From Demequina lignilytica (GTDB taxonomy: Bacteria > Actinomycetota > Actinomycetes > Actinomycetales > Demequinaceae), in contig NZ_JAUHPX010000002.1 in assembly GCF_030418305.1 (NCBI RefSeq), positions 1 through 64,000 of the forward strand: a DNA stretch of 64,000 nucleotides. Reading direction: 5' to 3'. The position numbers were made by a program, and so were the translations under genes. How positions within the stretch are numbered: position 1 is the stretch's first letter; each line of letters opens with the position of its first letter. The notes below the pieces were generated by a model. The model made no database searches and was not told where the DNA came from. It saw nothing but the letters and a program-made list of their open reading frames with translations. Positions 1 to 64,000 of the stretch are shown here, in pieces.

Positions 1-29
1 TTCAGGACCTCGCTCGGGGCAACTCCACT

Positions 30-58
30 AAGTTACTCCCATGTTTCATCCGTGTCAA
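30..58 (-). promoter_or_regulatory. rRNA-type promoter (proximal, P2)
   Basis: Read on the minus strand this shows a -35 box TTGACA (53-58), a 17-base spacer and a -10 box TAACTT (30-35). It is followed toward base 1 by GTTGCCCCGAGCGAGG, which resembles the leader found before 16S rRNA in actinobacteria. No reading frame of note lies between tyrS and base 1. Together with the second promoter upstream this suggests a 16S-23S-5S operon immediately left of the window. The rRNA itself is not visible, so the target is inferred. Confidence 0.7.
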
Positions 59-233
59 ATCGGTGTTTCGTTCCGATCCGACCCGGTGAGGGAGTCCCAC
101 TTTCCTCGTCAAGGGCCTGGACGCATGACTGCATCCTCGGCTCTCGCCTGGTTCGTGGTGTGTTGCACGGGCTTCTCTCGCGGGGCCTTCTTCAGTCCTC
201 CGCCGAGCGCTTCCGTCGTTGGCAACGGGTAAT

Positions 234-263
234 AACTTAAGGGGCGATCGCACCCCGAGTCAA
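234..263 (-). promoter_or_regulatory. rRNA-type promoter (distal, P1)
   Basis: Minus-strand -35 TTGACT (258-263), 18-base spacer, -10 TAAGTT (234-239). It shares the extended block CGATTTGAC(T/A)CGG with the promoter at 30-58, so the two look like tandem copies driving one leader transcript. It lies just after the tyrS terminator, which insulates it from tyrS read-through. The stretch between the two promoters (64-233) holds no convincing gene. Confidence 0.6.
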
Positions 264-287
264 ATCGCCGTGAATCCCGGGCGTGTC

Positions 288-312
288 GCGGTATCTACCC
301 AGGTAGATGCCG
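288..312 (-). terminator. Terminator hairpin after tyrS
   Basis: ATCTACC (293-299) and GGTAGAT (302-308) form a perfect 7-bp stem with a 2-base loop, extendable by G-C pairs on both sides with one mismatch. It sits about 30 bases past the tyrS stop and before the rRNA-type promoters. There is no U-tract, as is common in high-GC actinobacteria. Confidence 0.55.
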
Positions 313-338
313 GATAGGCCGGAGGCCGGCCGCCCCTC

Positions 339-1604
339 TCAGGCGACCGGCCTCACGATTCCCACAGACTTCTTCCCGCGCCTCACGACGACCCATCCCC
401 CTGCGAGCACATGGCCTGCTCCCAGCGCGAGGTCCGGGTCGTCGACCCTCACGTTGTTGACGTAGGCGCCGCCGTCCTCGATCGCGCGTCGTGCGGCCTT
501 GCGGGAGTCGACGATGCCCGCGGACACGAGCGCGTCCACGACCGTCGCGCCCGGATCGAGATCGACGCCTCCGAGCTCCTTCGCACAGCCGTCGAGGGTC
601 GCGCCATCGAGCGCGCCGAGCTCGCCGCGGCCGAAGAGCGCCTGGGACGCGTCGACCGCGCCCTGGGCTGCGGCCTCCCCATGCACCAGCCGGGTGACCT
701 CCCACGCGAGCGTGCGCTGCGCCTCGCGACGGAACGGCTCCTCGGCGACCTTGACCTCGAGGGCCTCGATCTCCGCACGCTCGAGGAAGGTGAACACCTT
801 CAGGTAGCCGATGACGTCGGCATCGGCCTGGTTGAGCCAGAACTGGTAGAACGCGTACGGGCTGGTCATCTCGGGGTCGAGCCACACCGTGCCGGACTCG
901 GTCTTGCCGAACTTGGTGCCGTCCGCCTTGGTGATGAGCGGAGTCGAGAGCGCATGGACCGAGGTGCCCTCCGCCTTGCGGGTGAGCTCGGTGCCCGACG
1001 TGAGGTTGCCCCACTGGTCCGAGCCGCCGGTCTGCAGCGTGCAGCCGTAGCGTCGGTAGAGCTCGAGAAAGTCCATCCCCTGCAGGACCTGGTAGCTGAA
1101 CTCGGTGTACGAGATGCCCTCGTCCGAGTTCAGCCGGCGCGCGACGGTGTCCTTCGAGATCATCGTCCCCAGGCGGAAGTACTTGCCGACGTCGCGCAGG
1201 AGCTCGATCGCCGACATGTCCTTGGTCCACTCGTAGTTGTTGACCATGCGGGCGGCGTTCTCGCCCGTGAAGGACATGAACGGCTCGATCTGCCCGCGGA
1301 TGCGCTCGACCCACTGATGGACGATCTCCACCGGGTTGAGCGTGCGCTCCCCCGCCATCTTCGGATCGCCGATCAGGCCCGTGGCGCCGCCGACCAGCAT
1401 CAGCGGCTTGTGGCCGGCGAGCTGGAAGCGCCGCACGGTCAGGATCTGGACCAGGTTGCCGATGTGCAGGCTCGGTGCCGTGGGGTCGAAGCCGCAGTAG
1501 AGCGTGATCGGGCCCGCATCGAGGGCCTCCCGCAGCTCGTCCTCACCGGTGGTCTGGGAGATGAGCCCGCGCCATGTGAGCTCGTCGAGGATGTGGTCAG
1601 TCAT
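339..1604 (-). CDS. tyrS: Tyrosine--tRNA ligase
   Basis: Cytoplasmic class I aminoacyl-tRNA synthetase that charges tRNA-Tyr; 421 residues, normal for bacterial TyrS. The HIGH-like signature is HIGN at residues 47-50 (context APSLHIGNL) and the KMSKS equivalent is KFGKT near residue 235. The C-terminal third carries an S4-like RNA-binding domain (SRKAARRAIEDGGAYVNN). I start at MTDHIL (1604); in-frame ATGs at 1616 and a longer frame to 1628 exist but add only unconserved-looking residues. A weak -10 (CACAAT) lies about 10 bases upstream of the start and no Shine-Dalgarno is visible. It precedes an inferred rRNA operon, an order seen in other actinobacteria. Confidence 0.97.
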   Translation of the reverse strand: MTDHILDELTWRGLISQTTGEDELREALDAGPITLYCGFDPTAPSLHIGNLVQILTVRRFQLAGHKPLMLVGGATGLIGDPKMAGERTLNPVEIVHQWVERIRGQIEPFMSFTGENAARMVNNYEWTKDMSAIELLRDVGKYFRLGTMISKDTVARRLNSDEGISYTEFSYQVLQGMDFLELYRRYGCTLQTGGSDQWGNLTSGTELTRKAEGTSVHALSTPLITKADGTKFGKTESGTVWLDPEMTSPYAFYQFWLNQADADVIGYLKVFTFLERAEIEALEVKVAEEPFRREAQRTLAWEVTRLVHGEAAAQGAVDASQALFGRGELGALDGATLDGCAKELGGVDLDPGATVVDALVSAGIVDSRKAARRAIEDGGAYVNNVRVDDPDLALGAGHVLAGGWVVVRRGKKSVGIVRPVA

Positions 1605-1670
1605 GATGGAGGCCATTGTGCCAGGCATCGATGGGCCCCGATGCGGGGTGCGCGGCCGCGACGATGCGCG

Positions 1671-2474
1671 TCAGGAGTCGCGTGCGAGAAGGTAGCGGCC
1701 GTCGCGGGAGAAGCCTGTCACCCGCCATCCGTCTGCAAGCGCCGCGGTGAGCGTCTCCCTCAGCGCCACGCGCCACGCGAGGCGCAGCTCGGGATCCTCC
1801 TCACGGATGCGCTCGATGTGCCTCGGCACCGCGATCGCCGCCTCCGGCACGTCCGGCGGCGCGGTGCGGACCTGCGGTCGACCGTCGGCGTCCGCGGCGA
1901 GGAGCAGCGGCAGCTCCTCGCCCGAGACCGCGACCGGTCCGCGTGCACGGGTGAGGTCCCAGGCGACGAGCACGCGGTCGCGGCCGAGCTCCGGACGGGT
2001 GCCCCCGCGGGTCTCGCCGTAGAAGTCGACGACGTACCTCTCCAGGGTCACGCCCAACCGTCCGAAGTTGAACCATGCGTTGCCGGCGACGAGCGGGTCG
2101 AATGTCCAGCGGATGGTCTCGATCCCACGCTCGAGGCACCATGCGCGCTGGTGGAGCTTGATCGCCGCGCCGACGCCGTGGCCGGCGAGCTCGGGGAGGA
2201 CGCCTGTGACGTGGGAGTGGAGCCCGACGTCGCCGGGCGACACGATCCCCACGCACACGCCCACCAGGTCCGCGCCCACGAAGGCCCCGGCGACGTAGTG
2301 CCCGGTGTGGTGCAGCGCGACCAGCACCGGCAGCCCCACGGGGGGCACCCCCCAGAGGCCGGCGAGCAGCGCGGCGGCGGTGCCGCACTCCTCGAGCGTG
2401 AGCGGTCGGACCGCGACGCCCGCGGCCGTGGCCGCGTCCCTCGCCTGCGCGATCGCGCCCTCGACGTCGCTCAT
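1671..2474 (-). CDS. GNAT-superfamily acetyltransferase (COG3375-like)
   Basis: 267 residues. The middle of the protein has a GNAT core: a beta-rich segment (GHYVAGAFVGADLVGVCVGI) followed by an acetyl-CoA-loop-like LAGHGVGAAIKLHQR and then ETIRWTFDPLVAGNAWFNFGRLG, the pattern of the large predicted acetyltransferases grouped in COG3375. The start at 2474 is chosen because AGGAGG lies 6 bases upstream; the frame stays open for 18 more codons. The substrate is unknown. Neighbours (tyrS downstream on the same strand, a P-loop protein upstream) give no clue to pathway. Confidence 0.75.
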   Translation of the reverse strand: MSDVEGAIAQARDAATAAGVAVRPLTLEECGTAAALLAGLWGVPPVGLPVLVALHHTGHYVAGAFVGADLVGVCVGIVSPGDVGLHSHVTGVLPELAGHGVGAAIKLHQRAWCLERGIETIRWTFDPLVAGNAWFNFGRLGVTLERYVVDFYGETRGGTRPELGRDRVLVAWDLTRARGPVAVSGEELPLLLAADADGRPQVRTAPPDVPEAAIAVPRHIERIREEDPELRLAWRVALRETLTAALADGWRVTGFSRDGRYLLARDS

Positions 2475-2554
2475 GCCGTCCTCCTGATCGGGCAGTCGGC
2501 ATCGTGCCGCGCCCAGGTGTGCCCCCATTCTGGCGCACTCGCGACGTCAGCCCC

Positions 2555-3166
2555 TCACGCGGAGGTGTCGAGCACCAGGTCCGCCGCATCGCGCACGCCG
2601 GAGGCATCGAGGTGCGCACCCTCCACCTCCTGCCATCGTTCCCACTCGTGGCGCATCGCCTCGCCGTCGCGGGCGATGCCGCGCGCCAGGCGCAGCTCGC
2701 GCGGAGCGTCCACCAGGACCACGCACGAGGCGTGCCGGCGCGCGGCACGGGAGGCGACGCCGACCCCCTCGATCACCAGATACGGCCGGGGCGGCACGGC
2801 GATCGCGTGGCTGCGGGACGATGCGGTCCAGTCCCACATGCGGAAGGACCCCGTCCGGCCCGCGGAGAGGGGGGCGAGCACCTGGTCGACCAGCACGTCG
2901 TCCAGGGTCGAGAGGCCGCCCCACCCCTCATACATGTCGTCGCCGTGCAGGGTCTGAACCACGGCATCGTCCGGCACCGGGCGGGAGGGGTCCCAGGTGC
3001 CTGCTCCGGCCGACGCCCGCCCGCCCAGCGCGACGGCGATCTCGCCCGCGAGCGTGGTCTTCCCGGCACCCGCCGGACCGTCGATCAGCACGAGCGTGGT
3101 GGCGCCGAGCCGCGGTCCGCGGGCGCGGGCGATCGCGATCGCCCGATCCGCCGTCGTGTCCGCCAC
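2555..3166 (-). CDS. P-loop NTPase, uridine kinase/nucleoside kinase-like
   Basis: 203 residues. The N-terminus has a Walker A motif GPAGAGKTTL (near residues 26-35) preceded by the beta-strand LVLID, then HGDDMYEGWGGL, which resembles the DDFY lid region of uridine kinase-like proteins, and a second hydrophobic strand (YLVIEGVG) typical of this kinase fold. I infer a small-molecule kinase; the substrate cannot be read from the sequence. The start is the GTG at 3166, not one of the upstream ATGs, because TATCCT lies exactly 6 bases before it, the leaderless arrangement seen repeatedly in this window. The gene is divergent from ybaK with only 22 bases between start codons. Confidence 0.72.
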   Translation of the reverse strand: MADTTADRAIAIARARGPRLGATTLVLIDGPAGAGKTTLAGEIAVALGGRASAGAGTWDPSRPVPDDAVVQTLHGDDMYEGWGGLSTLDDVLVDQVLAPLSAGRTGSFRMWDWTASSRSHAIAVPPRPYLVIEGVGVASRAARRHASCVVLVDAPRELRLARGIARDGEAMRHEWERWQEVEGAHLDASGVRDAADLVLDTSA

Positions 3167-3188
3167 CCGACGAGGATACGGTGGGCGT
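3167..3188. promoter_or_regulatory. Overlapping divergent leaderless promoters
   Basis: The 22-base gap holds a plus-strand -10 TACGGT (3177-3182), 6 bases before the ATG at 3189, and a minus-strand -10 TATCCT (3173-3178), 6 bases before the GTG at 3166. The two boxes share the central TA, so the polymerases cannot occupy both at once. Any -35 elements would lie inside the opposite coding sequence. Confidence 0.6.
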
Positions 3189-3662
3189 ATGCACCCCTCG
3201 AGCGCCAAGATCCTCGACCTCCTCACCGCGGCCGGACTGCACTCCCGGGTGCGGACGTTGGCCGACTCGGCTCGCACCGCCGCCGAGGCGGCCGCGGCGC
3301 TCGACTGCGAGGTCGGGGCGATCGCCTCCAGCCTCGTGTTCCTCGCCGACGGCGAGCCGATCCTGGTGCTCACCAGCGGCTCCCACCGTGTGGACACCGA
3401 CCTGCTCGCCCGCCAGATCGGGGCGCGAGCGATCACGCGCGCCGATGCCGCCCGCGTCCGCGAGGCGACGGGTCAGCCGATCGGCGGCGTCGCTCCCGTC
3501 GGGCACCCCGCGCCCGTCACGACGTACATCGACGTCGAGCTCAAGAAGCACGGCGAGCTGTGGGCGGCCGCCGGCACCCCGCACTCGGTGTTCGAGATCG
3601 CCTACGACGACCTGCGCCGCATCGCGAACGCCACCGAGGTGACGGTCGAGGAGCACGCGTAG
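3189..3662 (+). CDS. YbaK/EbsC-family aminoacyl-tRNA deacylase
   Basis: 157 residues covering the whole YbaK/EbsC (ProX-like) domain that hydrolyses mischarged Cys- or Ala-tRNA-Pro in trans. Recognisable blocks are the catalytic-Lys-type segment SLVFLADGEPILVLTSG, the helix VREATGQPIGGVAPVGH and the C-terminal GELWAAAGTPHSVFEI. It starts at the ATG at 3189, preceded by TACGGT at a 6-base distance, so the mRNA is probably leaderless. It is convergent with argH. The exact tRNA specificity within the family is not determinable here. Confidence 0.9.
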   Translation: MHPSSAKILDLLTAAGLHSRVRTLADSARTAAEAAAALDCEVGAIASSLVFLADGEPILVLTSGSHRVDTDLLARQIGARAITRADAARVREATGQPIGGVAPVGHPAPVTTYIDVELKKHGELWAAAGTPHSVFEIAYDDLRRIANATEVTVEEHA

Positions 3663-3715
3663 CCGCCTCGTCCCACCCGCCCAGGACACTGCGCACGGAG
3701 CTGGTCCCGGGTGGT

Positions 3716-3749
3716 CGGCGTGTCAGGACCCGAACGTGGGGACACGCCG
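3716..3749. terminator. Bidirectional terminator between ybaK-like gene and argH
   Basis: CGGCGTGTC (3716-3724) and GACACGCCG (3741-3749) form a perfect 9-bp stem around a 16-base loop, centred in the 142-base convergent gap. No U-tract. Nothing else is seen in the gap. Confidence 0.45.
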
Positions 3750-3804
3750 GTGAACCCGGGACGGGTTCGGTGCGGGCTGTCCGCGCGGGCGAGGGCCGGG
3801 GCGG

Positions 3805-6514
<2,710 letters not shown>

Positions 6515-6544
6515 GTGTATTCCTTCTTGCTTGTGGGGGGGTCT

Positions 6545-7033
6545 TCAGCTGTGGTGACCGCTCGCGCGGTCGAGGAACCTCTGGGCGAGCGCGAGCCCGC
6601 CTGCCGGGTCCCGGGAGAGCACGAACAGGGTGTCGTCGCCCGCGACGGTGCCGACCACCTCGGGGTCATCATGCCCGTCGATGGCGGTCGCGAGGAACTG
6701 CGCCGCTCCCGCGGGGGTGCGGAGCACGGCGATCGCTCCCGATCCGTCCGCGGAGTGGAGCAGCTCGGCGCAGAGCCGCGTGAGGCGTGCGCCGGTGTCC
6801 TCGGACGCCTCGAGCGAGGCCTGGGTGGTGTAGACCAGCTGGCCGGAGGCCGCTCGGATCTTCACCGCGCCGATGTCGAGCAGGTCGCGCGACAGCGTCG
6901 CCTGGGTGACGTGGATCCCCTCCGCGTCGAGGCGCACCGCGAGCTCCGCCTGCGAGCGGATCTCGGCGCCCTCGATCAGGCGCGCGATCAGCGCCTGCCG
7001 GGCGGTCTTGGTCGGGGGGATCGTGGCGGCCAT
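6545..7033 (-). CDS. argR: Arginine repressor ArgR
   Basis: 162-residue transcription factor that senses L-arginine. The N-terminal winged helix-turn-helix (residues about 20-65) contains SQAELAVRLDAEGIHVTQAT followed by LSRDL, the family's DNA-recognition region; the C-terminal oligomerisation/arginine-binding domain carries GTVAGDDTLFVL, matching the GTIAGDDT signature. The ATG at 7033 overlaps the argF stop in TGATG, so translation is coupled. ArgR is encoded within the operon that it presumably represses through the site next to argC. Confidence 0.96.
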   Translation of the reverse strand: MAATIPPTKTARQALIARLIEGAEIRSQAELAVRLDAEGIHVTQATLSRDLLDIGAVKIRAASGQLVYTTQASLEASEDTGARLTRLCAELLHSADGSGAIAVLRTPAGAAQFLATAIDGHDDPEVVGTVAGDDTLFVLSRDPAGGLALAQRFLDRASGHHS

Positions 7034-7962
7034 CAGCGCCTCGCGAGCCAGGCGAGCAGCGCCTTCTGGGCGTGGAGGCGGTACTCGGCCTCGAGCCACA
7101 CGATCGACTGGGGGCCGTCGATCACGTCGGCGGACACCTCCTTGCCACGGTAGGCCGGCAGGCAGTGGATCACCTGCGCGCCAGGAGCCGCGATCTCGAG
7201 CGAGCGGGCGTTCACCTGGTAGCCCGAGAACACCGTCTCGCGCGCCTCGTACTCGCCCTCGTCGCCCATCGAGACCCACGTGTCGGTGGCGATCACGTCG
7301 GCGCCGGCCACCGCATCGTCGTGGTCCGTCGTGACGGTGATCGAGCCGCCCTGCTCCGCGGCGATCCGCTTCGCGTCCAGCACGATGCGCTCGTCGGGCA
7401 GGTAGTCGGCGGGGGCGCCGACCCGGACGTGCATGCCCGCGAGCGCCCCTCCGAGCAGGTACGAGTGCGCCATGTTGTTGGCGCCGTCGCCCACGTACGC
7501 GAGGCTGAGCCCGGCGAGAGCGTCCACTCCTCCGCGCGCATCCGCGACGGCCGCCAGGTCCGCGAGGATCTGGCACGGGTGGAACGAGTCGGTGAGCGCG
7601 TTCACCACCGGCACCGACGAGTGCGCCGCCATCTCCTCGATGAGGTCCTGGCCGAACGTGCGCCACACGATCGCGCTCACCATGCGCTCGAGCACGCGAG
7701 CCGTGTCGCCGACGGGCTCGCCCCGACCCAGCTGGGACGTGGCGGAGTCGATGACGAGCGGGTAGCCGCCCAGCTCGGCGATGCCGGCCGAGAACGACAC
7801 GCGGGTGCGCGTCGAGGGCTTGTCGAAGATGACCGCGACGGCCTGCGGACCCGCGAAGGGCTGCTCGAGGAAACGGTCCCGGCGGAACGCCAGCGCCAGC
7901 TCCAGGATCTCCCGCTGCTCGGCGGCGGTGATGTCGTCGTCGCGCAGGAAGTGGCGCGTCAT
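7033..7962 (-). CDS. argF: Ornithine carbamoyltransferase
   Basis: Transfers the carbamoyl group from carbamoyl phosphate to ornithine, giving citrulline. Visible motifs: STRTRVSF (carbamoyl-phosphate binding), HPCQILADL and the C-terminal HCLPAYRGKEV (ornithine binding, catalytic Cys). 309 residues. The start ATG at 7962 overlaps the argD stop as ATGA; the upstream in-frame extension belongs to argD in another frame. Confidence 0.97.
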   Translation of the reverse strand: MTRHFLRDDDITAAEQREILELALAFRRDRFLEQPFAGPQAVAVIFDKPSTRTRVSFSAGIAELGGYPLVIDSATSQLGRGEPVGDTARVLERMVSAIVWRTFGQDLIEEMAAHSSVPVVNALTDSFHPCQILADLAAVADARGGVDALAGLSLAYVGDGANNMAHSYLLGGALAGMHVRVGAPADYLPDERIVLDAKRIAAEQGGSITVTTDHDDAVAGADVIATDTWVSMGDEGEYEARETVFSGYQVNARSLEIAAPGAQVIHCLPAYRGKEVSADVIDGPQSIVWLEAEYRLHAQKALLAWLARR

Positions 7963-9200
7963 GCGGATCCCTCCGTGATCAGGCGTGCGCCGTGCTCGGC
8001 CATCCACGCGATGAACAGGTCCGCCTCGGGCCGCGTCAGGGTGAGCGCGGGCACCAGCCGGATCGTGTCCGGCGACGGCGGGTTGACGATGAAGCCGGCC
8101 TCGACCGCGGCGGCCGCGATCGTGGCGGCGGCGGGGTGGGCGAGGCCGATGCCGAGCATCAGGCCCTCGCCACGCACCTCGACGACCCCGTCGATCGCCT
8201 CGAGCGACGTCCTGAGGTGCTCCCCGACTGCCTTCGCGTTGGCGAGCAGGTCCTCGGACTCGATCACGTCGAGCGTGGCGAGCGCGGCCGCCGCCGCGAG
8301 GGCGTTGCCACCGAAGGTGGTGCCGTGGTCACCCTTGGTGAGCAAGGCCCCGGCCGTCTCGCCGAACGCGACGACCGCGCCGATCGGGAAGCCTCCGCCG
8401 AGGCCCTTCGCGAGGGTCATGACGTCGGGCCGGATGCCGCCCAGCTGGTGTGCGAACCACGCTCCGGTGCGTGCCACCCCGGTCTGGATCTCATCCATGA
8501 TGAGCAGCGCGTGGTGGCGCAGCGTGAGCTCGCGGGCCGCGGCGATGAACGCGTGCGGCACCGGCCGGACGCCGGCCTCGCCCTGGATGGGCTCGAGGAT
8601 GATCGCCGCGAGGTCGTCCGCCGCCTCGGCGACGGCGGCCCGCAGCGCGGCCTCGTCGGTCGGCTCGACGAAGATCACGCGCTCGAGCAGCGGGGCGAAG
8701 GGCGCGCGGATCGCCTCCTTCGCGGTCATCGACAGCGCACCCATGGACCGGCCGTGGAAGCCGTGCTCCAGCGCGATGATGGTGCCCTTGCCGGTGCGCC
8801 GGGCCATCTTGAAGGCGGCCTCGTTGGCCTCGGTCCCCGAGTTCGCGAAGAACACGCGGGAGCCGGGGGGCGCCTGTGCCAGGTCGAGCAACCGCTCCGC
8901 GAGCCGGATCTGCGGCTCGGTCGCGAAGAAGTTCGACGCCTGGGCGAGGGTGGCCGCCTGGTGCGCGATCGCCGCGACCCAGGCGGGGTGCGCGTGACCG
9001 AGCGCGTTGACGGCGATGCCGCCGAGGAGGTCGAGGTAGCGGTTGCCGTCGGCGTCCCACACCCACGAGCCCTCGCCGCGGGCGAGCACGCGCATCGGCA
9101 CGCCGTACGTGCCCATGAGCGAGTGCGTGTAGCGCTGCAGGTCGACGGCGCCGCGCGTGAGGCCCGCCTCGCCGTGGGCGCCGGGCTGGAGGTCGCTCAT
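7959..9200 (-). CDS. argD: Acetylornithine aminotransferase
   Basis: PLP-dependent class III aminotransferase that converts N-acetylglutamate semialdehyde to N-acetylornithine. Features: the [15 protein letters not shown] block, the [14 protein letters not shown] segment with the PLP-contacting Asp, and the Schiff-base Lys in [13 protein letters not shown]. 413 residues. Starts at the ATG at 9200, overlapping the argB stop as ATGA. It sits in the middle of the argCJBDFR run where every junction is a 1- or 4-base overlap. Confidence 0.97.
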
Positions 9201-10108
9201 ACCCAGATCTCCTTGTCCGGCAGCACCATGGTGCCCGAGCCCGCGGAGGTGAAGATCTCCGCGAGGATCGAGTGCGCCTCGCGCCCGTCGATGACGTGCG
9301 CCTGCGGGACGCCGCCGCGGACGGCGCGCAGGCACGCCTCCATCTTGGGGCGCATGCCCGACTCGAGCTCCGGGAGCATCTCCTCGAGGCTCCGCGCCGG
9401 GATCTCCGAGATGAGCGAGCCCTTGTCCGGCCAGTTCGCGTACAGACCCTCGACGTCCGTCAGCACGATCAGCTTGCGCGCGCGCAACGCGATCGCGACG
9501 GCCGCGGCCGCGGTGTCGGCGTTGACGTTGAGCACCTGCGTCGGGTCGTCGATGTCGGGGGCGACGGTGCTCACCACGGGGATGCGGCCGGCCTCGATGA
9601 TGTCCTGGACCGCCCCGGGGTTGACCTTCACCACGTCGCCGACCAGGCCGACGTCGACGGGCTCGCCGTCGACGAGCGCGTGCCGGCGCTTGGCCTGCAG
9701 CATGCCCGCGTCCTCGCCGGACAGCCCGACGGCGTACGGGCCGTGGTCGTTGATGAGCCCCACGAGCTCGCGCGAGACCTGGCCGGTGAGGACCATGCGG
9801 ACCACGTCCATCGCCTCGGGGGTGGTCACGCGGAGGCCGCCGCGGAACTCGGACTCGATGCCGAGCTTGCCGAGCATGCCGGAGATCTGCGGGCCCCCGC
9901 CGTGCACGACCACGGGGTGCAGGCCGAGCAGGCGCAGGTGGACGATGTCCTGGGCGAAGGCACGCTTGAGGCCCTCGTCGATCATGGCGTTGCCGCCGTA
10001 CTTCACCACGACGATCGCGTCGCGGAACTGCTCGATCCACGGCATGGCGTCGATGAGGACGCCCACCTTCTGGCGGGTGGTGAGCTCGGGGGCGGTGAGA
10101 TCGGTCAT
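9197..10108 (-). CDS. argB: Acetylglutamate kinase
   Basis: Phosphorylates N-acetylglutamate, usually the arginine-feedback-inhibited step in organisms with the ArgJ cycle. Amino-acid-kinase motifs KYGGNAM (residues about 36-42) and [11 protein letters not shown] are intact, and the C-terminal [19 protein letters not shown] nucleotide-binding region is present. 303 residues. The start at 10108 overlaps the argJ stop (ATGA). Confidence 0.97.
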
Positions 10109-11280
10109 GAGGAGTACGCGCTGTTCTCGTGGACGTAGTCGTGGGTGAGGTCGTTGGTCCAGACCGTCGCCGAGGCGTCGCCGGCGTTGAGGTCGAGGGT
10201 GATCAGCACCTCGCGGCCCGACAGGTCGACGAGCGACCGGTCCTCGCCGACGCCGGAGGCGCGGCACACCTGGACGCCGTTGACGGTCACGTCGAGGTTC
10301 GCGGCATCGAACGGCGCGACCTCCTCCGGCACCGTCCCGGCTGCGGAGATGATGCGCCCCCAGTTCGGATCGTTGCCGAAGATGGCGGCCTTGAAGAGGT
10401 TCGACCGGGTGATGGCCCGCGCGACGGCCTCGGCGGCCGCCTCCGTGGTCGCTCCCGCCACGGTCACGGCGACGTCGTGGCTCGCGCCCTCGGCGTCGGC
10501 CACCAGCCCTCGCGCGAGGGTCGCGCACACCTCGGTCAGGGCCTCCTCGAGCTCCCCGGGGGCGGGGACGATGCCGGTGGCACCGCTCGCGAGCAGGATC
10601 ACCGTGTCGTTGGTCGACATGCAGCCGTCGGAGTCGACGCGGTCGAACGTGACGCGCGTCGCGGCGCGCAGCGCCGCGTCCGCGCGCTCGGCGCTCACGG
10701 AGGCGTCCGTGGTGATGACGCACAGCATGGTCGCGAGCCCAGGCGCGAGCATCCCCGCACCCTTCGCCATGCCCCCGACGACCCAGCCGTCGCGCGCCGC
10801 GACGGCCGTCTTCGGCACCGTGTCGGTGGTCATGATGGCGAGCGCCGCATCGTCCCCGCCCTCGGCGCTGAGCGACGCCGCCGCGTCGTCCACGCCGGCC
10901 AGCAGCGCATCCATGGGCAGGCGCACGCCGATCAGCCCGGTCGAGCAGACCGCGACGTCGCCGGGAGACACGTCGGAGCCCCGGGCCTGCAGGACCGTCG
11001 CGACGTGCTCGGCGGTGCGATGCGTGTCGAGGAAACCGTCCGGGCCGGTCGCAGCGTTGGCGCCACCCGAGTTGAGGACCACCGCGTCGACGCGGGAGTC
11101 GACCAGCACCTGGCGCGACCACGTCACGGGGGCGGCCACGACGCGGTTGGAGGTGAAGACCCCGGCGGCGACCCGTTCGGGGCCGGTGTTGACCACGAGC
11201 GCGACGTCGCGCGCTCCGGTCGACTTGAGCCCGGCGGCGACGCCGGACGCGACGAATCCCTGCGCTGCGGTGACGCTCAT
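10105..11280 (-). CDS. argJ: Bifunctional glutamate N-acetyltransferase/ornithine acetyltransferase
   Basis: Recycles the acetyl group from N-acetylornithine to glutamate. The autocleavage region [21 protein letters not shown]-like (near residues 175-195) contains the conserved ATML whose Thr becomes the N-terminus of the beta chain and the nucleophile. 391 residues. Whether it is mono- or bifunctional cannot be decided from the sequence; no argA or argE is in the cluster, which fits a cyclic pathway. Start at 11280, overlapping argC stop as ATGA. Confidence 0.95.
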
Positions 11281-12320
11281 GGCGCGACCCCGATCGTGCT
11301 CAGGCCCAGGGTCTCCTCCAGACCGAGGGCGACGTTCATGGACTGGAGGGCCGCGCCGGCGGTGCCCTTGACCAGGTTGTCGATGGCGCACACGACCACG
11401 ACGCGGCCCGCCTTGCCGTCGACGGCCACCTGCATCAGCGCGGTGTTGGCACCGAGCGTCGCGGCGGTCGTGGGCCACTGCCCCTCCGGCAGCAGGTGGA
11501 CGAACGGCTCATCGGCATAGGCGGCCTCCCACGCGTCGCGCACGGCCTCGACGTTGACGCCGGGCGCGAGCGGCGCGGTGACCGTCGCGAGGATCCCGCG
11601 GGCCATCGGCACCAGCGTGGGGGTGAAGCTGATCCTCACCTCGCCTGCGCCGGCGGACTCGAGGTTCTGGATGATCTCCGGGATGTGGCGGTGCGAGCCA
11701 CCGACCGCGTACGGCACCGCCGCACCGAGGGCCTCGGAGGCGAGCAGGTGCGGCGCGAGCTTCTTCCCCGCGCCGGAGTAGCCGTTGGCGAGCACCGCGA
11801 CGATGTCGCCGGGCTCCACCACGCCGGCGGCGACGCCCGGCTGGAGGGCGAGCGTGACCGCCGTCACGTTGCACCCGGGCACGGCGACGCGGCGAGCGCC
11901 GGGCAGCGCCTCCCGCTGGTGCCCGGTGGCTGTGATGAGCTCGGGCATGCCGTAGGGCCACGTGCCGGCGTGCTCGCCGCCGTAGTAGGAGGCCCAGGCC
12001 TGGGCGCTGGCGAGCCGATGATCGGCGCCGCAGTCGAGCACCAGGGTCTCGGCCGGCAGCTGCGCGGCGATCTCGCCGGAGGCGCCGTGCGGCAGCGCGA
12101 GGACCACCACATCGTGACCGGCGAGGTTCTCAGCGGTCGTGTCGACCAGCACGCGGTCGGCGAGATGGCGCAGATGGGGCTGGTGCGCACCCAGCGTGTC
12201 GCCTACGCTCGAGTGTGCGGTCAGGGCGCCGAACTCGACCTCGGGATGGGCCGAGAACACGCGCAGGACCTCGCCTCCGACATAGCCGGAGGCACCGGAC
12301 ACCGCGACCTTGATGCTCAT
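11277..12320 (-). CDS. argC: N-acetyl-gamma-glutamyl-phosphate reductase
   Basis: NADPH-dependent reduction of N-acetylglutamyl phosphate; first gene of the arginine operon. N-terminal Rossmann motif [10 protein letters not shown] and the catalytic Cys in [12 protein letters not shown] are present. 347 residues. I start at MSIKVAVSG (12320); in-frame upstream codons reach a TTG at 12341 but these would read through the promoter. TATAGT ends 7 bases before this ATG, so the transcript is probably leaderless, with an ARG-box-like site over the promoter. Confidence 0.96.
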
Positions 12321-12354
12321 GTGCATGACTATACATGCCAATGCATACTGTCGC
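12321..12354 (-). promoter_or_regulatory. argC promoter with ARG-box-like operator
   Basis: On the minus strand the order is TATGCATTGGCATGTATAGT, then seven bases, then the argC ATG. TATAGT (12328-12333) is a near-consensus -10. The AT-rich TGCAT-type half-sites at 12322-12326 and 12342-12346 flank and overlap it; TGCATA-like half-sites resemble actinobacterial ArgR targets. In such G+C-rich DNA this AT-rich 30-base island is conspicuous. Operator assignment is an inference from position and from argR in the operon. Confidence 0.6.
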
Positions 12355-12378
12355 GAGGCACCCCGTACGATGCACTCT

Positions 12379-13359
12379 GTGAGAGCGATCCAGGTGACAC
12401 GGCATGGCGGCCCCGAGGTGCTGCAGCCCGCCGTGATCGACCGTCCTGAGGTCTCCCCCGGTCATGTGCTGGTGCGCGTCGAGGCCGCCGGCGTCAACTT
12501 CATCGACACCTATCAGCGGTCGGGTCTGTACCCGACGCCGACCCCGTTCGTGCCGGGGAAGGAGGGCGCGGGAGAGATCGTCGCGGTCGGAGAGGGCGTC
12601 GAGCACCTGGTCGAGGGCGAGGGCATCGCCTGGGCCTTCACCCAGGGCTCCTACGCCGAGTACGTCTCCGTGCCCGTCTCCGACGCGTACGCCGTTCCCG
12701 AGGACGTCGAGCTGGACATGGCCGCGGCGGTGATGATGCAGGGGCTCACGGCCCACTACCTGGCGACCTCCTCGTACGCGATCATGCCGGGCGACACGGT
12801 GCTGGTGCACGCGGCCGCCGGCGGGGTCGGGCTGCTGCTGACCCAGCTCGCGGTCGCGCGCGGCGCGACGGTCATCGGCACCGTCGGCTCCGAGGACAAG
12901 GCGCGCATCGCGCGGCAGGCCGGCGTGACCCACGCGGTCCGCTACGACCAGTTCGAGGACATGGCGACGGACCTCCCGGCGGCGGTCCGAGGGATCGCGC
13001 CCGAGGGCGTGGCCGCGGTGTACGACGGCGTCGGCCGAGCCACGTTCGACGGCTCGCTCGCCTGCGTCGCCCGCCGCGGCCACCTCGTGCTGTTCGGCGC
13101 CGCATCGGGCCCCGTCGCCCCGGTCGACCCCCAGCGCCTCAACGCCGCGGGCTCCGTGTACCTCAGCCGCCCGACCATGAAGGACTTCCTCACGACCCCC
13201 GAGGAGCGGGAGCAGCGCGCGAGCGACATCCTCAACGGCATCCTGCTCGGTGACCTCACGGTCCGCATCGATCGCGGCCTGAGCCTCGAGGAGGCCGCCG
13301 AGGCGCACCGGGCCCTCGAGGCACGCGAGACCACGGGCAAGGTGCTCCTGCACCCCTGA
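12379..13359 (+). CDS. Quinone oxidoreductase (NADPH:quinone reductase family)
   Basis: 326-residue medium-chain dehydrogenase/reductase of the zinc-independent quinone oxidoreductase type. The N-terminus reads [17 protein letters not shown], diagnostic for this family, followed by the catalytic-domain [17 protein letters not shown]; the cofactor motif is [18 protein letters not shown] (GxGGVG-like). No structural zinc-binding cysteine cluster is present. The GTG at 12379 is chosen because TACGAT ends 7 bases upstream and the family begins at this residue; an ATG at 12370 is the alternative. Divergent from argC. Confidence 0.9.
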
Positions 13360-13439
13360 CGGCCGCGGACGCGCCAACCGTAACCTTCCGGCAGGCCGAT
13401 CGACACACGACCGTGACAATGTCCAGGCAGAATATGCCC

Positions 13440-13940
13440 ATGCAGCATCTTCGCCTCCGCGTGATGCGCGACTCCGACCTCCCCGCGGTGACCGCGCTGA
13501 ACGCCGCCGCCTCGCCTGCCCTCAACCTGCTGTCCGAGGACGAGATGCGGGAGCTGACCACCATGTGCGACGTCCGCCTGGTCGCGACGGGCGCGAGGCG
13601 CGAGGTGGTCGCGTTCCTCCTCAGCCTCGGCATGGGGCAGGCGTACGCGTCGGAGAACTACCGCTGGTTCGAGGAGCGAGGCGTCCGCCACCAGTACATC
13701 GACCGGATCGTGGTGTCGCCCACCGCCAAGGGCACCGGCGTCGGTCGCGCCTTGTACGAGTCCGTGTTCGAACGGGCCCGGGAACGCGGCGCGGCCGAGG
13801 TCACCACCGAGGTGTTCCTCGATCCCCCGAACCCCGGCTCGGTGGCGTTCCACGAGCACCTGGGATTCCGCCACCTGGGAGAGCAGCGGATCCGCGAGGG
13901 AAGCGTGCTGGTCGCGCTGCTCGCGCGCACCGTCTTCTGA
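13440..13940 (+). CDS. GNAT-family N-acetyltransferase
   Basis: 166 residues. The acetyl-CoA-binding motif A is clear: IDRIVVSPTAKGTGVGRALYESVFERAR (Q/RxxGxG/A form TAKGTGVG), followed by the motif-B-like NPGSVAFHEHLGFRHLGEQRI. It resembles the COG3818 group of predicted acetyltransferases; the substrate is unknown. I choose the ATG at 13440 because CAGAAT lies exactly 6 bases upstream; ATGs at 13434 and 13413 are in frame. Convergent with the HhH protein, 6 bases between stop codons. Confidence 0.8.
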   Translation: MQHLRLRVMRDSDLPAVTALNAAASPALNLLSEDEMRELTTMCDVRLVATGARREVVAFLLSLGMGQAYASENYRWFEERGVRHQYIDRIVVSPTAKGTGVGRALYESVFERARERGAAEVTTEVFLDPPNPGSVAFHEHLGFRHLGEQRIREGSVLVALLARTVF

Positions 13941-13946
13941 GGTCGC

Positions 13947-14630
13947 TCAGGACCCCTGGGCCGCCAGCTGGTCCGCGCGCTGGGCGCGCGAGTCCACCAG
14001 CTGGCGCAGGGCGAAGGCGAGCACCCGCTCCTCGACGGCGAACCGGCGGGCGGTGAGCACGATCATGGCGCGGACCTCGTCGGTCTCGAGCGCGTCGCCG
14101 TCGGGACCGAGCAGGCTCCGGACGTACGCGACCACGTCGGCACCCGGGCGCAGCGGCGCGTGCACCATGAAGGCGATGGACTCCCAGGTGCCCGGGCCGA
14201 GACCGCGGACCGCGAGGAGCAGGTTCGCGACGGACGCCTCGCGCTCGCGGACGGCCTCCTGGAGCTCCTTGGCGTGGCGGATGCCCGTGCCCACGAGCAG
14301 CCGGGCCGCCTCGTGGATCACCTCGGCGCGGCGGCGCGGCACACCGAGGACGGTGGTGTCGCCCCAGCGCTCTCCGATCAGGTGCTGGATGCCGGCCGTG
14401 TCGGCATCGACGAGCCCCGTCAGGTCGTCGAGCAGCTTGCCTGGGCTGCGCCGCATGACGGTGTCCGCGATCTCCGCGACGGAGGCAGCAGGCACCTGCG
14501 ACGCGAACACTCCAGTGATCAGCGCGAGCTCGCACTGGGCGGGATACCCCCAGGGGGCGGCGTCACGCCACGACCCCGGCAGGACCTCCCCCAGCGCCGC
14601 CCTCAGATTCGGCACAAGGTCCTCGACCAT
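13947..14630 (-). CDS. HhH-GPD-like protein (putative DNA glycosylase fold)
   Basis: 227 residues, mostly predicted helix. The segment VRGLGPGTWESIAFMVHAPL looks like the helix-hairpin-helix (LPGxGxxTA) of endonuclease III/AlkA-type glycosylases and is followed by ADVVAYVRSLLG, resembling the catalytic helix with an Asp. There is no Fe-S cysteine cluster. Function is therefore a tentative base-excision or DNA-binding role. Start at 14630 with TAGCGT 6 bases upstream: a leaderless gene. Divergent from the NAD-epimerase gene. Confidence 0.5.
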   Translation of the reverse strand: MVEDLVPNLRAALGEVLPGSWRDAAPWGYPAQCELALITGVFASQVPAASVAEIADTVMRRSPGKLLDDLTGLVDADTAGIQHLIGERWGDTTVLGVPRRRAEVIHEAARLLVGTGIRHAKELQEAVREREASVANLLLAVRGLGPGTWESIAFMVHAPLRPGADVVAYVRSLLGPDGDALETDEVRAMIVLTARRFAVEERVLAFALRQLVDSRAQRADQLAAQGS

Positions 14631-14730
14631 GGCCTCACGCTACCCCCAGCGCCGTTCCTCCACCACCCCCGGTTCGGCCACGATCCGGTCACGGACGCGC
14701 GGGGGTCTCCGCGCACCATAGTCTCGGAGC

Positions 14731-15804
14731 ATGCGGATCCTCATCGTCGGCGGCACCGGGCTCATCTCGTCGGCACTGGCGCGCGCCGCCGGCACATCAG
14801 GCCACGAGCTCCATCTGGTCACGCGCGGGACGTCGGCGACCGCGCCCCCACCGCCGGGCGCGCACAGCATCCACGTGGACGCCACCGACGCGGTGTCGCT
14901 GCGCAACGCCCTGCACGGGATGCGGCTCCGCGGCGAACGCTTCGACGCGGTGGTGCAGTTCATCGCGTTCGACCCCGCGCACGTGGCGGCCGACGTCGAG
15001 ACCTTCGCCCCGCTGACGGACCAGTACGTGCTGATCGCCACGTCGGCGGCGTACAAGACCTTCGACCACCTGCATCCCCTCACCGAGGACACCGAGCAGG
15101 AGAACCTGTTCTGGGAGTACGCGCGGCTCAAGATGGAGGCCGAGGCCGTGCTCCGCGAGCACGCGGCGGCAGCGGGCCTCGGATGGACGATCGTGCGGCC
15201 CGCGCACACCTACGGCCCCTCCAAGATCCCGGCTTTCACCGCCAACTCCCGGCACCCCTGGACGCTCGTGGACCGCATGCGTCGCGGCGCCGACATCATC
15301 GTCCCCGGCGACGGCACCTCGCTGTGGACGCTCACCCACGCGACCGATGTCGCGACCGGCATCCTCGGGCTGCTCGGCAACGCGGCGGCCCTGGGCGAGG
15401 CCGTGCACATCACGTCGGACGAGGCGCTGACCTGGAGCGGCATCTACGCGGCGATCGCGCGCGCCGCCGGGCTCTCGCCGGACCGGCTCGCGCGGCAGAC
15501 CGTCCACGTGCCATCGGAGGCGCTGATGGCCGCGATGCCGTGGGAGGAGGGGTCGATCCGCGGCGACAAGATGCACCCCGCGGTGTACGACACCGCGAAG
15601 CTGCGCCGCCTGGTCCCCGGCTGGGAGGCGCGAGTCCCGTTCGCCCGCGGCGTCGCGGAGTCGATCGCATGGTTCGAGGCGGACCCGGCCCGACAGACCG
15701 TCGACGCGGCCGCGAACGAGACTCTCGACGCTCTCGCCGCGATCTACCGCGACGCGCTCGCGCGGGCGCACCACCTGTCGGCCATGCGCGGCCACGAGGG
15801 ATGA
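14731..15804 (+). CDS. NAD-dependent epimerase/dehydratase family protein
   Basis: 357-residue extended short-chain dehydrogenase. N-terminal cofactor motif ILIVGGTGLISSALA (GxxGxxG), then a YARLK segment near residue 130 as the catalytic YxxxK equivalent, and WTIVRPAHTYGPSK, characteristic of nucleotide-sugar epimerase-like proteins. The substrate is unknown. TAGTCT lies 6 bases before the ATG, suggesting leaderless expression. The stop overlaps the next small gene as ATGA, so both are co-translated. Confidence 0.8.
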   Translation: MRILIVGGTGLISSALARAAGTSGHELHLVTRGTSATAPPPPGAHSIHVDATDAVSLRNALHGMRLRGERFDAVVQFIAFDPAHVAADVETFAPLTDQYVLIATSAAYKTFDHLHPLTEDTEQENLFWEYARLKMEAEAVLREHAAAAGLGWTIVRPAHTYGPSKIPAFTANSRHPWTLVDRMRRGADIIVPGDGTSLWTLTHATDVATGILGLLGNAAALGEAVHITSDEALTWSGIYAAIARAAGLSPDRLARQTVHVPSEALMAAMPWEEGSIRGDKMHPAVYDTAKLRRLVPGWEARVPFARGVAESIAWFEADPARQTVDAAANETLDALAAIYRDALARAHHLSAMRGHEG

Positions 15805-16031
15805 GCGACCAGGAACCCCGCGGTCGGGACCCGGAGGTCGCGTTCCCGCTCGCGATCGTGTCGACCGCGCTCGGCGTGGTGGGGCTCACCGTCCCGGTGC
15901 TGGCCTGGGTCGCGACGGCTCTGGCGGTCACGTCCTACGTCCTCAACACTCCGCACGCTCCGACCCGCACGCTGGCGATCATCGGCGCGGCCTTCGGGCT
16001 GGTGGGCATCGCGATCCCGTTCGTGGGCTGA
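15801..16031 (+). CDS. Small membrane protein, two helices
   Basis: 76 residues: a short charged N-terminus (MSDQEPRGRDPEV) and two hydrophobic segments, about residues 14-46 and 55-76, joined by NTPHAPTRT. No recognised domain. The ATGA overlap with the preceding epimerase gene supports that it is translated. It could be a small integral membrane partner or a DUF-type protein; no function can be assigned. Confidence 0.65.
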   Translation: MSDQEPRGRDPEVAFPLAIVSTALGVVGLTVPVLAWVATALAVTSYVLNTPHAPTRTLAIIGAAFGLVGIAIPFVG

Positions 16032-16129
16032 GCCGAGCGGGCGCGCCTGGGGCGCATCGTCACGCGACGATGCGACAATTCCGGCGACGGCACCGCACCT
16101 GGCGGGCCCGACGCAGCAGGGGGTTCCTC

Positions 16130-16822
16130 ATGACGCGCACCGGCCGCACCCACCGGGGTCTGACGCTCGTCTCGGCCGCCGTGATCCTCGTCGTGGCGGG
16201 CTGCACGGGCTCGGGAGGCGCGGCGAGCCCGACATCGAGCGCTCCTCCCGCCACCGAGGCGCCGATGCCGACATCGTCCGCGAGCCCCGCCCCGACGCCC
16301 GGCGGGGAGACCCCCGCACCCGCCGCCTCGTCCAGCTCCACCGCCGATGCCGGTGACGACGAGTTCTGCACCCTCATGATCGACGCGATGACGGCGCACC
16401 GGACCGCCGCCGAGGAGGTCCAGGCCGGGCTGCGGCTGCTGCTCGACAAGGACGCGGTGGCCGCCGACGACACCGCGGGGGTCAACGCCGCCGGCGAGGT
16501 GATCGTGACCTACGGCACCCGCTCCGCCGCGCTCTACGCCGAGGGCGCCGCCGTGGTGGGCGACGCCGGCGCGGCGGCCGACCTCGAGGCCATGGTGACC
16601 TTCGAGGAGCTCTTCACGGAGCCGGTGGGCCAGGCGCTGGCCGGCCTCGACTCGCTCGACGGCGCGGCCGCGGAGATCGCTGCCGTCACGGCGGACGAGG
16701 CGGTCCAGGAGGCCATGACGGCGGCCGCCGAGGCCTCGCCGGACCTGGCCCTCTACATCGCCGACCGCTGCGGCATCGAGGTCGCGGAATCCGACCTGGC
16801 GCCGGCAGGCGGCCTCGGCTGA
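16130..16822 (+). CDS. Secreted lipoprotein of unknown function
   Basis: 230 residues with a lipoprotein signal: RTHRG, a hydrophobic stretch, then the lipobox VVAGC with Cys25. A 45-residue Ser/Thr/Pro/Ala-rich linker follows, then an Ala-rich, predicted helical domain with two cysteines (DEFCTLMIDAM and IADRCGIE) that could form a disulfide. Start at 16130 because AGGGGG lies upstream; a longer frame opens at 16070. No enzymatic motif is seen. The stop is 3 bases from the stop of the convergent gene. Confidence 0.7.
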   Translation: MTRTGRTHRGLTLVSAAVILVVAGCTGSGGAASPTSSAPPATEAPMPTSSASPAPTPGGETPAPAASSSSTADAGDDEFCTLMIDAMTAHRTAAEEVQAGLRLLLDKDAVAADDTAGVNAAGEVIVTYGTRSAALYAEGAAVVGDAGAAADLEAMVTFEELFTEPVGQALAGLDSLDGAAAEIAAVTADEAVQEAMTAAAEASPDLALYIADRCGIEVAESDLAPAGGLG

Positions 16823-16825
16823 GCC

Positions 16826-17695
16826 TCAGTCGGACGATGCGCGGGGCGGGTTGACGGCGTCGCCCAGGCAGGTGAGGTCGGAGTCCGCTGTCACCTCGAA
16901 GGCCTCGAACGCGTCGTCCGCGAGGATCGCGTCGATCAGCGCGCGCGAGCCGCCCACGAGGGTCGAGTCGAGGTCGATCTCGGTGCCGAGCACCCAGGCG
17001 CGGTCGCGCGGCCAGATCAGCTGCGGTGACGGATCCCTCCCCCATGTGCGCGACCAGCCGATGCCCACCGCGTACCCCCAGTCCGGATCCTCGAGCTCCG
17101 ACAGCGCGCAGGCGATCCGGAGGTAGGTCCGGCCCGGCAGACGCAGGAGGTGAGGGTCCGTGAGCGCCCGCGTCACCTCCGGCGAGACCGCCGGCGGCTC
17201 CGGAACCGCTGCGGGAGGCGCCTCGCCGTCACCCTCCCAGGCGATGTAGACCATCCCCGAGCCGGGGTGGAGATTGCCCCAGCCCTCCCATACGGCGAGC
17301 ACCGCATCGTCCGGAGTCGACGTGCCGGCCGCGAGCAGCGGCGCCAGCCGCGCGAGCAGCGCAGGCTCGAGCCACCCCTCCTGAGGCGGCCGCACCTCCC
17401 AGGCGCCGATCGAGGTCTCGTGCTCGCGTGAGGCGAGGGACCCGTACTGGACCTCCGGGTGCATGATGGCGCCCACCGCGGCCGCGACCTGGGTCCAGGT
17501 CCACGCGCGCTCGTCCACCACCCGCGGCACCACTCCCTCGCCGCGGTCGGTCCAGTCGAGCAGCCGCCCCTCGAGGGGATGAAGGATCCGGGCGTAGGCG
17601 TCCCAGCCGGTGCCGACCACGCCGCCGACCGCTCCCCAGCCGTGCAGGCGCCGCTCCAGCCACTCCCCCTCGTGCGAGCCGAGCAGGACCCTCAC
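16826..17695 (-). CDS. Uncharacterised protein paired with a macro-domain protein
   Basis: 289 residues, soluble, no signal peptide. Contains Trp-rich stretches ([55 protein letters not shown]) and a C-terminal region with [22 protein letters not shown] do not recognise a family. Its GTG start lies inside the stop region of the macro-domain gene (GTGA overlap), so the two products are translationally coupled and likely act together. Confidence 0.65.
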
Positions 17696-18210
17696 GACCG
17701 GCGCTCGCCCAGCAGCAGCCGGTAGATCGCGAGGTCCTCGTCGCTGTACACGCAGAAGGTGACGTCGTTGACGTCCGGCGCCGACGCGAGCGCCTGCGCG
17801 ACCGCGCGGGTCGCGATGCGGGCGGCGCGCTCCTTCGGGTAGCCGTAGACGCCCGTGGAGATCGCAGGGAACGCGATCGAGTGCACGCCATGGTCCTGCG
17901 CGATCTCGATGGCCCGGGTGTAGCAGGACGCGAGCAGCGCGTCCTCGCCCGAGTCGCCGCCCTCCCACACGGGGCCGACGGCGTGGATGATCCACTTGGC
18001 CGGGAGCGCGTGGCCGTAGGTGATCTTCGCCTCGCCCGTCCGACAGCCGCGCAGCGCGCGGCACTCGTCGAGCAGCCCCGGACCGGCGGCGCGATGGATC
18101 GCCCCGTCCACGCCCGCGCCGCCCAGCAGCGACTGGTTGGCCGCGTTGACGATCGCGTCGACGGGAAGGGTGGTGATGTCGGCGAGCCGTGCCCCCATGA
18201 CGGCGGTCAT
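17692..18210 (-). CDS. Macro-domain protein (O-acetyl-ADP-ribose deacetylase-like)
   Basis: 172 residues consisting of one macro domain. The ADP-ribose-binding motifs are intact: [27 protein letters not shown] (Asn-Ala-Ala-Asn and GGGV-like loop) and [12 protein letters not shown] (second loop). This matches YmdB/MacroD-type hydrolases that remove ADP-ribose from proteins, nucleic acids or O-acetyl-ADP-ribose. Leaderless signal TAGGTT is 6 bases before the ATG. The coupled downstream gene at 16826 is unknown, so a role beyond general ADP-ribose turnover is open. Confidence 0.9.
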
Positions 18211-18346
18211 GGCGCGAACCTACCGGAGCGACGCCCCGACGGTCGACTCCCCCGGGCAGCCGTCGCGCTCTGGGCGAACCTCGGAACATCCGCACGCGGA
18301 GCGGAGTTGCCTCTCAGGACACCCCACGACCCCCGGAGGACACCCC

Positions 18347-19285
18347 ATGACCTGGACCGCGGCCGACATCCCCGATCAGAGCGGACGCGTCGCGGTGGTG
18401 ACCGGCGCCAACGGTGGGCTGGGCCTCGCGTGCACCATCGCCCTCGCACGCCGAGGCGCCCACGTGGTGATGGCGGCGCGCAGCCCCGAGAAGACGGACG
18501 ATGCGCACGCCGCGGTCCTCGCCGCGGTGCCGGGGGCGTCGCTCGAGACGGTCCCGCTCGACCTCGCCTCGCAGGAGTCAGTCCGCTCGGCCGGCCGGAC
18601 CATCGCCGACCGGCACGGGGCGATCGACCTGCTGCTCGCCAACGCCGGGGTGATGGCCATGCCCGAGGGCCGCACCGCGGACGACTTCGAGACCCAGCTC
18701 GCCGTCAACCACCTGGGCCACTGGACGCTCATCGCGGAGCTGCTCCCGCGCCTCATGGAGGCCCCGGCCGCGCGGGTCGTCACCACCACCTCGATCGCTC
18801 GCCTCAACGCGGACCCGGTGGATCCCGCGAACCCGCATCTGGACGGCGAGTACGAGGACTGGAAGGCCTACGGGCGGTCCAAGCTCGCGGCGGTGCACCT
18901 CGCCGTCGGCCTCGACCGGAGGCTGCGGGCGGCGGGCTCGACGGCGCGCGCGCTCGTGGCCCACCCCGGCATCTCGCACACCGACCTGCAGAAGCGCACC
19001 GTGCGCGAGGGTGGTGGCGGGACCCAGGGACCCTTCTGGGAGCGCTACGCCGAGCGGCGCGGCATGGACCCCGCGCGCGGGGCCCTCTCGCAGCTCCGGG
19101 CCGCCACCGACCCGCGCGCCGAGGGCGGCACGCTGTACGGACCGCGGTGGGGCGTGACCGGCGCCCCGACGCGACGACCGCTGCTCACCCGACGCGGCAT
19201 GGACGGAGCGATCGCCGCCCTCTGGACGGCGTCGGAGGAGCTGACCGGCGTCGCGCTCGAGGTGCCCGCGGAGGTGACGCGGTGA
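18347..19285 (+). CDS. Short-chain dehydrogenase/reductase
   Basis: 312 residues. Classical SDR with cofactor motif VVTGANGGLGLACTIALA, the NAG motif LLLANAGVMA and catalytic YGRSKLA (YxxxK near residue 180); the Ser sits in TTTSIARL. It resembles the retinol-dehydrogenase/WW-oxidoreductase-like SDRs, substrate unknown. The start at 18347 has GGAGGA ten bases upstream. The stop overlaps the zwf GTG start (GTGA), placing it in an operon with zwf and gnd. Confidence 0.88.
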   Translation: MTWTAADIPDQSGRVAVVTGANGGLGLACTIALARRGAHVVMAARSPEKTDDAHAAVLAAVPGASLETVPLDLASQESVRSAGRTIADRHGAIDLLLANAGVMAMPEGRTADDFETQLAVNHLGHWTLIAELLPRLMEAPAARVVTTTSIARLNADPVDPANPHLDGEYEDWKAYGRSKLAAVHLAVGLDRRLRAAGSTARALVAHPGISHTDLQKRTVREGGGGTQGPFWERYAERRGMDPARGALSQLRAATDPRAEGGTLYGPRWGVTGAPTRRPLLTRRGMDGAIAALWTASEELTGVALEVPAEVTR

Positions 19286-20676
19286 CGGACCAGGCGTCGG
19301 CCGCGGACGCCCTGGTGTTCTTCGGGGCGACCGGCGACCTGGCGCGCAAGCAGATCTTCCCCGCGCTGTACGGCATGGTGGCGCACGGCGAGCTGGACGT
19401 GCCCGTGGTCGGGGTCGCGTTCTCGCAGTGGAGCGTCGACGACCTGCGGGAGCGCGCCCGCAGCTCGGTGACGGCGGCGTTGCCGGACGCGGACCCCGAG
19501 GTGCTCGACCGGCTCATCGGGCTGCTGCGCTATGTCGACGGCGACTACCGCGACCCGGCCACGTTCGAGGCGCTGCGCGACGCCTTGGAGGGGAGGCATC
19601 GTCCCGTCCACTACCTGGCCATCCCGCCGGCGCTGTTCGGGACCGTCGTGCAGGGGCTCGCCTCGGTCGATCTCGACCGGGACGCGCGCGTGGTGGTCGA
19701 GAAGCCGTTCGGCCGCGACCTCGCGAGCGCACGCGAGCTCGACGCGGTGGTGCGCTCCGCCTTCCCCGAGGAGTCGATCTTCCGGATCGACCACTTCCTG
19801 GGCAAGGAGGAGATCATGAACCTCCTCTACTTCCGCTTCGCGAACTCGTTCCTCGAGCCCGTGTGGAACCGCGACCACGTCGCGAGCGTCCAGATCACCA
19901 TCGCCGAGGACTTCGGCGTGCAGGGGCGAGGCCCGTTCTACGAGTCCGCGGGGGCGCTGCGAGACGTGATCGAGAATCACGTCTTCCAGATCGTCGCGCT
20001 GCTCGCCATGGAGCCGCCCGCGTACCAGGGGTACTTCGCCGTGCACCAGGCGAAGGCCAACGTGTTCCGTGCGATGCGGCCGCTCACCCGCCACGACATC
20101 GTCCGCGGTCAGTTCGAGGGCTTCCGCGAGGAGCCGGGGGTGTCACCGACGTCCGACACCGAGACCTACGTCGCTGCGCGGCTGTTCATCGACTCGTGGC
20201 GGTGGGCGGGCGTGCCCTGGTACCTGCGGACGGGCAAGAAGATGCCGACCACCGCTCACGAGGTGGTCGTGGAGTTCAAGAAGCCGCCGCAGCCGTTGTT
20301 CGACGACGCGATGATGGCGCAGCGGCCCAACCACCTGCGGTTCCGCCTGCAACCCGACGGCGAGATCGCCCTGGGCGCGCGCATCAAGACGCCCGGGGAG
20401 GAGTTCGTCGGCGAGCAGCGCGAGCTGACGGTGCCGACCGCGGGCGCCCAGGCACGCCGTCCGTACGAGCGGCTGCTCGGCGACGCCCTCCAGGGCGACC
20501 GCGCGCTGTTCACCACCGAGGACTCGGTGGAGGCGGCGTGGACCGTGGTCGACCGCGTGCTGACCGACCATGCGCCGGCCATCCGGTACCAGCCGGGCAC
20601 CTGGGGCCCCGCGGAGGCGGACACCCTGATCGGAGCGGACGGGCCGTGGTACGAGCCCAAGGGAAGGAAGGCCTGA
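19282..20676 (+). CDS. zwf: Glucose-6-phosphate 1-dehydrogenase
   Basis: First step of the oxidative pentose phosphate pathway, producing NADPH. 464 residues. N-terminal coenzyme motif FFGATGDLARKQIFPALY, EKPFGRD, and the active-site signature RIDHFLGKE with the catalytic His. It starts at the GTG at 19282, overlapping the SDR stop; gnd follows after one base. No opcA, tal or tkt is adjacent, unlike the common actinobacterial tkt-tal-zwf-opcA order, so this may be a second or relocated copy. Confidence 0.96.
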   Translation: MTDQASAADALVFFGATGDLARKQIFPALYGMVAHGELDVPVVGVAFSQWSVDDLRERARSSVTAALPDADPEVLDRLIGLLRYVDGDYRDPATFEALRDALEGRHRPVHYLAIPPALFGTVVQGLASVDLDRDARVVVEKPFGRDLASARELDAVVRSAFPEESIFRIDHFLGKEEIMNLLYFRFANSFLEPVWNRDHVASVQITIAEDFGVQGRGPFYESAGALRDVIENHVFQIVALLAMEPPAYQGYFAVHQAKANVFRAMRPLTRHDIVRGQFEGFREEPGVSPTSDTETYVAARLFIDSWRWAGVPWYLRTGKKMPTTAHEVVVEFKKPPQPLFDDAMMAQRPNHLRFRLQPDGEIALGARIKTPGEEFVGEQRELTVPTAGAQARRPYERLLGDALQGDRALFTTEDSVEAAWTVVDRVLTDHAPAIRYQPGTWGPAEADTLIGADGPWYEPKGRKA

Positions 20677-20677
20677 C

Positions 20678-21700
20678 ATGCAGCTGGGGATGATCGGACT
20701 CGGACGGATGGGCGCGGGGCTGTCGCGCCGGCTGCTGCGGGACGGCCACACCGTCGCCGTGCACGACGTCGACCCCGCCGCGATCGACGCGCTCGCAGTC
20801 GACGGCGCGGTGCCGATCCGCGAGCTCTCCGGATTCGTCGAGGCGCTCGAGGCGCCCCGAGCCGTGTGGGTGATGGTGCCCGCGGGAGCGATCACCCAGC
20901 GGGTGATCGCGTCCCTCGCCGACGTGCTCGAGCCGGGCGACGCCATCATCGACGGCGGCAACAGCTACTACCGCGACGACCTCGACCACGCCGCGATGCT
21001 CGGCGAGCGTGGGATCCACCTGGTCGATGTCGGGACGTCGGGAGGCGTCCACGGCCTCGAGCGAGGGTTCTCGCTGATGATCGGCGGGGACGATGCGGTG
21101 GTCGCGCGGCTCGCGCCGGTGTTCCGGACGCTGGCGCCCGGGGTCGACGCCGCACCGCGCACCCCCGGCCTCACGGGCGAGCCGGTCCCCGGCGAGGAGG
21201 GGTGGCTGCACTGCGGCCCGGTGGGCGCGGGGCACTTCGTGAAGATGGTGCACAACGGTGTCGAGTACGGGCTCATGGCCGCGTACGCCGAGGGGCTCAA
21301 CGTGCTGCGCAACGCGAACATCGGGTCGCGAGAGCACGCCCAGGACGCGGAGACGGCCCCGCTGTCGCATCCCGAGCACTACCGCTTCGACATCGACACC
21401 GCCGCGGTGGCGGAGGTGTGGCGCCGAGGGTCCGTGGTCGGGTCGTGGCTGCTGGACCTCACCGCCGCCGCGCTGCGGGAGGACCCGGACCTGGCCGCGT
21501 ACTCGGGCCAGGTCTCGGACTCGGGCGAGGGCAGGTGGACGTCGATCGCGGCCATCGAGGAGGGCGTGCCGACGCCCGTGCTCACCACCGCGCTGTACTC
21601 GCGGTTCGCGTCACGGGACCTCGACGACTACGCCCAGAAGGCTCTGTCCGCGATGCGGAAGGGATTCGGCGGCCACGAGGAGAAGCCCACGGGCGAGTGA
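20678..21700 (+). CDS. gnd: 6-phosphogluconate dehydrogenase (decarboxylating)
   Basis: Oxidative decarboxylation of 6-phosphogluconate to ribulose 5-phosphate. 340 residues, the short GndA-type form rather than the 470-residue enterobacterial form. N-terminal MIGLGRMGAGLSRRL coenzyme motif, and GPVGAGHFVKMVHNGVEYG with the catalytic Lys and substrate-binding His-Asn. One base separates it from zwf (TGACATG), so both are coexpressed. Followed by a long inverted repeat. Confidence 0.94.
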   Translation: MQLGMIGLGRMGAGLSRRLLRDGHTVAVHDVDPAAIDALAVDGAVPIRELSGFVEALEAPRAVWVMVPAGAITQRVIASLADVLEPGDAIIDGGNSYYRDDLDHAAMLGERGIHLVDVGTSGGVHGLERGFSLMIGGDDAVVARLAPVFRTLAPGVDAAPRTPGLTGEPVPGEEGWLHCGPVGAGHFVKMVHNGVEYGLMAAYAEGLNVLRNANIGSREHAQDAETAPLSHPEHYRFDIDTAAVAEVWRRGSVVGSWLLDLTAAALREDPDLAAYSGQVSDSGEGRWTSIAAIEEGVPTPVLTTALYSRFASRDLDDYAQKALSAMRKGFGGHEEKPTGE

Positions 21701-21750
21701 GCGGCACCTGAGCGGCACGGGTGAGGGTGCCGTCCGCGCCCGCTGCTGAA

Positions 21751-21799
21751 TTCATGCACGAGCGGACGTGCGCGGGCCGCCCGCGCGCTCGTGCATGAA
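21751..21799. terminator. Long inverted repeat, probable bidirectional terminator
   Basis: TTCATGCACGAGCG (21751-21764) and its exact complement (21786-21799) form a 14-bp stem; the loop itself holds GCGCGGG/CCCGCGC. It lies between gnd (plus) and the small minus-strand gene at 21907, so it could stop transcripts from both sides. It shares the TGCACG core with the palindromes at 40074 and 54172. The remaining sequence from 21800 to 21906 shows nothing recognisable. Confidence 0.55.
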
Positions 21800-21906
21800 G
21801 GAGGGAGCGGCGACGGCGGGACTCCCTCGTGACGCGCCGCGCGGCACGCCGGGCGGACCGGGCGATGGACCGGACGGGGTCCGGAGGGCCGGCGCCCGGT
21901 CGCGCC

Positions 21907-22128
21907 TCACAGGGAGGCGCGACCGGGGGCCAGCGGGGCGGTGCGTGCGGCGCGGAGGCGCCTGGCGAGGCGCAGGTGCGCGCGCAGCGCACGCATCCTG
22001 AGCGACCACGAGGACCGACGGGAGGGCGGGGCCTCCCGCTCGGCCGCGCGGTCCGCGTGAAGCAGCTCGGGATGACGGGAGTAGTACAGCGCGAGCCTGG
22101 ACTGAGGCTCGAGAGGGTTGGAGTGCAT
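21907..22128 (-). CDS. Small basic protein, unknown
   Basis: 73 residues beginning MHSNPLEPQSRLALYYSRHP, then a strongly Arg/Ala-rich helical C-terminus. The start ATG has AAGGTGA upstream at good spacing. The N-terminal part does not look like a random high-GC shadow (low Ala/Arg content, aromatic residues), which favours a real gene. It may be translated from the same transcript as the 41-residue gene upstream. No known domain; function unknown. Confidence 0.5.
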   Translation of the reverse strand: MHSNPLEPQSRLALYYSRHPELLHADRAAEREAPPSRRSSWSLRMRALRAHLRLARRLRAARTAPLAPGRASL

Positions 22129-22313
22129 GAGAGTCACCTTCGGGGCGTGCGGTCGCGTGGCGACCGCCTCCGGGCACGGACGACCGTGCCACGGAGAGGA
22201 CGATGTGCATCGCACCGCCGAGGCGACGGTCGAGCGTCGCGTCAGGAGTGCGGAGGCGCTGCGCCGTGAGGCGAGCGCAGGGCCCCGGACGGGGCGGCGA
22301 GGCGGGCGGTCCG

Positions 22314-22439
22314 CTAGGCCGTGAGGCCGAATGCTTCGCGCGCGAATCGCGCACAGGTGGGACCGTCGACCACCGGGCCGGTCAGGCGCGTGGGCGCGAC
22401 CGAGCCGCTGAGGACAAGATCGTCGATGAACGTCATCAT
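22314..22439 (-). CDS. Very small protein, unknown
   Basis: 41 residues starting MMTFIDDLVLSGSVAP. A purine-rich AGGGGG precedes the start at about 11 bases; alternative ATG at 22436. It is preceded by a hairpin-rich leader (22440-22570). Length is at the limit of what can be called a gene by eye; the non-repetitive, hydrophobic N-terminus is the main support. About 185 bases without a clear gene (22129-22313) separate it from the next small gene. Confidence 0.35.
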   Translation of the reverse strand: MMTFIDDLVLSGSVAPTRLTGPVVDGPTCARFAREAFGLTA

Positions 22440-22570
22440 GAGGGTCGCACCCCCTTCCGTGTAGTGTCTCCGGCCCGACCGGACGCCGGGCCGTGGGCCA
22501 GTCAACACCCTGGCAGACGAAAGCGCCAGGACATTTTGCGCAATCGTGATATTGCGCCCGTCGAGGCCTG
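22440..22570 (-). other. Structured leader or small RNA candidate
   Basis: This gap contains three nested inverted repeats on the minus strand: GCGCAAT/ATTGCGC (22538-22544 and 22551-22557), CCTGGC/GCCAGG (around 22510-22530) and GGCCCG/CGGGCC (around 22470-22495), as well as a TTGACT. No protein-coding frame is convincing. It may be a 5' leader of the small gene at 22314 or an independent RNA. Confidence 0.35.
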
Positions 22571-22572
22571 CC

Positions 22573-22602
22573 CGATCCCCTCAGAACAGGGTGAGGGGAT
22601 CG
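22573..22602 (-). terminator. Hairpin spanning the radical SAM stop codon
   Basis: CGATCCCCTCA (22573-22583) and TGAGGGGATCG (22592-22602) form a perfect 11-bp stem with an 8-base loop. The TGA stop of the upstream radical SAM gene (22581-22583) is inside the stem, so termination and translation end coincide. Confidence 0.5.
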
Positions 22603-23651
22603 ACCGCCGACGACGGCGCGGCGGCGGCCCGACGCCACTCCCCCGCGTCGTCACGGGCGTTCGCGCGGGACGCCACCGATCCGGTGTTCGGGTCCTCCGG
22701 CGCCCGCGCCAGACCATGCTTCGCGATGATCGGTCTGATGCGCGAGGCCAGCCAGCGCCGGTACTCCTTCGGTGCATAGGCGCCGTCCCCGTACAGCTCG
22801 CGATAGCGCGGGATCAGGTCGGGACGATGCGCATGGAGGTACTGGGCGAACCACTCCTTCACGCCGGGCCGCAGGTGCAGCGCGGTGTACGTCACCGAGG
22901 ACGCGCCGGCCTCCTTGATGCGCGCGAGCGCCGCGTCGAGGTGCGCCTCGGAGTCGGTCAGGAACGGCAGGACCGGCATCATGAACACGGCGACCTCGAA
23001 GCCCTCCGCGGCCGCGGCCGCCACGGTGGCCAGCCGCGCCTGCGCGGTGGGAGTGCCGGGCTCGATGGCCTGCTGGAGCTCGTCGTCGACGATCGCGATC
23101 GAGATCCCCAGGTCGACGGGCACGGACTCGCGCGCCGCCGCGAGCAGGGGAAGGTCGCGGCGCAGCAGCGAGCCCTTGGTGAGGATCGACAGCGGGGTCC
23201 CCGCGTCCGCGAGCGCGCGGACGATCCCGGGCATCAGCCGATAGCGGCCCTCGGCGCGCTGGTACGGGTCGGTGTTGGTGCCGAGCGCGACGTGCTCGCG
23301 CTCCCACGACGGCTTCGCCAGGTCCCTCCGCAGCGCGTCGACGATGTTGATCTTCACGACGATCTGGCTGTCGAAGTCGCGCCCGGCATCGAGCTCGAGG
23401 TACCGATGCGACGGGCGGGCGAAGCAGTAGGCGCAAGCGTGCGAGCAGCCGCGATACGGGTTGATGGTCCAGGTGAAGGGCACCGCGCTTCCGGGACCGA
23501 CCCGGTTCAGCGCGCTCTTCGCGAGCACCTCATGGAACGTGATCCCGGCGAACTCGGGCGTCTGGACCGTCCGCACGACCGTCGACAGCCGCGCGAGCGC
23601 CGGCAGCGCATCGTCCGTCTCGGCGCGCAGCGCCTGACCCTCCCACCGCAT
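22581..23651 (-). CDS. Radical SAM protein, Rv2578c-like, SOS-controlled
   Basis: 356 residues. The radical SAM cluster CSHACAYC (C69, C73, C76; CxxxCxxC spacing) binds the 4Fe-4S cluster; INPYRGCSHACAYCFARPSH is the diagnostic block of the SPL-like/Rv2578c group (COG1533). Start at MRWEG (23651): TCGAAT lies 6 bases upstream and a LexA box precedes it, so further in-frame codons upstream are excluded. The SOS box and distant relation to spore photoproduct lyase suggest a DNA-damage role, unproven. C-terminal 40 residues are low complexity. Confidence 0.85.
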   Translation of the reverse strand: MRWEGQALRAETDDALPALARLSTVVRTVQTPEFAGITFHEVLAKSALNRVGPGSAVPFTWTINPYRGCSHACAYCFARPSHRYLELDAGRDFDSQIVVKINIVDALRRDLAKPSWEREHVALGTNTDPYQRAEGRYRLMPGIVRALADAGTPLSILTKGSLLRRDLPLLAAARESVPVDLGISIAIVDDELQQAIEPGTPTAQARLATVAAAAAEGFEVAVFMMPVLPFLTDSEAHLDAALARIKEAGASSVTYTALHLRPGVKEWFAQYLHAHRPDLIPRYRELYGDGAYAPKEYRRWLASRIRPIIAKHGLARAPEDPNTGSVASRANARDDAGEWRRAAAAPSSAVDPLTLF

Positions 23652-23657
23652 GCCGCC

Positions 23658-23686
23658 ATTCGAACAGGTGTTCGAGTCGAGGTCAA
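23658..23686 (-). promoter_or_regulatory. LexA-controlled promoter (SOS box between -35 and -10)
   Basis: Minus strand: -35 TTGACC (23681-23686), 17-base spacer, -10 TCGAAT (23658-23663), six bases, then ATG. The spacer and -10 contain TCGAACACCTGTTCGA (23660-23675), a perfect match to the actinobacterial/B. subtilis-like LexA consensus TCGAAC-N4-GTTCGA. LexA bound here would block polymerase directly. The -35 overlaps the stop codon of the gene upstream. Confidence 0.85.
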
Positions 23687-24393
23687 CCCTCCACGCCGAC
23701 GCGATCGACCTCGAGGGACACCTGCGGCGACGCACCCGCGGGAACCTCGAAGCCGTAGGACAGCACGGTGACGTCCCATTCCTCGGGGCGCGACAGTGTC
23801 CAGCTCACGCCGTCGGCGGCGAGGCGACCGCGCACGGCGTCTCCCCCGCAGGTCCCCGAGATGAACGTCGGCGGCTCCGTCACGGCGGATGCGTCCTCGA
23901 GAGCCACCGGAGCGAACGGCACCGTGGCCGAGCACGCGGCCGCCGTCGGATCCGAGGCCGCGTAGGCCTCGCCGCTCGCCGCCGGATCGAGCGTGAGCCG
24001 CACCAGGATGGGATCCGGCTGGTCGTCGCGCCCCTCCCACGGCCACCAGGAGTCGACCCGCTCGCCCGTGGACCAGACCCCGGTGACGAGCGCGACGTAG
24101 GAGTCGCCCGACGCGTCCGCCGCGTCGAGGTTCCGGTAGACCTCGACGCAGACGTCGAGCGCCCCGGAGTACGACTGCGACAGCGCCTGCCACGGGCGCG
24201 CATGCACCGACGCCCACACAACGGTGTCGACGCACTCCCCCGAGGATCGCTCGAAGTCGCCCGTGATCACCGGCAGCGGCATCTCGGCCGCCGCGCGCAC
24301 CTCCGGCGCGGACCCGAGCGTGTCGGACCTCCACCAGAACCAGCCGATCGCGACCAGCACCAGCGTCACCAGGATCGTCACCACCGCGCGCAC
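23683..24393 (-). CDS. Membrane-anchored or secreted protein, unknown
   Basis: 236 residues. An N-terminal hydrophobic helix (RAVVTILVTLVLVAIGWFWW) is followed by an extracytoplasmic domain with at least four cysteines (GECVDTVVW, DVCVEVY, AACSAT, GTCGGD), suggesting two disulfides. No domain recognised. GTG at 24393 is chosen because AGGGGG lies upstream and it places the TM helix at the N-terminus; an ATG frame extends to 24450. Its stop overlaps the SOS promoter of the next gene. Confidence 0.6.
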   Translation of the reverse strand: MRAVVTILVTLVLVAIGWFWWRSDTLGSAPEVRAAAEMPLPVITGDFERSSGECVDTVVWASVHARPWQALSQSYSGALDVCVEVYRNLDAADASGDSYVALVTGVWSTGERVDSWWPWEGRDDQPDPILVRLTLDPAASGEAYAASDPTAAACSATVPFAPVALEDASAVTEPPTFISGTCGGDAVRGRLAADGVSWTLSRPEEWDVTVLSYGFEVPAGASPQVSLEVDRVGVEG

Positions 24394-24589
24394 GCAACCC
24401 CCTCGCCCGCGGTCGCACGACCGCTCCCACGCCGAGCATAGGGCCCGCACCCTCCTGCGCCGCGGAGGCGCCGCACGGTCATGGCCCGTGACCTACGTCC
24501 CTTTTACCTTCCCTTGGAGAACGGCAGACTCGCCGATGAGGGCGCACCATGGGTGGTGTGCCCTCCCCTGCGAGACGAAGGAGCCGAGC

Positions 24590-26503
24590 ATGACCGTGGT
24601 GGAGCACCGCAGCTACCTGGACCAGCTGACCCTCGCCCCCGAGGTGCGGGCCGCGCTGGAGACCGCTCCGGCGGTCATCATCCCCGCGACGCGCGCCGAG
24701 CTCTACGAGCTCACGCTCGGCCCGGACGGCGGACCCGTGTTCTCGGTCGACTACGACGTCGACGGCGAGGTCATCACGGAGGCGACCGTGACGCGCTGCC
24801 GCAACGGCGCCGCCGTCAACTACCCCGAGGACTACATGCGCCGGCGTGACCCGAAGTGCATGGTGATCGCGGACGACCGCCCGACGGACAAGGACCGGTT
24901 CGCGGACCGGTTCGGCCACGGCTTCGCGGAGACCCGGCAGGAGACCCTCGACTGGCTCTCGCGGCAGGAGCTGATCGTGGTGCCGTTCAAGGCCGGAGGC
25001 CCCACCTACGGGTCGCCGTCGATCGCGATCGTGCCGCGCAACGCCGCGTTCTTCGCGACCGCGCTGGTCGACCTCCAGGGCTGGGTCACGTTCGAGCAGC
25101 TGGGCGAGTTCGCCCCGCGCGGCATCGTCTACGTCGCTCCCCCGTTCCGTCACACCCACTTCGACGGCCGGCAGGTCGTGGTCCACGACCGCTCCGAGAC
25201 GCTGCACGAGATCTTCGCCTACAACCTCTACCCGGGCCCGTCCGCCAAGAAGGGCGTGTTCTCGATCCTGCTCGACATCGGCGAGCAGGAGGGCTGGATC
25301 ACCGCCCACGCCTCGTCGGTGCGCGTCACCACGCCCTACGACAACGAGACGGTGATCATGCACGAGGGCGCCTCGGGCGGCGGCAAGTCCGAGATGTGCC
25401 AGGAGCTCCGCCGCGAGCACGACGGCCGCATCCTGCTCGGCACCAACGTGGTGACCCAGGAGCCGTACCTCATCACCCTGTCGGAGACCTCCGACCTCGC
25501 GCCGGTGACCGACGACATGACGCTGTGCCACCCGGCGGTGCAGGACGGCAGCGGCAAGATGGTGGTCGCGGACGCCGAGGACGGCTGGTTCGTCCGCGTG
25601 GACAACCTCAAGAACTACGGCGAGGACGTGCACTTCGAGCGCGCCGTGATCCATCCCGACGAGCCGCTGATCTTCTTCAGCATCGACGGCGTCGCCGACG
25701 CGACCGCGCTGCCGTGGGAGCACACCCCGGACTCCACCGGGAAGCCGTGCCCGAACCCTCGCGTGGTGATCCCCCGCCGCATGGTAAAGGGCGTGGTCAA
25801 CGACCCCGAGCCCGTCGACGTGCGCACCTTCGGGGTGCGGATGCCGGCCTGCACGGCCGACGCCCCGAGCTACGGGATCATGGGTCTCACCCACTTCGTG
25901 CCGCCGTCGATCGCGTGGCTGTGGCGCCTCATCGCTCCCCGGGGGGACAAGAACCCCTCGATCGGCGAGGCCGCCGACGCCGTGAAGAAGCTCGAGCACG
26001 GCGGGATGGTCTCGGAGGGCGTGGGCTCCTACTGGCCCTTCTCGACCGGCACCAAGGTCGAGGCCGCGAACCTGCTGCTCGCCCAGATCACGGAGTTCAC
26101 CCGCACCCGCTACGTGCTCACCCCCAACCAGCACGTCGGCGCCTACAAGGTGGGCTTCTCGGCGGAGTGGCTGACGCGCGAGTGGCTCGCCCGCAAGGGT
26201 GGCGGACGGATGCGCGCCGAGAACCTCGAGCCCGCCCGCTGCGCGCTGTTCGGGTACGCGCCGCGGGAGATCACCCTCGACGGCCAGCCCGTTCGCCGCA
26301 CGCTGCTGCGACCGGAGCTGCAGTCGCAGGTCGGCACCGCCGCCTACGACGCCGGCTGCGCGATCCTCACGGGATTCTTCAAGGCCGAGCTCGGGCAGTA
26401 CCTCACCGACGATCTCGACCCGCTGGGACGGCGGATCATCGAGGCCTGCCTCAGCGACGCCACCGTGGAGGACTACGAGGCGCTGACGCCGATGTACCTG
26501 TAG
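24590..26503 (+). CDS. DUF4914-family protein with PEPCK/HPr-kinase-like P-loop
   Basis: 637 residues, soluble. The central motif MHEGASGGGKSEMCQEL (near residues 258-274) is a P-loop of the type found in phosphoenolpyruvate carboxykinase and HPr kinase; downstream DDMTLCHPAV and GWFVRVDNLKNYGEDVHFER are other distinctive blocks. I assign DUF4914 from overall pattern memory; catalytic activity is not established for the family. GAAGGAG sits nine bases before the ATG. Upstream 24451-24589 has the inverted repeat GGTCA-N7-TGACC but no clear promoter. The gene stands alone. Confidence 0.6.
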   Translation: MTVVEHRSYLDQLTLAPEVRAALETAPAVIIPATRAELYELTLGPDGGPVFSVDYDVDGEVITEATVTRCRNGAAVNYPEDYMRRRDPKCMVIADDRPTDKDRFADRFGHGFAETRQETLDWLSRQELIVVPFKAGGPTYGSPSIAIVPRNAAFFATALVDLQGWVTFEQLGEFAPRGIVYVAPPFRHTHFDGRQVVVHDRSETLHEIFAYNLYPGPSAKKGVFSILLDIGEQEGWITAHASSVRVTTPYDNETVIMHEGASGGGKSEMCQELRREHDGRILLGTNVVTQEPYLITLSETSDLAPVTDDMTLCHPAVQDGSGKMVVADAEDGWFVRVDNLKNYGEDVHFERAVIHPDEPLIFFSIDGVADATALPWEHTPDSTGKPCPNPRVVIPRRMVKGVVNDPEPVDVRTFGVRMPACTADAPSYGIMGLTHFVPPSIAWLWRLIAPRGDKNPSIGEAADAVKKLEHGGMVSEGVGSYWPFSTGTKVEAANLLLAQITEFTRTRYVLTPNQHVGAYKVGFSAEWLTREWLARKGGGRMRAENLEPARCALFGYAPREITLDGQPVRRTLLRPELQSQVGTAAYDAGCAILTGFFKAELGQYLTDDLDPLGRRIIEACLSDATVEDYEALTPMYL

Positions 26504-26541
26504 CGGTTGACGGCGCGCGCCGGGCGGCGCACGGTGGGCGC

Positions 26542-26967
26542 ATGAGCGAACCCGCCGGCGCCGTCCAGCTGCGCCTCGTCGTCCACGCCGAGGACCTCGA
26601 CGCCGCCGTCGCGTTCTTCCGCGACGCGCTCGGCCTGCCCGCGGAGCTCGACCTCACCTCGCCCACGGACGGCCCCGGCGAGGATGCGCGGGTCGTGGTG
26701 CTCGGGGCCGGGCGGGCGACGCTCGAGCTCGTCAACACGCCGCAGCGCGCGCTCATCGACTCCCTCGAGGTGGGGCGTGACGCCTCGCGCGAGATCCGGG
26801 TCGCGCTCGAGGTCGACGATGCGGCGGACGCCTCCGCGCGGGCCGTCGCCGCCGGCGCCGTCGAGGTCGCGCCGCCCACCCCCACCCCGTGGGGCTCCCT
26901 CAACGCGCGCCTTGAGGGGCCCGCCGGGCTGCAGCTCACGCTGTTCCAGCAGGTCGAGCCCGAATAG
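26542..26967 (+). CDS. VOC-family (glyoxalase-like) protein
   Basis: 141 residues with the paired beta-alpha-beta-beta-beta modules of the vicinal oxygen chelate fold: LRLVVHAEDLDAAVAFFRDALG at the start and TPWGSLNARLEGPAGLQLTLFQ at the end, with Glu ligand-like positions but an incomplete metal set. Could be a glyoxalase, dioxygenase or antibiotic-binding protein. CACGGT six bases before the ATG at 26542 gives a weak leaderless signal. Confidence 0.8.
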   Translation: MSEPAGAVQLRLVVHAEDLDAAVAFFRDALGLPAELDLTSPTDGPGEDARVVVLGAGRATLELVNTPQRALIDSLEVGRDASREIRVALEVDDAADASARAVAAGAVEVAPPTPTPWGSLNARLEGPAGLQLTLFQQVEPE

Positions 26968-27049
26968 GGCGCGATAGCGTGGAGCGAGAGGCGCCCCGGC
27001 CGCCTCGCCGACGTTCGACGAGGCGGCCACGCCGCCGCTGGGAGGCGCG

Positions 27050-29770
27050 ATGGCCGCGACCGCGGGTCCCGAACCGTCGACGCGCGCCGCGGGCGACGTC
27101 GCCGCCGACGTCCGCACCGACCGCGAGGCGGGACTGGCTCCGGAGGATGCCGCGGCGCGGCTCGCGCACGACGGCCCGAACGCGCTGACGGCCGCGCCGC
27201 CCGTTCCCGCGTGGCGGCGGCTGCTGGCCCAGCTCGCCGACCCCCTGGTGTACCTGCTCGTCGGAGCCGTCGCCCTCTCCCTGCTCGCCTGGTCCGTCGA
27301 GGGCCGGGACGGCCCTCCCTACGACGCGATCGTGGTCGCGCTCGTGATCGTCGCGAACGCGGTGATCGGCTTCGCGCAGGAGCGCCGATCCGCGCGCGCC
27401 GTCGAGGCGCTGCAGAGGATGGCGGCGCCGCACGCGGTGGTCGTCCGCGGAGGCGACCGCGTCACGGTGCCGGCCTCCGCGGTCGTGGTCGGCGACCTGC
27501 TGGTGCTCGCCGAGGGTGACGCGATCGCCGCCGACGCGCGCGTGGTCGCGGGCTCGTTGTGGGTCGCCGAGGCCGCCCTCACCGGGGAGAGCGCACCCGT
27601 CGAGAAGTCCTCCGCGGCGCTGCGCGCCCCCGCCGCGCTCGGGGATCGGAGCTCGATGGTCTTCGCCGGCACCGCCGCCACGCGCGGCTCCGCGACCGCG
27701 ATCGTGACGGCCACCGCGATGGACACCGAGACGGGACGCGTCGCCGCGATGCTCGAGTCCACGCCCGACGACCCGACACCCCTCCAGCGCGAGATCGCAC
27801 GGCTCGGCCGGACGCTCGGCCTCGTCGTGGTGGTGATCGCGATCGTGGTGGTGGGCTCGGTGCTCCTCACCCGGGACGTGGACGGGCTGCCGGGCCTGGT
27901 CGACGTGCTGTTCCTGGGCGTGGCTCTCGCGGTGGCGGCGGTGCCCGAGGGCCTGCCGGCCATCATGTCGGTGGTGCTCGCGCTCGGGGTGCAGCGGATG
28001 GCGGGCCGCAACGCGATCGTCAAGGATCTCGCGTCCGTCGAGACCCTCGGCTCGGCCTCCGTGATCTGCTCGGACAAGACGGGCACCCTCACGGAGAATC
28101 GGATGGCCATCACCCAGGTCGTCACGGCGTCGGGCGGCTCCCCGGTGGACGGGGCCGACCCCCTCGGACGACGCGCCGTCGCGCTGGGCGCGCTGGCGTC
28201 GGACGCGACCGAGCGTGCCGACGGCCGCCTCGACGGCGACCCGACGGAGGTCGCCTTCCTCGCCGCGGCACGCGCGCACGCATCACCGGAGGACCAGGGG
28301 TCGCTCACGCGCCTGGACTCCGTGCCGTTCAGCTCCGAGCGCCGGCGCATGTCGGTCCTCGCGGGCGCCGGCGACGGCGCCCGGACCCTGGTCGTCAAGG
28401 GGGCGCCCGACGTGGTGCTCGATCGCTCCGCGCGCCAGGAGACGGCCGAGGGCGACATGCCGCTCGACCCGGATCGGCGCCGCCGCGTCGAGCGTGCCCT
28501 CGAGGAGCTGGCCGGCCGCGGCATGCGGACCCTCGCGGTCGCGGTGCGGGAGGCGGGGGACGCGCCCGCGGCGTCCGAGGAGCTCGAGCGGGAGCTGACG
28601 CTGGTCGGCCTCGTCGGCATCGTGGACCCGCCGCGCGACGCGGCGCGACTCGCCGTCGCCGAGGCGCAGCGCGCGGGGATCAGGGTCGTGATGATCACCG
28701 GCGACCACCCGCGCACGGCGGTCGCGATCGCGGGAGACCTCGGCATCGTCGCCACCGACGCACCCGCGCTCACGGGCGCGGACCTCGACGGCCTGGACGA
28801 CCAGGCGCTCGCCGACGCGGTCGGCGACGTGTCCGTCTACGCCCGCGTGGCGCCGGAGCACAAGCTGAGGATCGTCGACGCGCTGCAGGCACGCGGCGCG
28901 GTCGTCGCCATGACCGGTGACGGGGTGAACGACGCGCCCGCGCTGCGCAGCGCCGACATCGGGGTCGCGATGGGGCGCGGCGGCACGGAGGTCGCGCGGG
29001 AGGCCGCGAACATGATCCTCACCGACGACGACTTCGCGACCATCGTCGAGGCCGTCCGCGAGGGGCGCGGGATCCTCGACACGATCACCCGGTTCCTGCG
29101 CTTCCTGCTCGCGTCCAACCTGGGCGAGGTCCTCGCGGTCTTCCTCGGCGTGCTCGCGGCGTCATGGCTCGGGCTGATCGCCGCGGACGGCGCCGTGCTC
29201 GCGCCGCTGCTCGCGACACAGATCCTGTGGATCAACCTCCTCACCGACCTGGGCCCGGCGCTCGCCGTGAGCGCGGAGGAGTACGCCGACGACCTCATGG
29301 ACAGGCGTCCGCGGCCGCTGGGCACGCCGCTGATCGGGCGTCGGATGTGGGCCGGCATCGCGGTCACCGGGCTGGCGATGGCCGTGGTGACGCTCGCGAC
29401 GTTCGACCTGCTCCTGCCCGGCGGCCTCATCGAGGGCACGGCCGACGTCGACACGGCGCGAACCGCGGCCTTCACGGTGCTGGTCATCGCGAACCTCACG
29501 GTGGTGTTCTCCGCGCGGTCCGAGACGGTCTCCGTCGCGCACCGGCTGCTCACCAACCCGTGGCTCTGGGGCGCGGTCGGGCTGTCGCTCACCCTGCAGG
29601 TCGCGGTGGTGCACGTGCCCGCGCTCAACAGCGCCTTCTCGACCGCTCCCCTCGACGCGCGGCAGTGGGCGGCGTGCGTGGCGCTCGCCATGGTGGTGCC
29701 GGCGGTGAGCGAGGTCCGCAAGGCGGTCCTGAGGTCCCGCGACCGGCGTGCCCGAGCGGCGGTAGGTTGA
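27050..29770 (+). CDS. P2-type cation-transporting ATPase (Ca2+/Mn2+-like)
   Basis: 906 residues, full length for the PMA/SERCA-like class. N-terminal cation ATPase domain ([17 protein letters not shown]), TGES in the actuator domain, M4 VPEGLPA, phosphorylation site [12 protein letters not shown] (D342), hinge [17 protein letters not shown], and M6 [12 protein letters not shown] with the Asn/Asp pair typical of PMR1-type Ca2+/Mn2+ pumps. No heavy-metal CxxC domain. TAGCGT (26975-26980) and a GGGAGG before the start suggest a short leader. Probably pumps divalent cations outward. Confidence 0.9.
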
Positions 29771-29792
29771 CCGGGAGCACCGAGGAGGCGAC

Positions 29793-30407
29793 GTGACCCG
29801 CGCGCATGAGATCAAGGCGGCGATGGCAGAGGTCCCCGTCGAGGACCCCGCACGGACGGAGTACGACAAGCTCGCCGCCGACGAGTGGTTCCGCTACCGC
29901 GCCGGCCCCGAGCTCGCCGACATGCAGCGAGCGACCCTCGCGCGCCTGCGGGACCTCAACGGCGCGTACTTCGAGGACCCGGAGGGCTCGACCGCGGCGC
30001 TCGCCGCGCTGGTCGGCGAGTGCGGGCCAGGGCTGGACTTCCGTCCGCCGGTCTACCTGGAGTACCGCGAGCGGGTGAGGTTCGGCAGCAACGTCTTCAT
30101 CAACGCCAACCTCATGATCCTGGGCAGCGGGATCGTCACGATCGGCGACAACGCGCTGATCGGCCCCGATGCGCGGTTCTACACGGTCAACCACGCCTTC
30201 GACGTCGAGACCCGTCGCGAGGGCTGGGAGCGCGCCTTCCCCATCACGCTCGAGGCGGACGTGTGGCTCGGCGGCTCCGTCGTGATCTGCCCCGGCGTGA
30301 CCATCGGGCGCGGCTCCGTGGTCGCGGCCGGCTCGGTGGTGACCAAGGACGTGCCGCCGATGACGGTGGTCGGAGGGAACCCGGCGCGGGTCCTCCGCAC
30401 GCTGTGA
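29793..30407 (+). CDS. Sugar O-acetyltransferase (maltose/galactoside type)
   Basis: 204 residues. N-terminal Mac domain (YDKLAADEWFRYRAGPELADMQ) followed by left-handed beta-helix hexapeptide repeats; VNHAFDVETRREGWER and WLGGSVVICPGVTIGRGSVV contain the catalytic His and acetyl-CoA contacts of the LacA/Maa/NodL family. Transfers acetyl from acetyl-CoA to a sugar; which sugar is unknown. GTG start with GAGGAGG upstream, TAGGTT at 29763-29768. Overlaps the next gene by GTGA. Confidence 0.92.
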   Translation: MTRAHEIKAAMAEVPVEDPARTEYDKLAADEWFRYRAGPELADMQRATLARLRDLNGAYFEDPEGSTAALAALVGECGPGLDFRPPVYLEYRERVRFGSNVFINANLMILGSGIVTIGDNALIGPDARFYTVNHAFDVETRREGWERAFPITLEADVWLGGSVVICPGVTIGRGSVVAAGSVVTKDVPPMTVVGGNPARVLRTL

Positions 30408-31414
30408 CCGGGCTCCTGCCGACCCAGAGGCCGCTCTCGGGCCCCCAGCTCGAGGCGCTGCTCGCGCCGCTCGGCCGGCCCGCGCACACGTGGCTGATGT
30501 CGGGCGGGACGTTCTCCGCCGTCCAGGGCGTCGAGCTCGACTCCGGCGAGACGGTCGTGGTGAAGACCTCGGTGCCGGAGGCGCTCGACGAGGCCGGCCG
30601 GTCACGGCTCCTCGGCTACGAGCATGACCTGCTGCGCGCGGAGCGCGATCATCTCGCGCTGGTGGCGGAGGTGCCCGACGTGCCGGCGCCCCGCGTCCTC
30701 GCGGAGGACTTCTCCCGTGCGATCGCCGACGTCGACGCGCTGGTGATGACGCTCGCGCCGGGCATGCCGTGGGATTCCGCCCGGGACGTGATGACCCCCG
30801 AGGCCAACGCCCGGGCCTTCGAGGAGGTCGGCCACGTGGTCGCCGCGCTCGCCGCCCAGACGGGGTCGCGGTACGGCCTGCCCGCCCGCGACTTCGTCCT
30901 CGGAGGCGCGACGATGCGCGGGTTCATGTCCGCGCTGATCGCGTCGGCGGCGGACGATGCGCGCGCCTGGGGCGTCGACATCGAGGCCGACCGCCTCCAC
31001 GAGGCGGTGGAGGCGGCCGGCGACGCGCTCGACCAGGTCGAGACGCCGTCGCTGGTCCACGCCGACCTGTGGCATGGGAACGTCCTGGTGGATCCGCAGA
31101 CGGGCCAGGTCACCGGCGTGGTCGACTTCGAGCGGTCGCTGTTCGGCGATCCGCTGTGGGGTCTGGCCGGCGGGGAGACGCACGCGTCCGGCGCGTTCGA
31201 GGCGGCGAAGGTGCGCGGCTACGAGGCCGCGACCGGCCGCCCCCTGGCGATGGACCGCGCCGCGGAGCGACGGGTCGCCCTGTACCGCCTGTGGTCGATG
31301 GCGGTGCAGCTGGTCGAGATCCATCCGCGGGGCTTCAGCGGCGACTGGATCGCCGGCCACGAGGCGTCGATCCGCGCGAACCGCGAGCGCCTGCACGCCA
31401 TCCTCGACGTCTAG
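30404..31414 (+). CDS. Aminoglycoside-phosphotransferase-fold kinase
   Basis: 336 residues. APH/choline-kinase-like fold: SLVHADLWHGNVLVDPQTG (Brenner motif with catalytic Asp) and GVVDFERSLFGDPLWGLA (the DFG-like Mg-binding Asp). N-terminal lysine in ETVVVKTS. Resembles fructosamine kinase/APH family; a deglycating role is possible. GTG start within the stop of the acetyltransferase, so the two are coupled. Its stop TAG overlaps the stop of the convergent ACT-domain gene. Confidence 0.8.
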   Translation: MTGLLPTQRPLSGPQLEALLAPLGRPAHTWLMSGGTFSAVQGVELDSGETVVVKTSVPEALDEAGRSRLLGYEHDLLRAERDHLALVAEVPDVPAPRVLAEDFSRAIADVDALVMTLAPGMPWDSARDVMTPEANARAFEEVGHVVAALAAQTGSRYGLPARDFVLGGATMRGFMSALIASAADDARAWGVDIEADRLHEAVEAAGDALDQVETPSLVHADLWHGNVLVDPQTGQVTGVVDFERSLFGDPLWGLAGGETHASGAFEAAKVRGYEAATGRPLAMDRAAERRVALYRLWSMAVQLVEIHPRGFSGDWIAGHEASIRANRERLHAILDV

Positions 31415-31800
31415 CCCGAGGCCTGGAGCGCGTCCAGGGCACGCAGCGCATCGTCCCGCCTGTCCCACGGCACGAAAATGTGGTCGTGGTGGAATCCGGC
31501 GACCACGTTCGCGCTGATCCCGACGTCGGCGAGCGCACGTGCGAAGGCCGCGGTGAGGCCCACCGCCTCGAGCGCCGAGTGCACCTCGAGGGTGATGCGC
31601 GCGGATCGGAACTCGTGCGCGGCGCCGGCCGCGCGCGCCTGCGCCTCCGGGACCACCCAGGTGGTGCCTTCCGCCTCCTCGACGGTGACCACGGGCGCGC
31701 AGCCGGCGGGAGCCACGTCGCCCGTGACCCACACGTAGGGCTCGGGGTCGAGCCGCGCGCTCATGGAGGAGATCAGCTCCGCCAGGTCCGTGATGGCCAT
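31411..31800 (-). CDS. ACT-domain-like protein (COG3602/DUF2241 type)
   Basis: 129 residues with two ACT-like modules; ISANVVAGFHHDHIFVPW near the C-terminus is the typical conserved block of this small family, often annotated from aspartate-kinase ACT domains. Likely binds an amino acid or small ligand; no catalytic domain. TACCGT seven bases before the ATG marks a leaderless start. It shares the CTAG tetranucleotide as overlapping stop codons with the gene on the opposite strand. Confidence 0.8.
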   Translation of the reverse strand: MAITDLAELISSMSARLDPEPYVWVTGDVAPAGCAPVVTVEEAEGTTWVVPEAQARAAGAAHEFRSARITLEVHSALEAVGLTAAFARALADVGISANVVAGFHHDHIFVPWDRRDDALRALDALQASG

Positions 31801-31814
31801 GGCACCTACGGTAC

Positions 31815-32732
31815 TCAGGCGCCCGCGAGCGCGAGCCGGGCGTCGCCGTCGGCGAGGATCATCGCGGTGCAGGCGCCCGGAGCGCCGTGGAGGTGCTCGA
31901 ACGCGGCGTTGTAGCAGCCGAGCCACACGGTGGTCGCCCACGCGACCTCGGTCTCGTCCGCGGTGAACGAGCGCCCGGCCTCGCGCTCGTACGCCGCGAG
32001 GAGCGCCGCACAGCTCTCGATGTCCGCGATCGCGCCCTGCTCGAGGGTCGCGACGTGGTCCGCGGCGAGGTTGCCCACGTGCACCGCCTCGGGCAGGACC
32101 GCGATCGAGTCCCAGTCGTGCACGATCGGCCGCTCCCCCACCCAGCGGACGTTCTGACCGTTGAGGTCGGCGTGGCCCAGCACCCGGGGCAGGTCCGCCG
32201 CCAGCAGCCGGGCGCGGGCGGCACCGCCCAGCCGGACGAGGGAGGGCGGCAGATCGGCCTCGATGCGGTGCGGGTCCCAGCGCGACGATGCGGCGGGCGG
32301 CCAGACCCGGTCCGGATCGGCGTGGTCGTAGTGCATCCACGGGGGCGGCTCGAGCCCGGCGGCGTTCACGTCGCCGACCGCGGCGATGATCTGCGCCGAC
32401 AGCCGCGCGTAGAGGTCCTGAGGCGAGCGCGGCGGCCGGGTCCGACCCTCCGGACGCCACGCCTCGGCGGTCAACCGCTGGTCGCCGTCGACGGGGTCGG
32501 GACCGGCGAGCAGGGCGGGAGTGTCGATGCCCGCGGCATCCGCGGCGCGGTGCGCGGCGGCGACGATCGCGAGCCGGCCGTCGTCGCCACGCCGCTTGAT
32601 CGCGACGCGGCGGCCGTCGACGAGCTCGACACCCCACACCTCCGACATGGAGCGGGCCTCGAAGAAGACCTCGTGCGGCGACGCGCCGAGGGTCCGGGCG
32701 ACCCACGCGGCGACCTGCGGATCGAGCGTCAT
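31815..32732 (-). CDS. Phosphotransferase-like protein (APH fold)
   Basis: 305 residues. VLGHADLNGQNVRWV aligns with the kinase Brenner motif (His, Asp, Asn) and IVHDWDSIAVLPE with the metal-binding Asp segment. The N-terminal Lys is in RRVAIKRRGD. Substrate unknown; the family includes antibiotic, homoserine and macrolide kinases. It begins at 32732 with TAGCCT six bases upstream; the TAG of this -10 box is the stop codon of the upstream lipoprotein gene. Confidence 0.72.
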   Translation of the reverse strand: MTLDPQVAAWVARTLGASPHEVFFEARSMSEVWGVELVDGRRVAIKRRGDDGRLAIVAAAHRAADAAGIDTPALLAGPDPVDGDQRLTAEAWRPEGRTRPPRSPQDLYARLSAQIIAAVGDVNAAGLEPPPWMHYDHADPDRVWPPAASSRWDPHRIEADLPPSLVRLGGAARARLLAADLPRVLGHADLNGQNVRWVGERPIVHDWDSIAVLPEAVHVGNLAADHVATLEQGAIADIESCAALLAAYEREAGRSFTADETEVAWATTVWLGCYNAAFEHLHGAPGACTAMILADGDARLALAGA

Positions 32733-32741
32733 GGCACGAGG

Positions 32742-33569
32742 CTAGCGAGGGTAGACGGCGATCACGCCGGCGTACGGGCCCAGGTAGGGCGTCGGCTCGG
32801 GAGCCCCCGTGATCCACAGTTGCGAGATCTGGCCGTCGAGGTACAGCGCGTCGTCGCAGCCGAGGACGTCGCGGAACAGCGTCGCGAAGTCCCACAGGTT
32901 GACGAAGCCGAGCGAGAGGGCCAGGTGAACGGTGGTCCCATCCGGACTGACGCCCACGCCGGAGCGCACCGCCGTGTTCACGCTGCCCTCCCGGAACTCG
33001 GGATGGATCTCGCCGTCGAGCACGAGCGCCGGGCCCGACTGGGTCGCGTACGTGACGCCCGCGGGGTCGTAGGCCGTGCTGTCGACCACCTCCGCGGTGC
33101 CGTCGTCGTGGACGGCGAAAACGGCGTTGGGCTTGAGATGGAAGTTGCCGCCGCCGTCGGCGAGGTTGAGGTCGCGAAGCACCTCGCCGTCGCTCACCAG
33201 CAGGCCGCCGGGTCGGAGGTCGTCGGAGAAGATCCCCGCATTGGTCAGCGCTGCGATCTCCGGGTGATCAGCCAGGTAGACGGCCAGATCGGTGCCGTCG
33301 TCCTCCTGCGGCCAGTCGACGCGGACCTCCCACTCCTCGAGCGGGAGGGTGAGCACCGCGAAGCGGTGACCGTCGACCTCCGGGTTGCTGAGCGTGCCGA
33401 CGATCGCGGCGGGCTCGTCGCTCGCCGTGGGCGCGGACATGGACGATGCCGACGCGGCGGGCGACGCCGCGGTCGGGGTCGCGGTGGACGCGTCAGGCGC
33501 GGTCGCGCCGGAGCAGCCGGCGAGCAGCGCGGCGGCGGCGAGGGCGACGATCGAACGGGCGCGGAGCAC
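32742..33569 (-). CDS. Lipoprotein with phosphodiester glycosidase (NAGPA) domain
   Basis: 275 residues. Signal peptide with lipobox LLAGC (Cys19), Ala/Ser/Thr-rich linker, then a NAGPA-like domain: TNAGIFSDDLRPGGLLVSDG, GGNFHLKPNAVF, ATQSGPALVLDG, RSGVGVSPDGTTVHLALS and ALYLDGQIS are the signature blocks. The family includes the enzyme that uncovers mannose-6-phosphate and bacterial exopolysaccharide phosphodiester glycosidases. GTG start with TAGCCT six bases upstream: leaderless. Acts outside the membrane. Confidence 0.85.
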   Translation of the reverse strand: MLRARSIVALAAAALLAGCSGATAPDASTATPTAASPAASASSMSAPTASDEPAAIVGTLSNPEVDGHRFAVLTLPLEEWEVRVDWPQEDDGTDLAVYLADHPEIAALTNAGIFSDDLRPGGLLVSDGEVLRDLNLADGGGNFHLKPNAVFAVHDDGTAEVVDSTAYDPAGVTYATQSGPALVLDGEIHPEFREGSVNTAVRSGVGVSPDGTTVHLALSLGFVNLWDFATLFRDVLGCDDALYLDGQISQLWITGAPEPTPYLGPYAGVIAVYPR

Positions 33570-33594
33570 CCGACGAGGCTACGCGACGGGAAGG

Positions 33595-33608
33595 CGGGAG
33601 GCCTCCCG
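33595..33608. promoter_or_regulatory. 14-bp palindrome in divergent gap
   Basis: CGGGAGGCCTCCCG is a perfect 14-bp palindrome in the 82-base gap between two divergent genes. It could be an operator or simply part of a stem. No protein can be named. Confidence 0.3.
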
Positions 33609-33651
33609 TTCGTTCCACCCGCATCGTCCCCCATCGACCCGAGGAGCGCTC

Positions 33652-34554
33652 ATGCCCACCGGCACCCTGTCCGACACCCCCGCCACCGTGACCGTCGCCG
33701 TGCTCGGCACGGGGATCATGGGCTCGGCGATGGCGCGCACCCTGGTGCGCGCCGGACACCGTGTGCGGGTGTGGAATCGGACCCACGCGCGCGCCGCCGA
33801 GCTCGCGGGCGACGGGGCCACGGTCGCCGTGACCGCGGCGGAGGCCGCGCACGAGGCGGACGTGGTCCTCTCGATGGTGCACGACGGCGACACGGTGACC
33901 GAGGTCATGCGGCTCGCCGCCCCCGGCGTGCGGCCGGGGGCGGTGTGGATCCAGTCCTCGACCGTGGGAGTCGAGGCGCAGCGCGGGATCGCCGAGCTCG
34001 CGCGTGAGCTCGAGGTCGTGCTGGTCGACGCGCCCGTGCTGGGCACGCGCGAGCCGGCAGAGGCCGGCCAGCTGACCGTGCTTGCGGCCGGTGCGGACGA
34101 GGCCCGTCCCGTCGCGCAGGCCGTGTTCGACGCCGTCGCGGCGCGCACCGTCTGGACGGGCGACGATGCGGCGGCAGGGTCGGCGCAGGCGCTCAAGCTC
34201 GTGGTCAACAGCTGGGTCCTCGCGGTGAACAACGCTGTCGGCGAGAGCGTCGCGCTGGCCGCGGGCCTCGGAGTCGACCCGCGGCTGCTCCTCGACGCCG
34301 TCGCGGGCGGCGGGCTCGACATGGGCTACCTGCGCCTCAAGGCCGGGCTGATCCTCGACGAGCGCCTCTCCCCTGCGTCCTTCGCGACGGAGACCGCCGC
34401 GAAGGACGCGGACCTGATCGTGGACGCCGCCGCGCGGGCCGGGGTGAGGGTCGACGCGCTCGCCGCGGCGGGCGGGCGCCTGCACCGCGCCGTCGGCGGC
34501 GGCCACGGCTCCGAGGACATGGCGGCGGCGTACTTCGCGTCGTTCGAGGGGTAG
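33652..34554 (+). CDS. NAD(P)-dependent 3-hydroxyisobutyrate-dehydrogenase-like oxidoreductase
   Basis: 300 residues of the beta-hydroxyacid dehydrogenase family. Coenzyme motif VAVLGTGIMGSAMARTLVRAGH, substrate-binding DAPVLGTREPAEAGQL, and catalytic Lys in SAQALKLVVNSW. It may reduce a short hydroxyacid or succinate semialdehyde. GAGGAG lies nine bases before the ATG at 33652. Next gene follows by 36 bases but has its own leaderless promoter. Confidence 0.88.
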   Translation: MPTGTLSDTPATVTVAVLGTGIMGSAMARTLVRAGHRVRVWNRTHARAAELAGDGATVAVTAAEAAHEADVVLSMVHDGDTVTEVMRLAAPGVRPGAVWIQSSTVGVEAQRGIAELARELEVVLVDAPVLGTREPAEAGQLTVLAAGADEARPVAQAVFDAVAARTVWTGDDAAAGSAQALKLVVNSWVLAVNNAVGESVALAAGLGVDPRLLLDAVAGGGLDMGYLRLKAGLILDERLSPASFATETAAKDADLIVDAAARAGVRVDALAAAGGRLHRAVGGGHGSEDMAAAYFASFEG

Positions 34555-34590
34555 CGCGCCGGGAGCGGTCTCACCGCGTACGGTGGGCGC

Positions 34591-35055
34591 ATGGTTCAGC
34601 ACCCCGTCCGACTCGCCACCCGCGCGGATGCCCGCGCCGCGGCGCAGCTGCTGCACGACTTCAACAAGGAGTTCGACGCCCCCACCCCGGGACCGGAGGT
34701 GCTGGCGGCCCGGCTGGCACGGCTGCTCGACCAGGGGGACACGTTCGCCTACCTCGCGGGCTCGCCCGCGGTGGGGATCGCGCTGGTGACGCTACGTCCG
34801 AACGTGTGGTTCGACGGTCCGGTCGCTCTGCTCGACGAGCTCTACGTGCGCCCCGACCTGCGCGGGCGCACCATCGGCACCGACCTGATCCGCGCGGTCG
34901 CGGACTACTGCCGCGAGCTCGGCGTGGACTTCCTCGAGGTCAACGTCGACGAGGGCGACAAGGACGCGCTGCGCTTCTACGTCCACCACTCGTTCGCGCT
35001 GCGCCAGCCCGACACCGGCGAGCGGGCGTTCTACCTCACGCGCGCGCTCGGCTGA
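34591..35055 (+). CDS. GNAT-family N-acetyltransferase
   Basis: 154 residues forming a complete GNAT domain: LLDELYVRPDLRGRTIGTDLIRA contains the RxxGxG-like acetyl-CoA loop, and DALRFYVHHSFALRQ is motif B. Substrate unknown. TACGGT (34579-34584) is exactly six bases before the ATG, the clearest leaderless signal of the window together with the genes at 3189 and 35082. Confidence 0.85.
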   Translation: MVQHPVRLATRADARAAAQLLHDFNKEFDAPTPGPEVLAARLARLLDQGDTFAYLAGSPAVGIALVTLRPNVWFDGPVALLDELYVRPDLRGRTIGTDLIRAVADYCRELGVDFLEVNVDEGDKDALRFYVHHSFALRQPDTGERAFYLTRALG

Positions 35056-35081
35056 TCGCCGCGGGGCGCTACGGTGCACCC

Positions 35082-35906
35082 ATGATCGGCACGGAGCTCC
35101 ACGTCACCCATGACGACGCACGCCTCCGGGTGGTGCTGTCCCCTGCCGCCGGGAGGCCCACGCTGGTGCTGCTGCACGGCATCACCGATGGCGCCGCGAC
35201 CTGGGGCCGCGTCGCGGAGCGCCTGGCGGGGTGCTACTCGCTGGTGATGCCCGACGCGCGGGGCCACGGCGGCTCGAGCCGGATCACCGGCTCGATCGAC
35301 ATCGAGACGCTGGTGGACGACGCCGCGGCGGTGCTCGATCACCTCGCGACGGGTCGCGTGCTCGTGTGGGGCCACTCCATGGGCGCGGAGACGGCGGCCC
35401 GCCTCGCCGGCGCCCGCCCCGACCTGGTGCGCGCGGCCGTGCTGGAGGACCCGCCGTTCCACGACGCGCCCCCCGCGGAGGCGGCGGGCGGCGACGACGA
35501 CCCGCACCTCGCCGCGTTCGTCGAGCTGCTTCACAGCGTGGGCGACATGACCCCGGAGCAGCGCATGGCGATGGCGCGCGCGTCGAACCCCGGCTGGCAC
35601 GACGACGAGCTGGCGCCGTGGGCCGACACCAAGGCGGACTTCGACACCTCCGCGCTCACGCTGCTCGACGGCGGGCTGGGCCGCGACTGGCGGGCGGCCG
35701 TCGCCGCGATCGCGTGTCCGACGCTGCTGGTCACGGGCGACGCCGGCGCGATCGTGACGCCTGAGGTCGCGGCCGAGGCGGCCGCTCTCGCGCCGGCCGC
35801 GCGGGTCGCGCACATCGACTGCGCGGGCCACAGCGTGCACCGCGACCGTTTCGACGCCACCGTCGCCGCCGTCACGGCGTTCCTGCGCGACGTCGTGGCC
35901 GACTGA
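35082..35906 (+). CDS. Alpha/beta hydrolase
   Basis: 274 residues. Oxyanion-hole strand LVLLHGITDGA, nucleophile elbow WGHSMG (catalytic Ser), acid candidate in VTGDAGAIV and His in CAGHSVHRD complete a hydrolase triad. Substrate unknown; esterase or epoxide-hydrolase-like. TACGGT six bases before the ATG suggests leaderless expression. Followed by a short GC hairpin. Confidence 0.88.
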   Translation: MIGTELHVTHDDARLRVVLSPAAGRPTLVLLHGITDGAATWGRVAERLAGCYSLVMPDARGHGGSSRITGSIDIETLVDDAAAVLDHLATGRVLVWGHSMGAETAARLAGARPDLVRAAVLEDPPFHDAPPAEAAGGDDDPHLAAFVELLHSVGDMTPEQRMAMARASNPGWHDDELAPWADTKADFDTSALTLLDGGLGRDWRAAVAAIACPTLLVTGDAGAIVTPEVAAEAAALAPAARVAHIDCAGHSVHRDRFDATVAAVTAFLRDVVAD

Positions 35907-35909
35907 GCC

Positions 35910-35926
35910 GTCGCCGCGACGGCGAC
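35910..35926 (+). terminator. Short GC hairpin after hydrolase gene
   Basis: GTCGCCG (35910-35916) and CGGCGAC (35920-35926) form a 7-bp stem with a 3-base loop, four bases past the stop codon. Confidence 0.4.
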
Positions 35927-35967
35927 CCGCGCATCGTCCCGCCCCTGGTAGCGGCGGATGCGCACGA

Positions 35968-35979
35968 GAGAGCGCTCTC
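35968..35979 (+). promoter_or_regulatory. LacI-type palindrome GAGAGCGCTCTC
   Basis: A perfect 12-bp palindrome with the central AGCGCT typical of LacI-family operators (compare CebR sites). It lies about 50 bases upstream of the -35 of the transporter operon and might be an auxiliary operator. The rest of 35927-36031 shows no gene. Confidence 0.4.
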
Positions 35980-36031
35980 GCCCGATATTCCCGACGCCGC
36001 GGCATCGTTACATTTCCGTGACGCCGGGCAT

Positions 36032-36078
36032 TTGACGAAACGGCGTCCCCCGCTCTACTGTCAGTCGAAGCGATTCGA
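36032..36078 (+). promoter_or_regulatory. Transporter operon promoter and LacI-type operator
   Basis: -35 TTGACG (36032-36037), 18-base spacer, -10 TACTGT (36056-36061), then the 14-base inverted repeat TCGAAGCGATTCGA (36065-36078) over the expected transcription start. Its core GAAGCGATTC differs by one base from the GAAGCGCTTC palindrome at 44562. This is a classic repressor roadblock position. Regulator inferred: the LacI protein at 41181. Confidence 0.7.
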
Positions 36079-36138
36079 AAGTTGCCGCCGCCAACGAATG
36101 TCGGAAGGTCGGCAAGGTCCTCGCACGAAGGAGTGAGT

Positions 36139-36207
36139 ATGGACGAGCGTTCAGCAGGCGTCGGGGACGACGCCGCGCGCCCCTCCGCTACGGGGGTGGC
36201 GCGATGA
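36139..36207 (+). CDS. 22-codon leader ORF coupled to the permease gene
   Basis: MDERSAGVGDDAARPSATGV plus two residues, preceded by GAAGGAG at ideal distance, the best Shine-Dalgarno in this leader. Its TGA overlaps the permease ATG (ATGA). It may serve translational coupling or be a vestigial N-terminus; the peptide itself shows no motif. Confidence 0.4.
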   Translation: MDERSAGVGDDAARPSATGVAR

Positions 36208-37187
36208 CGTCATCGATGATCCTGGCGGAGACCACCGCCGAGCAGATCGAGGAGCGCGGCAAGAAGCCCAAGCGGGGCGAGCGCGGCCCGGGCAAGAAGT
36301 CGTTCACGCCGTTCTTCCTGATCCTCCCCTTCCTCATCCTCTCCTTCGTCTTCGCGTACCTGCCGCTGTTCGGCTGGGTCTACTCGCTGTACGACTACAA
36401 GCCGGCGCTGGGCCTGTCCGGCTCGGAGTTCGTCGGGCTCCAGTGGTTCCGCCTGCTGGTGAGCTCGCCCACGCAGCTCGCGCAGATCGGCCAGGTGCTG
36501 GTCAACACCCTGGCGATCAGCTTCCTCGGGATCGCGACCTCGATCCTCCCGCTGGGCTTCGCGGTCCTGCTCAACGAGATCCGCGCGAAGTGGTTCAAGA
36601 ACGCCGTGCAGACGCTCACCACGCTCCCGAACTTCATCTCGTGGGTGCTGGTCTACATGATCGCGTTCTCGCTGTTCTCGACCTCGGGCCTGGTCAACGA
36701 CATCCTGATGGACGGCGGCCTCATCACCGCCCCGATCAAGTTCCTCGACACCGATCAGCACGTGTGGCTGACCATGACCCTCTGGAGCGTCTGGAAGGGC
36801 CTGGGCTGGGGCGCGATCATCTACCTTGCGGCGATCTCGGGCATCGACCCGTCGCTGTACGAGTCGGCCCGCATGGACGGCGCCGGACGCTGGCAGACCA
36901 TCCGCTACATCACCATCCCGCAGCTGATGCCCACCTACCTGGTGCTCCTGCTGCTCTCGGTCGCGAACATCCTGAACAACGGCATGGAGCAGTACTACGT
37001 GTTCCAGAACGCGTTCAACCAGAAGTACATCCAGGTGCTCGACCTGTACGTCTACAACATCGGCATGACGGGCAACAGCCTGTCGATGGCGACCGCGATC
37101 GGCATGCTCAAGTCGCTCATCTCGGTCGCGCTGCTGCTCACCGTCAACTGGATCGCCAAGCGCGTGCGCGGCGAGTCGCTGGTCTAG
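36204..37187 (+). CDS. Carbohydrate ABC transporter permease (LplB-type)
   Basis: 327 residues. A basic cytoplasmic N-terminus (about 30 residues) is followed by six predicted membrane helices; the EAA loop reads YESARMDGAGRWQTIRYITIPQL, contacting the ATPase. The LPLFGWVYSLYDYKPALG block is typical of LplB/YtcP-group importers for oligosaccharides (binding-protein-dependent permease family). First structural gene of a three-gene transporter unit; 12 bases to the second permease. No ATPase gene is in the cluster. Confidence 0.93.
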   Translation: MTSSMILAETTAEQIEERGKKPKRGERGPGKKSFTPFFLILPFLILSFVFAYLPLFGWVYSLYDYKPALGLSGSEFVGLQWFRLLVSSPTQLAQIGQVLVNTLAISFLGIATSILPLGFAVLLNEIRAKWFKNAVQTLTTLPNFISWVLVYMIAFSLFSTSGLVNDILMDGGLITAPIKFLDTDQHVWLTMTLWSVWKGLGWGAIIYLAAISGIDPSLYESARMDGAGRWQTIRYITIPQLMPTYLVLLLLSVANILNNGMEQYYVFQNAFNQKYIQVLDLYVYNIGMTGNSLSMATAIGMLKSLISVALLLTVNWIAKRVRGESLV

Positions 37188-37199
37188 GAGGCGAACATC

Positions 37200-38168
37200 A
37201 TGACCACCACGACCACCACCGTCGCGAAGCCGACCAAGCCCGCGAAGGCGCGCCGTCGCAAGGGCCACGACCACGACCGGACGTTCGGCGACATCCTGTT
37301 CGCGATGGCGAACTACTCGCTGTTCGCGCTGCTCGTCGTGATCTGCGCGTACCCCTTCTACTACCTGATCATCAACTCGGTCTCGGCGAACGACATCTCG
37401 GCGCTCGGCGACGTCCGCCTGTTCCCCCAGGGCTTCCACCTGTCGAACTACGAGCAGGTGTTCCAGCTCCAGGGCCTGCCGATGGCGGCCGCGGTCTCCG
37501 TCGGTCGTACCGTGATCGGCACCCTGCTGACCGTGCTCGCCTCCGCGTTCCTGGGCTTCATGTTCACCCAGCAGCGGATGTGGGGCCGGAAGTTCTGGTA
37601 CCGCTTCCTGATCATCACGATGTACTTCAGCGCGGGCCTGATCCCGATCTTCATCATCATGAAGAACCTGGGGCTGACCAACACGTTCTGGGTCTACATC
37701 CTGCCGTTCATCGTGCAGCCGTTCTTCGTGATCCTGGTCAAGACCTACGTGGAGTCGATGCCCGCCTCGCTGCAGGAGGCAGCGGAGGTCGACGGCGCGT
37801 CGCTGCTGCAGGTGTTCTTCAAGATCTACCTGCCGAACATGACGCCGATCCTCGCGACCGTGGCGATCTTCTCCGCGGTGACGCAGTGGAACAGCTTCCA
37901 GGACACCCTGATCTACATCACCGACCAGAGCCTGTACACCCTCCAGTACCTGCTCTACATGTTCATCAACCAGGCGAGCTCGCTGGCGCAGGCCGCGCAG
38001 AACGCCGGCGGCAACCTGGGTCAGATCGCCTCCGCGGCGACCACCCAGACGCCCACGTCGATCCGGATGACCGTGTCCGTGATCGTCGTGCTCCCCATCA
38101 TCTTCATCTACCCCCTCTTCCAGCGCTTCTTCGTGAAGGGGATCATGCTGGGCGCCGTCAAGGGCTGA
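37200..38168 (+). CDS. Carbohydrate ABC transporter permease (YtcP-type)
   Basis: 322 residues, six predicted helices. Begins with an unusual Thr-rich then Lys/Arg-rich segment (MTTTTTTVAKPTKPAKARRR). The EAA loop LQEAAEVDGASLLQVFFKIYLP and the long periplasmic loop NSVSANDISALGDVRLFPQGF are typical of YtcP/LplC partners. AGGAGG is seven bases before the start. Pairs with the LplB-type permease to form the membrane channel. Confidence 0.93.
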   Translation: MTTTTTTVAKPTKPAKARRRKGHDHDRTFGDILFAMANYSLFALLVVICAYPFYYLIINSVSANDISALGDVRLFPQGFHLSNYEQVFQLQGLPMAAAVSVGRTVIGTLLTVLASAFLGFMFTQQRMWGRKFWYRFLIITMYFSAGLIPIFIIMKNLGLTNTFWVYILPFIVQPFFVILVKTYVESMPASLQEAAEVDGASLLQVFFKIYLPNMTPILATVAIFSAVTQWNSFQDTLIYITDQSLYTLQYLLYMFINQASSLAQAAQNAGGNLGQIASAATTQTPTSIRMTVSVIVVLPIIFIYPLFQRFFVKGIMLGAVKG

Positions 38169-38198
38169 CGTCGCTCGAAACCATCAGAAAGGAAAGCA

Positions 38199-39971
38199 AT
38201 GAAGCTGACTAGGACGACCGCGGCCTTCGCCGTCGCGGCGGTGGTGACGGCAGGGGCGCTGGCATCGTGCTCCTCGGGCGGTGGCTCCGAGGAGACCCCG
38301 ACCTCCGCGACCGGCTCCGAGACCGGAGCCTTCCCCACCTCGTGGGACGAGGAGATCACGATCGACGTCTTCGCCGGTCTCGCGAACTACATGGGCATGC
38401 AGCAGGGCTGGTTCGCGAAGATCGTCAAGGACAAGTTCAACATGAACCTCAACATCATCGCGCCGAACGTGGCCGGTGGTGGTGACACCCTCTACAACAC
38501 GCGCGTCGCGGCCGGCGAGCTGGGCGACCTGATCGTCACGGACAAGGGCCAGAAGCTCGACGAGCTGATCCAGGGCGGGCTCGTGGGCGACATGTCCGAG
38601 TACTACCCGCTGATGGAGAACGTCGGGCAGTTCGACACCGCGATGGACAACCTCAACGCGGAGTCCGGCGGCGTCTACGCGTTCCCGACCTCGGTGTCGC
38701 ACCTCATGCCGACGGACGCCTCCGAGGGCCTCAACCCGACGTTCGGCCCGTTCATCCGCTGGGACTACTACGCGGAGCAGGGCTACCCGTCGCTCGACAC
38801 CCTCGAGGACCTCCTCCCCGTCCTCAAGCAGATGCAGGAGGACCACCCGACCGGCGACAACGGCCAGCCCACCTACGGCTTCTCCCTGTTCAAGGACTGG
38901 GACGGCAACATGATGGTGACCGCGAAGCAGCCCGCCTGCTTCTACGGCTACGACGAGATCGGCTTCGTGCTCGCGAAGGCCGACGGCTCGGACTACCAGT
39001 CGATCCTCGACTCCGACTCCGAGTACGTCCGCAGCCTGCGCCTGTACTTCGACGCCAACCAGATGGGCCTGGTGGACCCCGAGTCGACCACCCAGAACTA
39101 CGACACCCTGTACTCGAAGTTCCAGAACGGCCAGGTGCTGTTCGCGTGGTGGCCGTGGCTCGCGCAGACCGCGTACAACACCGAGGACAACATGGCCGCC
39201 GGCAAGGGCTTCGAGATCGCCCCGGTCGACGACATGGAGGTGTTCTCCTACGGCGCCGAGGCCTACGGCGGCAAGCAGGTCTTCGCGATCGGCTCCAAGG
39301 CCGAGGACCCCGAGCGCATCGCGGCCTTCGTGGACTGGCTGTACTCGCCGGAGGGCGCGTACGCGAACTCCGCGCAGACGCTGGGCTCCGCCGGTCCGCA
39401 GGGCCTGACCTGGGACATCAACGACGCGGGTGAGCCCGAGCTCACCGAGTTCGGCAACGAGGTGTTCCTCGGTGGCGGCGCCACCACCCCGGAGGAGTGG
39501 GGCGGCGGCGACTACCTCGACGGCGTCTCCGCTCTCAACACCATCTCGGTCCTCCCGATCGACGTGGACCCGAACACCGGCTTCCCCTACAGCTACACCT
39601 TCTGGCCCTCGTACCAGGAGGCGACCGCCACCCCGCTGAGCGAGGACTGGTCGGCCAACATGGGCGACGCCACGTCGACGATGGACTACCTCTCCACCAA
39701 TGACAAGCTCCTGGTCGCCCCCGGCGCCAGCTTCACCATCCCGACCGACTCGTCGGAGGTCGAGACGCTCCGCAACCAGATCAAGGCGATCGTCATCCAG
39801 TACTCCTGGCAGATGGTCTTCGCCAGCGACGAGGCGCAGTTCGAGTCGCTGCTCAAGGAGCTGCAGGACACCGCCAACGGCCTCGGCTACGAGAAGGTCC
39901 TCGAGACCGACATGGCAAACGCCGAGATGCAGAACGACGCTCGCGTCGCGGTGACCGCCGCGTTCCAGTGA
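38199..39971 (+). CDS. Extracellular solute-binding lipoprotein (LplA-type)
   Basis: 590 residues. Lipobox LASC with Cys24, then a type-2 periplasmic-binding fold, large as usual for LplA-type oligosaccharide binders. Aromatic-rich patches (FIRWDYYAEQGYPSLDTLEDL, FAWWPWLAQTAYN) suit carbohydrate stacking. AGAAAGGA precedes the ATG. The gene ends 15 bases before a strong hairpin that ends the operon. The captured sugar is unknown; genomic context suggests a plant- or algal-type fucosylated or galactosylated oligosaccharide. Confidence 0.92.
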   Translation: MKLTRTTAAFAVAAVVTAGALASCSSGGGSEETPTSATGSETGAFPTSWDEEITIDVFAGLANYMGMQQGWFAKIVKDKFNMNLNIIAPNVAGGGDTLYNTRVAAGELGDLIVTDKGQKLDELIQGGLVGDMSEYYPLMENVGQFDTAMDNLNAESGGVYAFPTSVSHLMPTDASEGLNPTFGPFIRWDYYAEQGYPSLDTLEDLLPVLKQMQEDHPTGDNGQPTYGFSLFKDWDGNMMVTAKQPACFYGYDEIGFVLAKADGSDYQSILDSDSEYVRSLRLYFDANQMGLVDPESTTQNYDTLYSKFQNGQVLFAWWPWLAQTAYNTEDNMAAGKGFEIAPVDDMEVFSYGAEAYGGKQVFAIGSKAEDPERIAAFVDWLYSPEGAYANSAQTLGSAGPQGLTWDINDAGEPELTEFGNEVFLGGGATTPEEWGGGDYLDGVSALNTISVLPIDVDPNTGFPYSYTFWPSYQEATATPLSEDWSANMGDATSTMDYLSTNDKLLVAPGASFTIPTDSSEVETLRNQIKAIVIQYSWQMVFASDEAQFESLLKELQDTANGLGYEKVLETDMANAEMQNDARVAVTAAFQ

Positions 39972-39986
39972 TCTGACGGTCATCAC

Positions 39987-40022
39987 ACGGAGGCCCCGGG
40001 GCGCATGCCCCGGGGCCTCCGT
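39987..40022 (+). terminator. Strong terminator of the transporter operon
   Basis: ACGGAGGCCCCGGGGC (39987-40002) and its exact complement (40007-40022) form a 16-bp stem with a GCAT loop, 15 bases past the binding-protein stop. No U-tract. Confidence 0.75.
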
Positions 40023-40073
40023 CGTGCCCGGGGACGATGCCTTCCGCGTCTCGCTCCCCCGCCGGTTCGCGCG

Positions 40074-40128
40074 CTGTGAGGACATGAGTGCACGTTTCGA
40101 GTCGAAACGTGCACTCATGTCCTCACAG
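40074..40128. repeat. 55-base perfect palindrome
   Basis: Arms of 27 bases (40074-40100 and 40102-40128) are exact complements around a single G. The arm begins CTGTGAGGACATGAGTGCAC. It lies between the transporter terminator and the gene at 40170. It could be a terminator, a cruciform site or a repeat family member; it shares GAGTGCACG and a TCGA centre with the palindrome at 54172. Confidence 0.85.
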
Positions 40129-40169
40129 GACGCATGAGAGTCGAGGGGCCAACGGCGCACACTGGAAGG

Positions 40170-40469
40170 GTGAGGGTGGAGCTGCTGCACATCGCCGACT
40201 GCCCGGGGCACGAGCGGGCCGCGAGCCGTCTGCGCGCCGCGCTGGACTCGCTTGGGCTCGCCGCGACGCGGATCGAGGAGGTGCGGGTCGGCGCCGGGTC
40301 GATCCCGGCCGGATTCGCCGGCTCGCCCACCATCCTCGTGGACGGGACGGACCTGTTCCCCGGCACGCCACCGCTGGCGCATCTCGCGTGCCGGGTCTAC
40401 CGGACGGGTGCAGGACCGGCGAACAGCCCCTCGTCGGAGCAGATCCTGGCGGCGCTGGCCTCGCGTTGA
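40170..40469 (+). CDS. Small thioredoxin-fold-like protein
   Basis: 99 residues: LLHIADCPGHERAASRLRAA at the start (single Cys) and a cis-Pro-like GSPTILVDGTDLFPG followed by LACRVYRTG. This is the pattern of small thioredoxin-like proteins often annotated near mercury or arsenic genes, but with a single N-terminal Cys rather than CxxC. Starts at GTG 40170 with CACACT six bases upstream. Role unknown. Confidence 0.6.
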   Translation: MRVELLHIADCPGHERAASRLRAALDSLGLAATRIEEVRVGAGSIPAGFAGSPTILVDGTDLFPGTPPLAHLACRVYRTGAGPANSPSSEQILAALASR

Positions 40470-40581
40470 GCGTGCGCGAGGTCCGTGGTCTCCCCGCAGG
40501 AGGCGACGATGCGCCGAGAGGGGCGGTCAGTTCCCCGCAGCGGGTGTGGGGAGCCGAGGGAGAAGGACGTGGCGGTCCAGG

Positions 40582-41184
40582 CTACGCGTGACGGCTGAAG
40601 ATGTTCCGGTACAGGAACGCCGAGGCGTAGGCCATCATCGCGAACCCGATGCTGAGGACGATGAACGCGAACGGCGGGAAGATCATCGTGATCGACGCGA
40701 CGGTCGCCGGGATGAGCAGCAGGCCGATGGTGCGGACCGGCTCGGCGGCGGGCAGCAGCAGCGCGTTGCGCAGGGTCTGCCTGAACGTGTTGCGGTACCG
40801 CGCGACCAGCGCCATGCCGTGCGTGAAGGCCGCCACCAGGTACGCGGCGACCAGCAGCGCGACCAGCGACAGGATGGTCGAGACGGTGGTCTCCTGCGCG
40901 AACCAGAACACGGCGGCGAAGGTCAGCAGCACGAACGGCACCAGCAGCGCGAGATAGACCGCGGTCGCGGGCCGGAAGTTGCGCTTGAACGCCGGCAGGA
41001 AGTCCTCGAGGGGACGCCCCCGCTCGTCGTCGGAGTACTTGATCATCACCTCGAGCAGCGCCGAGGTCGCGGCACCGATGGTCACCACGGGGATGCACAG
41101 CACGATGAAAAGCACGTTGAGGGCGACGAAATGCAGGAACATCGTCAGCCCCTGCACGGACCTGCTCTCCGGGTCGATGTTCAT
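40582..41184 (-). CDS. yesL: YesL-family membrane protein (DUF624)
   Basis: 200 residues, about five hydrophobic segments. The N-terminal LTMFLHFVALNVLFIVLCIP and RNTFRQTLRNALLLP blocks are typical of YesL proteins, which travel with LplA/LplB/YtcP transporters and glycoside hydrolases (B. subtilis yes cluster). Function in transport or signalling is not established. ATG at 41184 overlaps the LacI stop (ATGA). It ends the GH95-LacI-YesL operon. Confidence 0.85.
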   Translation of the reverse strand: MNIDPESRSVQGLTMFLHFVALNVLFIVLCIPVVTIGAATSALLEVMIKYSDDERGRPLEDFLPAFKRNFRPATAVYLALLVPFVLLTFAAVFWFAQETTVSTILSLVALLVAAYLVAAFTHGMALVARYRNTFRQTLRNALLLPAAEPVRTIGLLLIPATVASITMIFPPFAFIVLSIGFAMMAYASAFLYRNIFSRHA

Positions 41185-42182
41185 GAGTCGATCCTGGCAC
41201 GTGACGGCTCGCCCACCGCGAGCTCGGGGGGCAGCAGCTGGACGGACGGGTGCGCTCCCCCGGCGAGCATCGCGCAGATCATCTCCGCGGCGGACTCGCC
41301 CAGGGCCTCCGCCGGCACCGCGATGGTGTCGGTCAGCCCGTGAGCCCGCAGCGCCCCCTCGCGAGACGTGAGTGCCAGGCAGTCGGGCGCCGTCGCGCTC
41401 GGCACGTGGGCGCGGATGCGGTCGGCGATGAACGGCAGGGCGCCGTCGTTGTGCACCAGGATCCCGGTGATGCCGGGGTCGGCGGTCAGGACCGCGTCGA
41501 CCTCGGCCAACGCCTCCGCAGAGTCCGGGATCGGGTGGGTCGAGCCCTCCACGCCGCGCGCCTCGCATGCCTCCAGGAAGCCCCGGATCAGGCGGTCCGC
41601 GTACGACGTGTGCCGCTCCATCACGGCCTCCGGCGCGCCGAACAGCGCGAGCCGCGTGTGGCCCAGCCCGACCAGCCGGTCGACCGCGAGCCAGCCCGCG
41701 GCCTCGAAGTCGAAGTCGATGCACGGGATCGACCGCCGCCCGGCGGGCAGCCCGATGAGCACCGAGGGCTGGTCGAGCTCCGCGATGGTCGCGAGGCGCG
41801 CGTCCTCGGACTCGACGTCCATGATGAGCAGGGCGTCCACCATCGAGCCGCGCGAGGCGCGGGCGAGCCCCTCCGCCTCGTCGCTGGACAGCAGGAGGAT
41901 GTCGTAGCCGTGGACCCGCGCGCGCTGCACGACGCCCGCGACCACCTGCATGATCACGGGCACGTCGACTCCGGTGCGCAGCGGCGCCTGGAGCCCGATC
42001 ACCCGGGTCGAGCGGGACGCGAGGGACCGGGCCCCCGCGTGCGGCCGGTAGCCGAGCCGTGCGATGGCCGCCTGCACCCGGTCCCGGGTGTCGGCGGAGA
42101 TCGCGCGCTTCCCGCTCATGACGTACGACACGGTCGAGGTCGAGACGCCCGCCTCGCGGGCGACGTCGCTGATGGTCACCAT
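41181..42182 (-). CDS. LacI-family transcriptional regulator
   Basis: 333 residues. N-terminal helix-turn-helix [20 protein letters not shown] with hinge [16 protein letters not shown]-terminal periplasmic-binding-like effector domain. It overlaps the GH95 stop by seven bases and YesL by four, so it is cotranscribed with both and likely autoregulated. The palindromes at 36065 and 44562 (GAAGCGNTTC core) are the expected targets; the inducer is probably a sugar released by the neighbouring hydrolases. Confidence 0.93.
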
Positions 42183-44536
42183 GCGTGGGCCCCCTCGCCG
42201 ACGATCACCGACGGGTTGCCGGGGACGATGCGGTGCTCGACCTCGGCGCCGTCCGGCGTCGCGACGGTCACGGTCGCCGCGCGGGCGTCGCTGTGGAGCA
42301 CGGCCCGGGTCAGCAGCCCGCCGCGCCACTCGAGGTCCACCGTCACTCCCCCGCGGGCACGCAGCCCGCGCACGGCACCGTTGCGCCACCCCGGCGGGAG
42401 CGCGGGCAGCAGCCGGAGGACGCCGCCGTGAGACTGCAGCAGGGACTCGGCGACGCCCGCGGTCAGTCCCATGTTCCCGTCGATCTGGAACGGCGGGTGG
42501 GCGCTCAGGAGGTTCGCATACACGCCGCCGCGGTGCTCGGCACCGTGCTCCTCGGCCGGGCGCAGGGCCAGCCGCAGCTGGCCCTCGACCCGCGCGCCGT
42601 CCCGCAGGCGCGCCCACATCGAGGTCCGCCACGCCAGCGCCCAGCCGGTCGACTCGGGGCCGCGGGCGAGGATCGAGGCCTCTGCCGCCGCCGCGAGCTC
42701 GGGCGTGCCGTCCGGCGTGATCTGCGCGTACGGGAAGAGGCCCACCAGGTGGGAGAGGTGACGATGCAGGGGCTCCGACTCGTCGAAGGGGCGGTCCCAC
42801 TCGAGGATGCGGCCGTCCTCGCCGATCACGGGGTCGGGCAGCGCGGCGGTGAGCGCGGTCAGGCGCCGCACCCACGCGGGCTCGAGCCCGAGCTCGTGGG
42901 CCGCCGCCGCGCACACGGCGGCGAGCTCGCGCAGCAGCGCGACGTCCATGGTCGCCGAGGTGGTGACGGAGTGCTCGGCGCCTTCGGCGTCGAGGAAGTG
43001 GTTCTCGGGCGAGGTCGACGGGCTGGTCCAGGCGCCACCCTCATCCCCCTGGATCCACGACAGCGCGAAGGCTCCGGCACCCTCGAGCACCGGCCAGGCG
43101 CGCTCGCGCAGCCGCGACACGTCGCCGCCGAAGGCGTACTGGTCCCACAGGTGCAGCGCGAGCCACACGCCTCCGAGGGGCCAGAACGCCCACGCGGGGT
43201 CGCCGTGGCCGTCGCCGACCGGCGCCGCGAAGCCCCAGGCGTCGGAGTTGTGGTGCGCGACCCAGCCGTCCGCTCCGTACAGCTCGCGCGCGACCTCACG
43301 GCCCGGACCGGACGCGAGGCGCGCCACGAAGTCGAGGAGCGGCTCGTGGCATTCGGCCAGGTTCGCGGTCTCCGCGTGCCAGTAGGCCATCTGCAGGTTG
43401 ATGTTGATCGTGTACGCGCTCGACCACGGCCCGGGCAGCTCCGCGTTCCACAGCCCCTGCAGGTTGGCGGGCAGACCGCCCGGGGCGGACGATGCGATGA
43501 GCAGGTACCGCCCGTAGTGGAACGCGAGCGCGACCAGGCCCGGGTCCTCCCGGGTGAGCGCCTGCGCGACGCGGGCATCCGTGTCGAGCGCCCCGGCGTC
43601 CGCGGGCGACCACAGGTGGAGGGCGCAGCGCTCGTACAGCTCGGCGTGGGCCGCCCGATGCGCGGAGAGCAGCATCCGGGCGGGCGCGTTCGCCGCGTCG
43701 GTCACGGCGCGTGCGGCGGCGGCGGCGTCGCCGCCGGCGTCCGCGGTCGCGGTGCCGATCACGATCACGTGCTCCGTCGCGGCCTCCGACACGAGCGTGC
43801 CGTCCAGCACCCGCGCACCGGCGCCGCCACGCACCGCGACGGCGCCCACGCGGCCCGACACGAGGTCGTACACCACGGGCTCGGCCGGCTGCTCGTGACC
43901 GGGCGCGACATCCACCGGAAGGTGGAGCTCCCGGACCAGCGCGCCGGCGACGTCGTGGTCGTCGCCCCGCGGGCGCAGCGGGCTGGACAGGCTCGCCCGC
44001 AGCTCCACCGGCGCGTCGGCGGTGACGTGGTGGACGATCGCCCCGGACGGCCGGTCGGCCCACGTGCGGTGCCGGACCGCGACGCCCTCGACACGGTAGG
44101 AGTGCTCGGCGACGCCGCTGCGAAGGTCGAGCTCGCGCTCGACGTCCGTGACCTCTCCGTCGAGCGTCACGCCGTCGCCGCCGGTGACCTCGAGCGTGAG
44201 GGTGCCCAGCGGGAGGTAGGCCTGCGCCCACGGCGCCTGCTGCTCCTGCACCAGCCGCTCCGCCTCCGCATGATCGCCCGCGGCGATGGCGGCGCGGACG
44301 AGCGCGAGGTGCTCGGGGCCGCGCACCTCTGAAGCGATGCCGGCGAGCGCGCCGCCGGGGTACGGGCCGGACCACGCGGTCACGTCGTTGAGCCACAGGT
44401 TCTCGGTGAGCGGACGCCCGGCGCACATGGCGCCGCGGTGGCCGTTGCCCACGGGCAGGCCGTCGAGCCAGCGCGCGGCGGGCGTGGAGTAGCGCAAGGT
44501 GTGCAGCACGTCATCGGTCTGCGTCGACACGGTCAT
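42176..44536 (-). CDS. Glycoside hydrolase family 95 (alpha-L-fucosidase-like)
   Basis: 786 residues. Family blocks: [20 protein letters not shown] followed by [11 protein letters not shown] at the N-terminus, [40 protein letters not shown] in the (alpha/alpha)6 barrel, and [20 protein letters not shown] near the end. GH95 enzymes cleave alpha-1,2-L-fucosides or alpha-L-galactosides. No signal peptide, so it acts on imported oligosaccharides. TATACT six bases before the ATG at 44536 marks a leaderless start under the palindrome at 44562. Confidence 0.92.
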
Positions 44537-44542
44537 GTGAGT

Positions 44543-44573
44543 AGTATAGGGTCTCCGTGTTGAAGCGCTTCGA
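44543..44573. promoter_or_regulatory. GH95/GH42 divergent promoter region with LacI-type operator
   Basis: Minus-strand -10 TATACT (44543-44548) serves GH95. On the plus strand TAGTAT (44542-44547) could serve GH42. The 10-bp palindrome GAAGCGCTTC (44562-44571) lies just upstream of the GH95 -10 and just downstream of the GH42 -10, so one bound repressor could block both. -35 boxes are not convincing. Confidence 0.65.
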
Positions 44574-44600
44574 CAGTTTGACGACGAGGTTGAACCACCC

Positions 44601-46640
44601 ATGACGCACCAGGTCCCGACGCCCGCCTCCGGGCCGTTCCCCGTGGCCCTCGACGGCCGCATCGTCTTCGGCGGCGACTACAACCCCGAGCAGTGGCCGC
44701 GGGAGGTGTGGGATCAGGACGTGGCCCTGATGCGCGAGGCCGGCGTGAACCTGGTCACGGTCGGCGTCTTCAGCTGGTCGAGCCTCGAGCCGGCCCCCGG
44801 AGAGCGCACCTTCGCATGGCTCGACGAGGTGCTGAACCTCCTGGCAGACAACGGCATCGCGGTCGACCTCGCCACCCCCACCGCGTCCCCGCCGCCGTGG
44901 CTCGGCGTCGATCACCCGGAGACCCTCGCGGTCACCGCCGACGGGGTGCGCATGAGCGCCGGATCCCGTAACCAGTTCTCCCCCTCCTCCCGCGTCTACC
45001 GGGACGCCGCGCTGGCGATCACCCGCGACCTGGCGGCCCGCTACGCCTCCCACCCGGCGGTGCGCATGTGGCACGTGGGCAACGAGTACGGGCAGGTCGA
45101 CCACGGCGACGAGGCCGCCCGCGAGTTCCGCATCTGGCTGCGCAACAAGTACGGCTCCATCGAATCGCTTAACCGCGATTGGGGCACCGCCGTGTGGTCG
45201 CAGGGCTACCGGACCTTCGAGGACGTCGTCCCGCCCCGGGCGGCGCCGTACGTCATGAACCCGACCCAGGCCGTCGACTTCCGACAGTTCAGCTCCGACC
45301 AGATGCTCGCCGTCTACAGCGAGCAGCGCGACGCGATCCGCGAGGCCGGCGCGACCCAGCCGATCACCACCAACTTCATGGGCTTCTTCCCCCACGTCGA
45401 CTACTGGTCCTGGGCGGAGCACGTCGACGTGATCGCGGACGACCAGTACCCGGACCCCGGCGACCCGCACTCCCCCTCCGACATCGCGCTGGTCCAGGAC
45501 CTCATGCGCTCGCTCGGCGGCGGCCGCCCCTGGCTGCTGATGGAGCAGGCGATCAACGCCGTCTCGTGGCGTCCGCACAACCTGCCCAAGAGCCGCGAGC
45601 GCGGGCTGCTCGACTCGTACCAGGCGGTCGCGCGCGGCGCCGACGGCATCTGCTTCTTCCAGTGGCGCCAGGCGTCCGCGGGTTCCGAGCGCCACCACTC
45701 CTCGATGCTGCCGCACGCCGGAGCCGACTCGGAGGTCTTCCGCACCGTCTGCGAGCTCGGCGCGGGGCTGGCCCGCCTCGCGCCGGTCACGGGCGGACGC
45801 GTCGAGGCGCCGGTCGCGATGCTCTTCGACTGGCCGTCGTGGTGGGCGGGCGAGGAGCCCGGCGGGCTCACCACGCGCCTGCGCACCGTCGAGCAGCTGA
45901 CCCGCTGGTACCGCGTGCTGTGGCGCGCGGGCATCGCGGTCGACATCGTGCGGCCGGGCGCCGACCTCGCCGGCTACCGCGCGGTGCTCGCGCCCCACAG
46001 CTACGTGATCGGGGACGATGCGGCGGAGACGCTGCGGGCCGCCGTCGTGGCGGGCGCCACGGTGGTGGTGGGGCCGTACTCGGGCGTCGCCGACGAGCGC
46101 GGCCACGTCCTCACCGGCCGCTCCCCCGCGCGGATCGCCGACCTGCTCGGCGCCAGCGGCGAGGAGTGGGCCTGCCTGCCGGACGGCGACACCGCGCTGG
46201 CGGCGACGGAGGCATGGCCGTCGGCCCCGACCGAGCTCACCGCGGCCATCCTCGGCGAGCGTCTCCGCGCCGACGACGCCGAGGTGCTGGCCACCTTCGG
46301 TGGCGGGCACCTCGCCGGCCTGCCCGCGATCACCCGCCGCCGTGTCGGCGAGGGCTCCGCGTGGTACGTCGGCGCGGTGCTCGGCGACGCCGCCCTCGCG
46401 GCGCTGCTGACCAAGGCGCTCGACGCCGCGGGCGTCGCCGGCATCGTCCCCGGCAAGCCTGCCGACGTCGAGGCGGTCCGCCGCGGCGACGCCCTGTTCC
46501 TGCTCAATCACGGCGACACCGAGGCCACCGTGGCCCTCGCGACCCCGGGCCGTGACCTGCTCTCCGGCGAGGTGCTGGAGGGGACCGCGGTGCTCGCACC
46601 CGGCCAGACCATCGTTCTCATCGAAGGAGACACCCCGTGA
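44601..46640 (+). CDS. Glycoside hydrolase family 42 beta-galactosidase
   Basis: 679 residues. [20 protein letters not shown] at the start is the GH42 hallmark; the acid/base is E162 in WHVGNEYG and the nucleophile E315 in [12 protein letters not shown]. The trimerisation domain ([20 protein letters not shown]) follows. No signal peptide, so it cleaves imported beta-galactosides. Weak Shine-Dalgarno. The stop overlaps the GH3 start (GTGA). HVGNEYG instead of HVNNEYG is a small deviation. Confidence 0.95.
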
Positions 46641-49150
46641 CCGAGGAGACCCCTCGCTACCGCCGCATCGAACTGAGCGTCGCGGAGCGCGCCCAGGACC
46701 TGCTGGAGCGTCTGACGCCCGCGGAGCGGATCGCGATGCTGCACCAGGTGGTGCAGCCCGTCGACCGGCTCGGGCTCGGCGAGTTCCACACCGGCTGCGA
46801 GGCGCTGCACGGCGCGGCCTGGATGGGCACGGCGACCGTGTTCCCCCAGCCCGTGGGCCTCGCGGCGACGTGGGACCTGGACCTGGTGGAGCGCGTGGGC
46901 GCCGTCGCGGCGACCGAGGTGCGCGCCAAGCGTGCGGAGAAGCCGTCCGTGAGCCTCAACGTGTGGGCACCGGTGGTCAACACGCTGCGCCACCCGCTGT
47001 GGGGCCGCAACGAGGAGAGCTACTCCGAGGACCCGCACCTCACGGGAGAGATGGGCGCCGCGTACGCGCGCGGCCTGCGCGGCGACCACGAGCGCGTCTG
47101 GCGCACCGTGCCCGCGCTCAAGCACTTCCTGGGTTACTCCAACGAGTCGGACCGCTCCGTCACGAGCTCCGAGATGTCGCTGCGCACCCTTCACGAGGAG
47201 GAGCTGCCGGCGTTCCGCTGCGCGCTCGAGACGGGCGCCGCAGGCGGCATGATGCTCGCCTACAACCGCGTGAACGGGAGGGCGGCGCACACGCAGCCGG
47301 AGCTCGTCGCCGAGGCACGCTCCTGGGCGCCCGAGTCCATCGCGGTCGTGTCCGACGCCGCCGCGCCCACCTTCCTGGTGACCACCCAGCGCGAGGAGCC
47401 CGACTTCGTCCACGGCGCGGCCGCCCTGGTGCGCGCGGGACTGGACTCGTTCACCGACAACGACGCGAACGCGCAGCCCACCATCGATCAGATCACCGCC
47501 GCGCTCGACCAGGGGCTGCTGACCATGGCGGAGGTCGACGCCGCCGTGCTGCGCCTGCTCGAGCTGCGCGTGCGCACGGGCGAGCTGGACGGCGACGCCG
47601 ACCCCTACGCGGGGATCACCGCCGACGACATCGACCTGCCCGCGTCGCGCGAGCTCGCACGCGAGGCCGTGGCGCGTTCCGTCGTGGTGCTGAGGAACGA
47701 TGCGGGGGTGCTGCCCCTCGCCCAGCCGACCAGGGTCGCGGTGGTGGGCCCGCTCGCGGACGACGTCCTCACCGACTGGTACGCGGGCACCCCGCCGTAC
47801 AAGTCGACCATCGCGGGCGCGATCGCCGAGCGCTTCCCCGGCGCCGCCGTGGAGGTCGCCACGGGGGCCGACACCGTGGCCCTGCGCGCCGCATCGTCCG
47901 GCCGCTACGTGACCGCGAGCGCCGACGGCGCCACCGTGATCGCGGACGCCGACGCGGCGGTCGATGCCGCGCTGTTCGACGTCACCGACTGGGGCGACGG
48001 GGTGCTCACGCTGCGCTCCCACGCGAGCGGCCTGCTGCTCACGGGAGGCCACTGGCCCGTCCGCGCCGACGCCGACCGCGTCGGCGGCTGGGTCGCCCAG
48101 GAGAGCTTCCGCCGAGTCACCCACGCGGACGGCACCTGGTCGCTCCTGCACCTGGGTTCGGGCCGCTGGCTGCGCGTGATGCGCGAGGCCGGCCTGGTCT
48201 CCGCGGACGCCGTCACGCTCGACGCGGCCGAGCGGTTCACGGCGCGCGTGGTGCGCTCGGGCGCGGAGGCGGTGGCGACCGCCGCCGCGGCCGCGGACGC
48301 CGTGATCGTCGCCGTGGGCAACGACCCGCACCTGGCCGGCCGTGAGACCGAGGACCGGCCGCACCTGTACCTGCCCGAGGCCGCCGCCGAGGTGTACCGC
48401 ACCGCGCGCGAGGCCAACCCCCGCACGGTCCTCACCGTCGTGTCGAGCTTCCCGTACGTGCTGGGCGAGGGCGTCGCGGACGCCCCGACCGTGGTGTGGT
48501 CGAGCCACGGCGGCCAGGAGCTCGGCCACGGCCTGGTCGACGTGCTCGCCGGCGACGTCGAGCCCTCCGGCCGCCTCGCGCAGTCGTGGCCGGCGCACCC
48601 GGACCAGGCGGGCGACCTGTTCGACTACGACACGCTGCGCCAGCAGGCCACGTACCGGCACCAGCCGGCGCCGATGGCCTTCGCCTTCGGCCACGGCTGC
48701 ACGTACGGCGAGGTGACCTACGCCGGTGTGACGCTGTCGGAGGGCGAGGTGGCCGCTCCGGCGCCCACGCATCGTCACCCCGCGCTCACGCCCCGGGCAA
48801 ACGAGGCCACCGTCACCGCGACCGTCACCGTCCGCAATGACGGTGCCCGCGCCGCCGAGGAGCTGGTGCAGGTCTACGCGGTCGGCGACGGCGCGACGCG
48901 CATCCCGACCCCGCTGCGCCTGCTGCTCGCCTACCGGCGTGTCCGCCTCGAGCCCGGCGAGACCAGGGAGGTCGAGCTGACGTTCGCGGTGGAGCGGCTC
49001 GCGGTGTGGGACGACGAGCCGCGCCTCGAGGGTGCACCGTCCGACTGGCTCCACGAGGGGGCGTTGCGGGTGCAGCCGGGGACGTACACGATCGCGGCGG
49101 GCTCCTCGGCGGACGCCTGCGCCGTCGAGGCGGCGCTCACGGTCTCCTGA
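46637..49150 (+). CDS. Glycoside hydrolase family 3 with beta-trefoil-like insert
   Basis: 837 residues, cytoplasmic. N-terminal barrel with NVWAPVVNTLRHPLWGRNEE then SYSEDP and ALKHFLGYSNES; the nucleophile is probably D240 in VVSDAAAP. The C-terminal sandwich and fibronectin-III-like domain follow (VVVLRNDAGVLPL, VTVRNDGARAAEELVQVY). Residues about 412-545 form an insert with repeated aromatic/Leu pattern (ALRAASSGRYVTASADG, LRSHASGLLLTGG), like a fascin/ricin beta-trefoil. Activity may be beta-glucosidase, beta-xylosidase or related. Coupled to GH42. Confidence 0.88.
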   Translation: MTEETPRYRRIELSVAERAQDLLERLTPAERIAMLHQVVQPVDRLGLGEFHTGCEALHGAAWMGTATVFPQPVGLAATWDLDLVERVGAVAATEVRAKRAEKPSVSLNVWAPVVNTLRHPLWGRNEESYSEDPHLTGEMGAAYARGLRGDHERVWRTVPALKHFLGYSNESDRSVTSSEMSLRTLHEEELPAFRCALETGAAGGMMLAYNRVNGRAAHTQPELVAEARSWAPESIAVVSDAAAPTFLVTTQREEPDFVHGAAALVRAGLDSFTDNDANAQPTIDQITAALDQGLLTMAEVDAAVLRLLELRVRTGELDGDADPYAGITADDIDLPASRELAREAVARSVVVLRNDAGVLPLAQPTRVAVVGPLADDVLTDWYAGTPPYKSTIAGAIAERFPGAAVEVATGADTVALRAASSGRYVTASADGATVIADADAAVDAALFDVTDWGDGVLTLRSHASGLLLTGGHWPVRADADRVGGWVAQESFRRVTHADGTWSLLHLGSGRWLRVMREAGLVSADAVTLDAAERFTARVVRSGAEAVATAAAAADAVIVAVGNDPHLAGRETEDRPHLYLPEAAAEVYRTAREANPRTVLTVVSSFPYVLGEGVADAPTVVWSSHGGQELGHGLVDVLAGDVEPSGRLAQSWPAHPDQAGDLFDYDTLRQQATYRHQPAPMAFAFGHGCTYGEVTYAGVTLSEGEVAAPAPTHRHPALTPRANEATVTATVTVRNDGARAAEELVQVYAVGDGATRIPTPLRLLLAYRRVRLEPGETREVELTFAVERLAVWDDEPRLEGAPSDWLHEGALRVQPGTYTIAAGSSADACAVEAALTVS

Positions 49151-49185
49151 GGCGACGCGGGTGGGATCGTCTAAGATCTGAGGCC

Positions 49186-49302
49186 ATGTCCGACGGTCAT
49201 AGTCAGGGGCGCCGGCCCGGGGTGCGTGCGCTCCCGCCGGCGCCAGCCCCCGCCCACCGCTCGCGCGCCCGCGCGCCCCGTCCCCGGAGAGGTCGAGCAT
49301 GA
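49186..49302 (+). CDS. Pro/Arg-rich leader ORF before the CNNM genes
   Basis: 38 residues, MSDGHSQGRRPGVRALPPAP and on, with seven Pro and eleven Arg, preceded by TAAGAT (49172-49177) eight bases before the ATG. Its TGA overlaps the ATG of the CNNM gene (ATGA). Proline-rich leader peptides control Mg2+ transporter genes in enterobacteria, which makes a regulatory role attractive, but random GC-rich sequence also yields Pro/Arg/Ala. Confidence 0.4.
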   Translation: MSDGHSQGRRPGVRALPPAPAPAHRSRARAPRPRRGRA

Positions 49303-50687
49303 CCGCCGCGTGGCTTCTGCTGCTCCTCGCCCTGGTCCTCATCGCGGCGAACGCACTGTTCGTCGCGGCCGAGTTCGCGTTCGTCACCGTCGACCGGCCC
49401 ACCGTCAAGAAGGCCGCCGAGGGCGGCGACAGGCGCGCGGCGTCGCTCCAGGCCGCCCTCAAGCGGCTCTCCACGGAGCTCTCGGGCGCGCAGCTGGGCA
49501 TCACCGTCACCAGCCTGCTGGTCGGTTTCATCGCCGAGCCCTCCATCGCGACTCTGCTGCGCGGCCCGCTGGAGTCCGCCGGCCTGCCCGCGGGCACGGC
49601 GACCGCCGTGTCGCTGACCGCCGCCTTCCTGCTCGCGACCATCACCCAGATGGTCGCGGGCGAGCTCATTCCCAAGAACTGGGCGATCGCGGAGCCGCTG
49701 CGAGTGGGCCGCGCCGTCGCGGGCCCCCAGCGCGCGTTCACGTGGTTCGCCGGTCCGTTGATCCGCGTGCTGAACGGCAGCGCCAACCGGATCGTGCGGG
49801 CGCTCGGCATCGAGCCTCGCGAGGAGCTCGCGTCGGCGCGCTCCGCGCAGGAGCTGCACTCGCTCGCGGAGCGCTCCGCGGAGTCCGGGGACCTCGAGCC
49901 GCGGGTCGCCCGCCGCCTCGCGCGTGCCGCCGAGATGGGTGAGAGGTCAGCGTCCGATGCGATGACGCCGCGCACCCGCGTCCACTTCCTCGAGTCCGAC
50001 GCTCCCGTGACCGAGGTGCTGGAGATGGCGTCCCGGACCGGCCACGCACGCTTCCCCGTCACCGGGGAGGACGTCGACGATGTGGTGGGCGTCGCGCACT
50101 TCAAGCGCGCGCTGGCCGTCCCCGCGCGGCAGCGTGGCAGGACCACGGTGGCGGAGATCCTGCTCCCGATCGACTCGGTGCCGTCGACCATGCCGCTCAG
50201 CTCCGTGCTCGACGCGCTGCGCACCGGCTCCCAGATCGCCGTCGTGGTCGACGAGTACGGCGGCACCGACGGCGTGGTGACGCTCGAGGACCTGGTCGAG
50301 GAGATCGTGGGCGAGATCGAGGACGAGCACGACCGCCCCGTGCGGCGCCACCGACGCCTCAAGGACGGCCGCTGGTCGCTGTCGGGCCTGCTGCGACCCG
50401 ACGAGGCGGGCGAGCTCATGGGACTCGAGCTGCCCGAGGCGCGGGAGTCGGACACGCTGGGGGGCCTGCTCACGGAGCACCTCGAGCGCTTCCCCGAGGT
50501 GGGCGACACCGTCGAGCTGGACGCGCGCGACGAGGCCAACCGTGACGAGGACGGCATCGCCACCCCCGTGCAGGTCCGCATCGAGGTGACCCGCCTCGAC
50601 GGGCACCGCGTCGACCGCGTCGCCATCGAGGTGGTCGCGGTCGACGACGAGGACGACGCGCAGGGCGAGGAGGTGTCCCGTGGCTGA
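49299..50687 (+). CDS. CNNM/CorC-type membrane protein with CBS domains
   Basis: 462 residues. DUF21 membrane domain (four helices, NALFVAAEFAFVTVDRP and AGELIPKNWAIAEPL), a CBS pair (MTPRTRVHFLESDAPVTEVL and DEYGGTDGVVTLEDLVEEIV), and a C-terminal CorC_HlyC transporter-associated domain ending in an acidic tail. The family mediates Mg2+/Co2+ transport or export. Overlaps the leader ORF and the second paralogue by eight bases, so they may form a heteromer. Confidence 0.9.
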   Translation: MTAAWLLLLLALVLIAANALFVAAEFAFVTVDRPTVKKAAEGGDRRAASLQAALKRLSTELSGAQLGITVTSLLVGFIAEPSIATLLRGPLESAGLPAGTATAVSLTAAFLLATITQMVAGELIPKNWAIAEPLRVGRAVAGPQRAFTWFAGPLIRVLNGSANRIVRALGIEPREELASARSAQELHSLAERSAESGDLEPRVARRLARAAEMGERSASDAMTPRTRVHFLESDAPVTEVLEMASRTGHARFPVTGEDVDDVVGVAHFKRALAVPARQRGRTTVAEILLPIDSVPSTMPLSSVLDALRTGSQIAVVVDEYGGTDGVVTLEDLVEEIVGEIEDEHDRPVRRHRRLKDGRWSLSGLLRPDEAGELMGLELPEARESDTLGGLLTEHLERFPEVGDTVELDARDEANRDEDGIATPVQVRIEVTRLDGHRVDRVAIEVVAVDDEDDAQGEEVSRG

Positions 50688-51723
50688 CTGGGTCGCGATC
50701 CTCATCGCCATCGCGCTGCTCGTGGGCAACGCCTTCTTCGTGGGCGCCGAGTTCGCGCTCATCTCCGCCCGCCGCACCCAGATCGAACCGCGCGCTGCCG
50801 AGGGCTCGTGGGCCGCTCGCGTGACCGTGCGCGGCATGGACCGGGTGTCGCTCATGATGGCCGGCGCACAGCTGGGCATCACCGCCTGCTCGCTGGGCCT
50901 GGGTGCGATCGGCGAGCCCGCCGTCGCCCACCAGCTCGAGAAGCCGCTCGCGGCGATCGGGATCACCGGCGCGTGGCTGCACGGCATCGCGTTCGCCGTC
51001 GCGCTGGTCGTGGTGGTGGCGCTGCACATGATCCTCGGCGAGATGGTGCCCAAGAACATCGCCATCGCCGGCCCCGAGCGCGCGGCGCTGCTGCTCGCTC
51101 CCCCGCTGTACGGGCTGGTGTGGATCCTGCGGCCCCTGATCTGGCTGATGAACGCGCTCGCGAACCTGGGGCTCAAGGTGCTGAGGGTCGAGCCGCGCGA
51201 CGAGGTCGCCACCACGTTCTCCGCGGAGGAGGTCGCCGGCCTGGTCGCCGAGTCGCACCAGGAGGGTCTGCTCGACGAGGCGGAGCGGCGCGTGCTCGAC
51301 GGCTCGCTCACGCTCAGCTTCGAGACCGTCGACTCGGTCATGGTGCCGCGGGACGAGCTGATCACGCTGCCCGTCGACGTCACGCCCCAGAAGGCGCAGC
51401 AGGCGACCGTGCGCACCGGGTTCTCCCGCTTCCCGCTCACGGACGGCGACGAGCTCGTCGGCTACCTGCACCTCAAGGACTTCGCGACGGTGCCGCGCGG
51501 CGGTGCCACGCGGCCCATCCCGGACGATGCGGTGCGTCCGCTCACGTCGATCCCCTCCGGGTCGTCGCTCGAGCAGGCGCTCGGGCGCATGCAGGCACGC
51601 GGCACCCACATCGCGCTGGTGCGCGGCGAGGGGGGTGTGGTGCTGGGCGCGGCGATGCTGGAGGACGTCATCGAGAGGCTGGTCGGCGAGGTCGTGGACG
51701 TCGGCCAGGAGCTGCAGGCCTGA
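50680..51723 (+). CDS. CNNM/CorC-type membrane protein, second paralogue
   Basis: 347 residues, shorter than its neighbour: DUF21 domain (NAFFVGAEFALISARRTQIE, LGEMVPKNIAIAGPE) and CBS pair but no C-terminal CorC_HlyC domain. GTG start inside the end of the first gene. Tandem unequal CNNM paralogues are common in actinobacteria. Convergent with metS, 22 bases between stops. Magnesium or cobalt handling is inferred from family only. Confidence 0.88.
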   Translation: MADWVAILIAIALLVGNAFFVGAEFALISARRTQIEPRAAEGSWAARVTVRGMDRVSLMMAGAQLGITACSLGLGAIGEPAVAHQLEKPLAAIGITGAWLHGIAFAVALVVVVALHMILGEMVPKNIAIAGPERAALLLAPPLYGLVWILRPLIWLMNALANLGLKVLRVEPRDEVATTFSAEEVAGLVAESHQEGLLDEAERRVLDGSLTLSFETVDSVMVPRDELITLPVDVTPQKAQQATVRTGFSRFPLTDGDELVGYLHLKDFATVPRGGATRPIPDDAVRPLTSIPSGSSLEQALGRMQARGTHIALVRGEGGVVLGAAMLEDVIERLVGEVVDVGQELQA

Positions 51724-51745
51724 CGGGGCGGCGCTGCGCCGGACC

Positions 51746-51889
51746 TCAGTCCGGGACCTGCGTGTCCTCGCCTCCGGGTGGCATGTCGGCGGCCTCCGGT
51801 CGCCGGCTGAGGAACATGATCGAGGCCACCAGCCCGCCCCAGATCACGACCATCACCACGACCATCAGGGTCATCGCCGCGGCGCTCAT
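51746..51889 (-). CDS. metS: Methionine/alanine import small subunit
   Basis: 47 residues: MSAAAMTLMVVVMVVIWGGL leads into one membrane helix (about residues 6-27), then a charged tail SRRPEAADMPPGG. Size, topology and position directly after an NSS-family transporter match MetS of Corynebacterium glutamicum, needed for MetP function. It overlaps the metP stop by four bases (ATGA), so expression is coupled. Confidence 0.82.
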   Translation of the reverse strand: MSAAAMTLMVVVMVVIWGGLVASIMFLSRRPEAADMPPGGEDTQVPD

Positions 51890-53484
51890 GACGCGCTCCC
51901 CTCGACCGGCGCATCGTCCCTCCCGGGCGGCAGCCCCAGCTGCTGACGGGTCGGCCACGGCCGGAAGTGCACGATGTCCCGCCGCCACCTGAGCCACGGC
52001 ATCACCAGTGCCGCCGCCAGCAGGAACGCCGCGGTGCCCCACCCGAAGATCGCCAGGTAGGACGTGGGGTAGCCCTCGTAGCCGTCGCGCGCGAGAGAGA
52101 CGGCCTTGGTCGCGAACATGTAGATCAGCAGCACGGACACGGCGTTGACCAGCACCAGCCACCACGTGCCGAGCTTGAGGGTCGACACGGCGCTGAGGTG
52201 CCGCTGCAGCTCGCGGGAGCGACCCCCGAACCAGAGGGCGGCCGCGATCATCGCGATGGCGCCGGCCACGATCCCGAGCTGGTTCGACCACTGGTCCACC
52301 ACGTCGAGCAGGTACAGGCCCGTGGTGGTGCCGAAGCCGATGATGGACAGCACCGCGGAGACCACGCCGACCGCGACCGCGGAGCCCCGCGGGTGGAGGC
52401 CGAACTTGTCCTGCAGCGCCGCGGAGATGGTCTGCATGACGGAGATCAACGAGGTGAGCCCGGCGACCACCAGCGATCCGAAGAACAGCGCTCCGAACAA
52501 CGGCCCGCCCGGCATCTGCGCGATCACCGCGGGGAAGGTCACGAAGGACAGGATGGGCCCGGCGAGGCCGTCGAGCTCCGCGACGGGGACGTCCTGCTGG
52601 TGCGCGAGGAAGCCGACGGTGGCGAACACGCCGATGCCCGCGAGGACCTCGAAGGAGCTGTTGCCGAAGGCGATCACCAGGCCCGGCGAGGTGATGTTGG
52701 AGCGGCGACGGCGGTACGACGCGTAGGTCAGCATCACGCCGTAGGCGAGCGAGAGGGAGAAGAAGATCTGACCGTAGGCGGCGATCCACACGTTCGGGTC
52801 GGTCAGCGCGCTGAAGTCGGGGGTGAAGAGCGCGTCGATGCCGTCCGCCGCGCCGGGCAGGGTGAGCGCGCGCACCACGAGGATGCCGAAGGTCGCCACG
52901 AGCAGCGGGATGCCGATCACGTTGAGCCGCTCGACGCCGTTGTGCAGGCCGAGCGCGAGCACCACGATGGTGATGATCCAGATCGCCGCGAGGGGGATCA
53001 GGACATGGGGCACGAAGCTCAGGCTGACGGTGCCGGCCTCGCCCAGCTGGAGGTACTCGCCGGTGAAGAAGCCCGCAGGGTCGTCCTTGTAGGCCAGGGT
53101 GAAGCTGAAGAAGAAGTAGCTGAGCGCCCAGGCGATCACGGCCGTGTAGTACAGGCCGATCACGAAGCAGATGGCCACGTGGAACCAGCCGACGCCCTCC
53201 GCGCGCCTGTGCACGCGGCGCATCGCGAGCGGCGACGAGCCACGGAAGCGGTGGCCGATCGCGTTCTCGAGGAACAGGATCGGGATGCCGGCGGTGAGCA
53301 GGGCCACCACGTAGGGGATCATGAACGCTCCCCCGCCGTTGTCGTAGGCCTCGCCGGGGAAGCGCCAGATGTTGCCCAGACCCACCGCGGAGCCGATCGC
53401 GGCGAGGATGAACGCGGTCTGGCCGGACCAGTGCTCGCGCTTCTCGTGGGTGTGCGGTGCTGCGGCTTCAGGCTGGTCGCTCAT
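51886..53484 (-). CDS. metP: NSS-family sodium-dependent methionine/alanine transporter
   Basis: 532 residues with about 11-12 membrane helices. The NSS signature GSAVGLGNIWRFPGEAYDNG is near residue 30, including the substrate/Na+-binding unwound helix. Partner metS follows. GGGGAGG precedes the ATG; TAGCGT (53517-53522) is a -10 with a short leader, and no riboswitch lies on this side. It is divergent from a SAM-IV-like riboswitch, strengthening the methionine assignment over other amino acids. Confidence 0.85.
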   Translation of the reverse strand: MSDQPEAAAPHTHEKREHWSGQTAFILAAIGSAVGLGNIWRFPGEAYDNGGGAFMIPYVVALLTAGIPILFLENAIGHRFRGSSPLAMRRVHRRAEGVGWFHVAICFVIGLYYTAVIAWALSYFFFSFTLAYKDDPAGFFTGEYLQLGEAGTVSLSFVPHVLIPLAAIWIITIVVLALGLHNGVERLNVIGIPLLVATFGILVVRALTLPGAADGIDALFTPDFSALTDPNVWIAAYGQIFFSLSLAYGVMLTYASYRRRRSNITSPGLVIAFGNSSFEVLAGIGVFATVGFLAHQQDVPVAELDGLAGPILSFVTFPAVIAQMPGGPLFGALFFGSLVVAGLTSLISVMQTISAALQDKFGLHPRGSAVAVGVVSAVLSIIGFGTTTGLYLLDVVDQWSNQLGIVAGAIAMIAAALWFGGRSRELQRHLSAVSTLKLGTWWLVLVNAVSVLLIYMFATKAVSLARDGYEGYPTSYLAIFGWGTAAFLLAAALVMPWLRWRRDIVHFRPWPTRQQLGLPPGRDDAPVEGSAS

Positions 53485-53591
53485 GGGTGCCTCCCCGTGC
53501 TGGCGCTACGGAGATCACGCTAGTGCCAGGCAGGTCCCGGTGCAGGGCGGCGAGGTCCCGGGCCCGCGAGCCCGATGTCGGCGTCGGCCGC

Positions 53592-53708
53592 TACAGTCGG
53601 GAGTGGATCACGAAGCCTGGCCTCAAGCCCTCCAGCCGGCCAGCTGGCAACCGCGTCCCGACACGGTGCCCCTGGAGGAAGATCCGCCGCGCGTCGACCG
53701 GCGCGCGG
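53592..53708 (+). promoter_or_regulatory. SAM-IV-like riboswitch with its promoter
   Basis: TACAGT (53592-53597) is the -10; the RNA starts near 53604. P1 pairs GGATC (53605-53609) with GATCC (53681-53685). P2 is CTGGC/GCCAG, P3 GGCAACCG/CGGTGCC. The P2 loop CCTCCAG (53629-53635) complements CTGGAGG (53672-53678), the 7-bp pseudoknot of the SAM-I/SAM-IV fold. The core CTGGCAACC and CGGTGCC match these classes. Hairpin CCGCGCG/CGCGCGG (53687-53708) outside P1 is SAM-IV-like and precedes GAAGGAG by about 15 bases. Confidence 0.85.
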
Positions 53709-53736
53709 AAGGACGGATTCTCTGAAGGAGAGAACC

Positions 53737-54153
53737 ATGGCTGACGCCACCCTGCCCCCGTGCATCCTGTCGCAGGCCGGGCACGCCCTGCACCCGATCC
53801 AGCTGCGGCTCGCGCGGAACGCGGCGACCGAGATCGAGTACGAGCTGCTCGGTGAGCATCCCGACGGCATCTACGTGGTGCGCCGCGATGCGACGTCCCC
53901 CGTCGAGACCTGGTGCATGCACCAGCAGTGGCGGGATGTGGCCCGCCGCGCGTTCCGGGCGGGCGTCACCGAGGTGATCGACCACACGCATTCGCTCGCC
54001 ACCATCAACGGCACGGCCGTCTCGTACACCACCCCCGAGCACTGGCGTGAATGCCCGCCGCCCGGGGAGCTCACCCCGTGGGAGCGCGGCTTCCTCACAC
54101 GCGCCGAGCTCGCCGCATACCTGCGGGCGCGGAACGCGGGCGACGGGTCCTGA
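53737..54153 (+). CDS. Uncharacterised protein behind a SAM riboswitch
   Basis: 138 residues, soluble, no signal peptide or membrane helix. Begins MADATLPPCILSQAGHALHP; a Tyr/Val strand-rich middle (EIEYELLGEHPDGIYVVRRD), VETWCMHQQWRDVARRAF, then VIDHTHSLATINGTAVSYTT and the C-terminal helix LTRAELAAYLRARN. Three cysteines and several His could bind metal. I recognise no family. GAAGGAG is six bases before the ATG. Monocistronic: a long palindrome follows. The riboswitch and divergent metPS suggest a role in methionine or SAM metabolism. Confidence 0.75.
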   Translation: MADATLPPCILSQAGHALHPIQLRLARNAATEIEYELLGEHPDGIYVVRRDATSPVETWCMHQQWRDVARRAFRAGVTEVIDHTHSLATINGTAVSYTTPEHWRECPPPGELTPWERGFLTRAELAAYLRARNAGDGS

Positions 54154-54171
54154 CCCGAGCCGTGTCCGGAG

Positions 54172-54217
54172 AGTGCACGAGGGTACGGAATCGATCGATT
54201 CCGTACCCTCGTGCACT
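54172..54217. terminator. 46-base perfect palindrome between convergent genes
   Basis: Arms of 23 bases (54172-54194 and 54195-54217) are exact complements with no spacer; each arm begins AGTGCACGAGGGTACGG. It lies between the 138-residue protein and the DEAD-box helicase, convergent, so a bidirectional terminator is the simplest reading. Confidence 0.7.
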
Positions 54218-54242
54218 GCTGGGGCGCAGGCGCGCGGTCGGG

Positions 54243-55766
54243 TCAGCGACCGCGGCGGCGGCCCCCACCGGCGGAGAACGATGCGGCGCTCGAGTGACCG
54301 CCGGCGTGGCGGTTGCGCGCGGCGCCGCCGGAGCGACCGGCACCGGAGCCGCTGCCGCCGTTGCCGCCCGAGCGACCGGCACCCTGGCCCTGGCGCGAGC
54401 CCGCATCCTGACGACCCGGACGGCCGTCGTTGGACCGAGCGTTGCCGGCACCCTGGCGGGCGGGACGCGCATCGTTCTGGTGCTGGCGACCGCGGCCGCC
54501 CTGGCGGGCGTCGTTCTGGTGCTGCGCGCCGCCGCGGCGGCGACCGCCGCCGCCGGACTGGCGACGCGGCTGGTCGGCGACCGGCGCCGGGGCGACCTTC
54601 GGAGCGACCTCGCCGATCAGCGCGACCACCTGCGAGGAGGACGCGTTGACCGCCTCGGGCCTCACCGAGATCTTCGCGCGGCTGAGCAGCTGCGCGGTGT
54701 CGCGCTTCTGCTCGGGCAGGACCAGGGTGACCACGTCGCCCTCCGAGCCCGCACGCGCGGTGCGGCCCGAGCGGTGGAGGTACGCCTTGTGCTCGGCCGG
54801 CGGATCCACGTGGACCACGAGCTCGATGCCGTCGACGTGGACGCCGCGGGCGGCCACATCGGTGGCGACCAGCACCTTCGCCTCGCCCGCCGCGAAGGCG
54901 GCGAGGTTGCGGTCGCGGGCGTTCTGGGACAGGTTGCCGTGCAGGTCGACCGCGGGGATGCCGTCGGCCGTGAGCTGCTTCGCCATCTTCTTGGCCTGGT
55001 GCTTGGTGCGCATGAACAGCACACGGCGACCCGTGCCGGAGGCGAGCGCGTGGACCACGTCCCGCTTCGCGCCGGCGTCCGCGACGTGGAACACGTGGTG
55101 CGTCATCGCCTCGACCGGACTCTCGGCCGAGTCGACCGAGTGGGTGACGGGCTGGTCGAGGAACTTCTTCACCAGGGTGTTCACGCCGTTGTCGAGCGTG
55201 GCGGAGAACAGCATGCGCTGGCCGCGACGCGGGGTCGCGGTCATGATGCGGGTCACCCCCGGGAGGAAGCCGAGGTCGGCCATGTGGTCCGCCTCGTCGA
55301 GCACCGTGAGCTCGATCTGGTCGAGGGAGACGATGCGCTGCTTCATCAGGTCCTCGAGGCGACCCGGGCACGCCACGACGATGTCGACGCCGCGGCTGAG
55401 CGCCTGCTCCTGGCGGCGCTGGTTGACGCCGCCGAAGATGGTGGTGGTGGTGAGGCCCACGGACGCCGCGAGCGGCGCGATGACCGCGTCGATCTGGGTG
55501 GCGAGCTCGCGGGTCGGGCACAGGATGAGCGCGCGGGGGCGGCCGGCCGCGGCGCGACCCTTGCGGTTCATGAGGCGCGCGACCACCGGGAGCGAGAACG
55601 CGAGGGTCTTGCCGGAGCCGGTGCGGCCGCGGCCGAGCACGTCGCGGCCCGCGAGCGAGTCGGGAAGCGTGGACTCCTGGATGGGGAACGCGGACGTCTT
55701 GCCGTCGCGCTCGAGGACGGTGGTGAGCTGCGTGGGAACGCCGAGCTCGGAGAAGGTCTGGGTCAC
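54243..55766 (-). CDS. DEAD-box RNA helicase (RhlE-type)
   Basis: 507 residues. Motifs: Q motif region FPIQESTLP, I GRGRTGSGKT, Ia PTRELATQI, II LDEADHM, III SATLD, VI HRSGRTARAG. The C-terminal 130 residues are a Gly/Arg/Gln-rich disordered tail with repeated QHQNDAR units, an RNA-binding feature. GTG start at 55766; AAAGG is upstream. A leader of about 215 bases suggests post-transcriptional or cold-shock control. Probably acts in ribosome assembly or RNA decay. Confidence 0.93.
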   Translation of the reverse strand: MTQTFSELGVPTQLTTVLERDGKTSAFPIQESTLPDSLAGRDVLGRGRTGSGKTLAFSLPVVARLMNRKGRAAAGRPRALILCPTRELATQIDAVIAPLAASVGLTTTTIFGGVNQRRQEQALSRGVDIVVACPGRLEDLMKQRIVSLDQIELTVLDEADHMADLGFLPGVTRIMTATPRRGQRMLFSATLDNGVNTLVKKFLDQPVTHSVDSAESPVEAMTHHVFHVADAGAKRDVVHALASGTGRRVLFMRTKHQAKKMAKQLTADGIPAVDLHGNLSQNARDRNLAAFAAGEAKVLVATDVAARGVHVDGIELVVHVDPPAEHKAYLHRSGRTARAGSEGDVVTLVLPEQKRDTAQLLSRAKISVRPEAVNASSSQVVALIGEVAPKVAPAPVADQPRRQSGGGGRRRGGAQHQNDARQGGRGRQHQNDARPARQGAGNARSNDGRPGRQDAGSRQGQGAGRSGGNGGSGSGAGRSGGAARNRHAGGHSSAASFSAGGGRRRGR

Positions 55767-55995
55767 GTCTGGTGCCTTTCGGGGCAGGGCGCCGGTCGCG
55801 CGAGGGCGCGTGGTTCTTCACCGCACGCATGAGCGTGCGGCACCGGCGATGGTGGCGAATCGCGGAGGTGTCCGCGTTCGTTCGCCGAAGAGAGGATTTC
55901 TACGAGCCGCGCGAATCTCGGGGACTGGCGCTGGCGAGAAGGAGAAGCAATCTGCGACGCATGCGCTCGCTGGGGCGGCGCACCCGGCAAGGATA
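55767..55995 (-). promoter_or_regulatory. Helicase promoter and long 5' leader
   Basis: -10 TATCCT on the minus strand (55990-55995) gives a leader of roughly 215 bases. It contains a 20-codon ORF (55900-55962), and a hairpin CCGCACGC/GCGTGCGG (55821-55828, 55833-55840) about 55 bases before the start codon. Long leaders on DEAD-box genes often carry temperature or autoregulatory control. Confidence 0.5.
55900..55962 (-). CDS. 20-residue leader peptide upstream of helicase
   Basis: MRRRLLLLLASASPRDSRGS, starting 28 bases after the -10 box. The run of three Arg and five Leu is unlike the surrounding composition and could stall ribosomes. No clear Shine-Dalgarno. Translation is unproven. Confidence 0.35.
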   Translation of the reverse strand: MRRRLLLLLASASPRDSRGS

Positions 55996-56038
55996 GCAGG
56001 CGGTTCTGAGAGTCCCCTGGCATGGGAGGATTCTCGCC

Positions 56039-56317
56039 ATGGCGGTGGCGAGCGAGCGCATCATCGAGAGGGCGCAGGACGACTTCGGGGCGACGGCCGC
56101 GCAGGTCCTGACCCGGCTCGAGCGGCTGGGCGTGGGGCACGAGGTGGACGCCGAGCGTGTCCAGGCGGCCGTGCTGCTGGTGGCGCGCGGCAACCGCGTG
56201 ATGCTCGACGATGCGCTGGAGCACGCCCGCGACGACTGGCGGGACCTGCTGGACCGGGCCGGGCTGGCGGGCGAGGGCTGGCGGGCGCGCCTGGACGAGG
56301 CGCTCGGGCTCGGCTGA
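56039..56317 (+). CDS. Small uncharacterised protein
   Basis: 92 residues, predicted almost entirely helical: SERIIERAQDDFGATAAQVL, then ALEHARDDWRDLLDRAGLAG. No cysteine, no signal peptide. GGGAGG lies 9 bases before the ATG. Divergent from the helicase and convergent with the membrane protein at 56330, 12 bases between stops. Function unknown. Confidence 0.6.
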   Translation: MAVASERIIERAQDDFGATAAQVLTRLERLGVGHEVDAERVQAAVLLVARGNRVMLDDALEHARDDWRDLLDRAGLAGEGWRARLDEALGLG

Positions 56318-56329
56318 CGGGACGCGGCG

Positions 56330-56842
56330 TCAGCGGTCGGAGCGCTGCTCGTAGCGGACGCCCTGGGACCGCAGCCACGAGCCGAGGTCGCGGAGCTGGT
56401 CCGCGCCCAGCTGATCCGCCTTGCCCAGATCCACGCGCCGCTGATCCTGCTCGATGAACATCCGGATCGAGTCGCGCGGGCCCTCGGCGATGAGGAGCAC
56501 GGGGTGGTCGAGCGAGTAGCGCACCGCGCGGCCGCGGAGCCGGCGCCCGCCGTGGCGGACCTCGAGGCGACCGTCGACCAGCCGCAGGTGGGTCGCATCG
56601 TCCCACCACTGGCCCAACGTGAAGGCGAGTCCCAGCAGCGCGAACACGATCGCGGCGGCGGGAAGCACCACGTTGCCCGCGCCGCCCTGCCCGTCGCCGC
56701 TGGGCCTGCCGATCGCGATCGCGAGCGCGACCACGCCGAACACGGCGATGGCGACCAGGAAGGCGGCCCGGAGCGCGAGGGTCGCGCGGCGGCCGACGTG
56801 GAGGACCAGCTCGGGGTGCACGGGGTCGGACGGGGTGCTCAC
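56330..56842 (-). CDS. Two-helix membrane protein with PH-like domain
   Basis: 170 residues. Two hydrophobic segments (about residues 25-45 and 58-75) followed by a soluble part: TLGQWWDDATHLRLVDGRLE and VRYSLDHPVLLIAEGPRD, resembling bacterial PH-like/YcxB domains. The GTG at 56842 is chosen because TACCGT is seven bases upstream; longer frames contain shadow sequence. Function unknown. Confidence 0.65.
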   Translation of the reverse strand: MSTPSDPVHPELVLHVGRRATLALRAAFLVAIAVFGVVALAIAIGRPSGDGQGGAGNVVLPAAAIVFALLGLAFTLGQWWDDATHLRLVDGRLEVRHGGRRLRGRAVRYSLDHPVLLIAEGPRDSIRMFIEQDQRRVDLGKADQLGADQLRDLGSWLRSQGVRYEQRSDR

Positions 56843-56877
56843 GCTCTCCACGGTAGCCGCGCCGGCCGGGCGCCCCG

Positions 56878-57192
56878 TCACCGGGCGGCGAGGTCGACGA
56901 CTACCAGGCGCGCCGACCACGCGCCGATGATCTCGGCCGCCACCGCGTGGACGGGGTGATCGAGGTAGACATCGCGGGCGGCCGCGTCGACGAAGGCGAC
57001 GACGAGCCCCCACCCGTAGCCGGCCTCGAGCCCCTCGGGACTCACGCTCGGGCCGACGGTCACCTCCGCGATCCCGGGGATCTCGGCCCTGAACAGCCCG
57101 ATCTGCGTGTGCAGACGCTCGAGCTCCGCGGCGGGCATCCCGTCCCGCCAGTCGACCAGGACCACGTGCACGATGCGCCCGTCGGTCGTCAT
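56878..57192 (-). CDS. Dabb-domain protein (stress-responsive A/B barrel)
   Basis: 104 residues. RIVHVVLVDWRDGMPAAELE at the start and a C-terminal YLDHPVHAVAAEII match the dimeric alpha/beta barrel Dabb domain with its conserved His-Pro-xH. Proteins of this family are small enzymes or ligand binders; substrate unknown. The start overlaps the HAD gene stop by four bases (ATGA), so it is coupled. Confidence 0.82.
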   Translation of the reverse strand: MTTDGRIVHVVLVDWRDGMPAAELERLHTQIGLFRAEIPGIAEVTVGPSVSPEGLEAGYGWGLVVAFVDAAARDVYLDHPVHAVAAEIIGAWSARLVVVDLAAR

Positions 57193-57767
57193 GGCGCCAC
57201 GCTACCGGGGATGACGGTGTGCACGAACAGCGCCGCCTCGTCGAGGTCCGCGGGCTCGATTCCGCGGTCGGGGCGAGGCGAGATGGTGAGCAGCCGGCCG
57301 CCGGGCCAGAACTCGGGCGCCGGCTGCCCCGTCGCGGCGAGCTCGTCTCGCCACCCGTCGATCAGATCGTCGATCCAGATCACGCCGGCGTGGGTCGCGA
57401 GCGCCTCGCGGGCGCGGTCGGCCTTCCACCAGCCCTCGACGGCGAACGCTCCCCCGCCCTCACCCTCGAGGCACGGCCAGTCCTCGCCGAGGCCGATCGC
57501 CGGGCCCAGGTAGCGGGCGGCACGGAACCCCCAGGTGGTGCACCACGCGGGCTCGACGCCGGGCAGGGCGGCGATCCGGGCCAGGCGCTCGACCATCGCA
57601 CCCGACCAGGTGATCTCCATGCCGAACAGCACCGGCGCGGTGCGCCAGGACGATGCGGGCCACCCCGTCCGCTCGGTGCCCGGGAGGTCGTAGGGCGCGA
57701 TGACGCCGTCCACGTCGACCAGCAGGGCGACGGACGGGGGTCCCTCACGCGGGGCCGCGGCGGCCAT
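57189..57767 (-). CDS. HAD-like hydrolase domain protein
   Basis: 192 residues. N-terminal LLVDVDGVIAPY is a HAD motif I (DxDG), and VIWIDDLIDGWRDEL carries the acidic motif IV. Motif II/III (Thr/Ser, Lys) are less obvious (WCTTWGFRA, GWWKADRA). Phosphatase-like, substrate unknown. Starts at 57767 with TAGCGT seven bases upstream, leaderless. Operon with the Dabb gene. Confidence 0.75.
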   Translation of the reverse strand: MAAAAPREGPPSVALLVDVDGVIAPYDLPGTERTGWPASSWRTAPVLFGMEITWSGAMVERLARIAALPGVEPAWCTTWGFRAARYLGPAIGLGEDWPCLEGEGGGAFAVEGWWKADRAREALATHAGVIWIDDLIDGWRDELAATGQPAPEFWPGGRLLTISPRPDRGIEPADLDEAALFVHTVIPGSVAP

Positions 57768-57818
57768 GGTTCCGACGCTACGCCGCGGAGCACGCCGGCG
57801 CCCGGAGCGGAGCGGCGG

Positions 57819-58550
57819 CTACGTCCGCCGGGCCCCGGCCCAGTCGCGTGCGTGGGCCCGTGCCGCGTCGACGGCGGCTCGCCGCGACCGCAGCGTCTCC
57901 GCGTCGTCGCCTGGGCGCGTCGCGGCCTCCGCGTCGAGCGCCTGGGACAGCTCGCCCACGACGGCCAGGCCACGCTCAGCGGCGCCCCTGCGGTCGTCTG
58001 TCGGCGCCGTCTCGATGAGCCCGTGCAGCTGGCGGTCCGCATCGAGCACGCGCGGGCGCGCGGCCTGCCACGTCTGCGCCGCCTCGGCCGCGGTGGGCTT
58101 GGCGAGCACCTGCGGCACCAGCGAGTCCTCGAACCACGAGACCTCGGCCCGCGCGCGCTCCAGCTGCCGGTCCCACGACCGGCGCGCGGCCACCACGCGC
58201 CACACCAGGATGACGAGCACCAGCGCGGCGGCGCCCGCCAGCAGCCAGAGCCACCACGGCAGCGATCCGTCGTCGACATCGTCGCCCGTTGCGGGCGACG
58301 CGCTCGGGGACGCCGAGGCGGTCTCCGAGGGCGCCGGCGCCTCGGTGACTGTCTCGGTCGGCTGGGCGACGGGCGCCTCGGTCACGGTCTCCGTCGGTTG
58401 CGGCTCCGCCGTCTCGCTCGGTCGGGCGGGGAGCGAGATGTCGGGGAGCCGGGACACGTCGATGTCGGGCAGGCTGTCGCAGGCGGACACGCCCAGGACC
58501 GCTGAGGCCCCGATGACGCCCGCGACGAGCCCCTTGACGATGCGTCTCAC
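57819..58550 (-). CDS. Lipoprotein with C-terminal membrane helix
   Basis: 243 residues. Lipobox GVSAC (Cys24), then a Pro/Thr/Glu linker with the repeat QPTETVTEAP present twice, a second membrane helix (LPWWLWLLAGAAALVLVILV) near residues 95-115 and a helical cytoplasmic tail. If the lipidated end is outside, the helix crosses inward, an unusual double anchor. GTG at 58550 with AGGGGG upstream; TACGCT (58583-58588) is a possible -10. Function unknown. Confidence 0.7.
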   Translation of the reverse strand: MRRIVKGLVAGVIGASAVLGVSACDSLPDIDVSRLPDISLPARPSETAEPQPTETVTEAPVAQPTETVTEAPAPSETASASPSASPATGDDVDDGSLPWWLWLLAGAAALVLVILVWRVVAARRSWDRQLERARAEVSWFEDSLVPQVLAKPTAAEAAQTWQAARPRVLDADRQLHGLIETAPTDDRRGAAERGLAVVGELSQALDAEAATRPGDDAETLRSRRAAVDAARAHARDWAGARRT

Positions 58551-58603
58551 GGTCCGCCCCCTTCGTCGGCGTGCTTCTCGCGAGCGTAGCGGACGGGTGC
58601 GAC

Positions 58604-58620
58604 GCGGCGACGATCGCCGC
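58604..58620 (-). terminator. Terminator candidate after pheT
   Basis: GCGGCGA (58604-58610) and TCGCCGC (58614-58620) form a 7-bp stem with a 3-base loop, about 37 bases beyond the pheT stop; a second small stem CCGCGG/CCGCGG follows nearer pheT. Confidence 0.4.
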
Positions 58621-58656
58621 CCCGCGGGAGTCCGCGGCACGACGATCGACGCCGTC

Positions 58657-61241
58657 TCAGCGCAGCACGGCCCCGAACTTCTCGGAAGCCGCCGCGATGA
58701 TCGCGTTGCGCACCTCGAGAACCTCATCCGCCGAGAGCGTGTGGTCCGCGTCGCGCATCTTGACGTTGATGGCGAGGCTCTTCTTGCCCTCGCCGATCTG
58801 CTCGCCCGTGTAGACGTCGAACACGCGCGCGTCCTCGACCAGGCCGTCGCCCGCGGCGAGGACCACGTCGACGAGCGCACCCGCGGGCACGTCGGAGGCG
58901 ACCACGAACGCGAAGTCCTCTTTGGCCAGCACCTGGCCGGACACGGGCGAGGCCGTGACCAGCACGCCCTCGCTCTCGTCGATCATCGGGTCGAGGCGCA
59001 TCTCGAACGCGACCGTGCGCGCCGGCAGGCCCAGGTTCTCGCACACCTTCGGGTGCAGCTCGCCGGCCAGGCCCACGAGCTCGCCCTCCAGCCAGTACAC
59101 GGCCACGCGGCCGGGGTGGAACGGCGCCGTGGTGATCGCACCGTGCGCGTCGGGCGTGATCTCGAGGACCACGCCGCAGGCGCGCTCGACCCTCTCGGCC
59201 ATCGCCATCGCGTCGGTCCACTTCCACGGCGTGGCGTGACCGTCCCAGCCGGCGGCGACCTTGTTGCCGGTCATGATGCCCGCCACGCGGCGGATCTGGC
59301 CCGGCAGAGCCTCGTTGAGCGCCTCCACGTCGTCGGGCGTGATGCCCTCGCCCGAGAACGTGCTGGGCACCTTGCCGATGCGCGACTGCAGGTAGGCGCG
59401 GCCGGTCTCGTAGACGGCCACGTCCTGCGCGCCGCGCCCGAGGTTCACCTTGACGGCGTCGACCAGCGAGGCCAGCAGCCCGGGACGCATGAGCGGAAGC
59501 TCGGCGCTCAGCGGGTTGGCGAGGCGCACCACCAGGTCGCGCCGCGCATCGTCCGGCGGCAGCAGCAGGTCGTCCAGCCGCTTCTCGGAGATGAAGGGGT
59601 AGGAGAGCACCTGGGTCAGCCCGGCCTCCGCGAGCGAGCGCGCGACCGACTTCCGCACCAGCTGCGAGTGCGTGTAGCCGCGGCCCGGGGGCGCGATCGG
59701 CAGCACCGACGGCAGGCCCTCGTACCCCTGCAGGCGCGCGACCTCCTCGACCAGGTTGATCCGACCCTCGAGATCCGCGCGCCAGGTCGGGCGCGTGACG
59801 ATCAGCACCTCGCCGTCGCGCTCGACGGCGCAGCCCACCTCGGTGAGCGAGTCGATGACCTGCTCCGCGGTGTACGGCACGCCCACGATCCGGGCCGGGT
59901 AGTCCCAGTCCATCTCGATCTCGGCGATCGTCGGAACGTCGTCCACGTCCGTGTAGACGTCCTCGACGACTCCCCCGCCGAACTCGACCAGGAGGTTCAG
60001 CGCGCGCTGGACCGCGACCGGCGGCAGCGCGGTGTCGACGGCACGCTCGAACCGGCGGGACGCCTCCGAGCCGAGCTTGTGGCGCCGCGCCGTTCGCGCG
60101 ATGGTGATGGGGTCGAAGTGCGCGGCCTCGAGCAGGATGTCGGTGGTGGTCTCGGAGACCTCCGTCGACGCGCCGCCCATGACGCCGGCCATGCCGATGG
60201 GCCGGGCGCCGTGCCCGCCCTCGGAGTCGGTGATGAGGAGGTCCTCGACGTGCAGCGCGCGCTCCGCGTCGTCGAGCGTGACGATGCTCTCGCCGGACGA
60301 TGCGCGGCGCACCACGATCGGCGCAGTGACCTTCGCGAGGTCGTAGGCGTGGAGGGGCTGGCCCAGCTCGAGCATGACGTAGTTGGTGACGTCCACGGCG
60401 AGCGAGATCGACCGCATGCCGGCGGCCTCGAGCCGCTGCCTCATCCACGCGGGCGGCGCGGCGGTCGGGTCGAAGCCGCGCAGGATCCGCGCCACGAAGC
60501 GGTCGCAGCCGACGGTCCCGCGCACGGGCGCGGCGTCCTCGATCAGCACCTCGAAGCCGGCGCCGGCGGCGCCCGACACGGGCAGCGCGGCGGGGTCGGT
60601 GAAGGCCTGACCGGTGGCGTGGGCGTACTCGCGCGCCACGCCGCGGATCGAGAACGAGTAGCCGCGGTCCGGCGTGACGTTGATCTCGATGGTCGACTCG
60701 TCGAGCCCGAGCAGCGCGATGGCGTCCTGGCCGGGGGTCAGGTCGGCGGCGTCGAAGCCCATGTCGGTGAGCACGATGATGCCCGTGTGGTCGTCGCCGA
60801 GCCCGAGCTCGCGCGCGGAGCAGATCATGCCGTCCGACCAGTGGCCGTACGTCTTGCGCCCCGAGATCGGGAACGGCCCGGGCAGCTCGGCGCCGGGCAG
60901 CACCACGACCACCCAGTCGCCCTCGACGAAGTTGTGCGCGCCGCAGACGATCCCGCGCGAGGACGGGTACTCCACCTTGTTGTCGGGCTTGCGGCCCGGA
61001 CCGGCGGGGTCGTTGTGCTCGCCGACGTCGACGCGGCAGTAGTTGATGGTCTTGCCGTTGGACTGCTCCTCCTTGACCAGCGACATGACGCGGCCGACCA
61101 CGAGCGGGCCCTTGACGCCGGAGCCGTGGATGCCCTCCTCCTCGAGCCCGATCCGGGCGAGGGCGGTGACCACGTCCTCGGGGGTGGACCCGGGCACCAG
61201 GTCGACGGACTCCGCGAGCCACGTGAGCGGAATCTTGGGCA

Positions 61242-61242
<1 letters not shown>
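58657..61242 (-). CDS. pheT: Phenylalanine--tRNA ligase beta subunit
   Basis: 861 residues, longer than the ~800 of E. coli but normal for actinobacteria. N-terminal MPKIPLTWLAESVDL, tRNA-binding EMAP-like domain (VVVVLPGAEL, SDGMICSARELGLG), B3/4 editing domain, B5 domain, and the catalytic-like core and C-terminal anticodon-binding FDX-ACB domain (DVYTGEQIGEGKKSLAI). Forms the alpha2beta2 enzyme with PheS. ATG overlaps the pheS stop by one base (TGATG). Confidence 0.98.
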
Positions 61243-62357
<1,115 letters not shown>

Positions 62358-62364
62358 CTACGGA

Positions 62365-62370
62365 AGTCTA
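62365..62370 (-). promoter_or_regulatory. pheST -10 box
   Basis: Minus-strand TAGACT, giving a short leader of about 28 bases to the pheS ATG. No recognisable -35. If used, this promoter bypasses the upstream leader peptide and hairpin. Confidence 0.4.
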
Positions 62371-62447
62371 TCGGTCGCGCGGGGCTCTCCGGCCGGCGAT
62401 GCTGCGGGTGGCACGGCGGTGGGACGATGCGGGCGCGAGCGCGGGTC

Positions 62448-62472
62448 AGGCCCGGGGGTCCTCCCCGGGCCT
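62448..62472 (-). terminator. Attenuator-like hairpin after leader ORF
   Basis: AGGCCCGGGG (62448-62457) and CCCCGGGCCT (62463-62472) form a perfect 10-bp stem with a 5-base loop. The leader ORF stop codon (62471-62473) lies at its start, so a ribosome finishing the peptide would cover the stem. Confidence 0.6.
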
Positions 62473-62527
62473 AGATAAACAGACGCACGGCGGCGCGCGG
62501 CAGGCGGCGGCTCGGACTCGTGGTCAT
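62471..62527 (-). CDS. 18-residue leader peptide upstream of pheST
   Basis: MTTSPSRRLPRAAVRLFI, preceded by TACGGT (62534-62539) exactly six bases before the ATG, so leaderless. The stop codon enters the terminator stem. Order leader peptide, terminator, pheST mimics the pheM attenuator of enterobacteria, although it holds only one Phe codon, the next-to-last codon. Confidence 0.5.
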   Translation of the reverse strand: MTTSPSRRLPRAAVRLFI

Positions 62528-62568
62528 GACCTCACCGTACCAGCCGTCTCGATGCGCCGGCCGGCCCG

Positions 62569-64000
62569 TCAGAGCCGGCGGCTCTCGTAGGCGACGCCCT
62601 TCTCGACCACGCGCCCGGAGACCAGCGCCTCGTCGGCGGCGACGATCCAGTAGCGGAGACGATGGTCGGCTCCCGTCGCCTCGACCCAGCCCGCGCTGAC
62701 GCCCACGTCGAACTCGGCGCCCACCGCATCGTCCAACGCCCGGGCGGCGGAGCGGCGCATGCGCTCGACCGCCACGGCCGGATCCTCGTCGTCGTCGAGC
62801 AGGAGGACCGCCGCGAACTCGTCGCCGCCGAGGCGACCCACCAGGTCGCGCGGCCCGGCGCCGCGCACCAAGCCGTCCGCGACCGCCGCGAGCGCCGCGT
62901 CGCCGCTCTCGTGTCCCGCGCCGTCGTTGACGGACTTGAAGTGGTCGAGGTCGAACACGGCCACCACGGAGCGGGCGCGCTTGCGCCGGGCCGTGTAGAG
63001 CATCGTCGCGCCGGTCGCGTCGAAGTGATGCCGGTTCGCCAGGCCCGTCAGCGCATCGGTACGCGCCCGCAGCGACATCTCGCCCGCGGGGCGACGCAGC
63101 ACCCAGAGCACCAGGGCGAGGATGCCCGTGATGCCGATGATCGCGATGGTGAAGAACGTCATGGTGCGATCCACGGCGGCGACCGCGGGCAGCACGTCGG
63201 CGCTTTCGATCTGGACGGTGAGGACCCACGGGATGTCGTCCGACACCGGCCGCTCGTAGGACACGAGCGACTCCTCCACGCGCACGATCCCGTTCTCGAC
63301 CTCGACCGTCTCGGCGTCCGCGGGCATCGCGATGTCGGCATCGCCCGCGAGCAGCGTGCCGTCGGCCCCGGACAGGCGCGCCGCGCCGTAGCCGGCCGCG
63401 GGCGACTGCGCGAGCATGCTGGTGAGCATCGCGGAGTCGAGCCGCACGACGGCGATACCGCTGGGCTCCGCCCCCGGGACCGTCACGACCATGGCCGCGG
63501 TGATCGTGGTGCGACCGCCAGGGGTGACGACCGGGTCGGCCCACTGCACCCCCGGTTCCGAGACGTCCGCCTGCTCCCACACGACGTCGCTCACCGGCGG
63601 CGGCGGGCGCAGGCCCTCGGGGGCATCCGTCGGCTCGAGGGCGGCGTCCAGCAAGGTGGTGGCGACGGACCCGTCCGACGTGGTGACCGAGTATGCGTAG
63701 CCGTCCTCGACGCGGGCGAGGTCGTGGGCCGTGCCGTCGGCCGACGCCACCGTCAGGCCGGTGATCGCCTGCTGCGACTCCATCGCCGAGGCGAGCGCCT
63801 CCAGCACCCGATCGGCATCGCCCAGCGCGTCCGGCGTCGAGCCCAGCAGCACCGTCATGGACCGCAGCGCGGTCTCCGCGGGACGGGTCGCGGCGGCCAC
63901 CTGGACCGCCGTCGCGTCGCCGACCAGGGCCACGCCCTCGACGGACACGCGACGCGAGTCCGCGTCGACGCTCGCGCGCACCACGATCGAGATCATGCCG
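62569..64000 (-). CDS. Diguanylate cyclase (GGDEF) with sensory domain, 5' end outside window
   Basis: At least 475 residues visible; the frame is open to the window edge. An extracytoplasmic Cache-like sensor (up to about residue 275), a membrane helix (FFTIAIIGITGILALVLWVL) and a C-terminal GGDEF domain: DALTGLANRHHFD, FDLDHFKSVNDGAGHESGD and GRLGGDEFAAV, so cyclase motifs are intact. The inhibitory I-site RxxD before the GGDEF is not present (GPRD). It likely makes c-di-GMP in response to an external ligand. Confidence 0.85.
   Translation of the reverse strand, partial: GMISIVVRASVDADSRRVSVEGVALVGDATAVQVAAATRPAETALRSMTVLLGSTPDALGDADRVLEALASAMESQQAITGLTVASADGTAHDLARVEDGYAYSVTTSDGSVATTLLDAALEPTDAPEGLRPPPPVSDVVWEQADVSEPGVQWADPVVTPGGRTTITAAMVVTVPGAEPSGIAVVRLDSAMLTSMLAQSPAAGYGAARLSGADGTLLAGDADIAMPADAETVEVENGIVRVEESLVSYERPVSDDIPWVLTVQIESADVLPAVAAVDRTMTFFTIAIIGITGILALVLWVLRRPAGEMSLRARTDALTGLANRHHFDATGATMLYTARRKRARSVVAVFDLDHFKSVNDGAGHESGDAALAAVADGLVRGAGPRDLVGRLGGDEFAAVLLLDDDEDPAVAVERMRRSAARALDDAVGAEFDVGVSAGWVEATGADHRLRYWIVAADEALVSGRVVEKGVAYESRRL

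Follow-up and report, generated by a model that had tools for sequence, protein, structure and literature searches.

A subtype of the SAM-IV riboswitch precedes small orphan genes in Demequina and in other actinobacterial families

In the window, the 64,000-nucleotide stretch of Demequina lignilytica DNA analyzed here, the leader of a 138-codon orphan gene was found to contain a SAM-IV riboswitch aptamer, and the pairing of this aptamer with a gene of the same protein family, which we refer to as family 1, recurred at 25 loci. Tentatively, and with a likelihood close to even, we read the leader as belonging to a SAM-IV subtype that turns off the translation of one small gene at high SAM, the product of that gene being an accessory factor in the low-SAM state, with metal, nucleic acid or both as possible binding partners. 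Codes beginning with f and g are labels for taxonomic families and genera, respectively.

A covariance search of the whole 64-kb window with the Rfam models placed SAM-IV (RF00634) at 53606–53719 of the forward strand with 63.9 bits against a gathering cut-off of 38 (E = 5.5e-9, or 7.8e-11 when 901 bases were searched), the sole Rfam match above the gathering score in the window. The SAM-I/IV variant model (RF01725) did no better at 53606–53719, SAM-IV being kept as the best of the overlapping clan matches. The original prediction, made from the letters alone, of a SAM-IV-like leader with P1, P2, P3, a 7-bp pseudoknot and an extra hairpin outside P1 therefore held both for the class of the RNA and for its parts. 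P1 is formed by 53606–53609 with 53681–53684, P2 by 53614–53621 with 53639–53645, and pseudoknot 1 by CCTCCAG (53629–53635) with CTGGAGG (53672–53678); P3, with the conserved core letters GGCAACC and GGTGCC, occupies 53646–53670, and the P5 hairpin lies outside P1 at 53687–53708. Pseudoknot 2 (53654–53657 with 53712–53715), which the earlier list of elements had omitted, is complete in the window's own sequence. The element TGTCGG ... TACAGT at 53576–53597 on the same strand may be promoter-like, with a spacing unusual for sigma-70. Of 19 upstream stretches listed for Demequina, 16 were counted by eye as having TGTC with TAnnnT-like letters some 10 bases after it, while the regular expression used in a script matched none of them. 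A GTGTCGG-like motif was also seen upstream of several f19 members.

Pairing in these elements was then measured on an alignment of 22 leaders (21 distinct), comprising 19 of the 20 SAM-IV sites of the genus, with that of genome G037 set aside, and three leaders from other families. Standard pairs filled 94.3% of the 732 cells versus 87.5% in shuffles, and sliding the partners by 1–3 bases brought pairing down to 29–46%. Changes on both sides were found at 19 of the 35 pairs, and none of 500 shuffles reached the observed values for pairing and covariation. Pseudoknot 1 was paired in all 21 distinct leaders (100%) and carried compensatory changes at four of its seven positions. P1 was likewise 100% paired (two of four pairs covarying), and the values for P2 and P5 were 98.6% (six of seven) and 86% (five of seven). 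Pseudoknot 2 was paired in 76% of cells, its fourth pair being broken in 14 of the 21 leaders. As P3, although 100% paired, never varies, it is neutral as evidence. The core letters U3, G7, A8, A44, A45, GGUGCC and A77 were invariant across the 22 leaders, and G7, A8 and A77 were nearly so in a broader collection of 22 family-1 leaders, with G7 and A8 missing from the leader in genome G396. The residues given for the SAM-IV pocket are 2–4, 7–8, 63–65 and 77 in the cited paper's own numbering, which may differ from that of our alignment (PMC6890682). The window leader thus shares with RF00634 the stems P1, P2, P3 and P5, pseudoknot 1, the core letters and a score above the cut-off; it differs in belonging to a subtype that scores lower and in which, for the most part, an A-U pair closes P2 and P1 is GATC/GATC. 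It also precedes an orphan gene, whereas SAM-IV in M. avium precedes O-acetylhomoserine sulfhydrylase (PMC3774663).

The 3' end of the aptamer is followed, after 17 bases, by the start of the 138-codon gene (53737–54153, forward strand; 138 residues plus stop). Since the next gene downstream, a DEAD-box helicase gene (54243–55766, reverse strand; PF00270, E = 1.6e-40), is convergent, the switch controls one gene, in agreement with the single dedicated gene originally described. A perfect palindrome of 46 bases with 23-bp arms (54172–54217) lies between the convergent genes and is a possible two-way terminator for both. On the other side, the divergent neighbors are a metP-like gene for an SNF-family transporter (51886–53484, reverse strand; PF00209, E = 9.2e-110) and a metS-like gene for a small subunit, MaAIMP_sms (51746–51889, reverse strand; PF16951, E = 8.1e-9 for the 46 residues scanned, 51752–51889), which fits the metP-metS importer that had been named there. 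The window protein had no match in Pfam, NCBIfam or PADLOC, the 12 Demequina members of family 1 matched no family over the cut-off (best E = 0.055 in PHROGs and 0.082 in Pfam), and our literature search found no paper on family 1, so that the earlier description of a protein of no recognized family stands. Ka/Ks was 0.17–0.24 in three close pairs of Demequina relatives, with leader identities of 99–100% among the three relatives, and 0.32–0.47 in four pairs at greater distance, which are partly saturated and in two cases contain the window gene. Values of 0.11 and 0.24 were obtained for the pair from G136 and G304 and for a family-2 pair, respectively. These values identify 53737–54153 as a real gene under purifying selection, and a spurious open reading frame was rejected on the basis of the close pairs.

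Within the genus, a profile scan with a closer alignment (A3; four loci) identified relatives in Demequina flava, silvatica, phytophila and maris. By single-sequence search, a relative was found in 10 of 44 Demequina genomes, with SAM-IV upstream in all ten; identity to the window protein within the genus was 31–45%. The genus-wide RNA search, run like the order-wide one with stricter filters at which weak matches are lost, gave 20 SAM-IV sites in 19 of the 44 genomes. The genes behind these sites belong to family 1 (12, two of them recognized by motif and profile only), to a second family that we refer to as family 2 (seven) or to neither (one, that of G037, picked by eye). All 20 sites precede small orphan genes, and none of these looks like a sulfur gene. 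As a SAM-I riboswitch was found in none of the 44 genomes under similarly strict filters, the orphans are the sole genes of the genus for which a SAM-IV or SAM-I switch was found upstream. A second Demequina paralogue of 97 residues (L039, L041, L044 and L045) matches the family-1 profile weakly, lacks SAM-IV at all four loci and adjoins a gene that resembles, by eye, a sodium/proton antiporter.

Profile comparison indicated that family 2 is unrelated to family 1 (probability 1.4%). Its seven members had no Pfam match over the cut-off (best E = 0.067), nor did the G037 protein, and outside Demequina no member was found in 297 genomes of the order, save one weak hit with stops. H14, C89, C94 and H117 are invariant in family 2. 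Its predicted model, built from seven rows (pLDDT 84.0, pTM 0.74), had OB-fold single-strand-binding proteins as its top structural matches (SOSS-B1, Z = 6.6; PriB, Z = 6.4; SSB), at scores below the kinship range. Family 2 shares with SSB, PriB and SOSS-B1 the order of strands and helices and a weak structural match, and also looks OB-like in this model.

Beyond the genus, a family-1 profile (A4) found hits in 57 of 396 genomes of the order and in 31 of 394 genomes of the class at an E-value of 0.01, the weakest of which (E of about 1e-3 to 1e-2) are probably due to chance. Three Demequina hits of this profile in the order search were the 97-residue paralogue. We scanned 54 family-1 loci for SAM-IV, setting aside the profile hits L139–L146 (E = 8e-4 or weaker), and counted as linked those with SAM-IV just upstream on the same strand, i.e. 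with a gap of up to about 120 bases to the chosen start. Twenty-five loci from nine family codes were linked: 12 in f1, four in f3, three in f6 and one each in f9, f13, f17, f22, f23 and f45, the match at the f23 locus (L138) being barely above the cut-off at 38.9 bits. The homologues therefore do co-occur with the leader, as the original prediction had proposed, in 12 members from Demequina and in 13 from other families, and do not consistently lack it. The other 29 scanned loci were leaderless (25 in f19, two in f7 and one each in f45 and f46), and in 11 of them, chosen from the 29, no SAM-like RNA was detected at an E-value of 1 or better. Given these 29 loci and the four leaderless loci of the paralogue, the function of the family need not depend on SAM. 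No conserved neighbors across families were seen among the neighbors displayed for 24 loci with wider flanks, where genes were called by script and named by eye. Family 1 is a broad, fast-evolving actinobacterial family that is not peculiar to this genome.

Proteins of family 1 have about 95–160 residues and share an N-terminal motif, C-x5-(P)GH-x2-H-x-I-Q, which in the window protein reads C9...G15H16..H19.IQ and is followed by a predicted OB-like barrel at residues ~29–96, by W59..H62 and by C106. In the family-1 alignment (A7, from which L129, L133, L137, L170 and L174 were omitted for want of a clean frame, together with the near-copies L161–L164), G15 and H16 are invariant and C9 and W59 nearly invariant. 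Among the candidate ligands of a Cys2His2-type metal site, with L119 read by hand, H16 was counted in 45 of 45 members, C9 in 44 and H19 in 39; the W..H histidine is missing in most members of the f19 genus g29. A second Cys stands either 10–12 residues before the GH or ~78–128 residues after it: downstream only in 22 members, upstream only in 20, in both places in two and in neither in one (n = 45, L119 corrected by hand). The Fisher value for this swap was 1.6e-8, calculated before the correction of L119 and with kinship ignored. The tree has three changes of Cys position and four of SAM-IV presence, and an independent-pairs test for the swap is unable to reach significance. Because the tree allows just three changes of Cys position, the swap is only suggestive and not proof; such a swap would suit a metal ligand that has changed place.

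The model of the window protein, predicted from 45 aligned members, has a mean pLDDT of 91.1 and a pTM of 0.78, with the order helix, three strands, helix, three strands, C-terminal helices (strands 33–41, 44–49 and 57–60, helix 63–74, strands 79–82, 87–90 and 93–96), to be compared with the five strands of an OB barrel and its helix between strands 3 and 4. The best VIA rows were mostly OB-like barrels (eIF5A, EF-P, HEX-1, ModE and SilF), weak matches with Z-scores of at most 5.0 over 55–70 residues, and a structural Z near 5 can reflect mere arrangement. Foldseek with the window model yielded neither a PDB nor a viral match at an E-value of 0.001 or better, and a search of PDB sequences with profile A8 found no relative (best E = 0.45). 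Family 1 shares its predicted strand and helix order and a weak structural match with OB-fold proteins such as the eIF5A/EF-P barrels, ModE and SilF, but no sequence relation to them was found, and the Cys/His motif of family 1 lies N-terminal to the barrel. These weak matches to the predicted model suggest that the family-1 fold is a small OB-like barrel. The most likely role of the protein would be to bind zinc or copper as a thiophilic metal, nucleic acid, or both, and to act as an accessory factor in the low-SAM state rather than in catalysis. The evidence for metal binding consists of the conserved Cys and His residues.

The segment GAAGATCCG at 53678–53686, which holds the 3' strand of P1, could pair instead with CGGATTCTC at 53714–53722 (anti-P1), giving a proposed switch that spans 53678–53722 of the forward strand. 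Anti-P1 pairing is possible in all 12 family-1 Demequina leaders at -4.6 to -9.5 kcal/mol; the window value of -8.6 kcal/mol was reached by 29 of 2000 shuffles. In this control, which used simple letter shuffles of 16 leaders (the near-copies L006 and L007 were left out, as was L013, whose tail is too short), the anti-P1 energy was reached in 0.6–3.3% of 2000 shuffled tails for five family-1 leaders, those of the window, G015, G005, G023 and G026, and in 4–14% for the five others tested, and was at chance in two of the six family-2 leaders tested, so that the switch model applies unevenly across leaders. In addition, a hairpin TTCTCT/AGAGAA around the ribosome-binding site GAAGGAG (53718–53734, forward strand) was identified from fold energy and inspection. 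The tail folds at -3.6 kcal/mol or better in nine of the 12 family-1 Demequina leaders and, by inspection, the letters of anti-P1 may in eight pair instead into a hairpin over the ribosome-binding site. Binding of SAM would hold P1 and pseudoknot 2 in place, and the freed letters would then cover the ribosome-binding site; with SAM absent, anti-P1 pairing would leave the site open. We infer an OFF switch acting on translation, such that the protein would be made when SAM (methionine) is low, a proposal with its strongest support in the group to which the window leader belongs. Since the ribosome-binding-site hairpin is missing from some leaders, those leaders must work otherwise.

The low-SAM accessory factor that we favor was weighed against other readings. 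Family 1 could consist of copper- or zinc-handling proteins, metallochaperones or metal buffers that came under the control of SAM in most lineages. A Cys/Met-rich reading frame faces the family-1 gene on the opposite strand at 25 of 25 f19 loci (L118–L126, L128–L131, L134, L136, L160–L166, L170, L171 and L174), and the one copy tested matched cytosolic copper storage proteins (Csp; E = 4.2e-11); a CopC gene follows at locus L042, the second Cys stands before the motif or after the barrel and almost never in both places, and the weak structural matches include the silver-binding OB protein SilF (Z = 4.5). The copper neighborhood is, however, confined to a single lineage, the same script finding such a frame at none of the 14 loci outside f19 and Demequina, the 10 SAM-IV-linked ones among them included, and the Csp-like protein has no Pfam family. 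With the Cys swap amounting to three changes in the tree, beyond the reach of the independent-pairs test, and with H19 replaced in six and C9 in one of 45 members and the W..H histidine absent from most of g29, we regard this reading as doubtful; the f19 context, which may be a single event, nevertheless suggests metal handling. Somewhat bolder, and to be called unlikely, is an alarm for SAM depletion, in which a collapse of SAM, such as that caused by a SAM-destroying phage enzyme, would lead the switch to turn on interchangeable small effectors that target nucleic acids or hold back growth. Several small-protein types without visible relation do lie behind SAM-IV: family 1, family 2, a 'WxGF' type and the type of L108, of which families 1 and 2 were compared by profile. 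In genomes hand-chosen for a survey of downstream genes, most of them for low SAM-IV scores, SAM-IV is followed by orphan proteins of 140–270 residues at L095, L100, L104, L101, L103, L106, L107 and L112 (f7 and f19), several of which share a 'WxGF..EEALxWxR'-like start; those of L095, L101, L107 and L112 had no Pfam match above the cut-off. In four g37 (f6) genomes (L180 in G162, L181 in G312, L182 in G097 and L183 in G226), SAM-IV precedes a small gene and a PIN-like protein, possibly a SAM-controlled toxin-antitoxin pair. The arrangement resembles the VapC/FitB PIN toxin pairs, but the one PIN-like copy tested matched FitB weakly, if over its full length (E = 0.0022), neither of the two copies scanned had a PIN domain by Pfam, and no similarity to the window protein was seen. 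In G226, SAM-IV precedes two genes named by eye, one metY-like and one for a luciferase-like monooxygenase, as well as the PIN pair and family 1, so that these genes would respond to one signal together with the methionine genes. Fast divergence (31–45% identity within the genus) and differing neighborhoods also suit an alarm. Against it stand the purifying selection on family-1 genes in close pairs, the lack of a PADLOC match for the eight proteins tested, and the lack of a plasmid match for two queries and of a phage match for one further query. In its boldest form, in which the divergent SAM-IV controls not methionine genes but effectors acting on nucleic acids, ranging from OB-like metal binders of two or more unrelated families to PIN-nuclease pairs and further types, the reading is equally unlikely.

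The original prediction had offered a transporter regulator, a salvage enzyme or a SAM sink as the new member of methionine/SAM metabolism. A role in regulating methionine uptake through the divergent metPS genes could draw on their position in the window and on the metP-like genes, named by eye, that flank L187 (G026), L054, L055 and L056; among the neighbors displayed, however, no metP-like gene lies near the members from other families or near several Demequina members. As the metPS neighborhood is not conserved, such a regulator is weakly supported and very unlikely, and it was rejected as the main reading. Nothing in the small barrel model points to a salvage enzyme, a sulfur enzyme was rejected on the lack of a family and the small barrel, and the SAM sink found no support. 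What survives of the wider claim is the SAM-IV class, the dedicated orphan gene and their recurrent linkage, and not the link to metPS. It is also most improbable, in our judgment, that the variant aptamer has changed its ligand and no longer senses SAM. The genus sites score 43–84 bits versus 104–121 bits for the order sites listed, which are the best ones, and ligand switches within a SAM class are known, spermidine variants having changed letters that contact SAM (PMC10853860). Unlike in those variants, the core letters here are invariant in 22 leaders, and many of the differences sit in stems with compensatory change, so that SAM would remain the ligand. Finally, although no library tried yielded a family for the gene, that it is spurious or its association with the switch due to chance is already contradicted by Ka/Ks in close pairs and by the SAM-IV linkage in 25 loci, and has an almost negligible probability.

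SAM riboswitches are generally regarded as giving feedback control over the genes of methionine and sulfur metabolism. The unit of switch and orphan described here recurs across nine actinobacterial family codes and points to an unrecognized part of the low-SAM response. With every SAM-IV site found in Demequina preceding a small orphan gene, the genus offers an entry to a low-SAM response beyond the making of methionine, and family 1, with its recognizable motif, its confidently predicted barrel and its two contexts, the SAM switch and the copper-storage neighbor, provides a means of tracing the function.
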